DNA of 64,000 nucleotides from Eutypella sp. D-1 (taxonomy: Eukaryota > Ascomycota > Sordariomycetes > Xylariales > Diatrypaceae), in NCBI GenBank assembly GCA_023313575.1, contig JAJTTP010000028.1, positions 124,001 to 188,000 of the forward strand. Direction: 5' to 3'. Below are positions 1 through 64,000 of the stretch, piece after piece. Within the stretch, counting starts at the first letter, position 1, and each line of letters opens with the position of its first letter. The notes under the pieces are model-generated. The model had not been told where the DNA came from, did not search any database, and was given only the letters and a program-made list of their open reading frames with translations. The position numbers and the translations under genes are program-made.

Positions 1-3000
1 AAAACCTTTATACGTTAAATTAGGCTTCCCCGAAAAAACCCGTTTACGTTTTTTTTAACTGGTGCATATATATTAAAAATAAAACCCGAATAACCTTTTT
101 TTTTTAATAAATCCGATATTAAAAATAAAAATAAAAGCATTCGTTAACGCTTTATTAAAAATATTAAAATAAGTTATAAAAGTTATAAATAAATTAAAAC
201 ATAACCGCGGTCGGGATGTTACCTGGTAAAATAATAACTGTAAAAAAGCCACGACGCGCTTAAAACGGGCACACCGGGAAAGTAATATAAAAAAGCAAAC
301 GTTAATTAAAGTATAAAAGAAAATAATACGGAAAGCTAAAAAATAGCATTAAAATAAATTTATCGCCGAAACTAATAATAATAAAAATATTTTTAAAATT
401 ATCGGTTAATATAAGCTTAAAAATAATTTCTGCTTATTATTAATAAAAAACGGGGATAAAATAATTACCGATACGGAAAAAAAAAATTAACTTATTACGT
501 TATAAAATATTAATCTTATAAACGGCCGGCGGGGATATTATAAACTTTTAACAGCTATTATAATTATAAAACTAAAATAAACTTAATTATAAAAGCGTTT
601 AATAAATTTATTTTAACCTTTTATAAAACCTTTAAGTATTAATAACGGAGGCGGAAAACGTATATATCCGTACCCCGTTTACGGCATTTAGTAAAAACGG
701 GTTAATAATTATATTATTATAATTAATTTAGTTAATAATCGGCGAAACAGTACGTATATTATATAAAATATACTTACGTTATAATTATTATTTATAAGTT
801 TTTAAAATAACGGAAATAATTATGTTTCTGAAAATAAATAAATTTAATTTTATTAAATTTAAATTTTAAAAATTTATATTTTTATTTTTATGCTTAAATA
901 AAAGGTTAAAAAAGTTAATAACCAGGCATATAATAATATAAACCTTACGCCATAAAATATTTTACCCGTAATAATTTAACGTGTTTTTTAAAAAATTAGT
1001 AATTAATCTAGTTATTTACGTAATTTATAACGTTAAATAAACGTTTATTTACGAAAATATCGCGTCGTTATTAATTATAAACATATTAAAAGCTTTTAAT
1101 ATTATTTTACGTAATCGCTTTATTTTCCGGTTAAAATAATAAAGATAAGATATAAAATTTATACGATAAGTGGATTTTTTTATAACGGATTAACAGGTTA
1201 TTATCTGTATAAAAAACGTTATTATCGACCCGATCCCTTTATTTTACGGTATATTATAAAGTTCCCCCATATTTTTTATCTTTTTTATACTATATATCGA
1301 GCCGGTATTACGAAAAAAATCGATATTTAACATTAGGTTCGGATATATAAACGATTTCGTTATTTTACGTATTAACCTTATAACTTATTATATAACCGCG
1401 GCATTAATTACGGACGTAAATAATGTATTTAATTAAGGAAAAAATAATGTTTTATCCTTCGATTTAATTAAATATAAACTTAAACATTTTTATAAAAATA
1501 AAACATTTAAAACCGAAACGGTTATTAATAAAACTTTTAAAGTTAAAACTTTAAAAAACTTAATCCGATAATTTAACGTTTTTTTTAATTTATAATTTAA
1601 TTTTAAGGAATACGTTATTAAATAAAGTAATAAAGCGTTATATATAATTAACCATATATAACATTTTAATAAAATCGTATACGGGTCCTTTTTAAATAAA
1701 ACCGTTAAAACTGTTAAAGTTTACGTAATACCGATCGTAATATATGCCGTAAAAACTTAATAGTTAAACTTTTAACGCCTTTTAGTTAAAAACGCGTTTA
1801 AACCGGCCGATATTAAAATAAGCCCATTTATAAACAAATTAAATAAGCTATTTAAAATCGCCGTTAAAACCGCGTTACCCGTTTAGCGTATTATTTATAC
1901 CATTATCCTTTATAAAAAATCGGGGATACCATTAATAAAAATATTTTTTAAATAAATTAAAATAAAATATTCGGTACGTTTCCGGACGTTAAATAAAAAC
2001 CACCCTGTAATTACCCGATTATTTTACTTTAAAAGAAAATAGCCGATACGCTTATAGCTAACCGATATAGCGTTAACCTGCCTTTGCCCGCTTTTTTTAA
2101 TAAAATATTAACCATTATTATTTATACCCTTTTTTGCCGATAAAAACGAAGGAATTAAAATGTATAAAAAATAATTATCCTTTTTTTTATTAATAAACCT
2201 GGTTATTTATTTTAATAGCTTTAAAGTTAACCGTATAAATTAAGGTTTTATATTTTATTAAAATAATAAACGTAAACCTTTTTATACCGTTTATAAACTT
2301 TTAACTTAAATAAAGGTTTTCGATAAAAAAATAATAACCGCGTATAAAGCGGTATAATAAGTAAAAAAAAAATAGTATAACCTTAACCCCCCGGTAACCG
2401 GTTTATACCTTTATATCGATAATATAACGGTTATTCGAAACCTATTTAATTACTTATTCGATAATTTATAAACCGATTTTTTAACTTTTTATAAAACGGT
2501 TTTCCGTATACGTTTATTTATTTCCTTTATTTAATAAGCACTGGAGTATAAAAATATTAACGGTAATAAAGCCGCGGACGTTTAAATTAAGCTTAAAATT
2601 ATTTAATACCCCGACTCCGACGGTATTATAACTTTAACCTATTTTAAACGTATTATAAAAAAAAAACGTAAACTTTTTTTTATTAAATAATAACTTCGAA
2701 ATATCCTTCCGTTATATATACGATAAAACCTCCCGTATAAAAAACTTTTCCCCGAACTTTCTTTTTTACGTTTAATATTATACCACCTTTTTATAAAACG
2801 ATCGGGCTATAATAACTTTATTAAATATTATTAACGTTTTAAATATAACGCGCTTTATTTTTACCGGTATAAAAAAAAAAACCGCCGGTTACGTTTTCGA
2901 TTATAATATTATAAAAAGTACTTTTCGCTTTTTAATTTAACCCGGTTACGAAATAACTTAATTTTTTAGCTATAAAAATTATATCGTTTTTTCCGCCTTT

Positions 3001-3375
3001 TTCGATAAGGTTAAGTTTTATTCGACGGGTTAAAAAAAGCGCGTAATAAAATATAGCAAATCTTAAAACTATTTATAACGGATAACGGGTAAAATAACCG
3101 AAATATAACGTAAAGGATTTAAAGATAATAAGGCTTTAAAAAAGGATAACTATAAGTAAATAATTAACGGAGGATTTTTTATATTAACCGTAATATGTTA
3201 ATACGGTCCGGACGGCCTTTAAAGCAGGTTAAACTTATTCCAGCCGTTCTATATATTATATAATATCGGCACCCAGTTACCTTAAGTATAACCTTATATA
3301 TAGGTTTATAAATAAATAGCCTTAGATAATATAGTCCACCCGGACGAAAAATACATTATTATTATTATCATTATC
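1..3375 (+). mobile_element. LINE copy L1 (Tad-like), RIP-mutated, enters from left edge
   Basis: The sequence aligns along its length with the LINE at 13,930-17,330 (same order of blocks, for example the AACCGGTTTATACCTTTATA block near 2,397-2,416). It carries the family 3' end, GTCCACCCGGACG followed by a CAT/TTA-rich tail, near 3,335-3,375. Around 2,410-2,425 the mutated sequence still fits a reverse-transcriptase box of the Y-x-D-D type, with the second Asp codon mutated in the way RIP would do it. The 5' part lies outside the window. No coding capacity remains. Confidence 0.8.
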
Positions 3376-3390
3376 ATTTTATAATATTTA

Positions 3391-4285
3391 AGCCATTTAA
3401 TATAATGGTTACATATTTAAGCTGCTTTTTTTATAAGAAAATAAAAAGAAAGTTCGAACTTTTTAATAATTAAAGCGGTTTTATTATTAGCCCCGTTTTT
3501 TCCCGCGGGTAATAAATCGGATTTATTTTTCGGGTCCACTTTTCCGGCCTTACCGAAACCACCCCCTTTTTTCCGGCTTTACCGGGCCGGCGTAATTAAC
3601 CGGGGTTTATTTCTTTAAATAAATTTTAATTTTCCGGCTTTTCCGGCCGGTATAAAATTAACGTAATTTTATTAATTATTATTAATTACCGATTTGTTTT
3701 TCCGGTCCGGTAACGGCTTAATTAACCGATATTTTTTATTATTACCCCGTTTTCCCCCCGTAACGGCGTTAAAGCTTTAACTTTATTACGATATCGGCTT
3801 TATTACTTAAATACGCCCGGTTTACCGGGCCGATACCTTATAATTAAGTTATAACCGCGATACGCATTTATTGTATCGCGTTATTTAACTGTAATTATTA
3901 ATTATTTATTAAAATTATACGGCCGTAAATAAAACTTTAACATATATTAATACGTAATTTTAATTTATTAACTGGCGTTAATTAATAACTTCGGCCAGTT
4001 AATACCTTAATTAAACCACCCCGTTTTATTACGATCTTTTTACGCTATTTTAATTTAATATGTGTTACCGTTATAAGCTATACGGTATTATTTAAATAGC
4101 TTTTTTTTTAATTAACCGTAATACGTTAATATAAGCTTTAGTAATTATTAATAGCTGCCGGGCTTTATTTTTACCGTTTTATATATTATATAATACGGAC
4201 TATATTAATTTATATAATAAGCTTATATTTATATGTAAATAGCTGGTTTAACTTAAACGTAAAATAAATCATCATTATTATTATT
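3391..4285 (+). mobile_element. SINE copy S1, RIP-mutated, with 15-bp target duplication
   Basis: The element opens with a mutated tRNA-like head (about 3,391-3,475), runs through a body shared with the intact SINE at 4,638-5,451, and ends with the LINE-like tail and an ATC/TTA repeat at 4,255-4,285. The 15-base word ATTTTATAATATTTA flanks it exactly at 3,376-3,390 and 4,286-4,300, a target-site duplication. It landed at the 3' tail of LINE copy L1. RIP has removed most C's, so it was present while RIP was active. Confidence 0.8.
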
Positions 4286-4300
4286 ATTTTATAATATTTA

Positions 4301-4350
4301 AAAGGTTTTTTTAAATTATTAAGTTATTTTATAAAAAGGGCGGTTATTAA
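4301..4350. other. Short unassigned AT-rich spacer
   Basis: About 50 bases between the S1 target duplication and the microsatellite tail of the next LINE. No feature recognised. Confidence 0.5.
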
Positions 4351-4637
4351 AATAATAATAATAATAATAATAATGATTTATTTTACGTCCGGGTAAACCA
4401 TATTATTTAAAGTTATTTAATTATAAGCTTATATGTAAGGCTACGTTTAAAGTAGCTGGGTGCCGATATTATATAATATATAAAACGGTTAAAATAAGCT
4501 TAAAAGGCCGTATTAATGTTACGGTTAATATGAAAAATCTTTTACTTTTTATTTATTTATAGCTATTTTCTTAAGGTTTTATTATTATTAAATCCTTTAC
4601 GTCCTTTATGTTATACCTCGGTTATTTTACCCGTTAT

Positions 4638-5451
4638 GATGATGATGATGATGATGATTTATTTTACGTCCAGGGTGGACCAGCTATCTAAGTATAGGTA
4701 CAAGCTTACCATATAAATTAGTATGGTCCGTACTGTATAGTACATGGGACGGCGGGAGTGAGGCCCGGCAGCTGCTGCCAGCTGCCAGGGCCCGTACCAG
4801 CGTGTTGCGGCTAACAAAGGAGAAGGGCTATCTAGGTAAGCCGCATAGCTTGTGGCGGCGGCACCTGCTAGATAGGTGGCGCGAGGGGAAATCGTGGCAG
4901 GGCGAGGCTTGGCACGGTGCCAGCTGGCCTGGGTCGCCAGCTGACGCCAGCTGGCAAACTGGGGTTGCGCACCAGTATATGCCAGGATCTTATTTGCGGC
5001 CGCGTGGCTCCAGCGGACAGGTGCTGGCAGCTGCGGCCAGGTGGCGCGGTACGATGGGGCGCGTATCGCGGGCGTGGCTGGGCTGCGGGGTATCGGCCCG
5101 GCGGGCCGGGCGCGCAAGGTTGGCACCGGCAACGGGCCGGCGGGCAGGGCCGATATCGCAGCGGGGTCGAGGCCTTGGCGCCGCGGGGGAGAGGCGGGGT
5201 AACGGCGGGGGCGTCGGTTAGTCGGGCCGCTGCCGGACCGGAAAAGTGGATCGGCAGCTGGCGGGTTAGTTACGCCGGCCGGAAAGGCCGGAGGGTCGGA
5301 CCCATTTCTTTAAAGGGGGGCCATTTGGTTGCCCGCGGGAAAAAACGGGGCTGGCGGCAAAACCGCCTTGGTCACCAGAGGATTTGAACCCCTTCTCCTC
5401 TTTTCCCATAGGAGGAGCAGCCTAGGTGCGTAGCCACTGCACCAGGTGGCC
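4638..5451 (-). mobile_element. SINE copy S2, tRNA-headed, GC-rich and not RIP-mutated
   Basis: Read on the minus strand, a tRNA-like head (5,451 down to about 5,374) is followed by a GC-rich body and a 3' end that matches the LINE family tail: a GGTACGG...CTATACAGTA...GTCCACC...GGACGTAAAATA series, then an ATC repeat at 4,638-4,660. The 15-base word TATTTTACCCGTTAT flanks it at 4,623-4,637 and 5,452-5,466, a target-site duplication inside RIP-mutated LINE L2. The insert keeps its C's and is strongly GC-rich while the flanks are RIP-mutated, so it arrived after the flanks were mutated or escaped RIP. Open frames of up to about 157 codons inside it reflect GC-rich composition and are not taken as genes. 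Confidence 0.85.
5380..5444 (-). promoter_or_regulatory. Internal RNA polymerase III promoter of SINE S2 (A and B boxes)
   Basis: On the minus strand, TGGTGCAGTGG (5,444-5,434) fits the A-box pattern TRGYNNARNGG and GGTTCAAATCC (5,390-5,380) fits the B-box pattern GGTTCRANNCC. Their spacing is tRNA-like with a long variable part. The terminal stems do not pair as a good acceptor stem, so this is a SINE head and not a functional tRNA gene. Mutated versions are visible at 3,391-3,475 and 30,850-30,934. Confidence 0.75.
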
Positions 5452-8400
5452 TATTTTACCCGTTATCCGGCGTGGATAGTTTTAAAATTTACCGTATTTT
5501 ATTTCGCGTTCTTTTTAATCCGATATCGAATAAGGCCTGGCTTTATTAAAAAAGGTTAAAAAAGTAAAATAACTTTTATAATTAAAAGATTAAGTTATAT
5601 TATAACCGGGTTAAATTAAAAAGTAAAAAATACTTTTTATAATATTATAATGGAAAATATAACCGGTAAACTTTTTTTCCGTACCGGTATAAATAAAATA
5701 TGTTATATTTAAAGCGTTAATAATATTTAATAAAATCGTTATAACCCGATTATTTTATAAAAAGGTAATATAATATTAAACATAAAAAAAAGAAAGTTTT
5801 AACGGTAATTTTTCATATAATAAATTTTATCGTATATATAATAAGGGGGTATTTCGAAACTATTATGCGGTAAAAAAAAGCTTACGTTTTATTTTATAAT
5901 ACGTTTAAAATAAATAAAAGTTATTATCCCAGTATTTAAGTATTAAGTACTTTTAAGCTTAATTTAAGCGTTTATAACTTTATTACCGGCGATATTTTTA
6001 TATCCCGGCGTTTATTAAATAAATATAATAAACGGCCGGATACGGGTAATTATATCGTAAAAAGTTAAAAAATTAATTTAAAAATTATCAAATAAATAAC
6101 CGAATAAATTTTATATAATTGTTATATTATTAATATAAAGGTATAAACCGGTTACCGGGGGGTCGAAATTATATTAGTTTTGTTTTACTTATTATACCGT
6201 TTTATAAACGGTTATTATTTTTTTATCGAAAACTTTTACGGAAATTAAAGGTTTATAAATAGCATGGAATTAACGGTATTTTTAATAACATATAAAACCT
6301 TAATTTATACGGTTATTTTTAAAGCTATTAAAATAAATAATTAAATCTGTTAATAAAAAAAATAACTATTCTTTATATATTTTAATACTTTTATTTTTAT
6401 CCGAAAAAAAAGGCATAAATAATAACGGTTAACGTTTTATAAACAGAAGTAAATAAAAATAAGCCGGAGTTATATCGGTAAGTTATAAACGCGTTAATTA
6501 TTTTTTTAAGTAAAATAAGCAGGTAATTATAAAATAATTTTTTTTTAATATCCGAAAACGTATTAAATATTTTAATTTAATTTACGTAAAAAATATTTTT
6601 ATTAATAATATCCCCGATTTTTTATAAAAGGTAATGGTATAAATAATACGTTAAACGGGTAACGCGGTTTTAACAGTAATTTTAAATAATTTATTTATAA
6701 ATCAGCTTATTTTAATATCGGCCGGTTTAAACGCGTTTTTAACCGATAAACGTTATAAGTTTAATTACTAAATTTCCGTAACGTACATTACGATCGGTAT
6801 TATATAAGTTTTAACGGTTTTATTTTAAAAAAAGTTATATATAACTTTATTAAAATATTATATATAATTAATTATTTTTAATAAGGCCTCGATTTTAAAA
6901 ATGCCGTTAATAATAATAATTACGTTAGTTTTAAAGGTTTTGCTTTTATGGAAATGTTTAAGCTTATATTTTATTAAATTAAAAAATAAAGCGTTATTTA
7001 TTCCTTAATTTAATACGTTATTTATATCCATAATTGAAGTAATAATTATATAAGCGGTTATTAAGTTAATGCGTAAAATAATAGTATTATCCGCATATCC
7101 GAATTTAGTATTAAATATAAATCTTTTTTATAATATTAATTTAATATATAATATAAAAAAAAATAAATGAAATAAAAACTTTTTATAGCATTTTATAAGA
7201 TAATAAAATAAACTCGATAATAATTTTTTTATATAAATAATAACCTGCTAATTCGTTATAAAAGAATCCACTTATTATATACATTTTGCATTTTATTTTT
7301 ATTATTTTAACCGAAAAATAAAACTGTTACGTAAAATAACGTTAAAAATATTCGAGATATTTATTATTAAAAATAACGTAACGTTTCCGCGAGTAAAAGT
7401 TTATTTAATATTATAAATAATATAAATAATTAAGTTAACCGTTAGTTTTTTTTTTTTTAAAAAACACCGAATTATTAGGGGTAAAATACTTTATAACGTA
7501 AAGTTTATACCGTTATACGTATAATTATTAACCTTTTATTTAAATATAAAAATAAAGATATAGGTTTTCAAAATTTAAAAATAATAAAATCGGATTTACT
7601 TATTTTCGGGAATATAATTATTTTTATTGTTTTAAAAACTTATAAATAATAATTATAACGTAAATACGTTTTATATAATATACGTACCGTTTTACCGATT
7701 ATTAATTAAATTAAGTATAATAATATAATTATTAACTTATTTTTATTAAATACCGTGAACGGGGTATAAATATATATATTTTCCGTTTTTATTATTAATA
7801 CCCGTAAATTTTATAAAAGTTTAAAATATATTTATTATATATTTTTTTAATTAAGTTTATTTTAATTTTATAATTATAATAATTATTTAAAGTTTATAAT
7901 ATTTCCGCCCGCCGTTTAAAGGATTAAGATTTCATAACGTAACAGATTAATCTTTTTTTATATCGGTAATTATTTTCTTCCCGTTTTTTATCGGTAATAA
8001 ACGGAAATTATTTTTAGATTTATATTAACCGACGATTTTAAAAATATTTTTATTATTATTAATTTTAACGATAAGTTTATTTTAATATTATTTTTTAATT
8101 TAATATACCGCTTTTTTAAGGTTTAATAAGTTTTTAAGTTTTTTTTATATCGTTTATTTAATAACCGCGGCATAAACGGGTTATAAATCTTTCGCAATTT
8201 TTATTTTATTAAATAATATTTTATTTACGGTTATATTTCGGTTTACCCGTAATCTTTATAACCCGTTTTAATATTTTTAATAAAACGTTAATAAACGTTT
8301 CCGTTTTTATTTTACAAATTAAATATGTTAAAGAAAAAAGGTTATCGGGGTTTTATTTTTAATATCAATAAATATATTAGTTAAGAAAATTTTAACCGGG

Positions 8401-8686
8401 CTTTTTCGGGGAAATTAAACCGGGTAAATAAAGGTTTTTCGGGTGGGCCTGCCGGTATTTTAGTTAATATAATATAATAATCGGAGTTTATATATGAAGT
8501 ATTATTAATTATTACCAATGCTTTTGAAATATTTAATAAAATAAAGTTTAATATATTATTTATTATATAAGTAAAATGTTTTAAATTAAAAACGTTAAAT
8601 GATTATGTTTTTATTTAATCCGTTATTTTAATGTTTAATTTTTTATAACGGCGGTAACCGGGTTATTACGTTTAATATACCGTATT

Positions 8687-10779
8687 TTCCCCCATTCTCT
8701 TCATGCTATATATCGAGCCAGTGTTACGGAAAAAACTAACACCTAACACCAGGTTTAAATATGCAAACGACATCGCTATCTTACGTACTAACCTAATAAC
8801 CTCCCATACAGCCGCAACCCTGGCCACCGACGTAAAAAACGTACTTAGCTAAGGAAAAGATAACGCCCTGTTTTTCGACCCAGCAAAATGCAAGCTTAAA
8901 CATTTCCATAAAAGCAAAACACCTAGGACTAACGCGGTTATTAACGGCACGTTTAAAATAAAAGCTTTAATAAAAACGATCCGATAACTCGGTATTTTTT
9001 TCGATTTATAATTTAATTTTAAAAAATATATTACTAAATGGAATAATAAAACGTTATAAGTAACTAATTATATATAACACCTTAATAAAATTATATACGG
9101 CTTTTTTTTAAATAAAACCGTTAAAACCGTTAAAATTTACGTAATACCGATCGTAATATACGTTATAAAAACTTAATAATTAAGCCTTTAACGCCCTTCG
9201 GTTAAAAATACGTCTAAACCGGCCGATATTAAGATAAGCCTATTTATAAACAGATTAAATAAACCATTTAAAATCGTTATTAAAACCGCGTTACCCATTT
9301 AATGCATTATTTATACCATTATCCTTTATAAAAAATCGGGGATATTTTTAACGGAAATATTTTTTACGTAAATTAAATTAAAATATTCGGTATGTTTTCG
9401 GATATTAAATAAAAATCACCCCGTAATTACCCGGCTGTTTTATTTTAAAAGAAAATAGCTAACGCGTTTATAATTAACCGATACGGCGTTAACTTACTTT
9501 CGCCCACTTTTTTTTACAAAATGCTGGCCACCGTTACTTATACCCCTTTTTTCCGATAAAAACAAAAGTATTAAAGTATATAAAAGGTGGTTATCCTCCT
9601 TTTTATTAACGGACCTGGTTATTTATTTTAATAGTTCCAGGGTCGACCGTATAAGTTAAAATTTCGTATTTTATTAAAAACGCCGTTAATTCTATGCCGC
9701 TTATAAATTATTAACTTTTATAAAAGTTTTCGATAAAGAAATAATTACCGTTTATAAAACGGCATAATAAGTAAAAAAAAACTAATACGACCTTAACCCC
9801 CGGTAACCGGTTTATACCTTTATATTAATAATACGGCGGTTATATAAAGCCTATTCGGTTACTTATCCGATAACTTTTAAACCGATTTTTTAACTTTTTA
9901 TAACATAATCGTTTATATCCGGCTATTTATTACGTTTATTTAATAAACGCCGGGATATAAAAATATTACCGGTAATAAAATTATAAACGTTTAAATTAAA
10001 CTCGGGGTTATTTAATATTTAAATACCAGGATAATAACCTTTATTTATTTTAAACGTATTATAAAAAAAAGGCGTAAACTTTTTTTTACCGAATAATAGC
10101 TCCGAAATACCCCCCTGTTATATATACGATAAAACCTCCCGTACGAAAAATTTTCCCCCGAGCTTTTTTTTTTACGTTTAATATTATATTACTTTTTTAT
10201 AAAACGATTAAATTATAACGATTTTACCGAATACTATTAACGTTTTAAACATAATACGTTTTGCTTTTACCGGTATAGAAAAAAAAACCGCCGGTTATGT
10301 TTTCGATTATAATATTATAAAGGGTATTTTTTACTTTTTAATTTAACCCGGTTACGAAACGATTTAATTTTTTAATTATAAAAGCCATTTTATTTTTTTA
10401 ACTTTCCTTAATAAGGTTAAGTTTTATTCGATAGCGGATTAAAAATTAAGCGCGTAATAAAATACGGCAAGTTTTAAAATTATTTATAACAAGTAACGGG
10501 TAAAATAGCTAAAATATGATTTAAAAGATTCGGAGATAAATAATAAGGTTTTGGCTAAAAAATAGCAATAAATAAATAATTAGCGGAGGATTTTTTATGT
10601 TAACCGTAATACGTTAATACGGCTTGTTTTTAAACAGACTTATTCCAGCCGTTCCATATATTATATAATATCGGCATTTAATTACTTTAGGTATAACCTT
10701 ATATGTAGGCCTATAAACGTAAATTAGCTTTAAATAGCATGGTCCACCCGGACGTAAAATTCATCATCATTATCATTAT
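8687..10779 (+). mobile_element. LINE copy L3, 5'-truncated, RIP-mutated, 14-bp target duplication
   Basis: It starts abruptly inside the family consensus (the block TATATATCGAGCC near 8,704, also at 1,289 and 15,233 in other copies) and runs to the family 3' end and CATCATCATTATCATT tail at 10,745-10,779. TAATATACCGTATT is duplicated exactly at 8,673-8,686 and 10,780-10,793. Abrupt 5' truncation with a complete 3' end is the hallmark of target-primed reverse transcription. The first about 250 bases keep more C's than the rest, so mutation is uneven along the copy. The reverse-transcriptase box remnant is near 9,821-9,832. Confidence 0.85.
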
Positions 10780-10887
10780 TAATATACCGTATTAAAGTTT
10801 TTCTTTATACCGTTTATTAAATAATTTTTATTACGTAAACGTTTAAAAAAATAAAAAGCTATAACTATATAACTTAAAAGTTAAAGT
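10780..10887 (-). mobile_element. LINE copy L2, middle fragment between L3 and L4
   Basis: Short continuation of L2 between two later insertions. Its left end is the second copy of the L3 target duplication, and its right end (TTAAAAGTTAAAGT, 10,874-10,887) is the first copy of the L4 target duplication. Sequence between them matches LINE copy L7 at about 25,570-25,740. Confidence 0.75.
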
Positions 10888-13800
10888 CATCCTTTTTCTT
10901 TTCACTTTCTTTACCCTAACCATTGTCAAGATTTTAACGCATACATATTTTACTCATATCGTAAGCCTTATTTACCCCATGCTTTTAAATCAGGCATACC
11001 CGTAAACATTAAGGATAGTAAAGCCGCCGCCTTTTTAACCTTAAACCCCCTCGGGGCAAAGTGTTAAACGGCCCGCCTTTAAAACACCCGTAATAGCTAT
11101 CCGTATTCGTAATATTACCGCGGTAACAGTACCTTTTTTATAAAAACCTGTATTTATCCTTAATAATCTAAAGAACGTTAAAATTAAAAAGGTAAATACG
11201 GGCATTTACGACCTTAAAACCTAACTTAAAAAGCGTAAAATTTTAAAGCTTATATAACCGGTCTTTTTTATTTTAAAAGCCCCGAAAAATACGTTAAACG
11301 ATTTTATCCTTTTTTCCGTACGGGTATTACGGGAAAAAATAAAAGCTGCGATAAAAATAAAGTTTAACGTTTTGATTATATTTTCCGCCTATTTCGATTC
11401 GGCCTTTTTAAGCTTTAAGTTAGATATATATATAACGTAAGCAAACGTTTCCCGCTAATTAATAAAAAAGGTAATAATTAAAATTATTAATAGTTAAGAT
11501 ATAAACGTTATAAAATATATTATTATCGTTATTACGGTTATTATTACTTTTACTATTAATATTAATATTAAAGGGATAAAAATGTAAAAACTTAACGGCT
11601 TTACTTAATTTTAATACGCTTTACTTTTTACTTTTTTTATTAATACCTTTCGATAAAAATTACCGGATAAAAGCTTAGCTAATAATAACGATAATAAATT
11701 AAAACCCGTATAACCACTTTAATAAGCCTTACGAATATCGTATACGAATATAACGGTAAAAATAGGATTAATAAGGGAAAATTAGATTTAGGTCTTATTA
11801 CGTAAAGCGCGGTAAAAATAACGTTTTCGATTAATTTAAGTAAAGATAAAAATGGCCTTACCCCCCCCCCGGATGGAGAATTTAAATAAGGGAAAACTTA
11901 AGCCAGTATTTAAACCGCCGCCTTTTTTTAAGCTTAAAGATAATTACGAATAGGCAGCATTTAAACCTATAAACGTTAAGATAACGTTAATAAAATTATT
12001 AGATTTAAACTTATTTAAGGTTATTAAGGCTTAATGTATTAAAACGGGCTAAGCATTTTTAATTAAAAATAAGGCTTCCCGTTAATATATATAGGACCGT
12101 TTTACCGATATAAACGAAACTGGTATACGTTTAGAAAAGGTTAAGTAGTAATTTTCGTATATTTTATAAAAGGTATTAAAAAAACTCCGTATAAGTAACG
12201 GCATAAGGCCCGTAAATAAGGTTATCTGGCACGAAATTATCGTTTAAACAGGATTAAAGCTTATTAATTTTTATAAGATTAGCCGTTACGTTTTAAAATC
12301 CTTATAATAAGAATAAGTAATAGCTTTTTTACGTAAAGTTAAAAGCTTTAAGGTTTTCGATTTTAAACCAGTTAAGTTATAAAAAAGGACCCCGAAAATC
12401 ACGTAATACGACCGTTATTTAAATTTTTACGACGGTTAAAATTGCGATAAGTTAAAGCGATATAAACGGTATAACCGGGAGGCATACGGAAATTTAGGAA
12501 TATGTTAAATAAATTTTAAATGCTTTAATTATAAAAGCTTTTATGTTTATAATAACTTTTTATACCTTACCCGTTTAATAAAAAAAAACGGCCAGATTAT
12601 TAAATTAACCCGAGCCTATTTAATTTTTATTAAATAATTCGGGGAAAAATAATATTAAAAGGTTACGCAGGTTATAAAAAACAAATTTAAAGTAACGGTA
12701 AAACCCTTAACCCTTAAAGTAATAACGTTAATACCTTAAGCTTTAAAAGTAATAATTATTATTTTAACGCCGGGCTTATACATATTTTAAACTTAACCCT
12801 AAACTTAAAACCAAATATTAACGCCTTTTTACCCGTTTTAAAATAAGGAAATAAAGAACGTAAAAGAAATAAAGGCCTAACCGTCAGACAGGGAGGCCTT
12901 TATTATAAACGTTTTTATGGAACCAGTGGACGTTAATTAAATTTACGTAAATAATATCGCCGATTTTTAACGCTTTAAGAATTAAAAGGTATAAAAATAT
13001 TAATGCTAAGTTAAAAGCCTTTTATTAAGTTAATAAGTACGTAATAAATAAAGAGATATTTTTTTCGAAAATCTTAAAGGACGATAATACCCGATAAAAC
13101 TTAAAGCCGATAACGATAAATATAATAAGTTAGCTATTAATACCGGTAAAACCTTTTATTACCTTTACCTTTTATAACCTTTTAGGAATAAAACGGAGAT
13201 AAAAATAATATAAAACGGCGTTAATTAAAACCTTCCCTTTTTATAAGTCGTAATTTACGGCATAATATATACGGACGAAGAAAATGTTTACGTATTATTT
13301 AAATAAACGTCCGTAAAAGACCGGTAACATATAATATTGCCTTAAATATAATAATTAAAGTTAATGCCGACGTTATTTTAATATAAGAACCATAAACGTA
13401 AGTTAAAATAGCCGATAATAAAAAATTAACTAAAACCCACCTAAAATATAATATCTTTTTTTTTACGGAAAACTAGGTCTTTTAAATATTATAAGTATTT
13501 ACGTACGTACGACGGGACTTTAATTTATAAATTACGTAATTCCGTTTTTTTATTTTTTTAAACGTATACGTAATAAAAATTAATAATATTAAGTTAATTA
13601 ATATTTATATCGATTAAGTAAACCTTTACTTATTTTTTATATTCTTTAAAAATTAAAAGCTATTTAATAAACGGTACGTCGGAAAAAACTTTAATGCGGT
13701 ATATTGGATATAATAACCAGGTTATCGCCGTTATAAAAGACCAGGTATTAAAGTAATAAAATAAATAAAGGCATAATTATTAAACGTTTTTAATTTAAAA

Positions 13801-16800
13801 GCCTTTATTTATACGGTAAGTAACACGTTAAACCTGGCTTTATTAAACGTTTTACGGGTAACGGCAGCGGTTAACGATATTTTATATATTAGTTTCGACT
13901 ATTATATTATAATAATTAAAATACCGGTAGGCCTTCCCGAAAAACTTTTACGCGTTAAATTAAGCTTTCCCGAAAAAGCCCGGTTACGTTTTTTTTAATG
14001 AATGCATTTATATTAAAAATAAAACCTTAATAACCTTTTTTTTTTAATAAACCCGATTTTTAAAACAAAAACGGAGGTATTTATTAACGCTTTATTAAAA
14101 ATGCTGGAACAGGTTATAAAAATTATAAATAAATTAAGGTATAACCGTAATCGGGATGTTATTTAGTGGAACGAAAATTACGAAAAAGCTATTACCCGTT
14201 TATAACGCGTTTACCGAACGGGCGATACCGAAAAAACCTAAAAGCTAGTTAAAGTTTAAAAAAAAATAATACGCCGAGTTAAAAAAATAATATTAAGATA
14301 ATTTTATTACCGAAGCTAAAAACGATAAAAATATTTTTAAAATTATCGGCTGGTATAAGTTTAAAAATAATTTCCGTTCGTTATTAATAAAAAACGGAAA
14401 TAAAATAGTTACCGATACGGAAAAAAAAATTAATTTATTACGTTATAAAGTATTAATCCTTTAAGCCGCCGGCGGGGATATCGTAAATCCTTAATAACCA
14501 TTGCAGTTATAGGATTAAAACGAGCTTAATTACGAAAGCGCGTAATAAATTTATTTTAATTTTCCGTAAAACTTTCGGGTATTAATAACGAAAGCGAAGG
14601 ACGTGTATATACGGATATTATTAATAACACCTGGTAAAAACGGATTAATAGTTATGTTATTATAATTAATTTAATTAATAATAAGCGAAGTAATATGCAT
14701 ATTATACGAAACGTATTTCCGTTATAATTACCACTTTTAAGTTTTTAAAATAGTAAAAGTTATTATGTTCCCGAAAACGGGTAAATCCGATTTTATTAAA
14801 TTTAAATTATAAAAACTTATATTATTACTTTTTTACTTAAGTAAAAAATTAAAAAGGTTAATAATTAGGCGTATAACAGTATAAACATTACGTTATAAAG
14901 TACTTTACCCGTAATAATTCGGCGTTTTTTTTAAAAAATTAATAATCGATCTGGTTATTTACGTTATTTATAACGTCGAATAAGCGTTTATTTACGAAAA
15001 CGTTATTTCGTTATTAATAATAAACGTATTAAATACTTTTAATACCGTTTTACGTAATCGCTTTATTTTTTATTTAAAATAATAAAAATAAGATATAAAA
15101 CTTATACGATAAGTAAACTTCTTTATAACAGATCGGCAGGCGGCTATACGTATAAAAGATATTATTATTAACCTTATTCCCTTATTTTACGGTCTGCCTT
15201 AAAGATCTTTAATATCTTTTATTCTTTTTATGCTATATATCGAGCTAATGTTACGAAAAGAACCGATATTTAATATTAAGTTTAAATACGTAAACGATAT
15301 CGTTATTTTACGTACCGGCCCGATAACCTTTTATATAACCGCCGTTTTAATTACCGATATAGAAAACATATTTAAATAAGGAAAAGATAATATTTTATTT
15401 TTTAATTTAACAAAATATAAGTTTAAACATTTTTATAAAAATAAAACCTTTAAAATTAACGCAATTATTATTATCGGTAACGCTTTTAAAATAAAGGCTT
15501 TAATAAAAACAGTCCGGTGGTTTAACGTTTTTTTTAACTTATAACTTAATTTTTAAAAACACGTTATTAAATGAAGTAATAAAACGTTATAAGTAATTAA
15601 TTACATATAATACTTTAATAAAATCGTATACGGGTCCTTTTTAAATAAAACCGTTAAAACCGTTAAAACCGTTAAAGCTTACGTGGTACCGATCGTAATA
15701 TATGTTATAAAGGCTTAATGGCCAGGACTTTAACGCTTTTTAGTTAAAAACGCATTTAAATTAGCCGATATTAAGATGGGCTTATTTATGGACAGGTTAA
15801 ATAAGCTATTTAAGGTCGTTATTAAAGCCGCATTACCCGTTTAACGTATTATTTATACTATTATTTTTTATAAAAAATCGGGGATATTTTTAATAAAAAT
15901 ACTTTTTATATAAATTAAAATAAAATATTCGGTACGTTTTCGGACGTTAAATAAAGATTACCCCGTAATTACCCGGCTATTTTACCTTAAAAAAAATGGC
16001 CGATATGTTTATAATTAACCGATATAACGTTAACCTGTTTTTGCTTATTTTTTTTAATAAAACGTTAGCCATTATTACTTATGCCCTTTTTTTCCGATAA
16101 AAACGAAAAAACGAAAACGTATAAAAAGTGGTTATTTTCTTTTTTATTAACGGATTTAATTATTTATTTCGATAGTTTTAAAATCGACCGTATAAGCTAA
16201 AGTTTTATATTTTATTAAAATAATAAGCGTAAACTTTTTTACGCCGTTTATAAACCTTTGGTTTAAATAAAAGTTTTTAATAAAAAAGTAATAACCGTGC
16301 GTAAAACGGTATAATAAGTAAAAACAAATTAATATAACCTTAACCCCCCGGTAACCGGTTTATACTTTTATATCGATAATACGGCGGTTATCCGAGGTTT
16401 ATTTAATTACCCGTTTAATAATTTATAAGCCGATTTCCTGGCTTTTTACGAAACGGTTTCCCGTATACGCTTATTTGTTTTTTTTATCCAATAAGCACCG
16501 GGGTATAAAAATATCGACGGTAATAAGGTTATAAACGTTTAAATTAAGCTTAAAATAGTTTAATATCCCGATTCCGACGGTATTATAACCTTAACTTATT
16601 TTAAACGTATTATAAAAAAAAGGCGTAAATTTCTTTTCGCCGAATAATAGCTTCGAAACACTTTTTTTTCGTATATACGATAAAATTTCCCGTATAAAAA
16701 ACTTCCCCCCGAACTTTCCTTTTTACGTTTAATATTATACCATTTTCTCGTAAAATAATCGGGCTATAATAACTTTACCGAGTATTATTAACGTTTTAAG

Positions 16801-17328
16801 TATAACGCGTTTTACTTTTACCGGTATGGAAAAAGAAAAACCGCCGGTTACGTTTTCGATTATAATATTATAAAAAGTACTTTTTGTTTTTTGGTTTAAC
16901 CCGGCCACGAAGCGATTTAATTCTTTAATTATAAAGGTTATTTCGTTTTTTTAACCTTTCTCGATAAAATTAAACCTTATTTAACGTCGGATTAAAAATT
17001 AAACGCGTAATAAAATACGGTAAGTTTTAAAACTATTTACGACAGGTAATGGGTAAAATAACCGAGGTATAATTTAAAAGATTCGGAAATAAATAATAAG
17101 GCTTTAGTTAAAAGATAGCCATAAGTAAATAATAAATAATAGAAAATTTTTTATATTAACCGTAATACGCTGGTACGGCCCGTCTTTAAATAAACTTATT
17201 CTAGCTGTTTTATATATTATATAATGTCGGCACCTAATTACCTTAAGTATAGCCTTATATATAGGTTTGTAAATAGATAGCCTTAGATAATATGGTTTAC
17301 CCGGACGTAAAATACATTATCATCATTA
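10888..17328 (+). mobile_element. LINE copy L4, full length (about 6.4 kb), RIP-mutated, 14-bp target duplication
   Basis: The longest plus-strand copy. It opens with CATCCTTTTTCTTTTCAC, has an ORF1-type region of roughly 10,970-13,600 and an ORF2 (reverse transcriptase) region of roughly 13,700-17,100, and ends with the family 3' end and a CAT-rich tail near 17,300-17,328. TTAAAAGTTAAAGT occurs at 10,874-10,887 and 17,329-17,342, so it inserted into LINE L2. An RT active-site remnant (Tyr-Ile-Asp-Asn, ancestral second Asp inferred) lies near 16,369-16,380. Length and two-ORF layout fit the Tad1 clade, though the clade is inferred, not shown by a search. All frames are broken. Confidence 0.85.
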
Positions 17329-18640
17329 TTAAAAGTTAAAGTTTTACCGTATATATATAAATATTTACGGTATTTAAAAAATTTAATTTTTTATAAAAAA
17401 GACACGTTATATTTTAAGTAAAATTTAATTAATTTTTTAATATTGATTATTTTAATTTATATTTATAATTTCTATATTAACATAACGTCGGTTTTACTTT
17501 AGTTATTATATTTAAAATAATATTATATATTACCGGTTTTTTACAGACGTTAATTTAAATAATACGTAAGTATTCTTTTTATCCGTATATATCGCGCTAT
17601 TAACACCGATTTATAAAAAAAGAAGGTTTTAATTAACGCTATTTTAAATTATTTTTTTTTTTAAAAGTTAAAAAGGGCGGGGGTAATAAGGGGTTTTATT
17701 AATATTAATAATGAACTTATTATATTTGTTATTATTTGCTTTAAGTTTTATCGGGTATTATCGTTTTTTAAGATTTTCGAAAAAGATATTTTTTTATTTA
17801 TTACATATTTATTAACCCGGTAAAAAGTTTTTAACTCGGTATTAATAATTTTAATCTTTTTATGCCGTAAAGTAATAAAAGTTATCGATATTATTTATAT
17901 AAATTTAATTAATATTTATTAATTTTATAAAAACCTCCGTAATAAAAGTTTTTTTATTTATTATTTTTTTTACGCTTTTTATTTTTTTATTTTAAAGTAA
18001 GTATAAAAACGTTAATATTTAAATTTAAGTTTATAATTAAGGACTTTATAAGCCCGGCGTTAAAGTAGTAATTATTATTTTTAATCCTTTAAATATTTTT
18101 ATTAATGCTTTAAAAAAACTTTAAACGCGCCAGGCTATTAGGTTTTAATTTTTTATTAAAGTGTTAATATTAATAGCCGCACCGTTTTCTTTACCGTTAT
18201 TATTATTACCAGTATTATTTTTAAATATTATTATTTACTTAATTATTTAATAAAAAAAAAGTAAATACGTATAAGTTTAATAATTTGCCCGTTTCTTTTA
18301 ATAAAACGGGTAGAGTATAATAAGTTATTAAAAGTATAAAAACTTTTATAATTAAAGTATTTAAAATAAGCTTAATATTTTCCCGGGTTATTATAAGCTT
18401 TCCGGTTATACCGTTTATACCTTTTAAACTTATTATAATTACGATTACCGTAAAAATTTAAGTAACGACTATATTATATAATTTTTAAGGTTTTTTTTTA
18501 AAGCTTTTAATTTTACGGGGGAAAATAATTATTTATTTTTAAAATAAAAACCCCGGTACGTAATAGTTGATCTTTTAAAAATTAATAAGTTTTAATTTAA
18601 ATTAAGTAATAATTTTTTACCGGATAATATCGTTTACCGG
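17329..18640 (-). mobile_element. LINE copy L2, ORF1-region fragment
   Basis: It starts with the second copy of the L4 target duplication and continues L2. It aligns with about 25,740-27,080 of copy L7 in the same orientation. It is cut on the right by the microsatellite tail of the next LINE copy (near 18,640). RIP-mutated, no coding capacity. Confidence 0.75.
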
Positions 18641-21600
18641 TAATAATGATGATAATAATGATGATATATTTTACGTCCGGGTGGACCATACTATCTAAGG
18701 CGATTTACGTGCGCAAGCCTACATATAAGGCTATACTTAAAGTAGCTGGGTACCGACATTATATAATATATAAGACGGCTAAAGTAAGCCCCGGGGGGCC
18801 GTAATAACGTGTTACGGTTAACATAAAAAATCCTCCATTATTTATCTACTTACGGCTATCCCCTTTATTAAAGCTTTACTATTTATCTCCGAATCCTCCG
18901 AGTTATACCTCGGTTATTTTACCCGTTATCCGTTATATATAATTTTAAAACTTGCCGTATTTTATTACGCGTTTTTTTAATTTATCGAATAAAACTTAAC
19001 TTTATTAAAAAAAGTTAAAAAAATAAAATAACATTTATAATTAAAAAGTTAAATCGTTTTATAACCGGGCCGGGTTAAAAATAAAAAGTACCTTTTATAA
19101 TATCGTAATCGAAAATATAATTAACGGTTTTTTTTTTCGTACCGGTATAAATAAAACGCGTTATATTTAAAGCGTTAATAATATTCGGTAAAATCGCCGT
19201 AACCCGATCGTTTTATAAAAAAATAATATAATATTAAATATAAAAAAAATTTTAAGCGGTAATTTTTTATACGGTAAATTTTATCGTATATACGATAAAA
19301 AAGTATTTCGAAGTTACTATTTAATAAAAAAAAGCTTACGTTTTTTTTTATAATACGTTTCAAATAAATTAAAATTATAATACCGCCGGAATCGAGGTAT
19401 TAGATAATTTTAAATTTAATTTAAACGTTTATAACCTTATTACCGTTACTATTTTTATGCCCCGGTATTTATTAAATAAAAAAAATAAATAAACGTATAT
19501 AAAAAACCGTTTTATAAAAAGTTAAAAAATCGGTTTATAAATTATTAAACACGTAACCGAATAAATTTAAAATAACCGCCGTATTATCGATATAAAAATA
19601 TAAACCGGTTACTAGGGGGTTAAGGTTATATTAATTTTTTTTATTTATTATACCGTTTTACACGCGGTTATTTTTTTTTATCGAAAGTTTTTACTTAAGT
19701 TAAAAGTTTATAAATAATATAAAAGGGTTTACGTTTATTATTTTAATAAAATATAAAACTATAACGTATACGGTTAATTTTAAAGCTATTAAAATAAATA
19801 ATTAAATTTATGAGTAAAAAAGAAAATAATTATTTTTTATATACTTTAATGCTTTCGTTTTTATTAAAAAAAAGTATAAATAATAATAATTAACGTTTTA
19901 CGAAAAAAGTAAATAAAAGTAAATTAAAGTTATATTTATAAATTATAAACACGTCGGTTATTTTTTTTAAAATAAAATAACCGGGTAATTACAGGATAAT
20001 TCTTAGTTAATATCCGAAAACGTATTAAATATTTTAATTTAATTTACGTAAAAAATATTTTTATTAATAATATCCCCGATTCCTTATAAAAAATGGTAAT
20101 ACGGGTAATACGTTAAATAAATAACGTAACTTTAACGGTAACTTTAAGTAATTTATTTAATTTGTTTATAAATAAGCTTATTTTAATATCGGTTAATTTA
20201 AATACGTTTTTAACCGAAAGGCATTAAAATTTTAATTATTAAGCTTTTACGGCATATATTACGATCGGTATTACGTAAGCTTTAACGGTTTTAACGGTTT
20301 TATTAAAAAAAACCCGTATACGATTTTATTAAGGTATTATATATAATTAACTATTTACAATACTTTATTTCTTTATTTAATAATATATTTTTAAAAATTA
20401 AATTATAAATTAAAAAAAACGTTAAATTACCGGATTATTTTTATTAAAGCCTTAATTTCGAAAACGTTACCGATAATAATAACTGCATTAATCTTAAAGG
20501 TTTTATTTTTATAAAAATATTTAAATTTATATTTTATTAAATTAAACGATAAAATATTTTTTTAATTAAATACGTGATTTATGTCCGTAATTAATACCGT
20601 AAATATATAACAGGTTATTAAGCCGATACGTAAAATAACGATATTATTTATATATTTAAACCTAGTATTAAATATAGGTTTTTATCGTAATATTAGCTCG
20701 ATATATAGTATAAAAAAAGAAAAGATATAAAGGATTTTTATGGCATATTATAAAATAAAAGGATCGGGTCGATAATAATATTTTTTATACGGATAATAAT
20801 TTACCGATCCGTTATAAAAAAGTTTATTTATTATATAAGTTTTATATTTTATTTTTATTATTTTAACCGGAAAATAAAACGGTTATATAAAACGGTATTA
20901 ACATTTTTTAATATATTTATAATTAATAATAACGTAACGTTTTTATAAATAATATAAATAATTAAATCCATTATTAATTCTTTTAAAAAACGTTAAATTA
21001 TTATTAATAAAATATTTTATAACGTAAAGCGTATACCATTATATGTTTAACTATTAACTTTTTTAACCTTTTATTTAAATAAAAAAATAAGGATATGAAT
21101 TTTTAAAATTTAAACTTAATAAAATTAAACTTATTTATTTTTAAAAATATAATAATTTCCGTTATTTTAAAAATTTAAAAGTAATAATTATAATATAAAT
21201 ATGCTTTATATAATATTTATACCGTTTCGTTAATTATTAATTAAATCAACTATAATAATATAATTATTAACTTATTTCTATTAAATGCTATAAATAATAT
21301 CCGAATATATATATATTCCGTTTTTATTATTAATATTTTATAAATTTATAAAAGGTTAAAATAAATTTATTATATGCTTTTATAATTAAATTCGTTTTAA
21401 TCTTATAATTATAAAAACTGTTAAAAGTTTACGATATTTTTTTTTAATTACTTAAAGGATTAAGATTTTATAACGTAATAAGTTAATTTTTTTTATATCG
21501 GTAATTACTTTATTTCCGTTTTTTATTAACAGTAAACGGAAATTATTTTTAAACTTATATTAACCGACGATTTTAAAAATATTTTTATCGTTATTAGTTT

Positions 21601-22030
21601 TAATAATAAACTTATTTTAGTATTATTTTTTAACTCGGCGTACCGTTTTTTTTAAACCTTAATTAATCTTTAAGTTTTTTCGGTATTATTTGCCCGGTAA
21701 ATATAACGTGAACGGGCGGTAACCTTTTTATAATTTTTATTTTATTAAATAATATCCCGATTACGGTTATATCTCGGTTTACCCGTAATTTTTATAACCC
21801 GTTTTAATATTTTTAATAAAACATTAATAAATATTTCCGTTTTTATTTTTAATATCGGGTTTATTCAAAAAAAGAGTTATTAAAATTTTATTTTAATATA
21901 AATATACTAATTAAAGAAAAATAACCGGGTTTTTCTTAAAAAAGTTTAACTTAACGCGTAAAGGTTTTTCCGAAAGGTTTACCGGTATTTCGGTTATTAT
22001 AATATAATAATCGGAACCGGTATATAAAAT
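18641..22030 (-). mobile_element. LINE copy L6, 3' (ORF2) half, minus strand, RIP-mutated
   Basis: Begins with a reversed GATGATAATAATGATGAT tail and the conserved 3' end (TTTTACGTCCGGGTGGACC near 18,669-18,687) and runs back through the reverse-transcriptase region. It ends where the reversed tail of copy L7 starts near 22,030, so L7 either inserted into it or lies directly beside it. A 62-codon open frame at 19,175-19,363 is AT-rich noise. Confidence 0.8.
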
Positions 22031-25000
22031 ATTATTAATGATAATGATAATGATGATGTATTTTACATCCGGGTGGACCATATTATTTAAAACTATTTAT
22101 ATATAAGCTTATAAGTAAGGTTATACTTAAATATTAACTAAGTGCCGATATTATATAATGTATAAAACGGCTAAAGTAGGTCTATTTAAGGATAGGCCGT
22201 ATTAACGTATTACGGTTAATATAGGAAATTTTTTACCGTTTATTATTTATTTATGGCTATTTTTTAATTAAAGCCTTACCATTTATTTCCGAATTCTTTA
22301 AATTATGCCTTAGTTATTTTACCCGTTATTTATTATAAATAGTTTTAAAATTTACCGTATTTTATTACGCGTTTAGTTTTTAATCCGATATCGAATAAGG
22401 CCTGGTTTTATCGAAAAAGGTTAAAAAAGTAAGATAGCCTTTATAGTTAAAAAATTAAATTATTTCGTGGCCGGGTTAAGTTAAAAAGCGAAAAATACCC
22501 CTTATAATATCGTAATCGAAAACGTAACCGGCGGTCCTTTTTTTTTTATACCGGTAAAAATAAAGCGCGTTATGTTTAAAACGTTAATAATATTTAATAA
22601 AGTCGTTATGGCCCGATCGTTTTATAAAAAGGTGGTATAATATTAAACGTAAAAAAAAAAGCTTAAAAGGAGGTTTTTTATACGGGAGGTTTTATTATGT
22701 ATACGACGGGGGGATATTTCGGAACTATTATTCGGCGAAAAAAAGCTTACGTTTTTTTTTTATAATATGTTTAAAATGGGTTAAAGTTATAGTGTTACCG
22801 GAGTCGGGGTATTAAATAGCTTTAAGTTTAGCTTAAGCGTTTACGGCCTTATTACCGTTAATATTTTTATACCCCGGTACTTATTAAATAAAAAAAGTAA
22901 ATAAACGTATACAGGAAACCGTTTCGTAAAAAGTTAAAAAGTTAGCTTATAAATTATCGGACGGGTAACCGAATAAGTTTCAAATAACCGCCGTATTATC
23001 GATATAAAGGTATAAACCGGTTACCGGGGGGTTAAAATCGTACCAGTTTTTTTTTATTTATTATACCGCTTTATACACGGTTATTACTTTTTTATTAAAA
23101 ACCTTTATTTAAGCCAAAAGTCCGTAAACGGCGTAAAAAAGTTTACGTCCATTATTTTAATAAAATATAAATCCTTAACTTATACGGTTAATTTTAAAGT
23201 TATTAAAATAAATAATTAAATCCGTTAATAAAAAAAAGAATAATTACCTTTTATGCACTTTAATGCTTTTATTTTTATTAAAAAAAAAAAAAATACGGGC
23301 AGGCCGGGGTTATATCGGTAAATTATAAACGCGTTAACTATTTTCTTTTAAAATAAAATAAGTAAGTAATTATAAAATAATCTTTATTTAATATCCGAAA
23401 ACGTACCGAATATTTTAATTTAATTTACGTAAAAAACTATTTTTATTAATAATATCCCCGATTTTTTATAAAAAATAATAATGTAAATAATACGTTAAAT
23501 AGGTAATACGGCTTTAACGGCAAGTTTAAATACATCTTTAATTAAAAAGCGTTAAAATCCTGGTTACCAGGTTTTTACGGCGTATATTACGATCGGCATT
23601 ACATAAACTTTAACGGTTTTAACGGTTTTATTTAAAAAGGACCCGTATATAACTTTATTAAGGTATTATATATGGTTAATTACCTGTAACGCTTTATTAT
23701 TTTATTTAATAACATATTTTTTAAAATTAAGCTATAAATTAAAAAAAACGTTAAATTACCGGACTGCTTTTATTAAAGCTTTAATTTCGAAAGCGTTACC
23801 GGTAATAGTAATTACGTTAATTTTAAAAGTTTTATTTTTATAAAAATATTTAAGTTTATATTTTATTAAATTAAAAAATAAAACATTATTTTTTCCCTAT
23901 TTAAGTACGTTTTTTATATCAGTAATTAAGGCGGCGGTTATATAAAAAGTTATCGGGCCGGTATATAAAATAACGATATCGTTTATATATTTAAACCTAA
24001 TATTAAATGTCGGTTTTTTTCGTAATATTAATTCGATATATAGCATAAAAAAAATAGAAAATATTAAAAATCCTTAAAACACGTTATAAAATAAAGGAAT
24101 AAGGTTAATAATAATATGTTTTATACATATAGTTATTTACCGATCCGTTATAAAAAAATCCACCTATTATATAAGTTTTATATTTTATTTTTATTATTTT
24201 AAATAAAAAATAAAACGTTTACGTAAAACGGTGTTAAAAACATTTAATATATTTATTATTAGTAATAAAATAACGTTTCCGCAAATAAACGTTTATTTAA
24301 CGTTATAAATAATATAAGTAATTAAATCGATTATTAATTTTTTAAAAAAGGCGCCGAATTATTACGGGTAAAATATTTTATAACGTAATGCTTATATTAC
24401 TATGCGCCTAATTATTAACCTTTTTAATCCTTTATTTAAGTAAAAAAGTAATAATATAGGTTTTTATAACTTAAATATAATAAAATCGGATTTACCCGTT
24501 TTCGGGAGCATAATAATTTTTATTATTTTAAAAACCTAAAAATAATAACTATAACGGAGGTACGTTTTATATAATATATACATTATTTTATTTATTATTA
24601 ACTAAATTAATTATAAGAACATAATTATTAATCCGTTTTTATTAAATACCGTAAATAATATCCGTATATACGTATCCTCCGTTTCCGCCATTAATACCCG
24701 GGGGTTTTATAAAAAGTTAAAATAAATTTATTACGTATTTTCGTAATTAAACTTATTTTAATTTTATAGCTATAATAATTATTACAAGTTTATAATATCC
24801 CCGCCGGCGGTTTAAAAAATTAATACTTTATAACGTAATAAATTAATTTCTTTTTCCGTATCGGTAATTACTTTATTAATAACGAACGGAAATTATTTTT
24901 AAACTTATATTAATTAACGATTTTAAAAATATGTTTATCGTTTTTAGCTTCGGCGATAAACTTATTTTAATATTATCTTTTAATTTAACGTACCGTTTCT

Positions 25001-28000
25001 TTTTAAATTTTAACTAATTTTTAAGTTTTTTCGGTATTACCCGTTCGATAATCGCGGCGTAATCGGGTAATAACTTTTTTATAATTTTTATTCCATTAAA
25101 TAATATGCCGACCGCGGTTATATATTAATTTACCCGTGGCTTTTATAACCCGTTTTAATATTTTTAATAAAACGTTAATAAATATTTTCATTTTTACTTT
25201 AAATATCGGGTTTATTTAAAAAAAAAGGTTATTAAGGTCCTATTTTTAATATAAATATACCAGTTAAAAAAAACGTAACCGGGCTTTTTTAAAAAAATTC
25301 AGTTTAACGCGTAATAATTTTTCGGGGGGGTTTACCGGTATCTCGGTTATTATAATATAATAATCGGAGCCGGTATATAAAATATTATTAACTGCCGCCA
25401 TTACCCGTAAAATATTTAATAATGCTATGTTTAACGTATTACTTATTATATAAATAAAAGCTTTTAAATTAAAGATATTTAATAATTATGCCTTTATTTA
25501 TTTTATTACTTTAATACTTGGTCTTTTATAACGGTAATAACTTAATTATTATGTTTAATATACCGTATTACAATTTTCTCCGACGTACCGTTTATTAAAT
25601 AGCTTTTAATTTTCGAAAAACGTAAAAAATAAATAAAGGTTTATTTAATCGATATAAATATTAACTATTTCGACGTTATTAATTTTTATTACGTATGCGT
25701 TTAAAAAAATAAAAAGGTAAAATTACGTAATTTATATATTAAAATTTTATCGTACGTATATAAACATGTATAATATTTAAAAAACCCAATTTTCCGTAAA
25801 AAAGAATTATTATATTTTAAATAAGTTTTAATTAATTTTTTATTATCGGCTATTTTAATTTACGTTTATAATTTTTATATTAAAATAATATCGGCTTTAG
25901 CTTTAATTACCGTATTTAAAATAATATTATATATTACCGGTCATTTATAAATATTAACTTAAATAATATAAAAATATTTTCCTTATCCGTAAATATTACG
26001 CCGTAAATAATAACTTATAGCTTTTATTAATCCCCGGTTTTTTTTTACTTTATAAACCGTAATAAACGCGGGTATTAAAAAATATTATTAATTTAAACCG
26101 TAAGTTTATTATATTTGTTTTCCTTAATATTTATTTAATAAAAGTTATTTTCCGTATCCCGGAAATAAATACGGCCGTATCGGGCTATTAATTTTTATCC
26201 CGGCGGAAAGCCGTTTTTATGCCACGTTATAAGTTTTTCCGTTATCCGTATAAACGTTTCCGGGTTATAGCTAAATTTTAAACTTTTTATTTTATCCGGG
26301 GAAGCTTTATTTTTATCCTTAAAGTCCGATTTAAATTTATAATCAGGTTAGCCGATATTTAAATAATATTCTTTTTAATCGGCATTTATCGGGTTATCGT
26401 TTTCGAAATAAATTAAAAAATAAGATTTTAACCGTTATAAAAAAAATTAAAATTAAAACTAAAACGTTCGGGGTTTTAAAGTTAAAGTAATAATAATTAT
26501 TTTAAATTTTTTAAATATTTACATAAATATTTTAAAAAATCTTTATATTTATTAAACTGTTAAATTTCGATCTTTTATTAAAATATTAATAGCTGCGGTT
26601 AAAATCTTTTTTATCGTTATTATTTAAATAACTTTTAAGTATTATCGTTAACTTAATTATTTAATAAATATAAAATAAACGCGGGTAAATTTAATAATTT
26701 ACCCGTTCTTTTTAATAAAATAGGTAAAATAAGAAAAATCGTTATAAATATAAAAGTTATTATAATTAAGGCATTTAAAATAGGTTTAATATATTTTTAA
26801 ATCGTTATAAATTTCCCGGCTATACCGTTTATATTTTTTAAATTTATTATAATTACGTTTATTATAAAAATTTAAATAACGGCTATATTATATAATTTTC
26901 GGGGTCCTTTTTTAAAATTTAACCGGTTTAAAATCGAAAACTTTAAAGTTTTTAACTTTATAAAAAAAAGTTATTACTTATTTTTAAAACGGGGATTTTA
27001 ATACGATATAATTAATTTTATAAAAATTAATAAGTTTTAAACCGGATTATATAATAATTTCGTATTAAATAACTTTATCGATTAATTTTAACCCGTTACC
27101 GGTATAAAAAGTTTCGGGTACTTTTTATAAAATATATAAAAACCATTATTTAAATTTTTTAAAACGTATACCCGTTTCGTTTATAATAATAAAACGGTTT
27201 TATACGTATTAACGGGTTATCTCGTTTTTAACGGTAAACGTTTAACTTATTTTAATTTTTTACGTTTTTATAATTTTTATTAAATTAACGTTTAAAAGTT
27301 TTATTATAACCATTTTAATATTTATTAATTTAAATATTACCTATTTATAATTATTTTTTAATTTAAAAAAAAACGGCGGTTTAAATATTAATTAAAATCC
27401 TTTTTAATTTAAACTTTTTAATTAAAAAGGGGTAAAACTATTTTTACTTCCGTTTAATACGTTAATTATTATTATTATTTTTAACGTTATTACATTTTCC
27501 GTAATTGGATTAAAATATAGTTTTTTTTTATTAACCCCGTTATTACCGTTATATTTATATATGATATTTTCGGTACCGGTTAAATTAATTAGGCAGGCCG
27601 TAATAATTTACCGCCGTAATTATTAATTAAGGCCTTAATAAATAATTTTTATCGGGGGGTATTAATAAAAAAGGTAAAAGGTAAAGCATGTTAAAATTAA
27701 GTAAAATTATTAAGTTTTTATATTCCGTATTTTTTAATGTTAATAATATTAATAATAGTAATAACGTAACCGGTAAACTCGGGGTTTAAGATATTTACGA
27801 TTTTAGCCATTATTTTTTTTATTAGTTTACGGGATATTACGGCTTATATTAAATATGCTTTTATATTATATTTTTTAAAACTAATGTTTAAATAAAAGGA
27901 TAAAATAAATAAAACGTTAAATTTTGCCTTTATTATTATTTTTTCTTTTTCCCGTAACGCGCAAATTAAAAAAAGTATAAAATTATTTAACGCGTTTTTC

Positions 28001-28378
28001 GGGGTTTTTAAAATAAAAAGGACCGGTTTTAAAGGTTTATTAATTTTATACCTTTTAAGTTAAGCTTTAAGTTCGTATATACCCGTGCCTGTTTTTTTAT
28101 TCAAAACGGGCGTAAGTACGGGTTTTAGCGGTATTATTACCGTAAAAGCGGTATTACAAATACAAATAGTTATCGCGGGTATTTTAAAGGTAAGGCGTTT
28201 TATGCTTTGCTACGGGGAAATTTAAGGTTAAAAGGGCGGCGGTTTAATTATTTTTAATATTTACGGGTATATTTAATTTAAAAGCACGGGGTAAATAAGG
28301 CTTACGATATAAAAGTTTTATATATAAGTGAAAGTTTTAGTAATGGTTAAGGTAAGAAAAGTAAAAGGGAAAAGGATG
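22031..28378 (-). mobile_element. LINE copy L7, full length (about 6.3 kb), minus strand, RIP-mutated
   Basis: Runs from the reversed 3' tail (AATGATAATGATGATGTATT, 22,038 onwards) through the ORF2 region (about 22,200-25,575) and ORF1 region (about 25,600-28,250) to the 5' end GGGAAAAGGATG at 28,367-28,378, the reverse complement of the start of L4. It serves as the best internal reference for the family's 5' half. No open frame remains. Confidence 0.8.
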
Positions 28379-29995
28379 TTAAAATAGTTATAATAAAGCT
28401 TTTAAGCCTTAATTTAATAAAAGTTATAAAAACGTAAAATATTAAAATAAATTAAACGTTTACCGTTAAAAACGAAATAACTTATTAATATATAATAATA
28501 ATGATAATGATAATAATTTATTTTACGTCCAAAGTGGACCAGTTATTTAAATATAAATATAAGCTTATTATATAAATTAATATGGTCCGTATTATATAAT
28601 ATATAAAACGGCGGAAATAAAGCCCGGCAGTTATTAATAGCTATTAAGGCCTGTATTAACGTGTTACGGTTAATAAAGGAAAAAGGTTATTTAAATAATA
28701 CCGTATAGCTTATAACGGTAATACCTATTAAATCGGGGTAATATAAAAAGGAAAATCGTAATAAAATAAGCTTAATTAAAACGTTAATTAACCGGGGTTA
28801 TTAATTAACGCTAATTAATAAATTAAGGTTACGTATTAATATATATTAAGATCTTATTTACGGCCGTATAGCTTTAACGGATAAGTGCTAATAATTACGG
28901 TTAAATAACGTAATATAATAAACGCGTATCGCGGTCGTAGCTTAATTATAAAGTATCGGCCCGGTAAACTAGGCGCATTTAAGTAATAAAACCGATATCG
29001 TAACGGGGTTAAAGCTTTAACGCCGCCGCGGGGGGGAAAATAAAGTAACGGTAAAAAGTGTCGGTTAATCGGGCCGTTACCGGACCGGAAAAATAAATCG
29101 GTAATTAACAGTAATTAACGGAATTGCGTTAATTTTATACCGGCCGGAAAAGCCAGAAAGTTAAAATTTATTTAAAAAAATAAATCCCGGTTAATTATGC
29201 CGGCCCGGTAAGGCCGGAAAAATGGGCTTAAAAAATAAGCCCGATTTATTACCCGCGGGAAAAAGCGGGGCTGGTAATAAAACCGTTTCGTTGCTTTAAA
29301 AAAACAAATATACGTTTAAAAAAATCTAAATAATAATTTTTATATATCCTTTACAAAATACTTAAAATATTATATATAAAAAAGGGGTAAAACCGGTAAA
29401 TAATATTATTTAATAAAAGAAATTGTCGTAAAATTTAATTTAAGACCTATTAACTTTTAAAAAATTAACTATTTTATATTAAAGGTTTTATTATAGAAAT
29501 AAATAATTATTTTCCTTTATAAAGTTAAAGGTTTTAAATTTTTCGACTTTAAATTAATTAGGTTTTTTAAAAGAAAACCGGAAAATTATATAATACGATT
29601 ATTATTTAAGTTTTTATAATAACCGTAATTATAATAAAGTTTAAAAAATATAAACGGTATAACCGGGAAATTTATAATAACCCGGGAATATATTAAGCTT
29701 ATTTTAAATACTTTAATTATAAAAGCTGTTATACTTTCGATAACTTATTATGCCTTACCCGCTTTATTAAAAAAATAAATAAATTATTAACCTTATTTAC
29801 GCTTATTTTTATTCCATTAAATAATTAAGCAAATAATAATATTTAAAAGTAATATAAATAATAACGGTAATAAGTAAAAAGCTTAATGCCGTAGTTATTA
29901 TTATTAACATTTTAATAAAAAATCGAGCTTTAACGGCTTAACGGGCTTAAAGCCTTTTTAAAGCATTAATAAAAATATTTAAAAAACTATAAATA
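28379..29995 (+). mobile_element. LINE ORF1-region fragments (plus strand) carrying SINE S3
   Basis: The piece at 28,379-28,492 is the reverse complement of part of L7 near 27,205-27,330, and the piece at 29,301-29,995 aligns with L4 near 12,130-12,900 (shared block AAACGGTATAACCGGGA). They look like one plus-strand ORF1 fragment split by SINE S3. Both are RIP-mutated. Confidence 0.65.
28493..29300 (-). mobile_element. SINE copy S3, RIP-mutated, head missing
   Basis: Aligns with the intact SINE S2 in the same orientation, from the ATAATGATAATGATAATAAT tail through the body to the CCCGCGGGAAAAAGCGGGG-type block near 29,260-29,280. The tRNA-like head is absent, so the copy is 5'-truncated. C-to-T and G-to-A differences from S2 are abundant. 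Confidence 0.75.
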
Positions 29996-30934
29996 ATAAT
30001 AATAATAATGATAATAATGATGATAATTTATTTTACGTTTAAAGTGGACCAGCGATTTAAATATAAATATAAACTTATTATATAAATTAATATAATCCGT
30101 ATTATATAATATATAAAACGGTAAAAATAAAGCCCGGTAATTAGTTATAGTTATTATAACCGTTATTAACTATTAAAACCCGTATTAATATATTACGGCT
30201 AATAAAGAAAAAAGCTATTTAAATAAGCCGTATAACTTATAACGGCGGTATTTATTAAATTAAAATAACGCGAAAAAAATTATAATAAGGTAAATTTTAA
30301 TTAAAACATTAATTAACCCGGGTTATTAATTAATATTAATTAATAAATTAAAATTATATATTAATATATATTAAAATTTTATTTATAACCGCGTAATTTT
30401 AATAAATAGATATTAATAATTGCGGTTAAATAATACGGTACGATAAAGCGTATATCGTAAACGTAATTAACTTATAAAATATCGGCCCGGTAAACCGGGC
30501 GCATAAAATTAATACCGGTAACGGGCCGGTAAATAAAACCGATTTTGTAACGGGGTTAAAGCTTTAATACCGTAAAAAAAAATGGGGTAACGGTAAAAGT
30601 ATTAATTAATCGGGCTATTACCGGACCGGAAAAATAAATCGGTAATTAACGGTAATTAACGGAATTACGTTAATTTTATGCCGGCCGGAAAAACCGGAAG
30701 GTTAAAATTTATTTAAAAAAATAAGTCCCGGTTAATTATACCGGCCCGGTAAAGCCGGAAAAAAAAAAAGGTTTTAGTAAAGCCGGAAAAGGTGGGCCCG
30801 GGAAATAAACCCGATTTATTACCCGCGGGAAAAAGCGGGGCTGGCGGTAAAACCGCTTTAATTATTAAAAGATTCGAACTTTTTTTTTAAAAAAAGGAGC
30901 AGTTTAAATGCGTAGCCACTGCATTAAATAGCCT
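29996..30934 (-). mobile_element. SINE copy S4, RIP-mutated, with tRNA-like head
   Basis: Full-length relative of S2. It has a reversed tail (ATAATAATGATGATAATTTA, about 30,009), a body, and a tRNA-like head at about 30,850-30,934 that keeps GCGTAGCCACTGCA. A roughly 50-bp internal stretch near 30,740-30,790 (repeating GCCGGAAAA units) is shared with S1 and S3 but not with S2, so there may be two subfamilies. Confidence 0.75.
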
Positions 30935-30938
30935 TAAT

Positions 30939-31560
30939 AATAATAATATGGTTTACGGTTTCCGGGTTTAAATTATTTACGATTTTAAGTATTACTTTTT
31001 TTATTAATTTACGGGATATTTTTATTTATATTACGTATGTTTTTATTATAATTTTTAACGTTTATATTTAAATATGCGCATAAAATAAATAAAATATCGA
31101 ATTTTAGTTTTATTATTGCTTTTCTTTCCCGTAATATGCGGACCGAAAAAAGTATAAAGTTATTTAACGCATTTTTCGGGGCTTTTAAAATAAAAAGGAC
31201 CGGTTATAAAGGTTTATTAATTTTATGCCTTTTAAATATAGTTTTTAATTTATATATATTTATACCGGCTTTTTTTTAATTAAAAACGGGCACGGGTTAT
31301 AATGTTATTATTATAAGGACGGTATCGTAAATACGGATAATTATCGTAAATGTTTTAAAAATAAAACGTTTAATTTTTTATTTTAAAAAAGTTTAAAGTT
31401 AAAAAGGCGGCGGTTTTATTATTTTTAATATTTATAAATGTATTTAATTTAAAGGTATAAATAAATAAAGATTACGATATAAATAAGTTATATATGTATA
31501 AAAGTTTTAATAATAATTAAAGTAAAAAAGTAAGAAAAAGAAAATTTAATTTTTTTTATA
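30939..31560 (-). mobile_element. LINE 5'-end fragment (minus strand), RIP-mutated
   Basis: Aligns with about 27,770-28,378 of copy L7: the same GTTTACGGGATATT... and AAAAAGGACCGGTT blocks, ending at a family 5' end near 31,545. Only the ORF1/5' region is present, the opposite of normal LINE 5' truncation, so a later rearrangement or insertion removed the rest. Confidence 0.65.
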
Positions 31561-33469
31561 TTATAATATGCGGTACTTTTTTGGTTTAATATTTTATATA
31601 AAAATTTACTTATTTTAACTACCGTAACTACCGTAACGTCTTATAAAGGAATAACCCCCGAGCCCCTTAAGCTTAAAGGGCTACCAGCTGGCGCCCGGTC
31701 TCCGACCGGCAGCCAGCTGCCACTAGCTAGTATATAAGGCCTACCGGCCTTAGCCGTACTTAGGCCCACCAGATAAAAGTATTTAATTACACTTACTTTT
31801 TAAAATCACCTACTATTACCAGGCTATCATGTTACGACGCCCACAGCCATTTAACTCCTTACACGTCTTCGCCGTATAATTATAACGTTTTTATTATTTA
31901 CGATTAAATTACTTTAATCCGGTAACTATTATAAATTAATTAATTTTAACCTTTTGTTTTAAATACGTTATACCGTTTTTACCGCGTTATTATAACGGTA
32001 TCGGCGTGAATAATATATAGTTTCGGTTAAATATAAACGAAAAAAAAACCATATAAATAAAAGCCCGGTAATTAACCCGATTAATTATAATTATTAAGTA
32101 AAACCCTTTTTTAATTAATATCGGCATAATTTTAACGTTATTATATAATGTTTTTATTATATCTTTTATTTATAATAAAGCTTTCACGGTTATATAAACG
32201 GAAAGACACGTTTTTAATTCGTTATTTCGGTTTTAATATATAATTAACCGTTATTTAAACGTAACGTTATCGTTTTATTATTATTATAATTAATTTATTA
32301 TTAAAAACAGGATTAATTATTTAAAAACTTAAAATAATAAAAGCATTTCGGCGAAACCGTAATTAATACGGGGCGGTAATTATTATTTTATATAATTAAA
32401 TTTAAAAGTAATAAAATTATATTAATAACGTATTTACGTTATTAAATAATATAATTATTAACGCCTTTTTTTTACTTTAATAAATATATTAAAGTTTTAA
32501 TTATTAAACGTAAAATTAAAAAATTATTAAAAGATTTAAACTTTTTTTCCCTTACCTTTATTATAAAGCGAAAAAAAAGCATTAAGCACTTAACCATATT
32601 ATTAAGTGATTACATATAAAATATATATAATATAATATATGTAAAATAATATTACATAATATAATAAAAGTAATATGATTTATATAAATTTTATTGTATT
32701 ATAGTTTTTTAATATATAATATTAAATAATTTATAAAGATAAAAGTAATATAAATAGTATTACTTTTAAAAAAATATATATTTACCTTTTCGTATTACAT
32801 ATTTATATATAAATATAAACTTATTAAATGCTTTTTATTAAAATATAACGAATGGTTTAAAATTAAACTTTACCTTTATATAAAAAGTACTTTAAATGGT
32901 CAAATAAAAAATAAATGGTTTTTATTTATTAATTAAAATATATATAGTAATATAATAATTTAAAATATACCTGTTATTATTGCCTTTTTACAATATAAGC
33001 TTAATAATATTAAATACGTTATAATAATAAATAAAACCTTTGTTTTACATTTTATGTACTTAATATATTATTTATTATATAATATATTATATATTTATTT
33101 TAAGTTTTAATTAAAATCCTTAATATTTTAATTATTTTAATAACTAATTAAAAGTTTTTAACTATTTTAAATTAAAAGGTTTAATTAAGTAAACTAAAGA
33201 TTTTAATTATTAATTTAATTATTAATTATTAAATCATAACCTTATAAATCGCTTTAATATGAGTCGCGTTTTAATAAATTATTATATTATAAATTATATT
33301 ATAATACACCTTTTTATATTAAAACGCTTTATAATAAGACGCCTTATATTTAAACACTTTCTATTAAAACGCTTAATAATTAATCGACTTAAAAAAAGGA
33401 TTAAATTCGTGTTATTTAAATTTATATATACTTATATTAACTTTTTAACGTGAATTAATAATAAATACG
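31561..33469. other. Unassigned AT-rich sequence with a small GC island
   Basis: 31,655-31,870 keeps C's and normal composition, with a TATATAAGG box near 31,731 and a strong hairpin at 31,686-31,718. It could be an LTR-like or other element end, but no terminal TG...CA pair could be confirmed. 31,870-32,580 shows RIP-type composition without a match to the LINE or SINE. 32,580-33,460 is extremely AT-rich with almost no C or G and is not RIP-like (CG pairs are also missing). A 64-codon frame at 33,259-33,453 is Ile/Leu/Lys/Arg-rich low-complexity noise. No gene seen. Confidence 0.5.
31686..31718. repeat. Inverted repeat (hairpin) in GC island
   Basis: AGCTGGC (31,686-31,692) and CCGGT (31,695-31,699) pair with ACCGG (31,705-31,709) and GCCAGCT (31,712-31,718) around a 5-base loop, with one 2-base mismatch bulge. 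It is the only strong hairpin noticed in the left third of the window. Function unknown. Confidence 0.7.
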
Positions 33470-33745
33470 GGTTAATATAATAATACTATTATAATAACGG
33501 CGTTATACATATAAATAATTATTACGGAAATTTTAAAAGTAAAACGGTTAATATTTTACCGTAAAAAGTTTAAAAATAAAAACGCGGCGGTTTTACTATT
33601 TTTAATACTTATAAATATATTTTAATTTAAAGATATAAAATAAATAAAGTTTATAATATAAAAATATATATATATAAATAAAAGTTTTAATAATATTTAA
33701 AGTGGGATAAAGAAAAAGAAAAAAGATATTGCTTATAATATAATA
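33470..33745 (-). mobile_element. LINE 5'-end fragment, border of RIP block
   Basis: Matches the 5' end of L7 and of the 30,939-31,560 fragment (shared GGCGGTTTTA.TATTTTTAATA blocks and the AAAGAAAAAGAAAA end near 33,708-33,725). Beyond it the composition becomes normal, so this is the last recognisable repeat before gene space. Confidence 0.6.
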
Positions 33746-34351
33746 TAATAACCTAAAGCACTTGATTTTTTAATATTACCAGACGTGATCACCTTATTGC
33801 TTAAATCTCCATAGCACTCCTGCTAACATAAACCCATCGCTTGGACTTATTGTTAAGGAAAGACCAGCCGATTACAATTTAGCTATTAATTTTGGCCTAA
33901 AAAACAACGATGAGAGGAAATCGTGGTCTCTACCACGATTGCCGTACAATTAAGTACCGTACCTGACTGTCTGATTGCCAAAACCTTATCCTCATTGCTT
34001 TTCTTCAATATGTATACTTCCAGTCAGGGTCCAACTGCTCCGTAATCAGAAAGACATAAGACCTGCAATTAGCCTCATTTCGGTCACTTCGCGGCTGTTT
34101 TTCATGTTGAATGAAGCCCTAATTATTTTATCTGCGACTTCCTAGGTTTCCCCGTAAAAATGGATCACTCGATCCCTTACCGAGTAATACTGCCCTTATG
34201 ATGTGCATGTCGTATCTTAAAGATAGACTGTAATCCTTTGGAGTCTCATTTCAGTACAGTGCTTTCTAACATGCGTTTCGATTAGATTGAATTGCCGCTG
34301 GAATTCAAAATAGAATCCAAGATCTGCTAATAGGGAAGTCGACGACGGCAA
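33746..34351. other. Intergenic region, no gene seen
   Basis: Normal-composition sequence with stops in all frames. It serves as the 3' flank of the minus-strand membrane-protein gene. No RNA gene or repeat recognised. Confidence 0.6.
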
Positions 34352-35661
34352 TTATTCGGCTTTAATCGCCAGCTTCGATAATCCTTGCGAGTCGCGAATA
34401 GTTTCGGCGTTTGCCCAGAAATCTTTCTCTGCGTTCTTAATTCTCATACCACCAGGGAAGAAGACGGGGACTAAAGAAGACCCCACGAGCGGGTATCGTT
34501 CTTCTGTCCTCCGCAATACCTTGGATACAGTGATATCTGCGATACTGTCAATTTTATTCAGGTGAATGCCAAAAGCGCCTGGATCCCTAGGTGTCCCAGC
34601 AACGACCAGGTTGTGGATCATGCCGACTAGGCCGACAGCAAGAAGATCTAGAGAAATGTTAGCAACTGTGTCTTGCCACAACTGTCTGCCACAACACATG
34701 GCTTATGATCAACACTAACACCAAGAATCTATACTCAGTCCCGCAACGGAGACCAAAAGAATGAGCCAAACAATAGCCATAACGAATAGAAACAGCCTAG
34801 TTAGAGCGGAAGACCTGGGTTTCCAAGTGTTTCCAGCGAGTATCTCGAGATCCAGACCGTGGACGTTGCCCAGGACCACAATTACGTGGCGGCTGCCGTT
34901 TCCCTGGGTGAAGCTTGCAGTCCACCCCCCGCCTGTCGGGCAGGCCCATTTCTCCTCACGCCATTGGAAAAGAGCGCCTTGGAGTAGAGACAATATGGTA
35001 CCGGCAATTGTGATCATAATGGGTGCCCAGTCACTATATGTGGCTACCGGGACTGCGGAGATTGCGACCTGGATGAGGATAACGGCGAAACCGCTATACC
35101 AAACCCAATCTCTCGTGGGCACACCAGGCTTGTGCTTGCCGTCGACTTGGAATACTGTGACACGAAGCGCTTCGTAACCGGGTGCATTTTTATCAAACTT
35201 GCGTGTTCCCTTCATTAAGGAATGCTCCAAGTCGCGCAGAAACCTGCCGATGATCCACGACTGGTTGGTCCTGATGTGGCCACTTTTCGCGCCTACAACC
35301 ATGACGGGGTAGTCAGGCCGGGGCATGAGCTGGCCGTCTTTGGTCTACTTTCAACAGAGCGCTCTCGCAGACATACGGATTCCAGCGTCTTGCACATACC
35401 TCCGAAAGCCGCAACAAGGGCATTAACAGCATACCCTACCCATCCGTACGAAAACACAACTGGCGTAAGTTTCTCTCCGCATAGTTGAGCCAAAGCGCGC
35501 CAGACCACATCCGGTCCCAGGATCATCAGCAACGACAGGATATCACTAGGGTTTTGCCATTGGCTTTGGAAATCCGCAGTTGTGTCGCGAGCGAATATGG
35601 TGTTTTTGGAATGGCCGTACGAAGCCAGTTGGGAAGCGAACGATTTAATCATAGGTGACAT
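34352..35661 (-). CDS. Multi-pass membrane protein of unknown function, three exons, intact
   Basis: Predicted exons on the minus strand are 35,661-35,400, 35,337-34,720 and 34,647-34,352, totalling 1,176 nt (391 codons plus stop). Intron 1 (62 nt) has donor GTATGT and acceptor AAAG. Intron 2 (72 nt) has donor GTTAGT, a GCTAAC branch sequence and acceptor CTCTAG. Both splices restore one continuous frame, which supports the model; unspliced, it looks like three overlapping frames. The Met at 35,661 is preferred to an upstream one at 35,733 because the protein then starts right at the conserved-looking part. Hydrophobic segments include one in exon 1 (ILSLLMILGPDVVWRAL), two in the middle of exon 2 (around WYSGFAVILIQVAISAVP and IMITIAGTILSLLQ), one at the exon 2/3 boundary (LFLFVMAIVWLILLVSVAGL) and one at the start of exon 3. 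From memory of the family, similar proteins are common in Sordariomycetes and Eurotiomycetes genomes and have no assigned role. Confidence 0.85.
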
Positions 35662-36261
35662 TTTTCTGCTGATATGTATTCGTGGAGGTAATCTTGGTTG
35701 AACTTTGCTCGCAGCTGGATTGCGTTGTTTCACAATACCCGTTAGATTCTAAATACTATAAGCGCTCTTTCAGGGCTGGGGCTATGCTGATCTTATATAC
35801 ACAAAAGGGCGTAATTCCCCTATCATAACAAAGTGCGATAAACATAGCCTGCTTATAACATGTTGGACCTCTACGAAGTAACGAACGGGCGCCACCCTTA
35901 GATGATTTAAGCATCTGGGAAAATTGATCAGCATGTCAATTAGGCGCAAGCCGCGGCCCCCGGCCCTCACCGAAGTTATGTAAAACAAGACATCCGGTGT
36001 AGGGACATAATATGTTGCACAACCTAGGGACGGGGCGGTCGACCCCATCAATACAGCCAATAGCTGGCAATCGTAATGTGATATAGCCCCAAAATGCAGC
36101 CCCAAATGCAGATAACGATACAGTAAGACTTACATCAGAAACTCAGGTCGCCTCAGGTCGCCTCAGGTCGCCGTATCTCTTACTGTTGTGCTGGTTGTAT
36201 TGGACTCACTCTTTCCAGTAATGAAAACTTTCAGCCAATTAGTTTTACGGCTCTAAGTGTA
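35662..36261. other. Intergenic region between membrane-protein and HET genes
   Basis: 5' flank of the membrane-protein gene and 3' flank of the HET-ankyrin gene. It contains three tandem copies of a 10-bp unit (CTCAGGTCGC) at about 36,142-36,172. A 107-codon frame at 35,782-36,105 has no recognisable features and is not called. No other feature. Confidence 0.6.
36142..36172. repeat. Tandem 10-bp repeat, three copies
   Basis: CTCAGGTCGC is repeated three times without change, about 90 bp beyond the stop codon of the HET-ankyrin gene. Probably simple slippage. Confidence 0.8.
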
Positions 36262-39200
36262 CTATCCAGTAATTCCTCGACGTGATCTATCCAGCAGCCT
36301 TCTGAATGGTCTCTTATTCAGCTCGTGTGCCTGTAACGTCTCGGCTATGTCCTTATGCCCGCAATAGAGCGCTAGCTCCCGAGCTGTCTCACCCTTGTCA
36401 TTCTTTCTGTCTGCCGATGCTCCCCTATCTAAAAGCTTATTGATGACTCCATGTCTCCCGGCTTCGGCCGCCTTATGCAAAGCTGTGTTTCCTGTAGATC
36501 TCACCTTTTTGCCTATAAGACTTGGTTCCTTTTCTAGAAGTATCTCCGCCACAGCTGCGTACCCGGGATTGGAGAGCCACTGCTCTGTTTTTTCAGAGCC
36601 TCCTAGAAACCCAACGGCTTCTACCGGGAATCTATCACCGGCAACATAATGTAAGGGCGTATTGTCAACCCAGGAAAGCGCATCGACTTTTGCACCTTTT
36701 CCCACCAGTTTCTGAACTGCCTTAACACGCCCTGCATATGCTGCTAAATGAAGAGGTGTCTCCATTTCCGCATTTCGGCATTCGATCGACGCGCCCATAG
36801 CAAGGATCTTCTCAATAACTTCTTCATGCCCATTCGCAGCTGCGAAGTGCAGTGCCGTGTAGCCAATCAGATTACCTGACCGGTAATGGTTGCGAGAATA
36901 TCCACCAGCGTACGAAAAAAGTCGTTGCTTGCCATCCGTAATCTTCGCATGCACATCCGCACCGTCCCTGATAAGTAGGTCGACGATTTCCTCATGCCCT
37001 TTCTCTGCCGCAAGATGAAGAGCGGTTGTTCCACCTATATTCGCAGTTGCAGGGGCGCCGCGGCTAAGGAGCTTTTCTAGCATCGTAAGACGACCATTTT
37101 CTGCTGCTCTACACACCGCCCCATAGACCTCATCGGTAATCATAGAATTATGCCTGTCGAATACCATATCGAAGAGATCCTCATGCCCGTAAAAAACGGC
37201 AGTCACCAACGCCGAAGCCCCAGTCTCAGACGCGTCTATTACTTCAGCACCCGCCTCCATCAATTTCTCGGCGACTTGTTTATGCCCACATCTGATGGCA
37301 TAATGTATTGGTTTAATACCAAGCAAAGACCGCGGGCTCAGGGACGCCCCTTTCTCGATGAGAGCCGAGATTGTCCTATAGCAGCCATGCAAAGCTGCTA
37401 GGTGCATTGCTGTGAGGAAATGAGGCCCAGGTTGAACAGACACTTCTTTGTCGACATCAGCGCCATTCTCGAGAAGTATCCACACCGTTTTGCTACGCCC
37501 TTCAGACGCAGCCAAGTGTAAAGCTGTCAAGCCCTCAGCCGTGTACTGCTGTGGAGATAATCTTCTCAGAATGTGCAGCTCGTCATAATTATCCACAGCC
37601 TGGTTTACGGCAAAACCATTATGAATGAGCGTTCTGACGGCCCTATAATAGCCCCACTCGGCTGCCTTATGCAAGTGGTTGGCAGGGATAATTTCCACAG
37701 CTCTGAGTGTAGCGCCCTTTTCGGTGTCAAGTAGTAGTCGGATTATATCACGGCGCCCGTCTATAGCTTCCAAATGCAACAGTGTCCACCCAACGTTGCC
37801 GAGTTGGTCTCCTTGTGTCGCTTTGCTAAATATCAAATCTGCGAAAAGTTGAGGCGTCCAACCATGCAGATCCTTGGTCTGTAGACGAGCTGTAGGGCGT
37901 ATCAGAGTATTCATAATTCGTATGTGTCCGTTTATGGCTGCGAGATGTAGTGGGGTCCATTTGACTCTCTCGTCCTTGGCAACAACACTGGCACGGTGCT
38001 TGAGGAGAAGCTCAACCAGCTCGTAATGACCACTCCCTGCTGCGCAATGCAGTGGCGTCCAGTCGAGTTCCTGGCCAGTGGCTTCGATATCAGCTCCTTT
38101 CTTGAGGAGCCACTGGGCAACGGCGTTGTGCCCAGACATTGCAGCATAATGCAGTGGTGTCAGGCCGTTCCTACCCTTCGCCGAAACGGGAACAAAATTG
38201 CACAGCTTGCGAACGATATCCTCATATCCCATATCAGCTGCGATATGTAGTGCAGAGTTTCCAAATTTGTCTTTTGCTTCGGCATCGCTTTGACTATTCA
38301 GCAACAGTTCCAAAGTTTTCAAAGAGCCTCCCCATGCTGCATAATGAAGGGGAGTCTGCTCAAATGCGCCACCCTTGTCGAAAACCACGCCTCTGCTATG
38401 ACCTCGATGAAGGATCTCCGCAACGATATCATGGTTTCCTCTTTCGGCTGCCAGATGAATAGGGGATTGATCTGCTTCATCTTTCTGGTCCCACGAGCTT
38501 GTTTCATCTCCTATTAAGGCCGGATCTCCCAGCCAGGCAGCATGATGCCAAACTCCCCATTTTCCTCCTGAGAAAATTTCAGATCGACTGGGGTTTGTTG
38601 TGATCAACTGACCATCTGGGGTCATTTGGCAATGGTCAATGACGTTCCAGGCGGTTTCCTGCTCAAGGAGCGGTCGACAACCTTGTGTGTCGCCAAGATT
38701 TATAAGCATTTGCTTGCTTTGACCCCCATCTTGCAAGGCCGACTGGAGTCTTAATGAGCCCACATATCGGCATTTGAAGAACGGAGATGCGCCACCAGAT
38801 CGGAAGACCTCGACGAGAAGGGCTTTGCTGTTAGCATTTTGGTCAACCGCCTCATCGATTGGTGGAAATAAAAGCACATGTTTCTCTTTTTCCTTCTCCA
38901 ATGAGTAACGAACTTGTGCTTCGACTAGGGGATGGGAAACATCCCAGACGCAATCTTGAAGCGTGATAAAGCGAGGCGACACCACTTTCCATTCACCAAT
39001 AACCTCTCCCTTATCGTTGATTGTGAGTTTAGGTCTCTGTGCTGATCGCGGAAGCTGGAAAAGATTCGTTGGAAACCAGCTAAAGCCCTCAGACATCGTG
39101 GCAGATGTATGGAAGAGGTGGTCATGAGAAATCTTCTTGAGTTTTAGTAATATACTCTGATATATGTGTCGCTGAATAGTTTCTCCGCTCGGTGACTGTA

Positions 39201-40194
39201 ATGTGTCGATGCCTGTCAGGAGTCCGGCAATTATGGCTCGGTCCTTGAGCCATGATGTATATCTCGGCCCTAATGTGCTGAGAAGGTCCTCGATTTCCAA
39301 TATTTCGTTATTCCTGAGATTATTAATCATAGCAGCAGCAAGGTTATCCCCCGCTTTGTCCAAGATGTCTTCGTCGAGGTCTTTGATAGTGTCCATGAAA
39401 ATGATCTTAACCTTTTGTGACTTCGCCAATTCGAGAGCAGTCCACCCTCGAGTGAACCAAGACGACAAAACGATGGCCAAGCATGCTGATTGGGGTCCTC
39501 TGAAAGGCAACTTGCGTAAGAAACGATCATGAACCAGAGTTATCCTTGCATATTGATAGTTCAAGTGCATAGTGTTGAGTGCCCGGCTACGAGCGACCTT
39601 GTCCTGCGGGATGCATAGCGTATCCCACCAAATGCCCTCACAATGGAAGCGTTCGGCAATACGCTTGAAGTAGACGAGCAAGCAATCATTGACATTCCCT
39701 GGACCCCATGGTCCAGCCCCCGTGCCGTCAGACCAAACATGGGATACAGCCATGAACGGTCGGGGATGTTTAAGCAGTGCCTGGCCATTGAGTCTCCAAG
39801 CAGTAAGCGACCCTGCATTGACCCCTTTCAGCAGTACATCCTCGCGGAATAATCCGCTGAGTGGGAAGCAGATGGATCTATTGGCATGGTTCCTCTTGAC
39901 CTTTGCCTCGTCGTCTTCTTCGAAGCGTCCGCGTTCGTGGTACTGTTGAACAGCAGTAAAGTCGCGGCTCGAGAACTCGCAGAAATCGAAGGTACAGGAT
40001 GAGTGATCTTCGTGACTCAATGCCTTCTTTAGGCTGCTCGAGTACTCCTCACAGAACCGCTGGATTGGACCACATAGTTCGGACTCCTGGCCCTTAAGCT
40101 GCGAGCCTGTTTGCCAAACACGATTAACGCAAAAGCCATAGTCTTCTGCGGCTCTTTCAATCTCCTGACGGAGCCTGACCAAGTCGTGGGACAT
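36262..40194 (-). CDS. HET-domain and ankyrin-repeat protein (NLR-like architecture without a NACHT/NB-ARC domain)
   Basis: A single uninterrupted 1,310-codon frame. Residues about 147-255 form a HET domain: AVSHVW (149-154), WWDTLCIPQD (189-198), the Y-x-x-A region and SSWFTRGWTALEL (244-256) are the hallmark boxes. HET domains trigger cell death in heterokaryon incompatibility and related fungal immune-type responses. Residues about 575-1,290 carry roughly 17-18 ankyrin repeats with typical TPLHxAAxxGH and ALHLAA boxes, a protein-binding surface that senses or tethers a partner. Between them (about 300-545) is a region of unknown fold. There is no Walker A motif, so the usual central NTPase of fungal NLRs is missing. 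The terminal segment (NKRPFRRLLDRSRRG) is basic. No intron is needed. Near-identical repeat units were not seen, so recent repeat conversion is unlikely. Cytoplasmic location is inferred from the absence of a signal peptide. Confidence 0.92.
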   Translation of the reverse strand: MSHDLVRLRQEIERAAEDYGFCVNRVWQTGSQLKGQESELCGPIQRFCEEYSSSLKKALSHEDHSSCTFDFCEFSSRDFTAVQQYHERGRFEEDDEAKVKRNHANRSICFPLSGLFREDVLLKGVNAGSLTAWRLNGQALLKHPRPFMAVSHVWSDGTGAGPWGPGNVNDCLLVYFKRIAERFHCEGIWWDTLCIPQDKVARSRALNTMHLNYQYARITLVHDRFLRKLPFRGPQSACLAIVLSSWFTRGWTALELAKSQKVKIIFMDTIKDLDEDILDKAGDNLAAAMINNLRNNEILEIEDLLSTLGPRYTSWLKDRAIIAGLLTGIDTLQSPSGETIQRHIYQSILLKLKKISHDHLFHTSATMSEGFSWFPTNLFQLPRSAQRPKLTINDKGEVIGEWKVVSPRFITLQDCVWDVSHPLVEAQVRYSLEKEKEKHVLLFPPIDEAVDQNANSKALLVEVFRSGGASPFFKCRYVGSLRLQSALQDGGQSKQMLINLGDTQGCRPLLEQETAWNVIDHCQMTPDGQLITTNPSRSEIFSGGKWGVWHHAAWLGDPALIGDETSSWDQKDEADQSPIHLAAERGNHDIVAEILHRGHSRGVVFDKGGAFEQTPLHYAAWGGSLKTLELLLNSQSDAEAKDKFGNSALHIAADMGYEDIVRKLCNFVPVSAKGRNGLTPLHYAAMSGHNAVAQWLLKKGADIEATGQELDWTPLHCAAGSGHYELVELLLKHRASVVAKDERVKWTPLHLAAINGHIRIMNTLIRPTARLQTKDLHGWTPQLFADLIFSKATQGDQLGNVGWTLLHLEAIDGRRDIIRLLLDTEKGATLRAVEIIPANHLHKAAEWGYYRAVRTLIHNGFAVNQAVDNYDELHILRRLSPQQYTAEGLTALHLAASEGRSKTVWILLENGADVDKEVSVQPGPHFLTAMHLAALHGCYRTISALIEKGASLSPRSLLGIKPIHYAIRCGHKQVAEKLMEAGAEVIDASETGASALVTAVFYGHEDLFDMVFDRHNSMITDEVYGAVCRAAENGRLTMLEKLLSRGAPATANIGGTTALHLAAEKGHEEIVDLLIRDGADVHAKITDGKQRLFSYAGGYSRNHYRSGNLIGYTALHFAAANGHEEVIEKILAMGASIECRNAEMETPLHLAAYAGRVKAVQKLVGKGAKVDALSWVDNTPLHYVAGDRFPVEAVGFLGGSEKTEQWLSNPGYAAVAEILLEKEPSLIGKKVRSTGNTALHKAAEAGRHGVINKLLDRGASADRKNDKGETARELALYCGHKDIAETLQAHELNKRPFRRLLDRSRRGITG

Positions 40195-41061
40195 ACTGAG
40201 GGAGGTTGAAGTCGGGATTTAGAGAAACAGAGTGTACGAGAACCGACTGGTGTATCTCCTACAAGATCGGTCCCTGCTGCAGTGGCATTGTTGGTATTGG
40301 CCCAAAGCACTGGGCATAATACGTAGCGAGTGAATTGTTAGGTTTCAATGAAGAGAACCATAAACTCGACTAAAGGGGGCAGTCGAGTGTGCAGAGACTG
40401 GGACGAGTCCTTCCACGAATACATGGGAAAGAGAGAAGGCCAGGCACTTAGTACTCTCAACCTTAGACATCGACATCAGCCATGATGCTGACCAGGCAGC
40501 CTCAAGCATGCCGAGCAGCAATGGTTGTAGTTCACGTTGCATTAGAGCCGCCACAGCGGGGTTTGTGAAACCATCCACGATGGTCCGCGAATGAAAGCGA
40601 GGCTCTGATCCATGTGACTTGAACGCTTATCATAACTTCGGCATGGGCCATGGGATCTATTAACTCATACTACGGGACCTAGTAAAGTGTAAATGCGGCA
40701 AAATCAGGAGCCAGATATCTACCACTCCACCGTAAAGCGATTTTCGACGGAAGATGGTGAGTGTAAATAAATAAATTACACCAGGGGGGTCGACTATGTG
40801 TTCACCGAAATAAGGCCCGAATTTCTAGTCGAGCAATGTCAGGCTTTTCATATTCGACTAGCCATTTGCAACCCGCCCTGGAGATATGATAGTGTGTCGG
40901 CCAGGGGCCGCTTTAACAGTGACGCACTGACGCGGTCGGTCCCCCACCCGGTACAATGCATCCGTTCACTTTTCCTTTTCAAAAGCGTAGCAACCGAGGA
41001 CCGTCACGTTTATATTCCCTACACATGCTTATTGTAGCAACAAAAAAATGCGTATATTTTG

Positions 41062-41178
41062 GGGCCCAAATAGGGCCCTGCTACGGCTCTGGGGAAGGAA
41101 GGGAAAAAAGAAGAATCTGCCCAACCTAGCCCCGGGTGCTCCCTTTTATAGGTGGCCAGGATGGGCCCAAAAGGGCCC
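41062..41178. repeat. Pair of near-palindromic GGGCCC blocks
   Basis: GGGCCCAAATAGGGCCC (41,062-41,078) and GGGCCCAAAAGGGCCC (41,163-41,178) bracket about 85 bp. Spaced near-palindromes like these can be remnants of a small inverted-repeat element, but no target duplication was found. Confidence 0.5.
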
Positions 41179-42079
41179 ACATACTGGTTGCGACACTTAT
41201 AAAAGCTTCGCCACCCCACAGCCTACAGACTTCTACAATCTCACTTAATATTACGAAAATAGATAGGAATGATAGGATACGTTCGGCTGTGCGACCGTTT
41301 GCCGTGGCACGGTTTTATAAAAAAGCAGCGTTACTCGGGTTCTGGAACGACCTTATATACCAGGGCATAATTCAGAGCGACAGTAGAGGTGCAGGGAGAC
41401 CCGGCGAGGGGGCCATTGGACCGGTGCACATTGAGGTGGCTAACGTGGAACGCCGATAAGGGAGACCTTATCCGAGAATATTCCGCCAAATACAAAGGGT
41501 AACTTTTCTCCCCTTGCTCCAAATGTCCGGACCTCCGACGACCGTATTGTACCTGCAGAGATTTTTTTTACGCCTTTTCCTCGGGAACTGTACGTTCGAG
41601 ATTGTTGAGAGTGTACATATCACTCTCCCCAGTATTTCAGAACTAGTCTGGGAAGCCTAATAACGTTTCGCGGGCGGGCCTGTGCAGGCGGGCAGAGATG
41701 TTTACCGTAGGCAGGCGATGGCCCTTTCCTGGATGCCGCCGCAGGATATGTGTCGAACATGGAACATGGATGTAACCAGGTTAGAACATATAGATGAGCA
41801 AGCCACTGAAAACACTAGGTCGCTTGTATTGGATTATCGCAGAGATGAACAAGTAACATGTGCACATATCCCCAGCAAGACTATTATATGCACCCTACTC
41901 GGATCCAGCCCCCTCGATCTTCAGATCCTCAGGCGTCATTAATTTTTCGACCATACATAGTCAACTCTCGGAGCTTGTTCGCAACGTTACGGATCGGGAT
42001 GTCACCTAACGCCGGGTGGTTAATACATCCATCCCTTGTCTTGCTTGACCTGGAGGGAAGCGCGCTATCTGGAGCCTCC

Positions 42080-42109
42080 GGGGGCGGGGGGGGGGGGGGT
42101 GGGAGGGGG
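42080..42109 (+). repeat. G-run with quadruplex potential
   Basis: A 30-base stretch of almost pure G on the plus strand, broken by single C, T and A residues. It provides well over four runs of three or more G's. May be a replication or sequencing problem spot. Confidence 0.7.
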
Positions 42110-43044
42110 ATCCATGCGTTTTACGGACGATTATGCTTCTCGAAATCAGGCACCAGCCCCCCTTTTTTCCGAGCATCCCTTCAACAGACAGCACTCGGTA
42201 TATGGCCAATTCTGCCGCCGTCCAAACTGGGCCCGCCTCATCGTCGCCAACCACTTCTAGTTCAAGGTCTGCAGTGGACCATATCGGGCCCCAAGCAAGG
42301 CGCCACATATTGCAGGCAGTCGCCAAGAGAGGACAATAACTGCCGGGCATCTCCTTCTACTGGGTATGAAGCGCCCTACAGTTATTCACCGAGCCAACAG
42401 TCTCGTATCACCAGAGTATCAGCCCGGACACGCTAGGACGGTGGTACAGAGCCCCCCAGTCAGTCAGTTTGAGGGCTTTGTAAGTGAGAGCGACTATTGG
42501 AATATTTAAGTTATCAGTTATAAGGAGCAACTGGTTGTTATTTGTTACATTAAATTGAGCCTCACCCTAATTAAGGCTATTCTTGTTCTTGTCGCAGGCA
42601 TATACCGTTATTGCAAAGAACGCGATGACGGATGACGGCGTCGTTTTTTAGCGTGGCAATTCTATATTGGGAATGATACGGATATAGTAGATCAGATCAA
42701 CTTAACTCCGTTGATCGCCAAGATATATCAAGGGATGATCCCGATGTAGCGTATTAAATCATGCGACTCATATTTGGTGACACCTACATGTATGTAATAC
42801 CGTTGCCTAATGAACGCGATTGTAATCGGTAGTGTTTACTTACGTTAGCCCAGCCTACTTTGCAATATACGCGTCTCCAATATACGCGTTTATATCGCAC
42901 CAATTTAATGGCAGTGTTCCTACTTCTCGCATGAGGAAGCCTATATATATCGATTTGTCCTGAGCCCTTCTTCTAGAATTCTTGCGGATATTTTCTATAT
43001 TAAGCCTACCAGTTCGCAATACAAGCACACAAGGTCAAGTCAAT

Positions 43045-43735
43045 ATGAGCGACGCGGATCTTCCTCCTCAGTCGGATTTTGAGCTTTATGCCAATTTGCC
43101 CCCTGTCGCCGGATATAATGACTTGATCAATCTCATGCAGCACATGAGACGCGATCTAACCGGCATCAGCACCACGGTTAACACCATCTCCACCAACGTC
43201 AACAATCTCCAGACCAGGATGGGCCACCTCGAGACCAGGATGGGCCACCTCGAGACCAGGATGGACCGCCTCGAGACCAAGAATGACACGCAGTTCGCCG
43301 AGATCTATGCCCGTCTGGATCTGATGGAGACGAAAAACCAGGTCCGGTATGTAATTAACCAATACCTTGGGGCTGAAAAAAAAGTAAACTCACAGGTGCG
43401 GGATCTAGAGCAAAGAATCAGATAGCGCGCACGGTGAACCAGGGCTTACGAAGACCGTCCGATCCGTTAGAAATTATGCGGGACGTCCGCACCAACAAGC
43501 CGATCCCTAACTTCCCGAGAACGCCAGCTAAGGTTAGCGATCTGGACAGTAAGTTGCATTTCAATATTACCTAATTGGTTTGGAGGTAACTAACGTGATG
43601 GAAAATGCAGATGTTACGATCGGCTCTATTCTCGAGGGGTTAGACTTCGACATCTCAACCGTGAAACGCGGTGACAATTTGTATCAGCGTGCTTTAAGGA
43701 TGGCTATCGGCCTTACGATGTACTGGTCGGTATAA
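43045..43735 (+). CDS. Small coiled-coil protein, three exons, intact
   Basis: Exons are 43,045-43,346, 43,409-43,548 and 43,611-43,735 (567 nt, 188 codons plus stop). Both introns are 62 nt: intron 1 has GTATGT...ATCTAG; intron 2 has GTAAGT, a branch CTAAC and ATGCAG. Both splices keep one frame. Residues about 36-100 form a coiled coil. In its centre the heptad LETRMGH/LQTRMGH/LETRMDR is repeated three times (nt about 43,207-43,281), encoded by near-identical 21-bp units, so it grew by tandem duplication. After the coil come a PxPNFPRTP segment and a helical C-terminus. Similar small coiled-coil proteins of unknown function are frequent in fungal genomes (family memory, not searched). The intron 1 acceptor is the least certain point. 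No signal peptide or membrane segment. Confidence 0.7.
43207..43281 (+). repeat. 21-bp tandem repeat encoding coiled-coil heptads
   Basis: Three and a half near-identical 21-bp units (core CTCGAGACCAGGATGGGCCA) inside exon 1 of the coiled-coil gene. Unit length equals seven codons, so copy-number changes would keep the frame and the coil register. Confidence 0.8.
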
Positions 43736-45033
43736 CACAGGGGCATGGACGGACATGGCAATGATGTCAGGTTGGAGAAGGCGTTCTTTTTCACTTTTCT
43801 CTTATGGGGGGGTGGGGGTTATGTTCACTTGAACGGACAGGATTGGGCTTAAATGGTTTGATATTCGCTGGCTATCGGAACGCCGGTGTATATTTGTGAG
43901 TTTTGTTTTTGATAGCTACCTAGGTAATTAGGTATAATATCAGTATATGTATCATTCATGGCGTCTCTTAAAGATAATCGTCAAAGTAGCGCTTTACCAC
44001 TTAATATTACAGGGTGTGGTTCCTGGAAATAGGTGGTTGCCCAGCTATTTTACGCCTTACTAATTGTGGTAACCTCAGGCTATTAATAACCGCTACGTAC
44101 CACCAGGTGATGCCCTTAACAAAGCCAGATTGTTAGCCGACGATTCCGGGCTCGTCTATGACCAGCTGGTAATCCTTTACGGCGAGATGGTGGTATCATG
44201 GCGCTTGAAAAAGCCTAAGGTTACCCCGAGAATTGTCGGCGACCTTAAGTATTAATGGTAACTGGCTGATTCGACTTTTTCGCAAGGACGCCGCAGACGC
44301 AGAAGATCTGCGGGGAAAGCTGGATGGATGGGAAATACCGCCTTTATTCTTTAATAGCGTATTCATTTTATGATTATTCCGGATCGTCACGGACATATCG
44401 TCGTTCGCTGAATCCCCTCTCGCCTGTCATTTGGCGACCGTCTTAACTGCGCGATAGCGATTGCCGCCTCGGGAGGCAGGCCTAAGGGACTCACTGGCAA
44501 ATGCACACGAAATGGCCAGAATTGACATCACATCCATCCTTAAGGTGATTAAGATAGTAAGGCAGCATCAGGCTGCTATCTAGGATGGCCCAGTCCTTAC
44601 TGACGATCTTAACCTTGGACTTACAGATTGCGGGCTGCGACGGATCCCGACCGAGCAACACCAAAAAGCCACCATGCTTTTCTAACCCGGTTTATGGCGG
44701 ACGTTATAATCTACCTAATTTGGCCGCAGCTACCTCTGGAGATGGACGTTCCTGTTAGGAGCGTGGATACGCGATGGACTTTATCGATGGTGAATACATT
44801 GTTATGCCGGAGTAGGCGGATTTGTCCAACTAATACCGATTGACGGTAACCGGCGACGTGGTAGCCGTGGAAGGAGAGACTGGTACCTATCTTTGGATTC
44901 CTGAAGAAAGTTTTTTACAGCAATGCATTCCGATTCCGGATAGTTCGGACTTTATTTAGCGGCATAGGGACCCCATGGATCGGCGTCGGTCTCATGGTTA
45001 TATAACCTGGCAGAGATGACGGTGCGTCTCCTT
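43736..45033. other. Decayed sequence, no intact gene
   Basis: 3' flank of the coiled-coil gene followed by about 900 bp in which coding-like stretches are broken by stops, for example near 44,500-44,640. It may be upstream parts of the integrase-type element whose relic is at 45,246. No confident identification. Confidence 0.4.
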
Positions 45034-45047
45034 ATGACCCAGTTGCG

Positions 45048-45231
45048 ATTTCCTATGTCATCCGCAACACGCTGGTACGGCCCGTCTCAAGACAGCTTCA
45101 CTCCAGCCGTCCCATACACTATACAGTGTCGGCACCCAGCTACCCAGGCGTAGCCCTACCTATAGACATGTACGTAGCCATCCCTAGATAGTATGGTCCA
45201 CCCGGACGTAAAATACATCATCATCATCATC
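45048..45231 (+). mobile_element. LINE tail insertion (184 bp), unmutated, with 14-bp target duplication
   Basis: It contains only the LINE 3' end (CGGCCCGTC..., CACTATACAGTGTCGGCACC, GGTCCACCCGGACGTAAAAT) and a CATCATCATCATCAT tail. ATGACCCAGTTGCG flanks it at 45,034-45,047 and 45,232-45,245. Severe 5' truncation with a target duplication shows a true retrotransposition event. Its C's are intact: at 184 bp it is below the duplication length RIP is known to detect in Neurospora (hundreds of base pairs). Confidence 0.9.
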
Positions 45232-45245
45232 ATGACCCAGTTGCG

Positions 45246-45480
45246 GAAGTGGGTGTTGTCGATTGGGTTTAAAGGTCTGGACCGATGGCCACTCGAGGTG
45301 CCGGGCGCTATCGCTCGAATGAACGTCCGGGAGGTACCCGATTGCGATCTCCCACCATCCGAGATCATGCTCGGGTAACAGACACGTATCGTCGCTGACG
45401 CTCTTCAGGGGGACACAATAACGGATCCCGGGCGGTACCGTATCAGCCCTCCTGCCGTACCAATGTTTAGGAGTTGCTAT
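45246..45480 (+). pseudogene. Integrase-like relic 1
   Basis: Reading across the LINE tail insertion gives a frame with KWVLSIGFKGLDRW, AIARMNVREVPDCD and PPSEIMLG before a stop at 45,376, then IVADALQGDTI in the same frame. The PSEIMLG box and the preceding Met-Asn-x-Arg helix resemble the end of a retroelement integrase core; this is family pattern memory, not a search. A second, independent copy is at 61,441-61,690. Stops show it is dead. Confidence 0.4.
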
Positions 45481-46099
45481 GTATTATGAGTAGGTGAAAG
45501 CAAAGCACCAGCAACGTGCACCTACGGATTACACTGATAAGCGTTCCTGCCTCATGGTTTTTAGGAATGAATAAGTGTTACCGAAGCCGGTAAAAGATCC
45601 CATATGATTTGACGCTATGAGCTTCTTACTTAAGACGTACGAGATACGATTTAGTCCAGGGATGGCAACATTAGTAGATGCGTACGCAACAATACCGGTT
45701 GTGTATTAAGGACAGTGATCCTTCGGCAAGACCTTGGGCGTTATTCATGAAGAGGGTAAATAAGCAGTGATCTCGTATCGGCCAGGGTTAGCCGCGTGCT
45801 CCTGAACGAACTCGGCGAACATGTAGACGTTTCGGTAGTAAGCGTCTGTATCAATCTGGACGTGATCTCTAGTACTAAAAGAACCGTGAGCACCAAGGCT
45901 GAAGAAGTCAATATGTGAAGGTTTCCAACCTCCCGCGGCATTGGACGACGCCCGATTTTAAGAGGAAGATTTCGCAGTTGCTGTAAGCGACTCGATGAAG
46001 CCACATAAACCCAAGGGGGCTATCATCTATCAGACGCCTGTCTGCTGTCCGTGGAGGTTATTTCCGGTAGGCTGTCGTTCATTATCACCATAGTCCCTC

Positions 46100-46716
46100 C
46101 CACGCCCAACACTTCACCACCTCCTCGCAGAACGATCTGGACACGGAGACTTTGCTGAGTACCACCAACGCTTTGGACACGACGTCGTACCCAAGTGTCG
46201 TTGTGGACAGGTAAGGCCTGCCGGCCACATCTTCGACTGCGAAACCACGAGGCGGACACTCCGCTCTCTGGCCCAGCTAGGCCACGAGGCGACACAACTA
46301 CTAGGCCACCGCAGCCATCTCGCCTTCTCAACCCTACTCGATAAAGCCAGGCCTTATTCGACGGATTCAGAAGGCCCCAAACAAAACACGGCGAGTCTGG
46401 GAACCACCCACCAACGTGGGGTGATGGCAGGACAGCCGAGGAAGGAGCGGAGGATTCGGAGGATCCGGAATACCTGGAGGCATGGCGAGGCCCTGGCGAG
46501 GGATAGCCATAGGTAGACAGCAGCAGGCTACGGAGGATTTCCTATGTTAAACCATAACTCGCTGGTACAGCTTCGGCCCACTCCAGCCGTCCTATACACT
46601 AGACAGTGTCGGCACCCAGCCATCTTTAGGAGAAGCCCTACCTGGAGACACCATGTAGATTAGCCCTAGGTAGTATTGTCCACTCAGACGTAAAATATAT
46701 GATGATGATGATGATC
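46100..46716 (+). mobile_element. LINE 3' fragment with ORF2 C-terminus, unmutated, 5'-truncated
   Basis: Around 46,160-46,330 a plus-strand frame gives HQRFGHDVVPKCRCG and then HIFDCETTRR, the zinc-knuckle-like C-terminus (C-x-C...H...C) typical of ORF2 in fungal LINEs. It continues into the family 3' end (CACTAGACAGTGTCGGCACC, then CCACTCAGACGTAAAATATA) and a simple-repeat tail. Base composition is normal, unlike the same family at 1-33,750. The frame has a few breaks. Exact 5' boundary uncertain. Confidence 0.7.
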
Positions 46717-46735
46717 ATCATCATCATCACCATAA
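46701..46735. repeat. Palindromic GAT/CAT microsatellite at LINE tail
   Basis: Five GAT units run directly into four CAT units, making a fold-back simple repeat at the 3' end of the LINE fragment. Other copies in the window have only CAT-type tails in this orientation, so this may mark the meeting point of two inverted tails. Confidence 0.75.
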
Positions 46736-46739
46736 ACCG

Positions 46740-47600
46740 AGACTCTACTTTCAGAAGCGGCAGCATTAGAAGCCATGTCAGATTCTGGCTCGAGTTGACG
46801 ATCTAGAGATGATTGAGAGTTGAGAGTGTAGGTCAAGTACAGGAATGTTGGATGCAGGGAGGTCTGGTATTATCTCGTAATGTGCCTCTTCTTCGAGATG
46901 GGAAAGGAACTGGCCGAGAGGCAGCCCCTTTTTAGGCTTGAAGACTAGCTGTTGCAGCCGAAGATAGATGGAGCTGAAGTATTTATAGTATCTGCCTTAA
47001 GTCCTACGCTTAGGCTAGGCATATACCTATAAATAGGCAACCTCGGCGGGCATGTGGTGGGTATGAGATTACGGGATGGATAAAAACCAGCCCAGTGCAG
47101 AGGAAGGAATGCCAATTGATAAGTCCCGGACCGTCCGCGACGGCGGCGAAGCGGAACCGAAGGTTAATCGATGTTAGTACCCGCAGGCCATACGACGTGC
47201 CACGATGTGATGAGATATGATGCGATGTCTGGTTCCGAATGATTCGAGGTAGTCCAGGATGATTCGTGATGAAGATGGGGAGTCGTGTTGTTATTGTATC
47301 TAACGGCGTAGGAGGGCTGTAAAGCAGCTTTTTACCAAAGCCCCCCATGGGGCATATAGCCGTGCCGGGCCAAGGCTTTTATGCTAAACACATGATCCCA
47401 TAACTTATCCAGTAACTTATGCCCGTAAGCGCTTTATCCTAATGAACAGTTTATCTGCCACCCCTTCGCGGGCAGTTAGAGGTTGGTGCCAGAACTCGGT
47501 CGTTTCTGTACGGTGTTTAAATGCTTAAATGGGCACAGTGTGAAGGTTTGAATCAGACCGATATGCGTGTGAATGGCCAGTAGGGCTTATATGTCTAACT
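46740..47600. other. No feature seen
   Basis: Normal-composition sequence with only short frames on both strands (longest about 112 codons, with no family features). Nothing supportable. Confidence 0.5.
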
Positions 47601-47611
47601 CAAGTACTACT

Positions 47612-47658
47612 TTCTCAGCCTGTCGAATAAGGCCTGGCCTTATTCGACAGGCTGAGAA
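47612..47658. repeat. Perfect 23-bp inverted repeat with 1-bp spacer
   Basis: Positions 47,612-47,634 are the exact reverse complement of 47,636-47,658. The core CGAATAAGGCC/GGCCTTATTCG also occurs once per LINE copy (about 5,527, 22,393 and 46,355), so the palindrome looks like two LINE-derived segments joined head to head. LINE-like sequence continues to about 47,710. Confidence 0.9.
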
Positions 47659-48454
47659 GGAATCACAAAATATGGCAAGCCCTGGCACCATCCTATGGGT
47701 AACGGCAGGGTTGGTTGGTGTATTTAACGCCGTAGGCGTTCGAATGAACGCGACCTCCCTAGGGGTATGCGGCGTGCTATGTCAAGATGTTGAATCTAGT
47801 TACAGCAAGTCAAACCTGAAAAGGCATACATGTAGATGTACAAACTGTCCCCGTCGTTCCTCATGTTGAACGCGTCTCCAGCACAAGAATAGAAGTATTC
47901 GATCATGACCCTGTTACTACGACTTTGTTTCCCGCCCATTGGGGCATCGGAGCGCTTCCATCGAAGGGCCTGCGGCGATCCCGCTTCGGCACGACGTGGC
48001 GCCAGGCTTTACGGCGATCACGTCGGCATGGTGGCAGTGTACGCGAATGAAACGTCCTCCCAGAAGCCTGAACTTCCCGCCATTCGGTATCGCACGGTTG
48101 TCTGTCTGTCGAAAGTATCGGTTCGATAACGAGGCGTTGCTCACGTCATTCAACGTCGGCGGGACAGCTTCGTTGGATTTAGATCGTCGTACTCCGTGGT
48201 CGTGCCGCACCCAAACACAATCGCGCCGGTGTACAATTCGGCGAATACCAAAACGAAGGCGTCGTCGTCGTCGTTGGGTAGCCGCTGCTGCGTCGTAGTC
48301 TACGCGAGTCGACGATTCGATTCCGTCAAGAATCGAAAATTTGGCCGTTGTTAGTACCGAGATACTGGGCCCGGCGATTTTGTATGGGTGTTGTATGCGC
48401 CATTTAATCGCCGCTTAACAATGCACTAACAGCAGGTGCCAAGAAAGTGAGTTG

Positions 48455-48738
48455 TAGTGGGGAGGATGGGTAACGGCAGGGCATCCGGGGCACGGAGCGG
48501 AGGATTCGGAAACGGCAAGGCCCTAGGAGAGGCTAGCCATAGGTAATGGATGGGAGGATTTCCTTTGTCAACCACAACACGTTAGTACGGCCCTCCGGGG
48601 CTTACTCCAGCCGTCCCATACACTATACAGTGTCGGCATCCATCTAGATAGTCCTACCTGTGAGGTACTGATGTAAATAAGCCCTAGATAATATGGTCCA
48701 CCCGGACGTAAAATACATTATCATTATCACTATCGTCC
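48455..48738 (+). mobile_element. LINE 3'-tail insertion, unmutated
   Basis: Contains the family 3' region (GGAGGATTTCC..., CACTATACAGTGTCGGCATC, GGTCCACCCGGACGTAAAAT) and a CATTATCATTATCACTATC tail. The 5' boundary is approximate and no clear target duplication was found. Composition is normal, in contrast with the RIP-mutated copies. Confidence 0.75.
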
Positions 48739-51700
48739 AGCGCGAGTGCGTAATAAACAAGGGGAGTAGAACCCCGTCGCAGACAGTAACTTAAAGACCT
48801 AATACTCGATGGTACTAAGGGACGGTAATACGGGGAAGACCTAAGCGACGGAGAAACAGGTCTTACAGTCGTGCAACGAATAGAGGTGACCAGGCCGTAA
48901 CGTCTGGTTGCCTCCTAACCAGCTATCGCGACTTTAAAGAAGAGTTCGCCAACCGTCCTCCAATCAGTGTCCTGGAGTGCGGTAACAGCAGCCTGAGTCA
49001 ATGTCTTTAACTAAAGGCGGGCATACTGTGATGATACACAGCATGATGACTTAGGCGAGTTAAACATATTAAGCAAGCGCTTTATGGCTATGAAAGATAA
49101 GGAAAAGGGTAAGCAGCGTAGTACGCATAACAGTGAATAAGATGATTACGGCAGCGGCCTTGCCTTTTAACTGATACGCATATTCCCGGGCGGTGGTGCG
49201 TTTAGTAGTTTGTAAAAGAGCGTTATAAAGATATGCCCAGGTGTTATACGTGCGTCGGACGATGTCAGGATCTATAAAAGAAATAATTATATCGTCTAAG
49301 GGGCTTGATGAAAGCGGGGACAGCTTAGTAGTTTGTCCTGTCCCCCGAATCTTGCTGCCTAGGCAGGTAACCTGTCCGTTCCTGTTTAAAGACGTGTCAC
49401 ATATTACGGCACTGACAGTGTCTTAATCCTTTATAACGCCCGATAACCACTTGACCGACAGGCCACATATGGCTTCGGCATCGAACAAGTTGCATTAAAC
49501 AGTTAATGGGTAAGTGTAGTTCTTTAATACTAGATGTCTATACCGTAGGTAGGATCTAGCTAACGGTCTCGATATCTTGGTTTTGGCGCTCAGTCTGCCC
49601 GTCCCCCCTACTGTTACCACACCCCCTGATATCACACCAAAAGACACCTTTAATGAATGGAAGTTCGTTAACGTCATCCCACCGTCTAACATTGAGATGC
49701 AGATACCTTAAAATGGCGGCGGTTTGCGATCGATCCGATTGCTAAGGCATTAAGGACAGTGAGTTAAATATTTATTCCGGGGGTCCTGGATGGCCCTTGT
49801 GAGAGCCTTGATGCCCGATTTGGTGTCTTCCTTAAGGGTGTCGATAATCCGTTTGGTTCTGGGGTTGCCGTCCGCGGCCAAAACCAGCCGCAAGCGCAAT
49901 CGCGGCGTGGCGTGCCCTAAGACGCCCGAGACCAACATCGAAAGCGAGCACTCCAGTTCGGGAGACTCAATCCCTGCCGTTTTGCCAAAGAAGAAGAGGG
50001 AGTTTAAAAGGTTATCGCGTTTAATTATGATGTTACACGACGAAGAAACAAAGAACTCAGTGGTTGTCGGCATGGTTGTTATCTTTGGCCGTTGAAAGAA
50101 AAGAGCTTATTGGTAAGATCCAAGGCGACGGCGTTAGCTCCGGGTGCTTCAAATAAGCCAGTATCGGAATAGCTATGGGACCGAGCGACGGCAATCGCGA
50201 CCCTAACGGACCAATACGAGACAGTCGTAAACGCTGAACGACAACATGACACCGCCATCAGCGATCTTCGACTCCATCTTTACACCAACGTAACTGGCTT
50301 GTTCATTAGACTTCATGCCATTTCTTATGTCAACTTCCCCAACTTTTCCATTATCTCCTGTTTTTCATCTTTCCTATGCTGATCGCCGAGGACGTCGTCA
50401 CTGGATCACATAATCGCCGGAGGGCACCACTATCGAAGGGTATCGTATTGTCCCATCTTATGTGGATATAATAACTAATAAAAGAATCAAGGATTACAGG
50501 TTACTCTCCCCTGTGACTATCGCTATTTCTTATGCTTACTATGCAGCCTTATATCGCAAGAACAGTCTTATATCGACTGCGGTCTTTATACTTCTTCGTC
50601 CGAGACCGGGGCCGTTAACTCCTAAAATGTAGTTTATGCACTTGCCCTTTAGCTTTCCTTTTAATGCCCGAGGTGCCTTTGTTTGCATCTAAGGACATGT
50701 ATTAAGCGTTATCCCTTCCCGATACCCGAATGAAGGTGAAAAAGAATCGCAAGTGCCGAGCTGTTACCGGCTTATAGCTACTTATTAGTTAAGGGTTATT
50801 ACAGTAAGGCTCTCGCCGGAGAATACCACTCCAGAACAAACCCGCAGCCACATGATATGGACGAAAATTCCAAGTTAGACAATATCATGCTACCGAGACA
50901 AGGCGAAGAAGGTTAAGTGCAAGACCGAATCTTTATACTCGAACGGTGTCGACCAAGATATTAGATAGAAATCAACTCCTTTAAAGGATCCTGTTAGGAT
51001 TCCATTAGATAGCCGCAGAGAGAATAATCACCTAACCAGAATATCAGGGTATAAGCTGGAGGTGCAAGGACATAGACTGAAAGCAAGACTGATAGTATAT
51101 GTAATCCAGCCAGATGAAAGAGATAAGAAGATGTGGTTTATTCAGGACATATAGTATCGGTAATAGTGGAGGTAATCTGCGCAACCAAAAAGACCGTCTG
51201 CAAATGGTCGAGGTTTATTCCGGTATTTAAAGGTCGGTAATACATACTGTCATAAATTACTATATACATATTGCGCTTCTTAAACATCCTTAAGGGGATT
51301 CTTATAGCTGCTGTCATTAATATATATGCGGAATCGGTGGGCCGCCGTCTTAATGCTTTGGCACTGAAAGGGGTGACAGCTTAGTTGCGGATTTATTGCT
51401 TAAGACAATTTCTCCAGGTGAAAGCGGAAAACCGGTCATATACAGTTACATCCATGGATGCGGCCAGATCCAGTGCAATCATTTTTTTCAGCTCGTCATC
51501 CTTTTTGTTAGTGGGGGAGGGGTAAACCCTTACCCACATGTCCCTCACTTATATGTACATGTGCATTTACGCGCTAATGCGTCTAGGACGGGCCGATCCG
51601 TCCTCAACTAAGCCTATCCGGGATTATGGAGTTCTGTCAGGCAGGTACATCAGTGCAACTCGGTGGTAAATGGCATGCCCATTTCAACAAAAAGCATTTC

Positions 51701-53589
51701 TCGTCCTTCCATGTACCTCAACCTTTTAGGCTGGATTTCCTGCGCTGCCGGAGATACTTATCCCCGCCTAGGCTCACCTAGAAGCTTCTTGACCTTAATG
51801 TAAAGAGTCTCTTAGACGTTGGTTTACTTAGCGAAATCTCGAGAAGAATGGCTGTAATGCGCTTAGTGTTAGATTAAAGTCTCAAGGGGTAGGCATTTAT
51901 AACGATCTCCCAGTGAAGAAGAAGGCTCGTAATTCGTACCTCAGATGCTGCGGAGGTTTAAGATTGGCATTGTAAGACATCAACTTAGCATAAAACTACG
52001 CGCTCATCCTTGCTGGTTCTTAACAAAGCTAACGCTATTTCCAAACCCGTGTTGCGACGCGACGCGACGCGTTCTTGGCGGTAACGCTGGTGGTGCCGGA
52101 GGCAGACAACCCGCTTCGGGACGGCAACGGCATTTCCCACGACGACGCTTCTTTCGCTATCTCAAGTCGGTTTGGTCCTTGATAGTCTTATGGATCGAGA
52201 CTTTTATGATCGATCATATAAGTGTGATGGTTGTTGCCGTTATGGTCGTTAACATCCTTATACTTCCTTCTATATGATTTTATTTAACCAATGCCATACC
52301 CCCAGTTAATGCAGGCCTGCCTCTGACTCTATGCAGTGAAGGGTGATGCTTAAAGACAACCCTTTTATGCCTAAATGTAATTCCTGTTAGCGTTGATCCA
52401 TAGTGATTAATGTGTTAATCCGTAACAGTCCGGGCCGGTACTTCCCATGGTTAGGAAGGTACGGTTCGGCGGGAGAGTTATCGGCCAGATACTCCCGCAT
52501 CCTTATGGCATTAATGAATGGCATCTTTCTCTCCGGGACACTCTTCTACGTCTATACACGTTGATTTCGTTATAAAGCTGACTTGCAGCTCCAGCAAGTA
52601 ATCCCTTTTTCTTGTGAAGGTCGACAGTTCGAAACATTCCCTGTCCAGAAGAAGATTTATCCTCCGTGCTCCACATTCGAAATCTCCGCAAGCACCTTCA
52701 TCATCCCATAACAAGTTTTATGTACATCGACCATAAGCTTCGCCTGCGTGGGTTGGTCAGCGATAAAACTCTGTGTCCCGGCGTCATTTAGCGCAATATA
52801 TACGTATCCTGGACCCAAGGCGAAGGAACTCAGCCAGCTATCCTCCATAGTTATTTTTAAGATGTACCAAGTAACTGCTCTTTTAAATGGCGCCTGAAGG
52901 GCGTTATTAAATGTGTGTGTGTGTGGGGGGGGGGGGTGAGGGCAGGAGTTAAGAGATCAGTAGCTAGCATCATTCCTACGATATGGCGGGCTAACTGCCT
53001 CATCTCCAGAGCGATAGCTCATCTTATGCTTCCAGCCGTACTCCCTTCGTTTTTTCCGAGAGCCCTTGGCTCCAGAAGCAAACCACCATTGCGGCGAGTT
53101 CCTTTTGATTCTAGAAGAAGACCGAGTCAGAAAAACGCCGCCGGCATCGGTTCGCCTACTTGTCGAAGCCAGAACACGGCTATCGCAAAGACCTTGGCCA
53201 TACCGATACGACACGCAGAGATGACGTTAACCACCTCCGCACCTGGGACCTGGCTGCAAGAGCAAGTCGCCATCGCGGAAAGCTCTTCAGCGCTATCTAC
53301 ATAGTTTAGTAAACTAGTCTATGTTATTAAAGATAGTAAAAAAAATGACAGCAATAACAATGACAACGATATCATAATACCACCTCCCGTAACAAAAACA
53401 ACCCTTAAACAATCATACGTTAACGACAATAGCAAAGAAAGTAACAGTAAAGAAAACAGTAAAGATAATGTTACGATGCCGTCCCTTATAAGTAAGACAG
53501 TTTTACCGTCTGTAAAGAAGCTTACTCACAGCCAGTCACACGCTGATAATAAGGCCAGGAAGATTGGCTCTTCGGCTCCCGTAACAGAC
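48739..53589. other. Gene-poor stretch, decayed coding traces only
   Basis: About 4.8 kb without a supportable gene. Short coding-like pieces exist, for example minus-strand 49,750-50,073 (ends IDTLKEDTKSGIKALTRAIQ) and minus-strand 52,503-52,848 (MEDSWLSSFALGPGYVYIAL then a frame break), but none was recognised. A GT-repeat followed by a G-run lies at 52,911-52,937 and a short GCGAC repeat at 52,057-52,071. No RNA gene seen. Confidence 0.45.
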
Positions 53590-54064
53590 ATCGTAGCCTA
53601 GTACAGAAATACAGGGCCTAGGACATTTACCCTCGAAGTCCTCCGGCTTGACCTCCGGCGACAGTTGGTTAAATGTATGCCACCATTGGCAATGTCAGTG
53701 TCGAGTTGATCGATCGTTTGACTTGGGACATTTAGACAGCATCGAAAACATCTTCCCAAATGGTAGCATCGATCTTAGCCACGATTAGCTTCTTGCTTTA
53801 GACCATTAAAGCTTCTTTAACGATACATGGTCTGCATGCGTTTGGCAGCTCCAGGTAATGCTTAATGATACCCTTCCCGATACCCCGGTCGGCCTCGGTA
53901 ATAAGTGACGTTCCCTCTGCAATCCCCGATAAGCGGGCCCGAGGTTCCCCGAAGAAACTAACGCCGACGTGACCACAATGACTGACCGATTGCCGTCTCT
54001 CATCGTCCATGTCGTTCTCGTCGCTCCCGTTCTTGTCTTTTCGCTTTGCTGAGGGGAACCCCAT
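53590..54064 (-). pseudogene. Short-chain dehydrogenase/reductase remnant
   Basis: On the minus strand, SLITEADRGIGKGIIKHYLE (about 53,938-53,879) fits the Rossmann nucleotide-binding start of fungal short-chain dehydrogenases, where ITGANRGIG is usual; the first Gly is replaced here. Further on, KLIVAKIDAT plus WEDVFDAV, then in another frame DIANGGI and VNVLGPVFLY, match the next conserved boxes (N-A-G and the VN-x-x-G-P helix) in the right order. Stops (near 53,806 and 53,730) and frame changes separate them, and the catalytic Ser-Tyr-Lys part is missing. It is a dead fragment of an NAD(P)-dependent reductase of the ketoreductase-like type. Confidence 0.65.
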
Positions 54065-54238
54065 GTCGACGCGGACGTCGACCTTTTGCGCGACTGGGAG
54101 ATGTTAAGCTCTTATAGAGTCTCTCTTACAAAGTCAGTCTTGGCAGTATGTTAAGACTTTATCTTGTACTTAGTCTTACTCTCGTATTATATCGTAGCTT
54201 ACCTAGACTTATAATCTTCATCTTCTTTTCTTCTCTCA

Positions 54239-54658
54239 CGCATGTTCAACTTTGGCAGCAACTTTATGATGGACAATCGTTTTCTGGTCCTCGCTGATGA
54301 TATCGATACCCAACTCCAATCGTCCAGTCGAGCCCGCAGCTTGCCGACGGCGGGCTCTAGCTTTCGAAGCCGCAATAAGGTCGCTATATGCCGCCTTAAT
54401 ATCATCGGCGTCGTCGGTCAAGGCTCGTACGGCGTCCTCAACCTGCTCGACTGCACTTTGGACTTGATTAAAGTCGTAGAAATCCGTCCTATTACTCGAA
54501 GCTCCCAGTAACGACAGGCTCTTAGCAAGTGTAAAACCTACCAAGTATTCAATCGTGTCTATTAGGAAGTTGTAGGTCTTGTGGCTCTGCTTTCTGACAC
54601 GAAGCTTCTCGTATGTCCCCATCTTCCGTCTGTTCATCTGGCACCACTGGCCAGACAA
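54239..54658 (-). CDS. Hypothetical helical protein or fragment
   Basis: A 140-codon frame with a protein-like composition. The N-terminal part is basic (MNRRKMGTYEKLRVRKQSHK), the middle is a long predicted helix (VQSAVEQVEDAVRALTDDAD) followed by a basic patch KARARRRQ, and the end is IDIISEDQKTIVHHKVAAKV. No signal peptide or membrane segment. A possible intron (GTAGGT donor near 54,543) was noticed but not needed. No family recognised. It could be a fragment of a larger decayed gene together with the coding-like sequence at 54,780-55,167. Confidence 0.35.
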
Positions 54659-54759
54659 TCCCGATTCATTCCAGCTGCTGTTTATTCATCAGCCTTCAAT
54701 CTATTCTGTCGGCCACTGCCGTCGGCTTATCCCTTGTTGTCGCGGGAGTGAGCAAATTT

Positions 54760-55170
54760 TGATAGCAAATTTTAGCACATGGTGGCAACGGCCACCATTA
54801 AGAAGACACCGGCGTCCAAAGCCTCGGCGTCTGCCGCTTCTCCATCGACGCCCACCCCGGCTCCTGGCCCTTCGCCTTTTTGACCAGATCCAGGGCCAAT
54901 GCCGCCACTACGCCATCGACTAAACGCACCCAGTCGTCGCCCCTCTCCTCGGGGGTCACGTTGATAAAGGACCTTCTCGCCTAAGAGGCCCAAGCCGCGG
55001 CCGCCTCGTCGACCACTTCTACACCTACCAAGAAGGCCAAAGTTTTGGTCGTCGTCGAGTATCTGCTGCGTGAGATCAGCTTTTTTAATCACCGTATCCA
55101 GATTAGCAAAAGCAGGCCATACGGAAAATTTATAAAGAGAAAGGCAGCCGTACTTCCACGACACCATCTT
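54760..55170. other. Coding-like but broken sequence, strand uncertain
   Basis: Plus strand: MVATATIKKTPASKASASAA starts at 54,778 and stops after 34 codons; a shifted frame continues with KAKVLVVVEYLLREISFF. Minus strand: FINVTPEERGDDWVRLVDGV is also open for a while. One strand is presumably the relic of a gene, but the evidence does not decide which. Confidence 0.3.
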
Positions 55171-55947
55171 TATACATTCTCAAATTCGGTCGGTTTTATG
55201 AGCAGATCCTGAAGTGCGTGGAGGCGCATGATCAACTGTGAATGATTTTGTCGGTGATCCTCCCATTGCAGCTGACGTCGGGACCGTCTGGGATTACACA
55301 GGATTAACCCGTAAGACCTCCTGGGGAGACTATTCCGTCGGTGTCCCTGAAAAAGTCCAAGATGGAGCCTCGCATCGTAAAAAACGCACGATTTACTTTA
55401 TCCCACCTTGTCCCGGAGGGCTAATTGAACCTATCGGTGACCATTGCGACTTGATATGGTCGATCTAGCATAATTCTAGTCAAGTCCGTTATCTTCCAAT
55501 ATCCGTAAGGATGCAGTCGGTGATGTTTGATATTGGTTGGCCTGCTGTAATCAAATCCCCGTTAATGAGATTATCTGAGGTGATGGCTTTCTGAAAGTGT
55601 AGCTATCGCTGAGGCTAACCTAGCACGCCCTTAGCGCCGTGCGATCCACCAGGAGACGTGGGCACGGAGGACGAGGCCGCGGGGAGCATCGCGCGGCGCC
55701 CTACCTCCGACTCAGGGCCACAACAGACCAGCCTCGTAACAAGATAAGCCAATGGGTCATAATGAGTTCGAATGTATCGGGTGTTATACTTAGGAGCTCC
55801 CTGGAGGAACCGAAGCCGTTGCGATAGTCATCTACGTAGTTACGGGCGTCATTGACAGGAAAGGTTGAGGAGTCACCTGTAAAGTCGAAGGAGTTACTCA
55901 GGTGGTTATAGATCCCGCGTTTATACTTGAAGCCAGAGTCTGACTGT
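55171..55947. other. No gene seen; left flank of the virus-like block
   Basis: Short frames only, the longest 76 codons at 55,238-55,468 (plus), unrecognised. It forms the boundary between fungal decayed sequence and the polymerase frame that ends at 55,948. Confidence 0.5.
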
Positions 55948-57594
55948 TTATAGGGACTCGGGTACCGTGAGCTTCACGTCGTCGATCTTCTCCACTATTA
56001 TGGTGACCATCACGGCCCGGTCGAGGAGGTCACTCGGTGAGTCGGCTTTCGCAATGAACCCCAACTTCGTGTATGGCATCGAGCTAGTGGCGGCCGTCGA
56101 TACGGACATCATCGATATGATCGGCACGCCGTTATCCGTACCGACGCCGAAGCACATGCCACCATCCTTGAGGATCGTCTCAACTGCTGTGATCGTTGCC
56201 GAGCTCTTCCCGTGCTTGGCGGCGTCGATTTCGTTCTGGTATAGCGTGGCCGTCATCTTCGTCAGTGCTGATGAGCACTCCACCAAACTCATGTCGGTGG
56301 TGGTCCGGATAACAGGTATGGGCTCAGCGTGTATCGATCTCACCGTCATATGACCGCATTCGGGAATGACGATCGTTCCGAGCATCATGGCGTTTCTCAT
56401 CTGGACGTATGGCTTTCCTATGCTGTGCTTGCTCATGGTCGAGTTGACTATGCCGGCCATCGACCTCTCGACCCAGGTCCTCCAGTAGTTCACACTGAGT
56501 GAGGTTTTGCCCATGACGTTCCAGCTCCTCAGCCTCAGCATCAGCGTGTCGTATATCGGACCACCTGGATGATCGATCATATTGTCGGGCGGCATTGTCG
56601 TGTACATGGCAGGATCAACATCAGGATCGGTACCCATCTCGATCGTCTGCCTGGCCGCCGTGGAGTACACGCTCTCGGTATTCCCCGTGTCCCACTTGAT
56701 CTTCCACGCCTCAGTCGCCTCAACCTCAGCATCTCTGCTGCCGGGTTTGAGAACCCAAGCCTCGTCACCATCAAAATCGGTGTTGTTGAGCTTGCAGACG
56801 TCTAGTGGCACTCTCATCGATGGTTCACCAGGCACACCACGTACCACTTTCATGGGTAAGGCACTCTCCTTACCCGTTGATGGGAATCTGCCGTACATCA
56901 CGATATTACCCTCCTCCATCTTGATCGACTCGAATCTCCCATCCTCGCTCATGCGCAAGAACATGCTGCGGTCGAAGAACTCAGGGGGCATCGTTATGCA
57001 TCCCATCTGGTCGGTCATGTCATCGTTGATGTTGGGCCTCTTGGGCGACTCCACGCACCTCATGCTGTTCGTCGGTCTAGTCGAGTTGCACATCCTACGC
57101 AGCACGCCTCTGTTGCCTCTGATCTTGTCCAGGCAGTAGTTGGCCATCTCGTCGGCGCTGATGTCTCCGGAGAACGCTGCCATGTTCGTGGCAGCCGCAT
57201 CACTGTATCTCAGATCGTCTCCGGTGGCGAAACCGAACGACATCATGTAGACCGACTCATTCTGGTCGATCATGTGATGGCCACGACACTGCCTGCCGTG
57301 CACAACGCACCCAGCGATCGTAGTCAGATCCTCGCCCCAACATCTGCAGATGTAGACGCTGTCTATATTCATCTCGGTCCACTCACACTCGACCACTATG
57401 GGGGCCACCGATATCGATGATCCCGGACGCGCGACGCGCCTGATGTTGAACTCCCTGTTGTCCGACATTGTGATTTCGGTCATCCGTGTGTGTAGATTTT
57501 GAACTTGTATGCGCATGATCATAACCATCTTGTGCTGACGATCGGCGGTGCGAACTCCCAGAGGGTCTATAGGGTGGCTCATCATGATCACCAT
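55948..57594 (-). CDS. Virus-like DNA-dependent RNA polymerase largest subunit (Rpb1/beta'-type), catalytic part, C-terminally truncated
   Basis: An uninterrupted 548-codon frame. Residues 271-280, NTDFDGDEAW, are the universal metal-A loop of the multisubunit RNA polymerase largest subunit (cellular form NADFDGDEMN); the three catalytic Asp are 273, 275 and 277. Before it, GRFPSTGKES (235-244) and MRVPLDVCK sit where the conserved G-R-x-P-x-L-H and the strand leading to the loop are expected, and RRVARPGSSISVAP (52-65) fits the switch-2 region. After it, about 450-545 fits the funnel, bridge-helix and trigger-loop area in a very divergent form. The frame ends at 55,948, before the C-terminal third found in complete enzymes. 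The Trp two residues after DGDE differs from cellular enzymes. The protein is unusually rich in Met, Thr, Val and Ser. It is not a duplicate of the host Rpb1: it is far shorter and far too divergent. Host relative unknown; lineage (large DNA virus or cytoplasmic linear plasmid) open. Confidence 0.8.
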   Translation of the reverse strand: MVIMMSHPIDPLGVRTADRQHKMVMIMRIQVQNLHTRMTEITMSDNREFNIRRVARPGSSISVAPIVVECEWTEMNIDSVYICRCWGEDLTTIAGCVVHGRQCRGHHMIDQNESVYMMSFGFATGDDLRYSDAAATNMAAFSGDISADEMANYCLDKIRGNRGVLRRMCNSTRPTNSMRCVESPKRPNINDDMTDQMGCITMPPEFFDRSMFLRMSEDGRFESIKMEEGNIVMYGRFPSTGKESALPMKVVRGVPGEPSMRVPLDVCKLNNTDFDGDEAWVLKPGSRDAEVEATEAWKIKWDTGNTESVYSTAARQTIEMGTDPDVDPAMYTTMPPDNMIDHPGGPIYDTLMLRLRSWNVMGKTSLSVNYWRTWVERSMAGIVNSTMSKHSIGKPYVQMRNAMMLGTIVIPECGHMTVRSIHAEPIPVIRTTTDMSLVECSSALTKMTATLYQNEIDAAKHGKSSATITAVETILKDGGMCFGVGTDNGVPIISMMSVSTAATSSMPYTKLGFIAKADSPSDLLDRAVMVTIIVEKIDDVKLTVPESL

Positions 57595-57599
57595 CTCGT

Positions 57600-57690
57600 C
57601 GTCATCATCAACATCGCAACCGCCATCACATCGTCATCATCGTCGCCAGCATCGTCATCATAGTCATCACCTCCATCATGATTGTCAGTG
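57600..57690 (-). repeat. Asp/Asn-coding GAT/GAC tract at polymerase frame break
   Basis: On the minus strand the DNA is a GATGATGAC-type low-complexity tract. It separates the N-terminal polymerase-like frame (57,685-58,080) from the main frame starting upstream of 57,594, and the reading frame changes across it. Slippage here could be the cause of the break. Confidence 0.6.
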
Positions 57691-58080
57691 TTGGTGTTCG
57701 ACATCGTCGTGCCTCCCATCAGCATTACCAAGCAGATCTGATGGTCTGCACGAGTGCGCATAGTCGGGATGTTTGTTGAACACCTTCAGCATGCTGAACA
57801 TCTTCGTGAGATCCGCGACGATGACCCCGTCGGTGGTGGTTATGATTATGTTGCTCATGATCGTCGGCAGCTGGCGCACACCATCATCACTCAGACACAT
57901 GCACCCCGGCGGTGCTGTCGAGCATGTCCTGATCTTTATCCCGACCAACCTCCTGCACGAGACACAGCAGTTCACGATAATGTTGCACATGCTCGCGATC
58001 GTTGTCGTGGAGGTTATGTCGGTGTTATACAAGCTGGCTGGCAGGCTACGGAACTGCCATTTGATGCTGCGCCGTGACAT
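57685..58080 (-). CDS. Probable N-terminal (zinc-binding) part of the same RNA polymerase subunit, out of frame with the main part
   Basis: A 131-codon frame directly upstream of the main polymerase frame, on the same strand. CNIIVNCCVSCRRLVGIKIR (about residues 32-51) has a C-x-x-C and further Cys residues (C65, C75 and C77 region), as in the zinc-binding N-terminus of largest subunits. KMFSMLKVFNKHPD then RPSDLLG resembles the region that follows. It ends in the GAT/GAC tract, where the frame would have to change to join the main frame. It shares the Met/Thr/Val-rich composition of its neighbours. Identification rests on position and a few residues only. Confidence 0.4.
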   Translation of the reverse strand: MSRRSIKWQFRSLPASLYNTDITSTTTIASMCNIIVNCCVSCRRLVGIKIRTCSTAPPGCMCLSDDGVRQLPTIMSNIIITTTDGVIVADLTKMFSMLKVFNKHPDYAHSCRPSDLLGNADGRHDDVEHQH

Positions 58081-58139
58081 CGGTCATCATCACGTCACTC
58101 GAAATCATATTATCAACATCACTAGCCACGATAGGCATC
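58081..58139. promoter_or_regulatory. Short divergent intergenic gap between polymerase and capping-enzyme genes
   Basis: Only about 60 bp separate the minus-strand start at 58,080 and the preferred plus-strand start at 58,140. Such tight divergence is normal for viruses or linear plasmids and unusual for fungal nuclear genes. No recognisable promoter motif was seen. If the polymerase or capping starts are elsewhere, the genes may even overlap. Confidence 0.4.
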
Positions 58140-60056
58140 ATGAGCAGCGACACGAGCCACATATGCCCAAGCTGCGGGGAAAGCAGGGATCCGACGAAGG
58201 CCAGGTTTGAGCACAGGAGACTTGGTCTGGATGAGCCTCCCGAGCCCGTTCTGTGCAAGTGCGTGAACCCGAGCAAGGTATTCGACACCGTGTCGGTCAG
58301 CTACCCCGAAACGATGGACCAAATCAACATCGTAGGCGACACGACCATGAGATCTCTACCGAGCCCTAACCCGAACATGGTTGTCGTCGAGACCATGAGT
58401 AGCGTACCAACACCCGAGACCGAGATAAGGCTCGATCCCACCATAGCCAAGAAGCTGCATGAGAGGATGGAGAATGGTCTCATGCCCGGCACCGTGCCGA
58501 GGAACATCAGAGAGATAATCTGCCCATGGTGGTGTGGACCTGACATGAACGTCAACGCCAGGGCTAGGAAAAGGTCCAACGGGGAGTCTGTGATCAAGAT
58601 CACCAAGCTCAGATACCAGATATTGCCCGGGTACACCCTGGCCGTGTCTGACGAGTACGGCTTCGACGGCACGATCAAGAACGTGATGTATGATGTTGAC
58701 ATGACCGAGATGAAGTATAGCACCACAGTCACGAGCTCGGACGGCAGATCCACCACAACCATCACGATGATGTCCAGGATGTACACCACGGAGACCAAGA
58801 CGTCGTACGCAGCTGAGGTTGAGATGGATGGTGAGATCACCAATGTGGTCTTGAGGCGAGTCGTGGCCATCATGATAGGCATCGTCGGCTGTCCGAAGTC
58901 ACTACGACCACACATCGACGCCACGTACCTGTCCGACATCAGATCGAGAGATCCCATAGTCGTCGACGTCCCGACACTGAGCGGACACAGCGGAAGGATA
59001 CTGGCGAAGGCCGATGGCATGAAGGTTTACATCATGTCGTACATGTTTGGGTACGTGACGGTCCTGTCCGACCCAGGTCTGACCATCCAGGGCTGCATCG
59101 TGACCATAGATCCTCTCGCGCCGATGTCGAGAACGCCTGATGTAATCGTGGCTGAGATGTTGCTGAACAGGTCCATGGTGTTCATAGCGAACCTGGCGAT
59201 TAATGGTCAGATCGCTAGCAGCACCGACTTCGAGTATCCGGGGGTGAGGACATCGTGTAGAACACCTCACTTCATACACAGAACGCCATGGATCACGATG
59301 CCGACCAGGTCACAGCTCAAGTTCGAGCCCACGCCCAACGATGGCATAATGCTGGTGAACGATCTCAGGACGACCAGACTCAAGATCCCCACGGTTGACC
59401 TGATATGCGTCGATACCAGGCTATGCGCGATCGACAATGGGGTGATGGTTCCCGTGGCCATGAGTAACACCAACATGGAGGACGGCGTTGTGTACGAGGC
59501 GGATGTCGTCAAGTCTGCCGATAGCAAGTCCGTCAGGATAGTCAAGCCGAGACCGAGAGTGACTAAGAAGATGTCGAATCCGATCGATGTGGTTAGACGG
59601 GCGGTCGTGAGCGCTATGCGGGACGATTGCCTGAGCTCGGCGCTCCTGGATGTTACGTCGATGTCATTCGCCATGAGAGAGCGGATCTACACGCTGGCCC
59701 AAACCAACACATCGTCCGGGAAGAACGTCATCGTCATATTCGGTGCTGGTAGTTTCCAAGAGTGGAAGCAGATGATGTCCACCAAGACGTCCTACATAAC
59801 GGTGGATCCGGAGATCGACGTGACAATGCTAACGAAGAGGGCGGCGACTGCCACGGTAATGCCGTACGACCTCAGAACGCCGTTCAACATCCAAGTCATG
59901 AGTATCGCCAAGAGGCCACATACGGTCCTGTGGGCAAGTGCACGTCCGAGATGTTCATCGACAGAACCATGCCGAGTAGGTTCATGGTACAGGCCGGTAT
60001 GCCGGCCGTGTTCCCGTTCGGCTTATCGTACCACATACCGGTCATCAACAGACTGA
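58140..60056 (+). CDS. Virus-like trifunctional mRNA capping enzyme (RNA triphosphatase, guanylyltransferase, cap N7-methyltransferase), frame broken near its end
   Basis: The frame is open from 58,074 but the Met at 58,140 (before SSDTSHICPSCG) is preferred. Numbers below count from 58,074. A CPSCG...CKC cluster (31-63) may bind zinc. TEIRLDP (116-122) and YAAEVEMDGE (245-254) fit the glutamate strands of a metal-dependent tunnel-type RNA triphosphatase. KADGMKVY (312-319) is the guanylyltransferase motif I with Lys312 as the GMP-carrying nucleophile; FGYVTVLSD (325-333), VAEML (359-363, motif IV Glu), PNDGIML (421-427) plus LKIPTVDLI (436-444, motif V) and RPRVTKK (493-499, near motif VI) follow in the correct order. 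VIVIFGAGS (552-560) and TVDPEID (576-582) are the SAM-binding start of an N7-methyltransferase. This order is that of fused capping enzymes of poxvirus-like viruses, asfarvirus-like viruses and yeast linear plasmids. After about residue 612 the frame turns into non-homologous sequence; the proper continuation lies in another frame. Confidence 0.85.
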   Translation: MSSDTSHICPSCGESRDPTKARFEHRRLGLDEPPEPVLCKCVNPSKVFDTVSVSYPETMDQINIVGDTTMRSLPSPNPNMVVVETMSSVPTPETEIRLDPTIAKKLHERMENGLMPGTVPRNIREIICPWWCGPDMNVNARARKRSNGESVIKITKLRYQILPGYTLAVSDEYGFDGTIKNVMYDVDMTEMKYSTTVTSSDGRSTTTITMMSRMYTTETKTSYAAEVEMDGEITNVVLRRVVAIMIGIVGCPKSLRPHIDATYLSDIRSRDPIVVDVPTLSGHSGRILAKADGMKVYIMSYMFGYVTVLSDPGLTIQGCIVTIDPLAPMSRTPDVIVAEMLLNRSMVFIANLAINGQIASSTDFEYPGVRTSCRTPHFIHRTPWITMPTRSQLKFEPTPNDGIMLVNDLRTTRLKIPTVDLICVDTRLCAIDNGVMVPVAMSNTNMEDGVVYEADVVKSADSKSVRIVKPRPRVTKKMSNPIDVVRRAVVSAMRDDCLSSALLDVTSMSFAMRERIYTLAQTNTSSGKNVIVIFGAGSFQEWKQMMSTKTSYITVDPEIDVTMLTKRAATATVMPYDLRTPFNIQVMSIAKRPHTVLWASARPRCSSTEPCRVGSWYRPVCRPCSRSAYRTTYRSSTD

Positions 60057-60280
60057 GTACAGAGCACGTGTCGATGTTCGGGTGTGGTTTCGTTCACGAT
60101 TCGATACCGATTCGCGGGGTGCGTACCGATTCGATATCGATAACCCCCATAGGACCTGGTAGACAATCGAGCTCCATAATCAGGGCGACGTTGGGTAAAT
60201 CGACATACATCGAGCCGTACCTGAGCAAAGCATCGATCCCAGGACTGGTTTTGGTCAAGGACGACATGCCGAGCCTATAG
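59900..60280 (+). pseudogene. Methyltransferase C-terminal part of the capping enzyme, displaced by one frame shift
   Basis: A second plus-strand frame, meaningful from about 59,920 to the stop at 60,278-60,280, gives FPFGLSYHIPVINRLSTEH and MFGCGFVHDS, which fit the rest of an N7-methyltransferase fold (the core strand followed by the active-site helix and strand), and ends VLVKDDMPSL. The switch from the main frame lies between about 59,900 and 59,935, so one base appears lost (or two gained) there. Either a true inactivating lesion or a sequencing or assembly indel would explain it. Confidence 0.65.
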
Positions 60281-60326
60281 AGAAGCGTGGACACGAACAC
60301 TATATCGATAATAAGTAGAGCTGTAA

Positions 60327-60455
60327 TCATGTGCGTGTTCTGAACCTCATCGTTATGGGGGTCATCTGTAAGCTGTTCATACTGGCAACCTCCACGAGCA
60401 TAACGTGCATGAGCAGGCCGTAAGTCGTGGTCTTCTCGATACCCGTTTCCCTCGA
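60327..60455 (-). other. Possible RNA polymerase C-terminal fragment, out of order
   Basis: A short minus-strand frame reads GIEKTTTYGLLMHVMLVEV and then MNSLQMTPITMRFRTRT before a stop at 60,327. It is reminiscent of the late conserved region of largest subunits (R-H-x-x-L-x-x-D-x-M-T...ITR). It lies beyond the capping gene, that is, upstream of the polymerase start in polymerase orientation, so it is not collinear with 55,948-57,594. The piece is short and the Met-rich composition makes chance likeness possible. Confidence 0.25.
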
Positions 60456-61440
60456 ACTTCCTTTTAATTCACCAACCCCACCGGGGGTTAGGGATAGGGG
60501 TGGCTTAATGCTAGTTTAGCGTCTGTGTAACTGCAAGAGGGAGTACAGGCGTTTCCAAGATTGGTTTTAATAACTCCCTAAGTAAGGACGTTATAGACTT
60601 ACTGCTTAATATCTTCGGGGGCGACCTCGGCATTGTCTGGTAGCAAATGCTAACCGCCCTCTCCACAGCGGATAGTCGTGCCTGGAAATCCTCTGTAATA
60701 ACTTAATATGCTTAAAGATGGGGTACGGGGTATATTGGCTTGCGTTACGTCTATATGTACTGCACGACTGTCTCCGATTTCATCAGAGACTAGTCAGGCG
60801 ATGGATTTGTTTCCTTGTCAGACCCTGACACGGTTAACCGTACATATGAAGTGCTCGGTCTTAACATCATGACCCCGTTCCCAAGACCACCAGCATAACC
60901 ACCAGCATGGCCCGCAGCCTTGTACTTACAACGTGCCTAGTGAAGGTTACGGTTGAGATATCTAAATCGTTATGTATATAAGAGATGTCTTCCCCATGTT
61001 ATCTAAAATAACAGCTAAATACCAGTTTTATAAAAGTCGTGCCCCCCTTTTCAATAGTAACTTTTCTTATCTGAAGCTGCCCTTGTAGCGTCAGTATTGT
61101 TTGAAGTCGTGGCTAAGATAGTAACGAAGTACTGCCTAATTAGGGGGAATTCTATGTATCTAGAGCCCTGTGAAGTCTTCGCTGCAGGGCCGATGACAAA
61201 CTAAAGATTGTCAGCGAGAACTTAGCGGCCGGCCGAGACTGTCTTCCGGTGACAAGGGGCTGTCAAGAGCTGTCACATGAATTCGAAATCTTCATCGCAA
61301 TCTCATTTGTCTCTGTTGACTTTGGTGGTGTTGTCGCCTTCGAGTAATTACCCATGGACCTGCCTGGGAATCATGATTACACAGACTGGTGGAAATGACC
61401 ATGTGGCTGTTAATGACATAGCTCCGGAAGCCGACATCCT
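60456..61440. other. No feature seen; right flank of virus-like block
   Basis: Composition and codon structure typical of the polymerase and capping frames stop near 60,455. Only very short frames follow. No repeat or RNA gene recognised. Confidence 0.5.
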
Positions 61441-61690
61441 CGACGGGATTTGAAGGATTGGAACAATGGCCTATTCAGGTCTCGCGGATCGCCTGTATGA
61501 ACGTATGGAAGCCCCCCGACTGCGACTGGTCGCCGTGAGAGATCGTGCTGGAATGGTAGACGCGGTACGTAGCTGATGTCTTGCAGGATGATACCGTCGG
61601 CGATCGCGGACAGCACAGGATTGGGCCACCGATTGAGGGGACGGCGGTGACGGTTGCCATGGACATGCCGCGATCACTGGAAGATCGGTG
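61441..61690 (+). pseudogene. Integrase-like relic 2 (homologue of 45,246-45,480)
   Basis: The plus strand reads RIACMNVWKPPDCDWSP, a stop, EIVLEW, a stop, then YVADVLQDDTVGDRG, matching AIARMNVREVPDCDLPP, SEIMLG and IVADALQGDTI of relic 1 in order and spacing. Nucleotide identity is visible along about 150 bp. Stops show it is dead. Two diverged copies support a real former coding element, most likely a retroelement integrase. Confidence 0.45.
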
Positions 61691-62808
61691 AGAGTGGTTT
61701 AAACTCGCAATGATCCCAATCGATTCGAGAACGCCTACGCGGTGGGTTAATAGGACGGAGGGGGGAAGAATTTATGAAAGCGGTGGTGCCATTATAAGAT
61801 TTAAAGGCCATAGAATAACGATGCTTTTAGCGCACGTTACCATCTCAGCTTATGATTACAGCTATCAGCATGATATTCGTTTGTGAAGAAATCGTTCATA
61901 AGAAGACATGAATCACCACCTATCTAAACTACGATGCTGGGTGATAGGTGGTAAGGCAGCTTGCTAATTAAGGATAGGCTTTAGCATTTAATCCAATCGA
62001 GGTTTTCAGGTGTACCAAATAAGGCGCAGCCCCTTTCGAGATGCGTAACATCCTTACCAGTTATTAAATTCACTATTTACTTAAACGCCGATATAACTTT
62101 GGATAACCCTATAGAACCTATAAGGACTTATAGCGATAGCGATAAGCTTAACTTCTTGACGGAGCAGGTAGGAGTTAACTTATTACTTTTTTATATTGCA
62201 CGTTAACGGATAAATGGGATGCACCATTATTAAAGGATTAAAACCGAGCAATCGTAGACAATACCGATTATATACTGATATATGGACAGTAGCTTTAATA
62301 ACGGTAGAAAAGTAGGTAGCTTGACCCTTTAAGTGAGAATGGCATCGTGGTGTATCATCTTACTAGTTACTATGTCATACCGATAGCTACAAGTGCATCG
62401 CCATACCTGATACCAGGGCTTAACACTTGGGTGGGTGTGGTCGGAAAGAAATCTCTGGAGAGCGGCCGTTTTAGGCTTACCTCCCTTTGAGAATTGTTAA
62501 GCGGGCGGCGCCGCGATCTGTCAAGTTACGCGATAAACTTAGTTCGCCACTAACGCATCTGTACGGGAAGACGTTTTCCTAGGTGGGTGTCCTTAACGAA
62601 GAACTCTAACTTTATCCTGGAAAGATAGGGTTTATCGGCCAATGCCTTGTGCACCGTACCAGCATAGACTAAATGGAATAAGACTGGCCAATTAAGAAAT
62701 ACGGCAGGAGAAAAGGGACGTATTAGTTATTAAGGATGGATGATGGAATGTTGCTTGCTTGCTTGCTTGGTCTTAAGATACGAATCGTTAATGCAGGATG
62801 GGAAAAAA
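61691..62808. other. Intergenic, no gene seen
   Basis: 3' flank of the TDP2-like gene. It includes four GCTT units at 62,753-62,768 and otherwise only short frames. Confidence 0.55.
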
Positions 62809-63878
62809 TCAATGACTTCCGTCGCTTCCTGCCGTACCGCCAACAGCAAAATTACAAACAAGTCCCGAATGATCACTCCACGGCACCTCTTCTCTGCTAT
62901 CGCCCGCAATATCCTCCCCTGGAGAGTCAGCCGCTGTTGGCAACGTCTCAGGATGAATAACCCTGATGCCCACAAGCCTAACACCCAGTACAGCAACCCT
63001 GTCCAACCGTGCCGCAGGGAACGGATCCCCTTTCCCATCCAGCCCCCACGTAAATCCGCTCTCCCCAGGATGCAGATACTCCCATGCATCTATCAAGTTA
63101 TTTTCCCGTGCCAGCGCCACGTCCTCCTCGGTAACTGAGTTCCAGTCGCCGGCAATGACTCCCCGTCCCACGCCCGCCGTGCGAAGGAGATCAGCAGCGA
63201 TAGCTACCTGACGTGGTCGCTGATTAGGCTGGACGGGGAGAGAGTCGAGATGCACATTTACCAGACGAATACGCGCTGTGCGGTTCCAGACGATGTCGCA
63301 GCAGAGCGCGTCTCGGTTAAAGCGACTCGGGTATTTAATTCTCCAGACTGGACCGAGGCTGAATAACCCCTCATTGCTAGAAGGGACGCCAAATCGCGAC
63401 CGGGAAAGCAAAGTCATAGTCGCGAAGGGCACATCTGCCCAGTTCGTCTCATCGGCTTCACTTGAGATCCAGAATTCTTTAATCCAGGGTTTTGCAGTAG
63501 ATAAGCAAGGGCTTTTTGTGATACTTCCTGGAAGAACACAATGTCTGGACCGGTATTATCGCCGGCATGCATTTGCTGAAGTTTGGAAAGAAGTCCTCCC
63601 ATCCGGGATTCGGGTCGGTCACCGAAAGCATCGATGTTCCATGTTAGAAGTTGTAGATCTGGTGTTTGTGATATCGTTGGGGCGGTCCCACCAGGCCGGT
63701 GGGGCTGGGGCTGGGCGTTATCAAGAGGACCGAGTTGAACAGGCGTCCACTTGCCAGTGGATTTGTTAAAAATATGCCAGTGCTGAAATACAGGCGGTGC
63801 TGCATCTGGTAGGTCTGGGAGTGGTGTAGAATGTGACCAGGACAGGTAGCGGGTGCGAAGAGACGATATAAAAGACAT
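62809..63878 (-). CDS. TDP2-like endonuclease/exonuclease/phosphatase-family protein with one frame break
   Basis: Start at the Met at 63,878 (MSFISSLRTRYLSW); an upstream Met at 63,998 only adds a low-complexity stretch. All catalytic boxes of the Mg-dependent endonuclease/exonuclease/phosphatase fold are present and in order: LLTWNID (Asn), VFFQEV (Glu), VNVHLDS, AGDWNS (Asp and Asn), RLDRV and WSDHSGL (Asp-His). The TWN, QEV, GDWN and SDH set with this length (about 355 residues) fits tyrosyl-DNA phosphodiesterase 2-like proteins, which remove 5'-tyrosyl DNA adducts left by topoisomerase II; fungal members are mostly uncharacterised. Between 63,484 and 63,490 the frame changes: before it the protein reads LLQNP, after it WIKEFWISSEADETNWADVP, a perfect-looking continuation with no GT-AG intron between. 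One base in a short C run seems missing, either a real mutation or a sequencing error. Confidence 0.8.
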
Positions 63879-64000
63879 GATGATGATGATGTATGTCCTT
63901 GTCTGGTGCTGGTGGTTGCTGGTGTTATTATTATTAAGGTCGTTGCGGATGTTGACAGAAGTTACTAAATAATAAAAGGATACAAATAGAATAAGCAAAA
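63879..64000. other. 5' flank of the TDP2-like gene, window end
   Basis: Contains an ATG/ATC-rich tract (63,877-63,891) and T-rich sequence. No feature beyond the likely promoter side of the minus-strand gene. Confidence 0.4.

What the first reader, a model, noticed from the sequence alone, without database searches (positions are those of the whole stretch)
55948..60280. Endogenised virus-like transcription module: own RNA polymerase subunit next to a fused capping enzyme
Seen: a 548-codon frame with NTDFDGDE, the universal RNA polymerase metal loop, and on the other strand a 640-codon frame with KADG, NDGIML, LKIPTVDL and SAM-binding motifs in the order of a trifunctional capping enzyme. 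Known: DNA elements that transcribe in the cytoplasm (nucleocytoplasmic large DNA viruses, yeast cytoplasmic linear plasmids) carry exactly these two functions, because they cannot use the nuclear machinery. Inferred: an element of this kind infected or lived in a filamentous ascomycete and left a piece in the nucleus. DNA elements of this type are scarcely known from Pezizomycotina, so this may represent an undescribed lineage.
Basis: partly seen in the sequence, partly recalled or inferred. Interest (0 to 1): 0.92.

Follow-up and report, generated by a model that had tools for sequence, protein, structure and literature searches.

The report
Relic of unknown fungal DNA virus-like element
A broken piece of DNA in this fungal chromosome comes from an apparently undescribed family of small DNA elements of filamentous fungi that carry a catalytic piece of their own RNA polymerase and, most likely, their own mRNA-capping enzyme, which matters because hardly any double-stranded DNA viruses of fungi are known.

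Summary
Window 55,915-60,346 carries a truncated Rpb1-like gene (-) and, divergent from it, a broken gene with the motif order of a trifunctional capping enzyme (+). The Rpb1 assignment is firm (Pfam 1.9e-6; 12 of 12 aligned relatives; profile match 1.5e-11 around the catalytic barrel). Neither gene is a copy of the host's own. Both belong to a family of 73 database proteins. The 16 with an organism name come from Pezizomycotina (15 organisms, 14 checked); 57 are unnamed. Contigs cluster at 20-36 kb, where 33 of 36 proteins are full length, against 1 of 9 on contigs over 100 kb: free elements plus chromosomal relics. A second relic, of another clade, lies about 85 kb away and has a DnaQ-like exonuclease. 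Searches of IMG/VR, phages, plasmids and GTDB found no member; eight literature searches found no description. Best reading: nuclear debris of an undescribed lineage of roughly 20-36 kb DNA elements with their own transcription. Cytoplasmic life, Rpb2 partner, replication and capsid remain unseen.

The parts
55915..57468 (-). Rpb1-like (RNA polymerase beta'-type) gene relic: open from 57468 to the stop at 55948, last ~80 residues of the family missing
57685..58080 (-). 131-aa open frame between the two genes, possibly a third element gene; no relative found
   Evidence: no Pfam match over cut-off; no similarity to five segments compared; not searched against the large protein database
58140..60056 (+). 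capping-enzyme-like gene relic, main open frame: Zn-binding-type N-terminus, E-x-E triphosphatase-like, K-x-D-G guanylyltransferase-like and SAM-methyltransferase-like parts; the family frame is left near 59.94 kb
59933..60346 (+). rest of the capping-like gene in another frame, with one in-frame stop
54000..55914 (.). left flank, taken as host DNA: single copy in the genome apart from one 80-base match (94%) on another contig
60400..62400 (.). right flank, taken as host DNA: single copy in the genome

Best explanation
The 4.4 kb block is a decayed nuclear copy of part of a double-stranded DNA virus-like element of filamentous ascomycetes that normally exists as a free molecule of about 20-36 kb. 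In the intact element the ~600-aa Rpb1-like protein would be the catalytic half of a DNA-directed RNA polymerase (its NTDFDGDE loop holding the metal ion), working with a second-largest subunit coded elsewhere on the element. The divergent ~730-aa protein would cap the transcripts: RNA triphosphatase, guanylyltransferase and cap methyltransferase in one chain. Together they would let the element make translatable mRNA without the nuclear machinery. A piece was joined into the chromosome, probably by repair of broken DNA, and is now decaying. Shown: homology of the Rpb1-like barrel, gene order, the family and its distribution, truncation and breaks, chromosomal setting. Inferred: enzyme activities, free molecule, cytoplasmic life, route of insertion.
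For: Rpb1 domain 2 in 12 of 12 aligned relatives. Family profile against PDB: Rpo1N/A' chains 2e-9, Pol II 7e-8, Pol III 1e-7, Pol I 6e-7, rpo147 1.7e-4. hhalign to partial host Pol I/II/III frames plus a viral Rpb1: probability 97.4, E 1.5e-11 over P0001 residues 88-255. Capping: eight motif tests, each met by 41-43 of 43 relatives over 600 aa. Triphosphatase-like order in 42 of 43 against 13 of 12,900 shuffles; SAM-like in 42 of 43 against 1 of 12,900; a guanylyltransferase pattern that fits the host's own enzyme in 31 of 43 against 0 of 12,900 shuffles and 0 of 22 Rpb1-like proteins (patterns written after seeing the family). Full length in 33 of 36 in the 20-36 kb class against 1 of 9 above 100 kb, Fisher p 6e-6. 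Genes on both strands. The 16 proteins with an organism name come from Pezizomycotina (14 of 15 organisms checked). Second relic of another clade on the same contig with a DnaQ-like exonuclease.
Against: No profile search finds a capping enzyme. hhalign to the host's guanylyltransferase and methyltransferase is not significant (6 of 60 and 2 of 60 shuffles as high). The guanylyltransferase patterns miss 11 or 12 of 43 relatives, and a first, strict one fitted 1 of 43 and failed on the host enzyme. Beyond the barrel region no canonical Rpb1 part was detected: bridge helix no better than shuffles (40 of 100), trigger-loop stretch 3 of 100 with a one-sequence template. No Rpb2-like protein, DNA polymerase or capsid was identified. 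The free molecule is deduced from contig lengths only; the contigs could not be fetched. The Fisher test treats proteins of one contig as independent, and its length criterion counts fused gene models as full length. The trees hold only family members, so the origin of the family is open.
Confidence: 0.8

Rival explanations
1. A Pezizomycotina branch of the yeast cytoplasmic linear plasmids (pGKL2-type virus-like elements) left the piece.
For: Those elements also carry an RNA polymerase and a three-domain capping enzyme that act together (PMC6211774, passages).
Against: There the polymerase is a fusion of beta with part of beta' that lacks most of the clamp; here the Rpb1-like protein stands alone, 581-627 aa in unfused full-length relatives. 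Yeast elements with anticodon nucleases are >75% A/T (abstract of PMC4431711 as listed); the relics are 54.5% and 58.2% G+C. Cytoplasmic linear plasmids are said to be known only from Saccharomycetales (PMC10328495, passage). A direct comparison with pGKL2 proteins was not run.
Confidence: 0.08
2. The piece comes from a nucleocytoplasmic large DNA virus (Nucleocytoviricota).
For: Such viruses carry Rpb1 and capping enzyme, and an endogenous one is reported from Rhizophagus irregularis (PMC10640383, passages).
Against: Their Rpb1 is far longer (recalled; an IMG/VR frame found here has 1509 aa, its virus group not checked). Their genomes are given as 70 kb to 2.5 Mb, while no relative's contig lies between 52 and 139 kb. 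Vaccinia-type rpo147 is a weaker profile match than archaeal-type and cellular Rpb1. Hallmark genes were not searched for.
Confidence: 0.08
3. The two frames are duplicated host genes or host proteins of unknown function.
For: The fungus does have Rpb1-type and capping genes.
Against: Those lie on other contigs and match their families far more strongly (1e-76 to 9e-67 against 1e-5). The host match of the Rpb1-like frame is 32% over 100 residues. Relatives are mostly full length on small contigs and mostly degraded on large ones.
Confidence: 0.02
4. The Rpb1 part is right but the ~730-aa protein is another enzyme with a nucleotidyltransferase-like core (for instance an RNA or DNA ligase), so the pair is not a transcription and capping module.
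For: No profile method confirmed capping.
Against: Ligases are not known (recalled) to join an E-x-E tunnel-type part before and a SAM-binding part after the K-x-D-G core; that order is seen here in most of 43 relatives.
Confidence: 0.12

Closest known systems
Yeast cytoplasmic linear dsDNA virus-like elements (pGKL2 of Kluyveromyces lactis)
   Same: Small DNA element of ascomycetes with its own multisubunit-type RNA polymerase gene and a capping enzyme gene (the latter likely here)
   Different: Rpb1-like protein separate instead of a beta-beta' fusion; G+C-rich instead of A+T-rich; contigs mostly of 20-36 kb; named hosts Pezizomycotina instead of budding yeasts
Nucleocytoviricota (NCLDV), including the endogenous 1.5 Mb region in Rhizophagus irregularis
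   Same: Own Rpb1 and capping enzyme; endogenised in fungi
   Different: Rpb1-like protein less than half as long; contigs far smaller; no NCLDV hallmark gene seen in the two relics (not searched for elsewhere)
Archaeo-eukaryotic RNA polymerase largest subunit (Rpo1N/Rpb1)
   Same: Catalytic barrel with N-[TA]-DFDGDE and the R-[IL]-KGK-x-G-x-[LF]-R stretch before it
   Different: About 600 residues; nothing after the barrel aligns significantly

Membership tests
RNA polymerase largest subunit (Rpb1/beta') superfamily | Double-psi barrel domain with metal-binding NxDFDGD loop | tested here: met
   DFDGDE invariant in 12 of 12 aligned sequences; by sequence only, fold not modelled
RNA polymerase largest subunit (Rpb1/beta') superfamily | Bridge helix and trigger loop | tested here: inconclusive
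   bridge helix 40 of 100 shuffles as high; trigger-loop stretch 3 of 100, template of one sequence
Trifunctional viral-type capping enzyme (D1 / pGKL2 ORF3 type) | Triphosphatase, guanylyltransferase and N7-methyltransferase motifs in that order in one chain | tested here: inconclusive
Yeast cytoplasmic virus-like elements | RNA polymerase as beta-beta' fusion plus small subunit | tested here: not met
   unfused full-length relatives are 581-627 aa and begin directly with the family's own N-terminus; no beta part seen
Yeast cytoplasmic virus-like elements | Very A+T-rich DNA | tested here: not met
   relics 54.5% and 58.2% G+C; the feature is stated for elements with anticodon nucleases
Yeast cytoplasmic virus-like elements | Linear DNA with terminal protein and protein-primed DNA polymerase B | not testable with these tools
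   the 20-36 kb contigs could not be fetched; no such gene was recognised in the two relics
Nucleocytoviricota | Large genome (70 kb and more) | tested here: inconclusive
   contig lengths cluster at 20-36 kb, 2 of 66 between 36 and 100 kb, but contigs may be incomplete
Nucleocytoviricota | Major capsid protein, PolB, packaging ATPase, VLTF3 | not tested
   intact contigs not available
Host Pol I/II/III largest subunits or host capping enzymes | Closest relation to the fungus's own genes | tested here: not met

The most novel reading that the evidence does not exclude
An undescribed, widespread family of roughly 20-36 kb double-stranded DNA viruses or virus-like elements lives in filamentous ascomycetes of at least four classes. 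It has a miniaturised RNA polymerase unlike both the yeast-plasmid and the giant-virus type, and it repeatedly leaves fragments in host chromosomes.
Probability: 0.6. Interest if true: 0.93.

Novelty: new variant of a known kind. Interest (0 to 1): 0.85.

Why it matters
A 2023 paper states that no double-stranded DNA virus infecting fungi was known (abstract of PMC10640383), and cytoplasmic linear plasmids are reported only from Saccharomycetales (PMC10328495, passage). A family of compact DNA elements with their own transcription, with named hosts in four classes of Pezizomycotina and no member found in the viral catalogue searched, would open DNA virology of filamentous fungi. It would offer a very small RNA polymerase largest subunit for study. 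It would also bear on whether transcription genes of cytoplasmic DNA elements were acquired once or several times.

Tried and rejected
Family scans gave nothing usable for the capping-like family: Pfam, PHROGs, NCBIfam, PADLOC. PDB searches neither: single sequence, only chance-level hits; profile, no hit; profile, one hit at E 1.4. Scans of IMG/VR, of GTDB genomes with the capping family only, tblastn of the phage collection with a capping relative only and of the plasmid collection with one relative of each family found no member. Idea that segments fused to relatives' gene models match genes of the second relic or the 131-aa frame: no real similarity (with P0004, P0009, P0022, P0027; with the first three). 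The hits of 'p310' came from a wrong reading frame and were discarded. Idea that a bridge helix can be read after the barrel: not supported. A resemblance of one second-relic protein (L015:8119-9047, +) to TATA-binding protein was seen by eye only and is not claimed. A capsid reading of the P0022 N-terminus was dropped for lack of evidence. Repeats of 14 bases and more around the relic: nothing convincing at its edges; short target duplications would be missed. The first shuffle control for the triphosphatase pattern (2 of 12,900) looked only at the first 280 residues of each shuffle; the fair one gave 13 of 12,900. Literature searches for a description: (eight; listings read). Passages of PMC6211774, PMC10328495, PMC10640383 and PMC12142844 were read; 61; 88; 60; no paper was read whole. 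No bioRxiv papers are held.
Full report
What is there. One search confirms both frames. The minus-strand frame 55948-57594 holds NTDFDGDE. The plus-strand frame 58074-60056 holds KADG, NDGIML and LKIPTVDL. The alignment with relatives puts the start of the first gene at 57468 and shows that its last ~80 residues are missing. Homology ends near 55,915. The second gene is open from 58140, is left by the family frame near 59.94 kb and is continued in another frame to about 60,346 with an in-frame stop. So this is a 4.4 kb fragment, cut at one end at least and broken inside. A 131-aa frame at 57685-58080 (-) lies between the two genes.

Rpb1-like protein. Pfam RNA_pol_Rpb1_2 is matched above its cut-off (1.9e-6) and by 12 of 12 aligned sequences. 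A profile of these 12 finds Rpo1N/A' chains first in PDB (best 2.1e-9), then Pol II (7e-8), Pol III (1e-7) and Pol I (6e-7), with rpo147 at 1.7e-4 and bacterial beta' at about 0.4 or weaker (that Rpo1N chains are archaeal and rpo147 is vaccinia's is recalled). hhalign against partial frames of the host's Pol I/II/III subunits plus a viral Rpb1 gives probability 97.4 and E 1.5e-11 over residues 88-255 of P0001, which includes the conserved stretch before the barrel. After the barrel nothing aligns significantly. A bridge helix scored no better than shuffles (40 of 100 as high) and the trigger-loop stretch, with a one-sequence template, only weakly (3 of 100). The protein is therefore a very short, strongly diverged largest subunit; it would need an Rpb2-type partner, which I did not find.

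Capping-like protein. 51 related proteins were found in two searches (27; 46, of which 24 new). Most full-length ones have 721-750 aa. Among 43 of more than 600 aa, a Zn-type N-terminus is in 41, ExExR in 41, KxDG in 41, R[LM]KxPTxDL in 42, GxGRxQE in 42 and SY[IV]x[IV]DP in 43. Ordered patterns fit as follows, with whole-length shuffles as control: tunnel-type triphosphatase 42 of 43 against 13 of 12,900; SAM binding 42 of 43 against 1 of 12,900; guanylyltransferase order, with a pattern that also fits the host's own enzyme, 31 of 43 against 0 of 12,900. An earlier strict pattern fitted 1 of 43 and failed on the host enzyme; a looser one fitted 32 of 43. All patterns were written after seeing the family and from recalled motif knowledge. 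No Pfam, NCBIfam or PDB profile confirms the assignment. hhalign to the host's guanylyltransferase and cap methyltransferase places some motifs in the expected register but is not significant (6 of 60 and 2 of 60 shuffles as high). I hold the capping reading likely, not shown.

Not host genes. The host has three strong Rpb1-type genes on other contigs, one guanylyltransferase and one cap methyltransferase gene, matched in two stretches. Both flanks are single-copy apart from one 80-base match, inside a 355,692-base contig. P0023, 97% identical to the relic over 359 columns, comes from another dataset, so the relic is not private to this assembly. In the capping tree both are sister to a copy on a 3.4 Mb contig of Apiospora aurea.

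The family. Searches found 22 Rpb1-like and 51 capping-like relatives. 16 of these 73 carry an organism name, from 15 organisms. 14 of the 15 were looked up and all 14 are Pezizomycotina: six Sordariomycetes, four Dothideomycetes, two Eurotiomycetes, two Lecanoromycetes; the fifteenth is an unnamed species of Xylariaceae. Of 66 distinct lengths, 25 are under 20 kb, 30 lie between 20 and 36 kb, 2 between 36 and 100 kb and 9 above 100 kb. Proteins are full length by size in 33 of 36 cases in the 20-36 kb class, 21 of 26 below 20 kb, 0 of 2 at 36-100 kb and 1 of 9 above 100 kb. Fisher p for the 20-36 kb class against the class above 100 kb is 6e-6, but proteins of one contig are not independent, and a few lengths are of fused gene models. 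This is what free elements of that size plus decaying chromosomal pieces would give. The DNA of those contigs was out of reach.

A second relic. The own genome holds one more Rpb1-like piece, C21:93839-94822, about 85 kb upstream of the first. It is the end of a stretch C21:~87,640-94,835 with 58% G+C that abuts A+T-rich DNA. It carries several long frames on both strands, four of which have 91-96% G or C at third codon positions against 74-75% in the window's relic. Among them is a DnaQ-like exonuclease (NCBIfam DinG model, E 4e-5, far below that model's own cut-off; not found by Pfam). Three of its proteins have no other copy in this genome. In the Rpb1 tree a 185-aa piece of it groups with P0019 and P0015, not with the window's relic. 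The fungus was therefore probably invaded by at least two members of the family.

Comparison. Yeast cytoplasmic elements have a beta-beta' fusion lacking most of the clamp, plus a small subunit, in complex with a D1-like capping enzyme (PMC6211774, passages read). Here the Rpb1-like protein is separate, the DNA is G+C-rich (54.5 and 58.2%), and the named hosts differ. Nucleocytoviricota have larger genomes and a much longer Rpb1 (recalled; an IMG/VR frame has 1509 aa). IMG/VR, the phage and plasmid collections and GTDB genomes yielded no member in the searches made. Eight literature searches found no description. It works like these systems if the inference holds, but tested features set it apart from the yeast elements, and membership in Nucleocytoviricota has no support so far; I file it as an undescribed lineage of the same general kind.

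Noticed in passing
G000:C21:87640-94835 (L015:3640-10000 and L016:1-835), outside the window: Second, larger relic of the same family but another clade: C-terminal half of the Rpb1-like gene, a DnaQ-like exonuclease and at least five other open frames of unknown function, with 91-96% G or C at third codon positions in the four frames measured.
   Followed up: partly
window 1-34000 and G000:C21:94900-124000: A+T-rich block of more than 60 kb (mostly 17-30% G+C) with the dinucleotide signature of repeat-induced point mutation (TA/AT 1.31 in the window part), between the two relics; centromere or old repeats. The relics themselves show no such signature.
   Followed up: partly
window 36262-40194 (-): 1310-aa protein with many ankyrin repeats and a HET domain match.
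   Followed up: no
window 62809-63998 (-): Two neighbouring frames with weak matches (below cut-off) to the endonuclease/exonuclease/phosphatase family, probably one gene with an intron or a break.
   Followed up: no
P0022 (Xylaria polymorpha) residues 1-510: Gene model fuses an unknown ~500-aa protein to pieces of the Rpb1-like protein; perhaps a neighbouring element gene.
   Followed up: partly
capping tree: Relatives from different fungal classes are interleaved (Beauveria near Hortaea and Macrophomina; Baudoinia in the other half of a midpoint-rooted tree), which hints at transfer between hosts or an old radiation.
   Followed up: no
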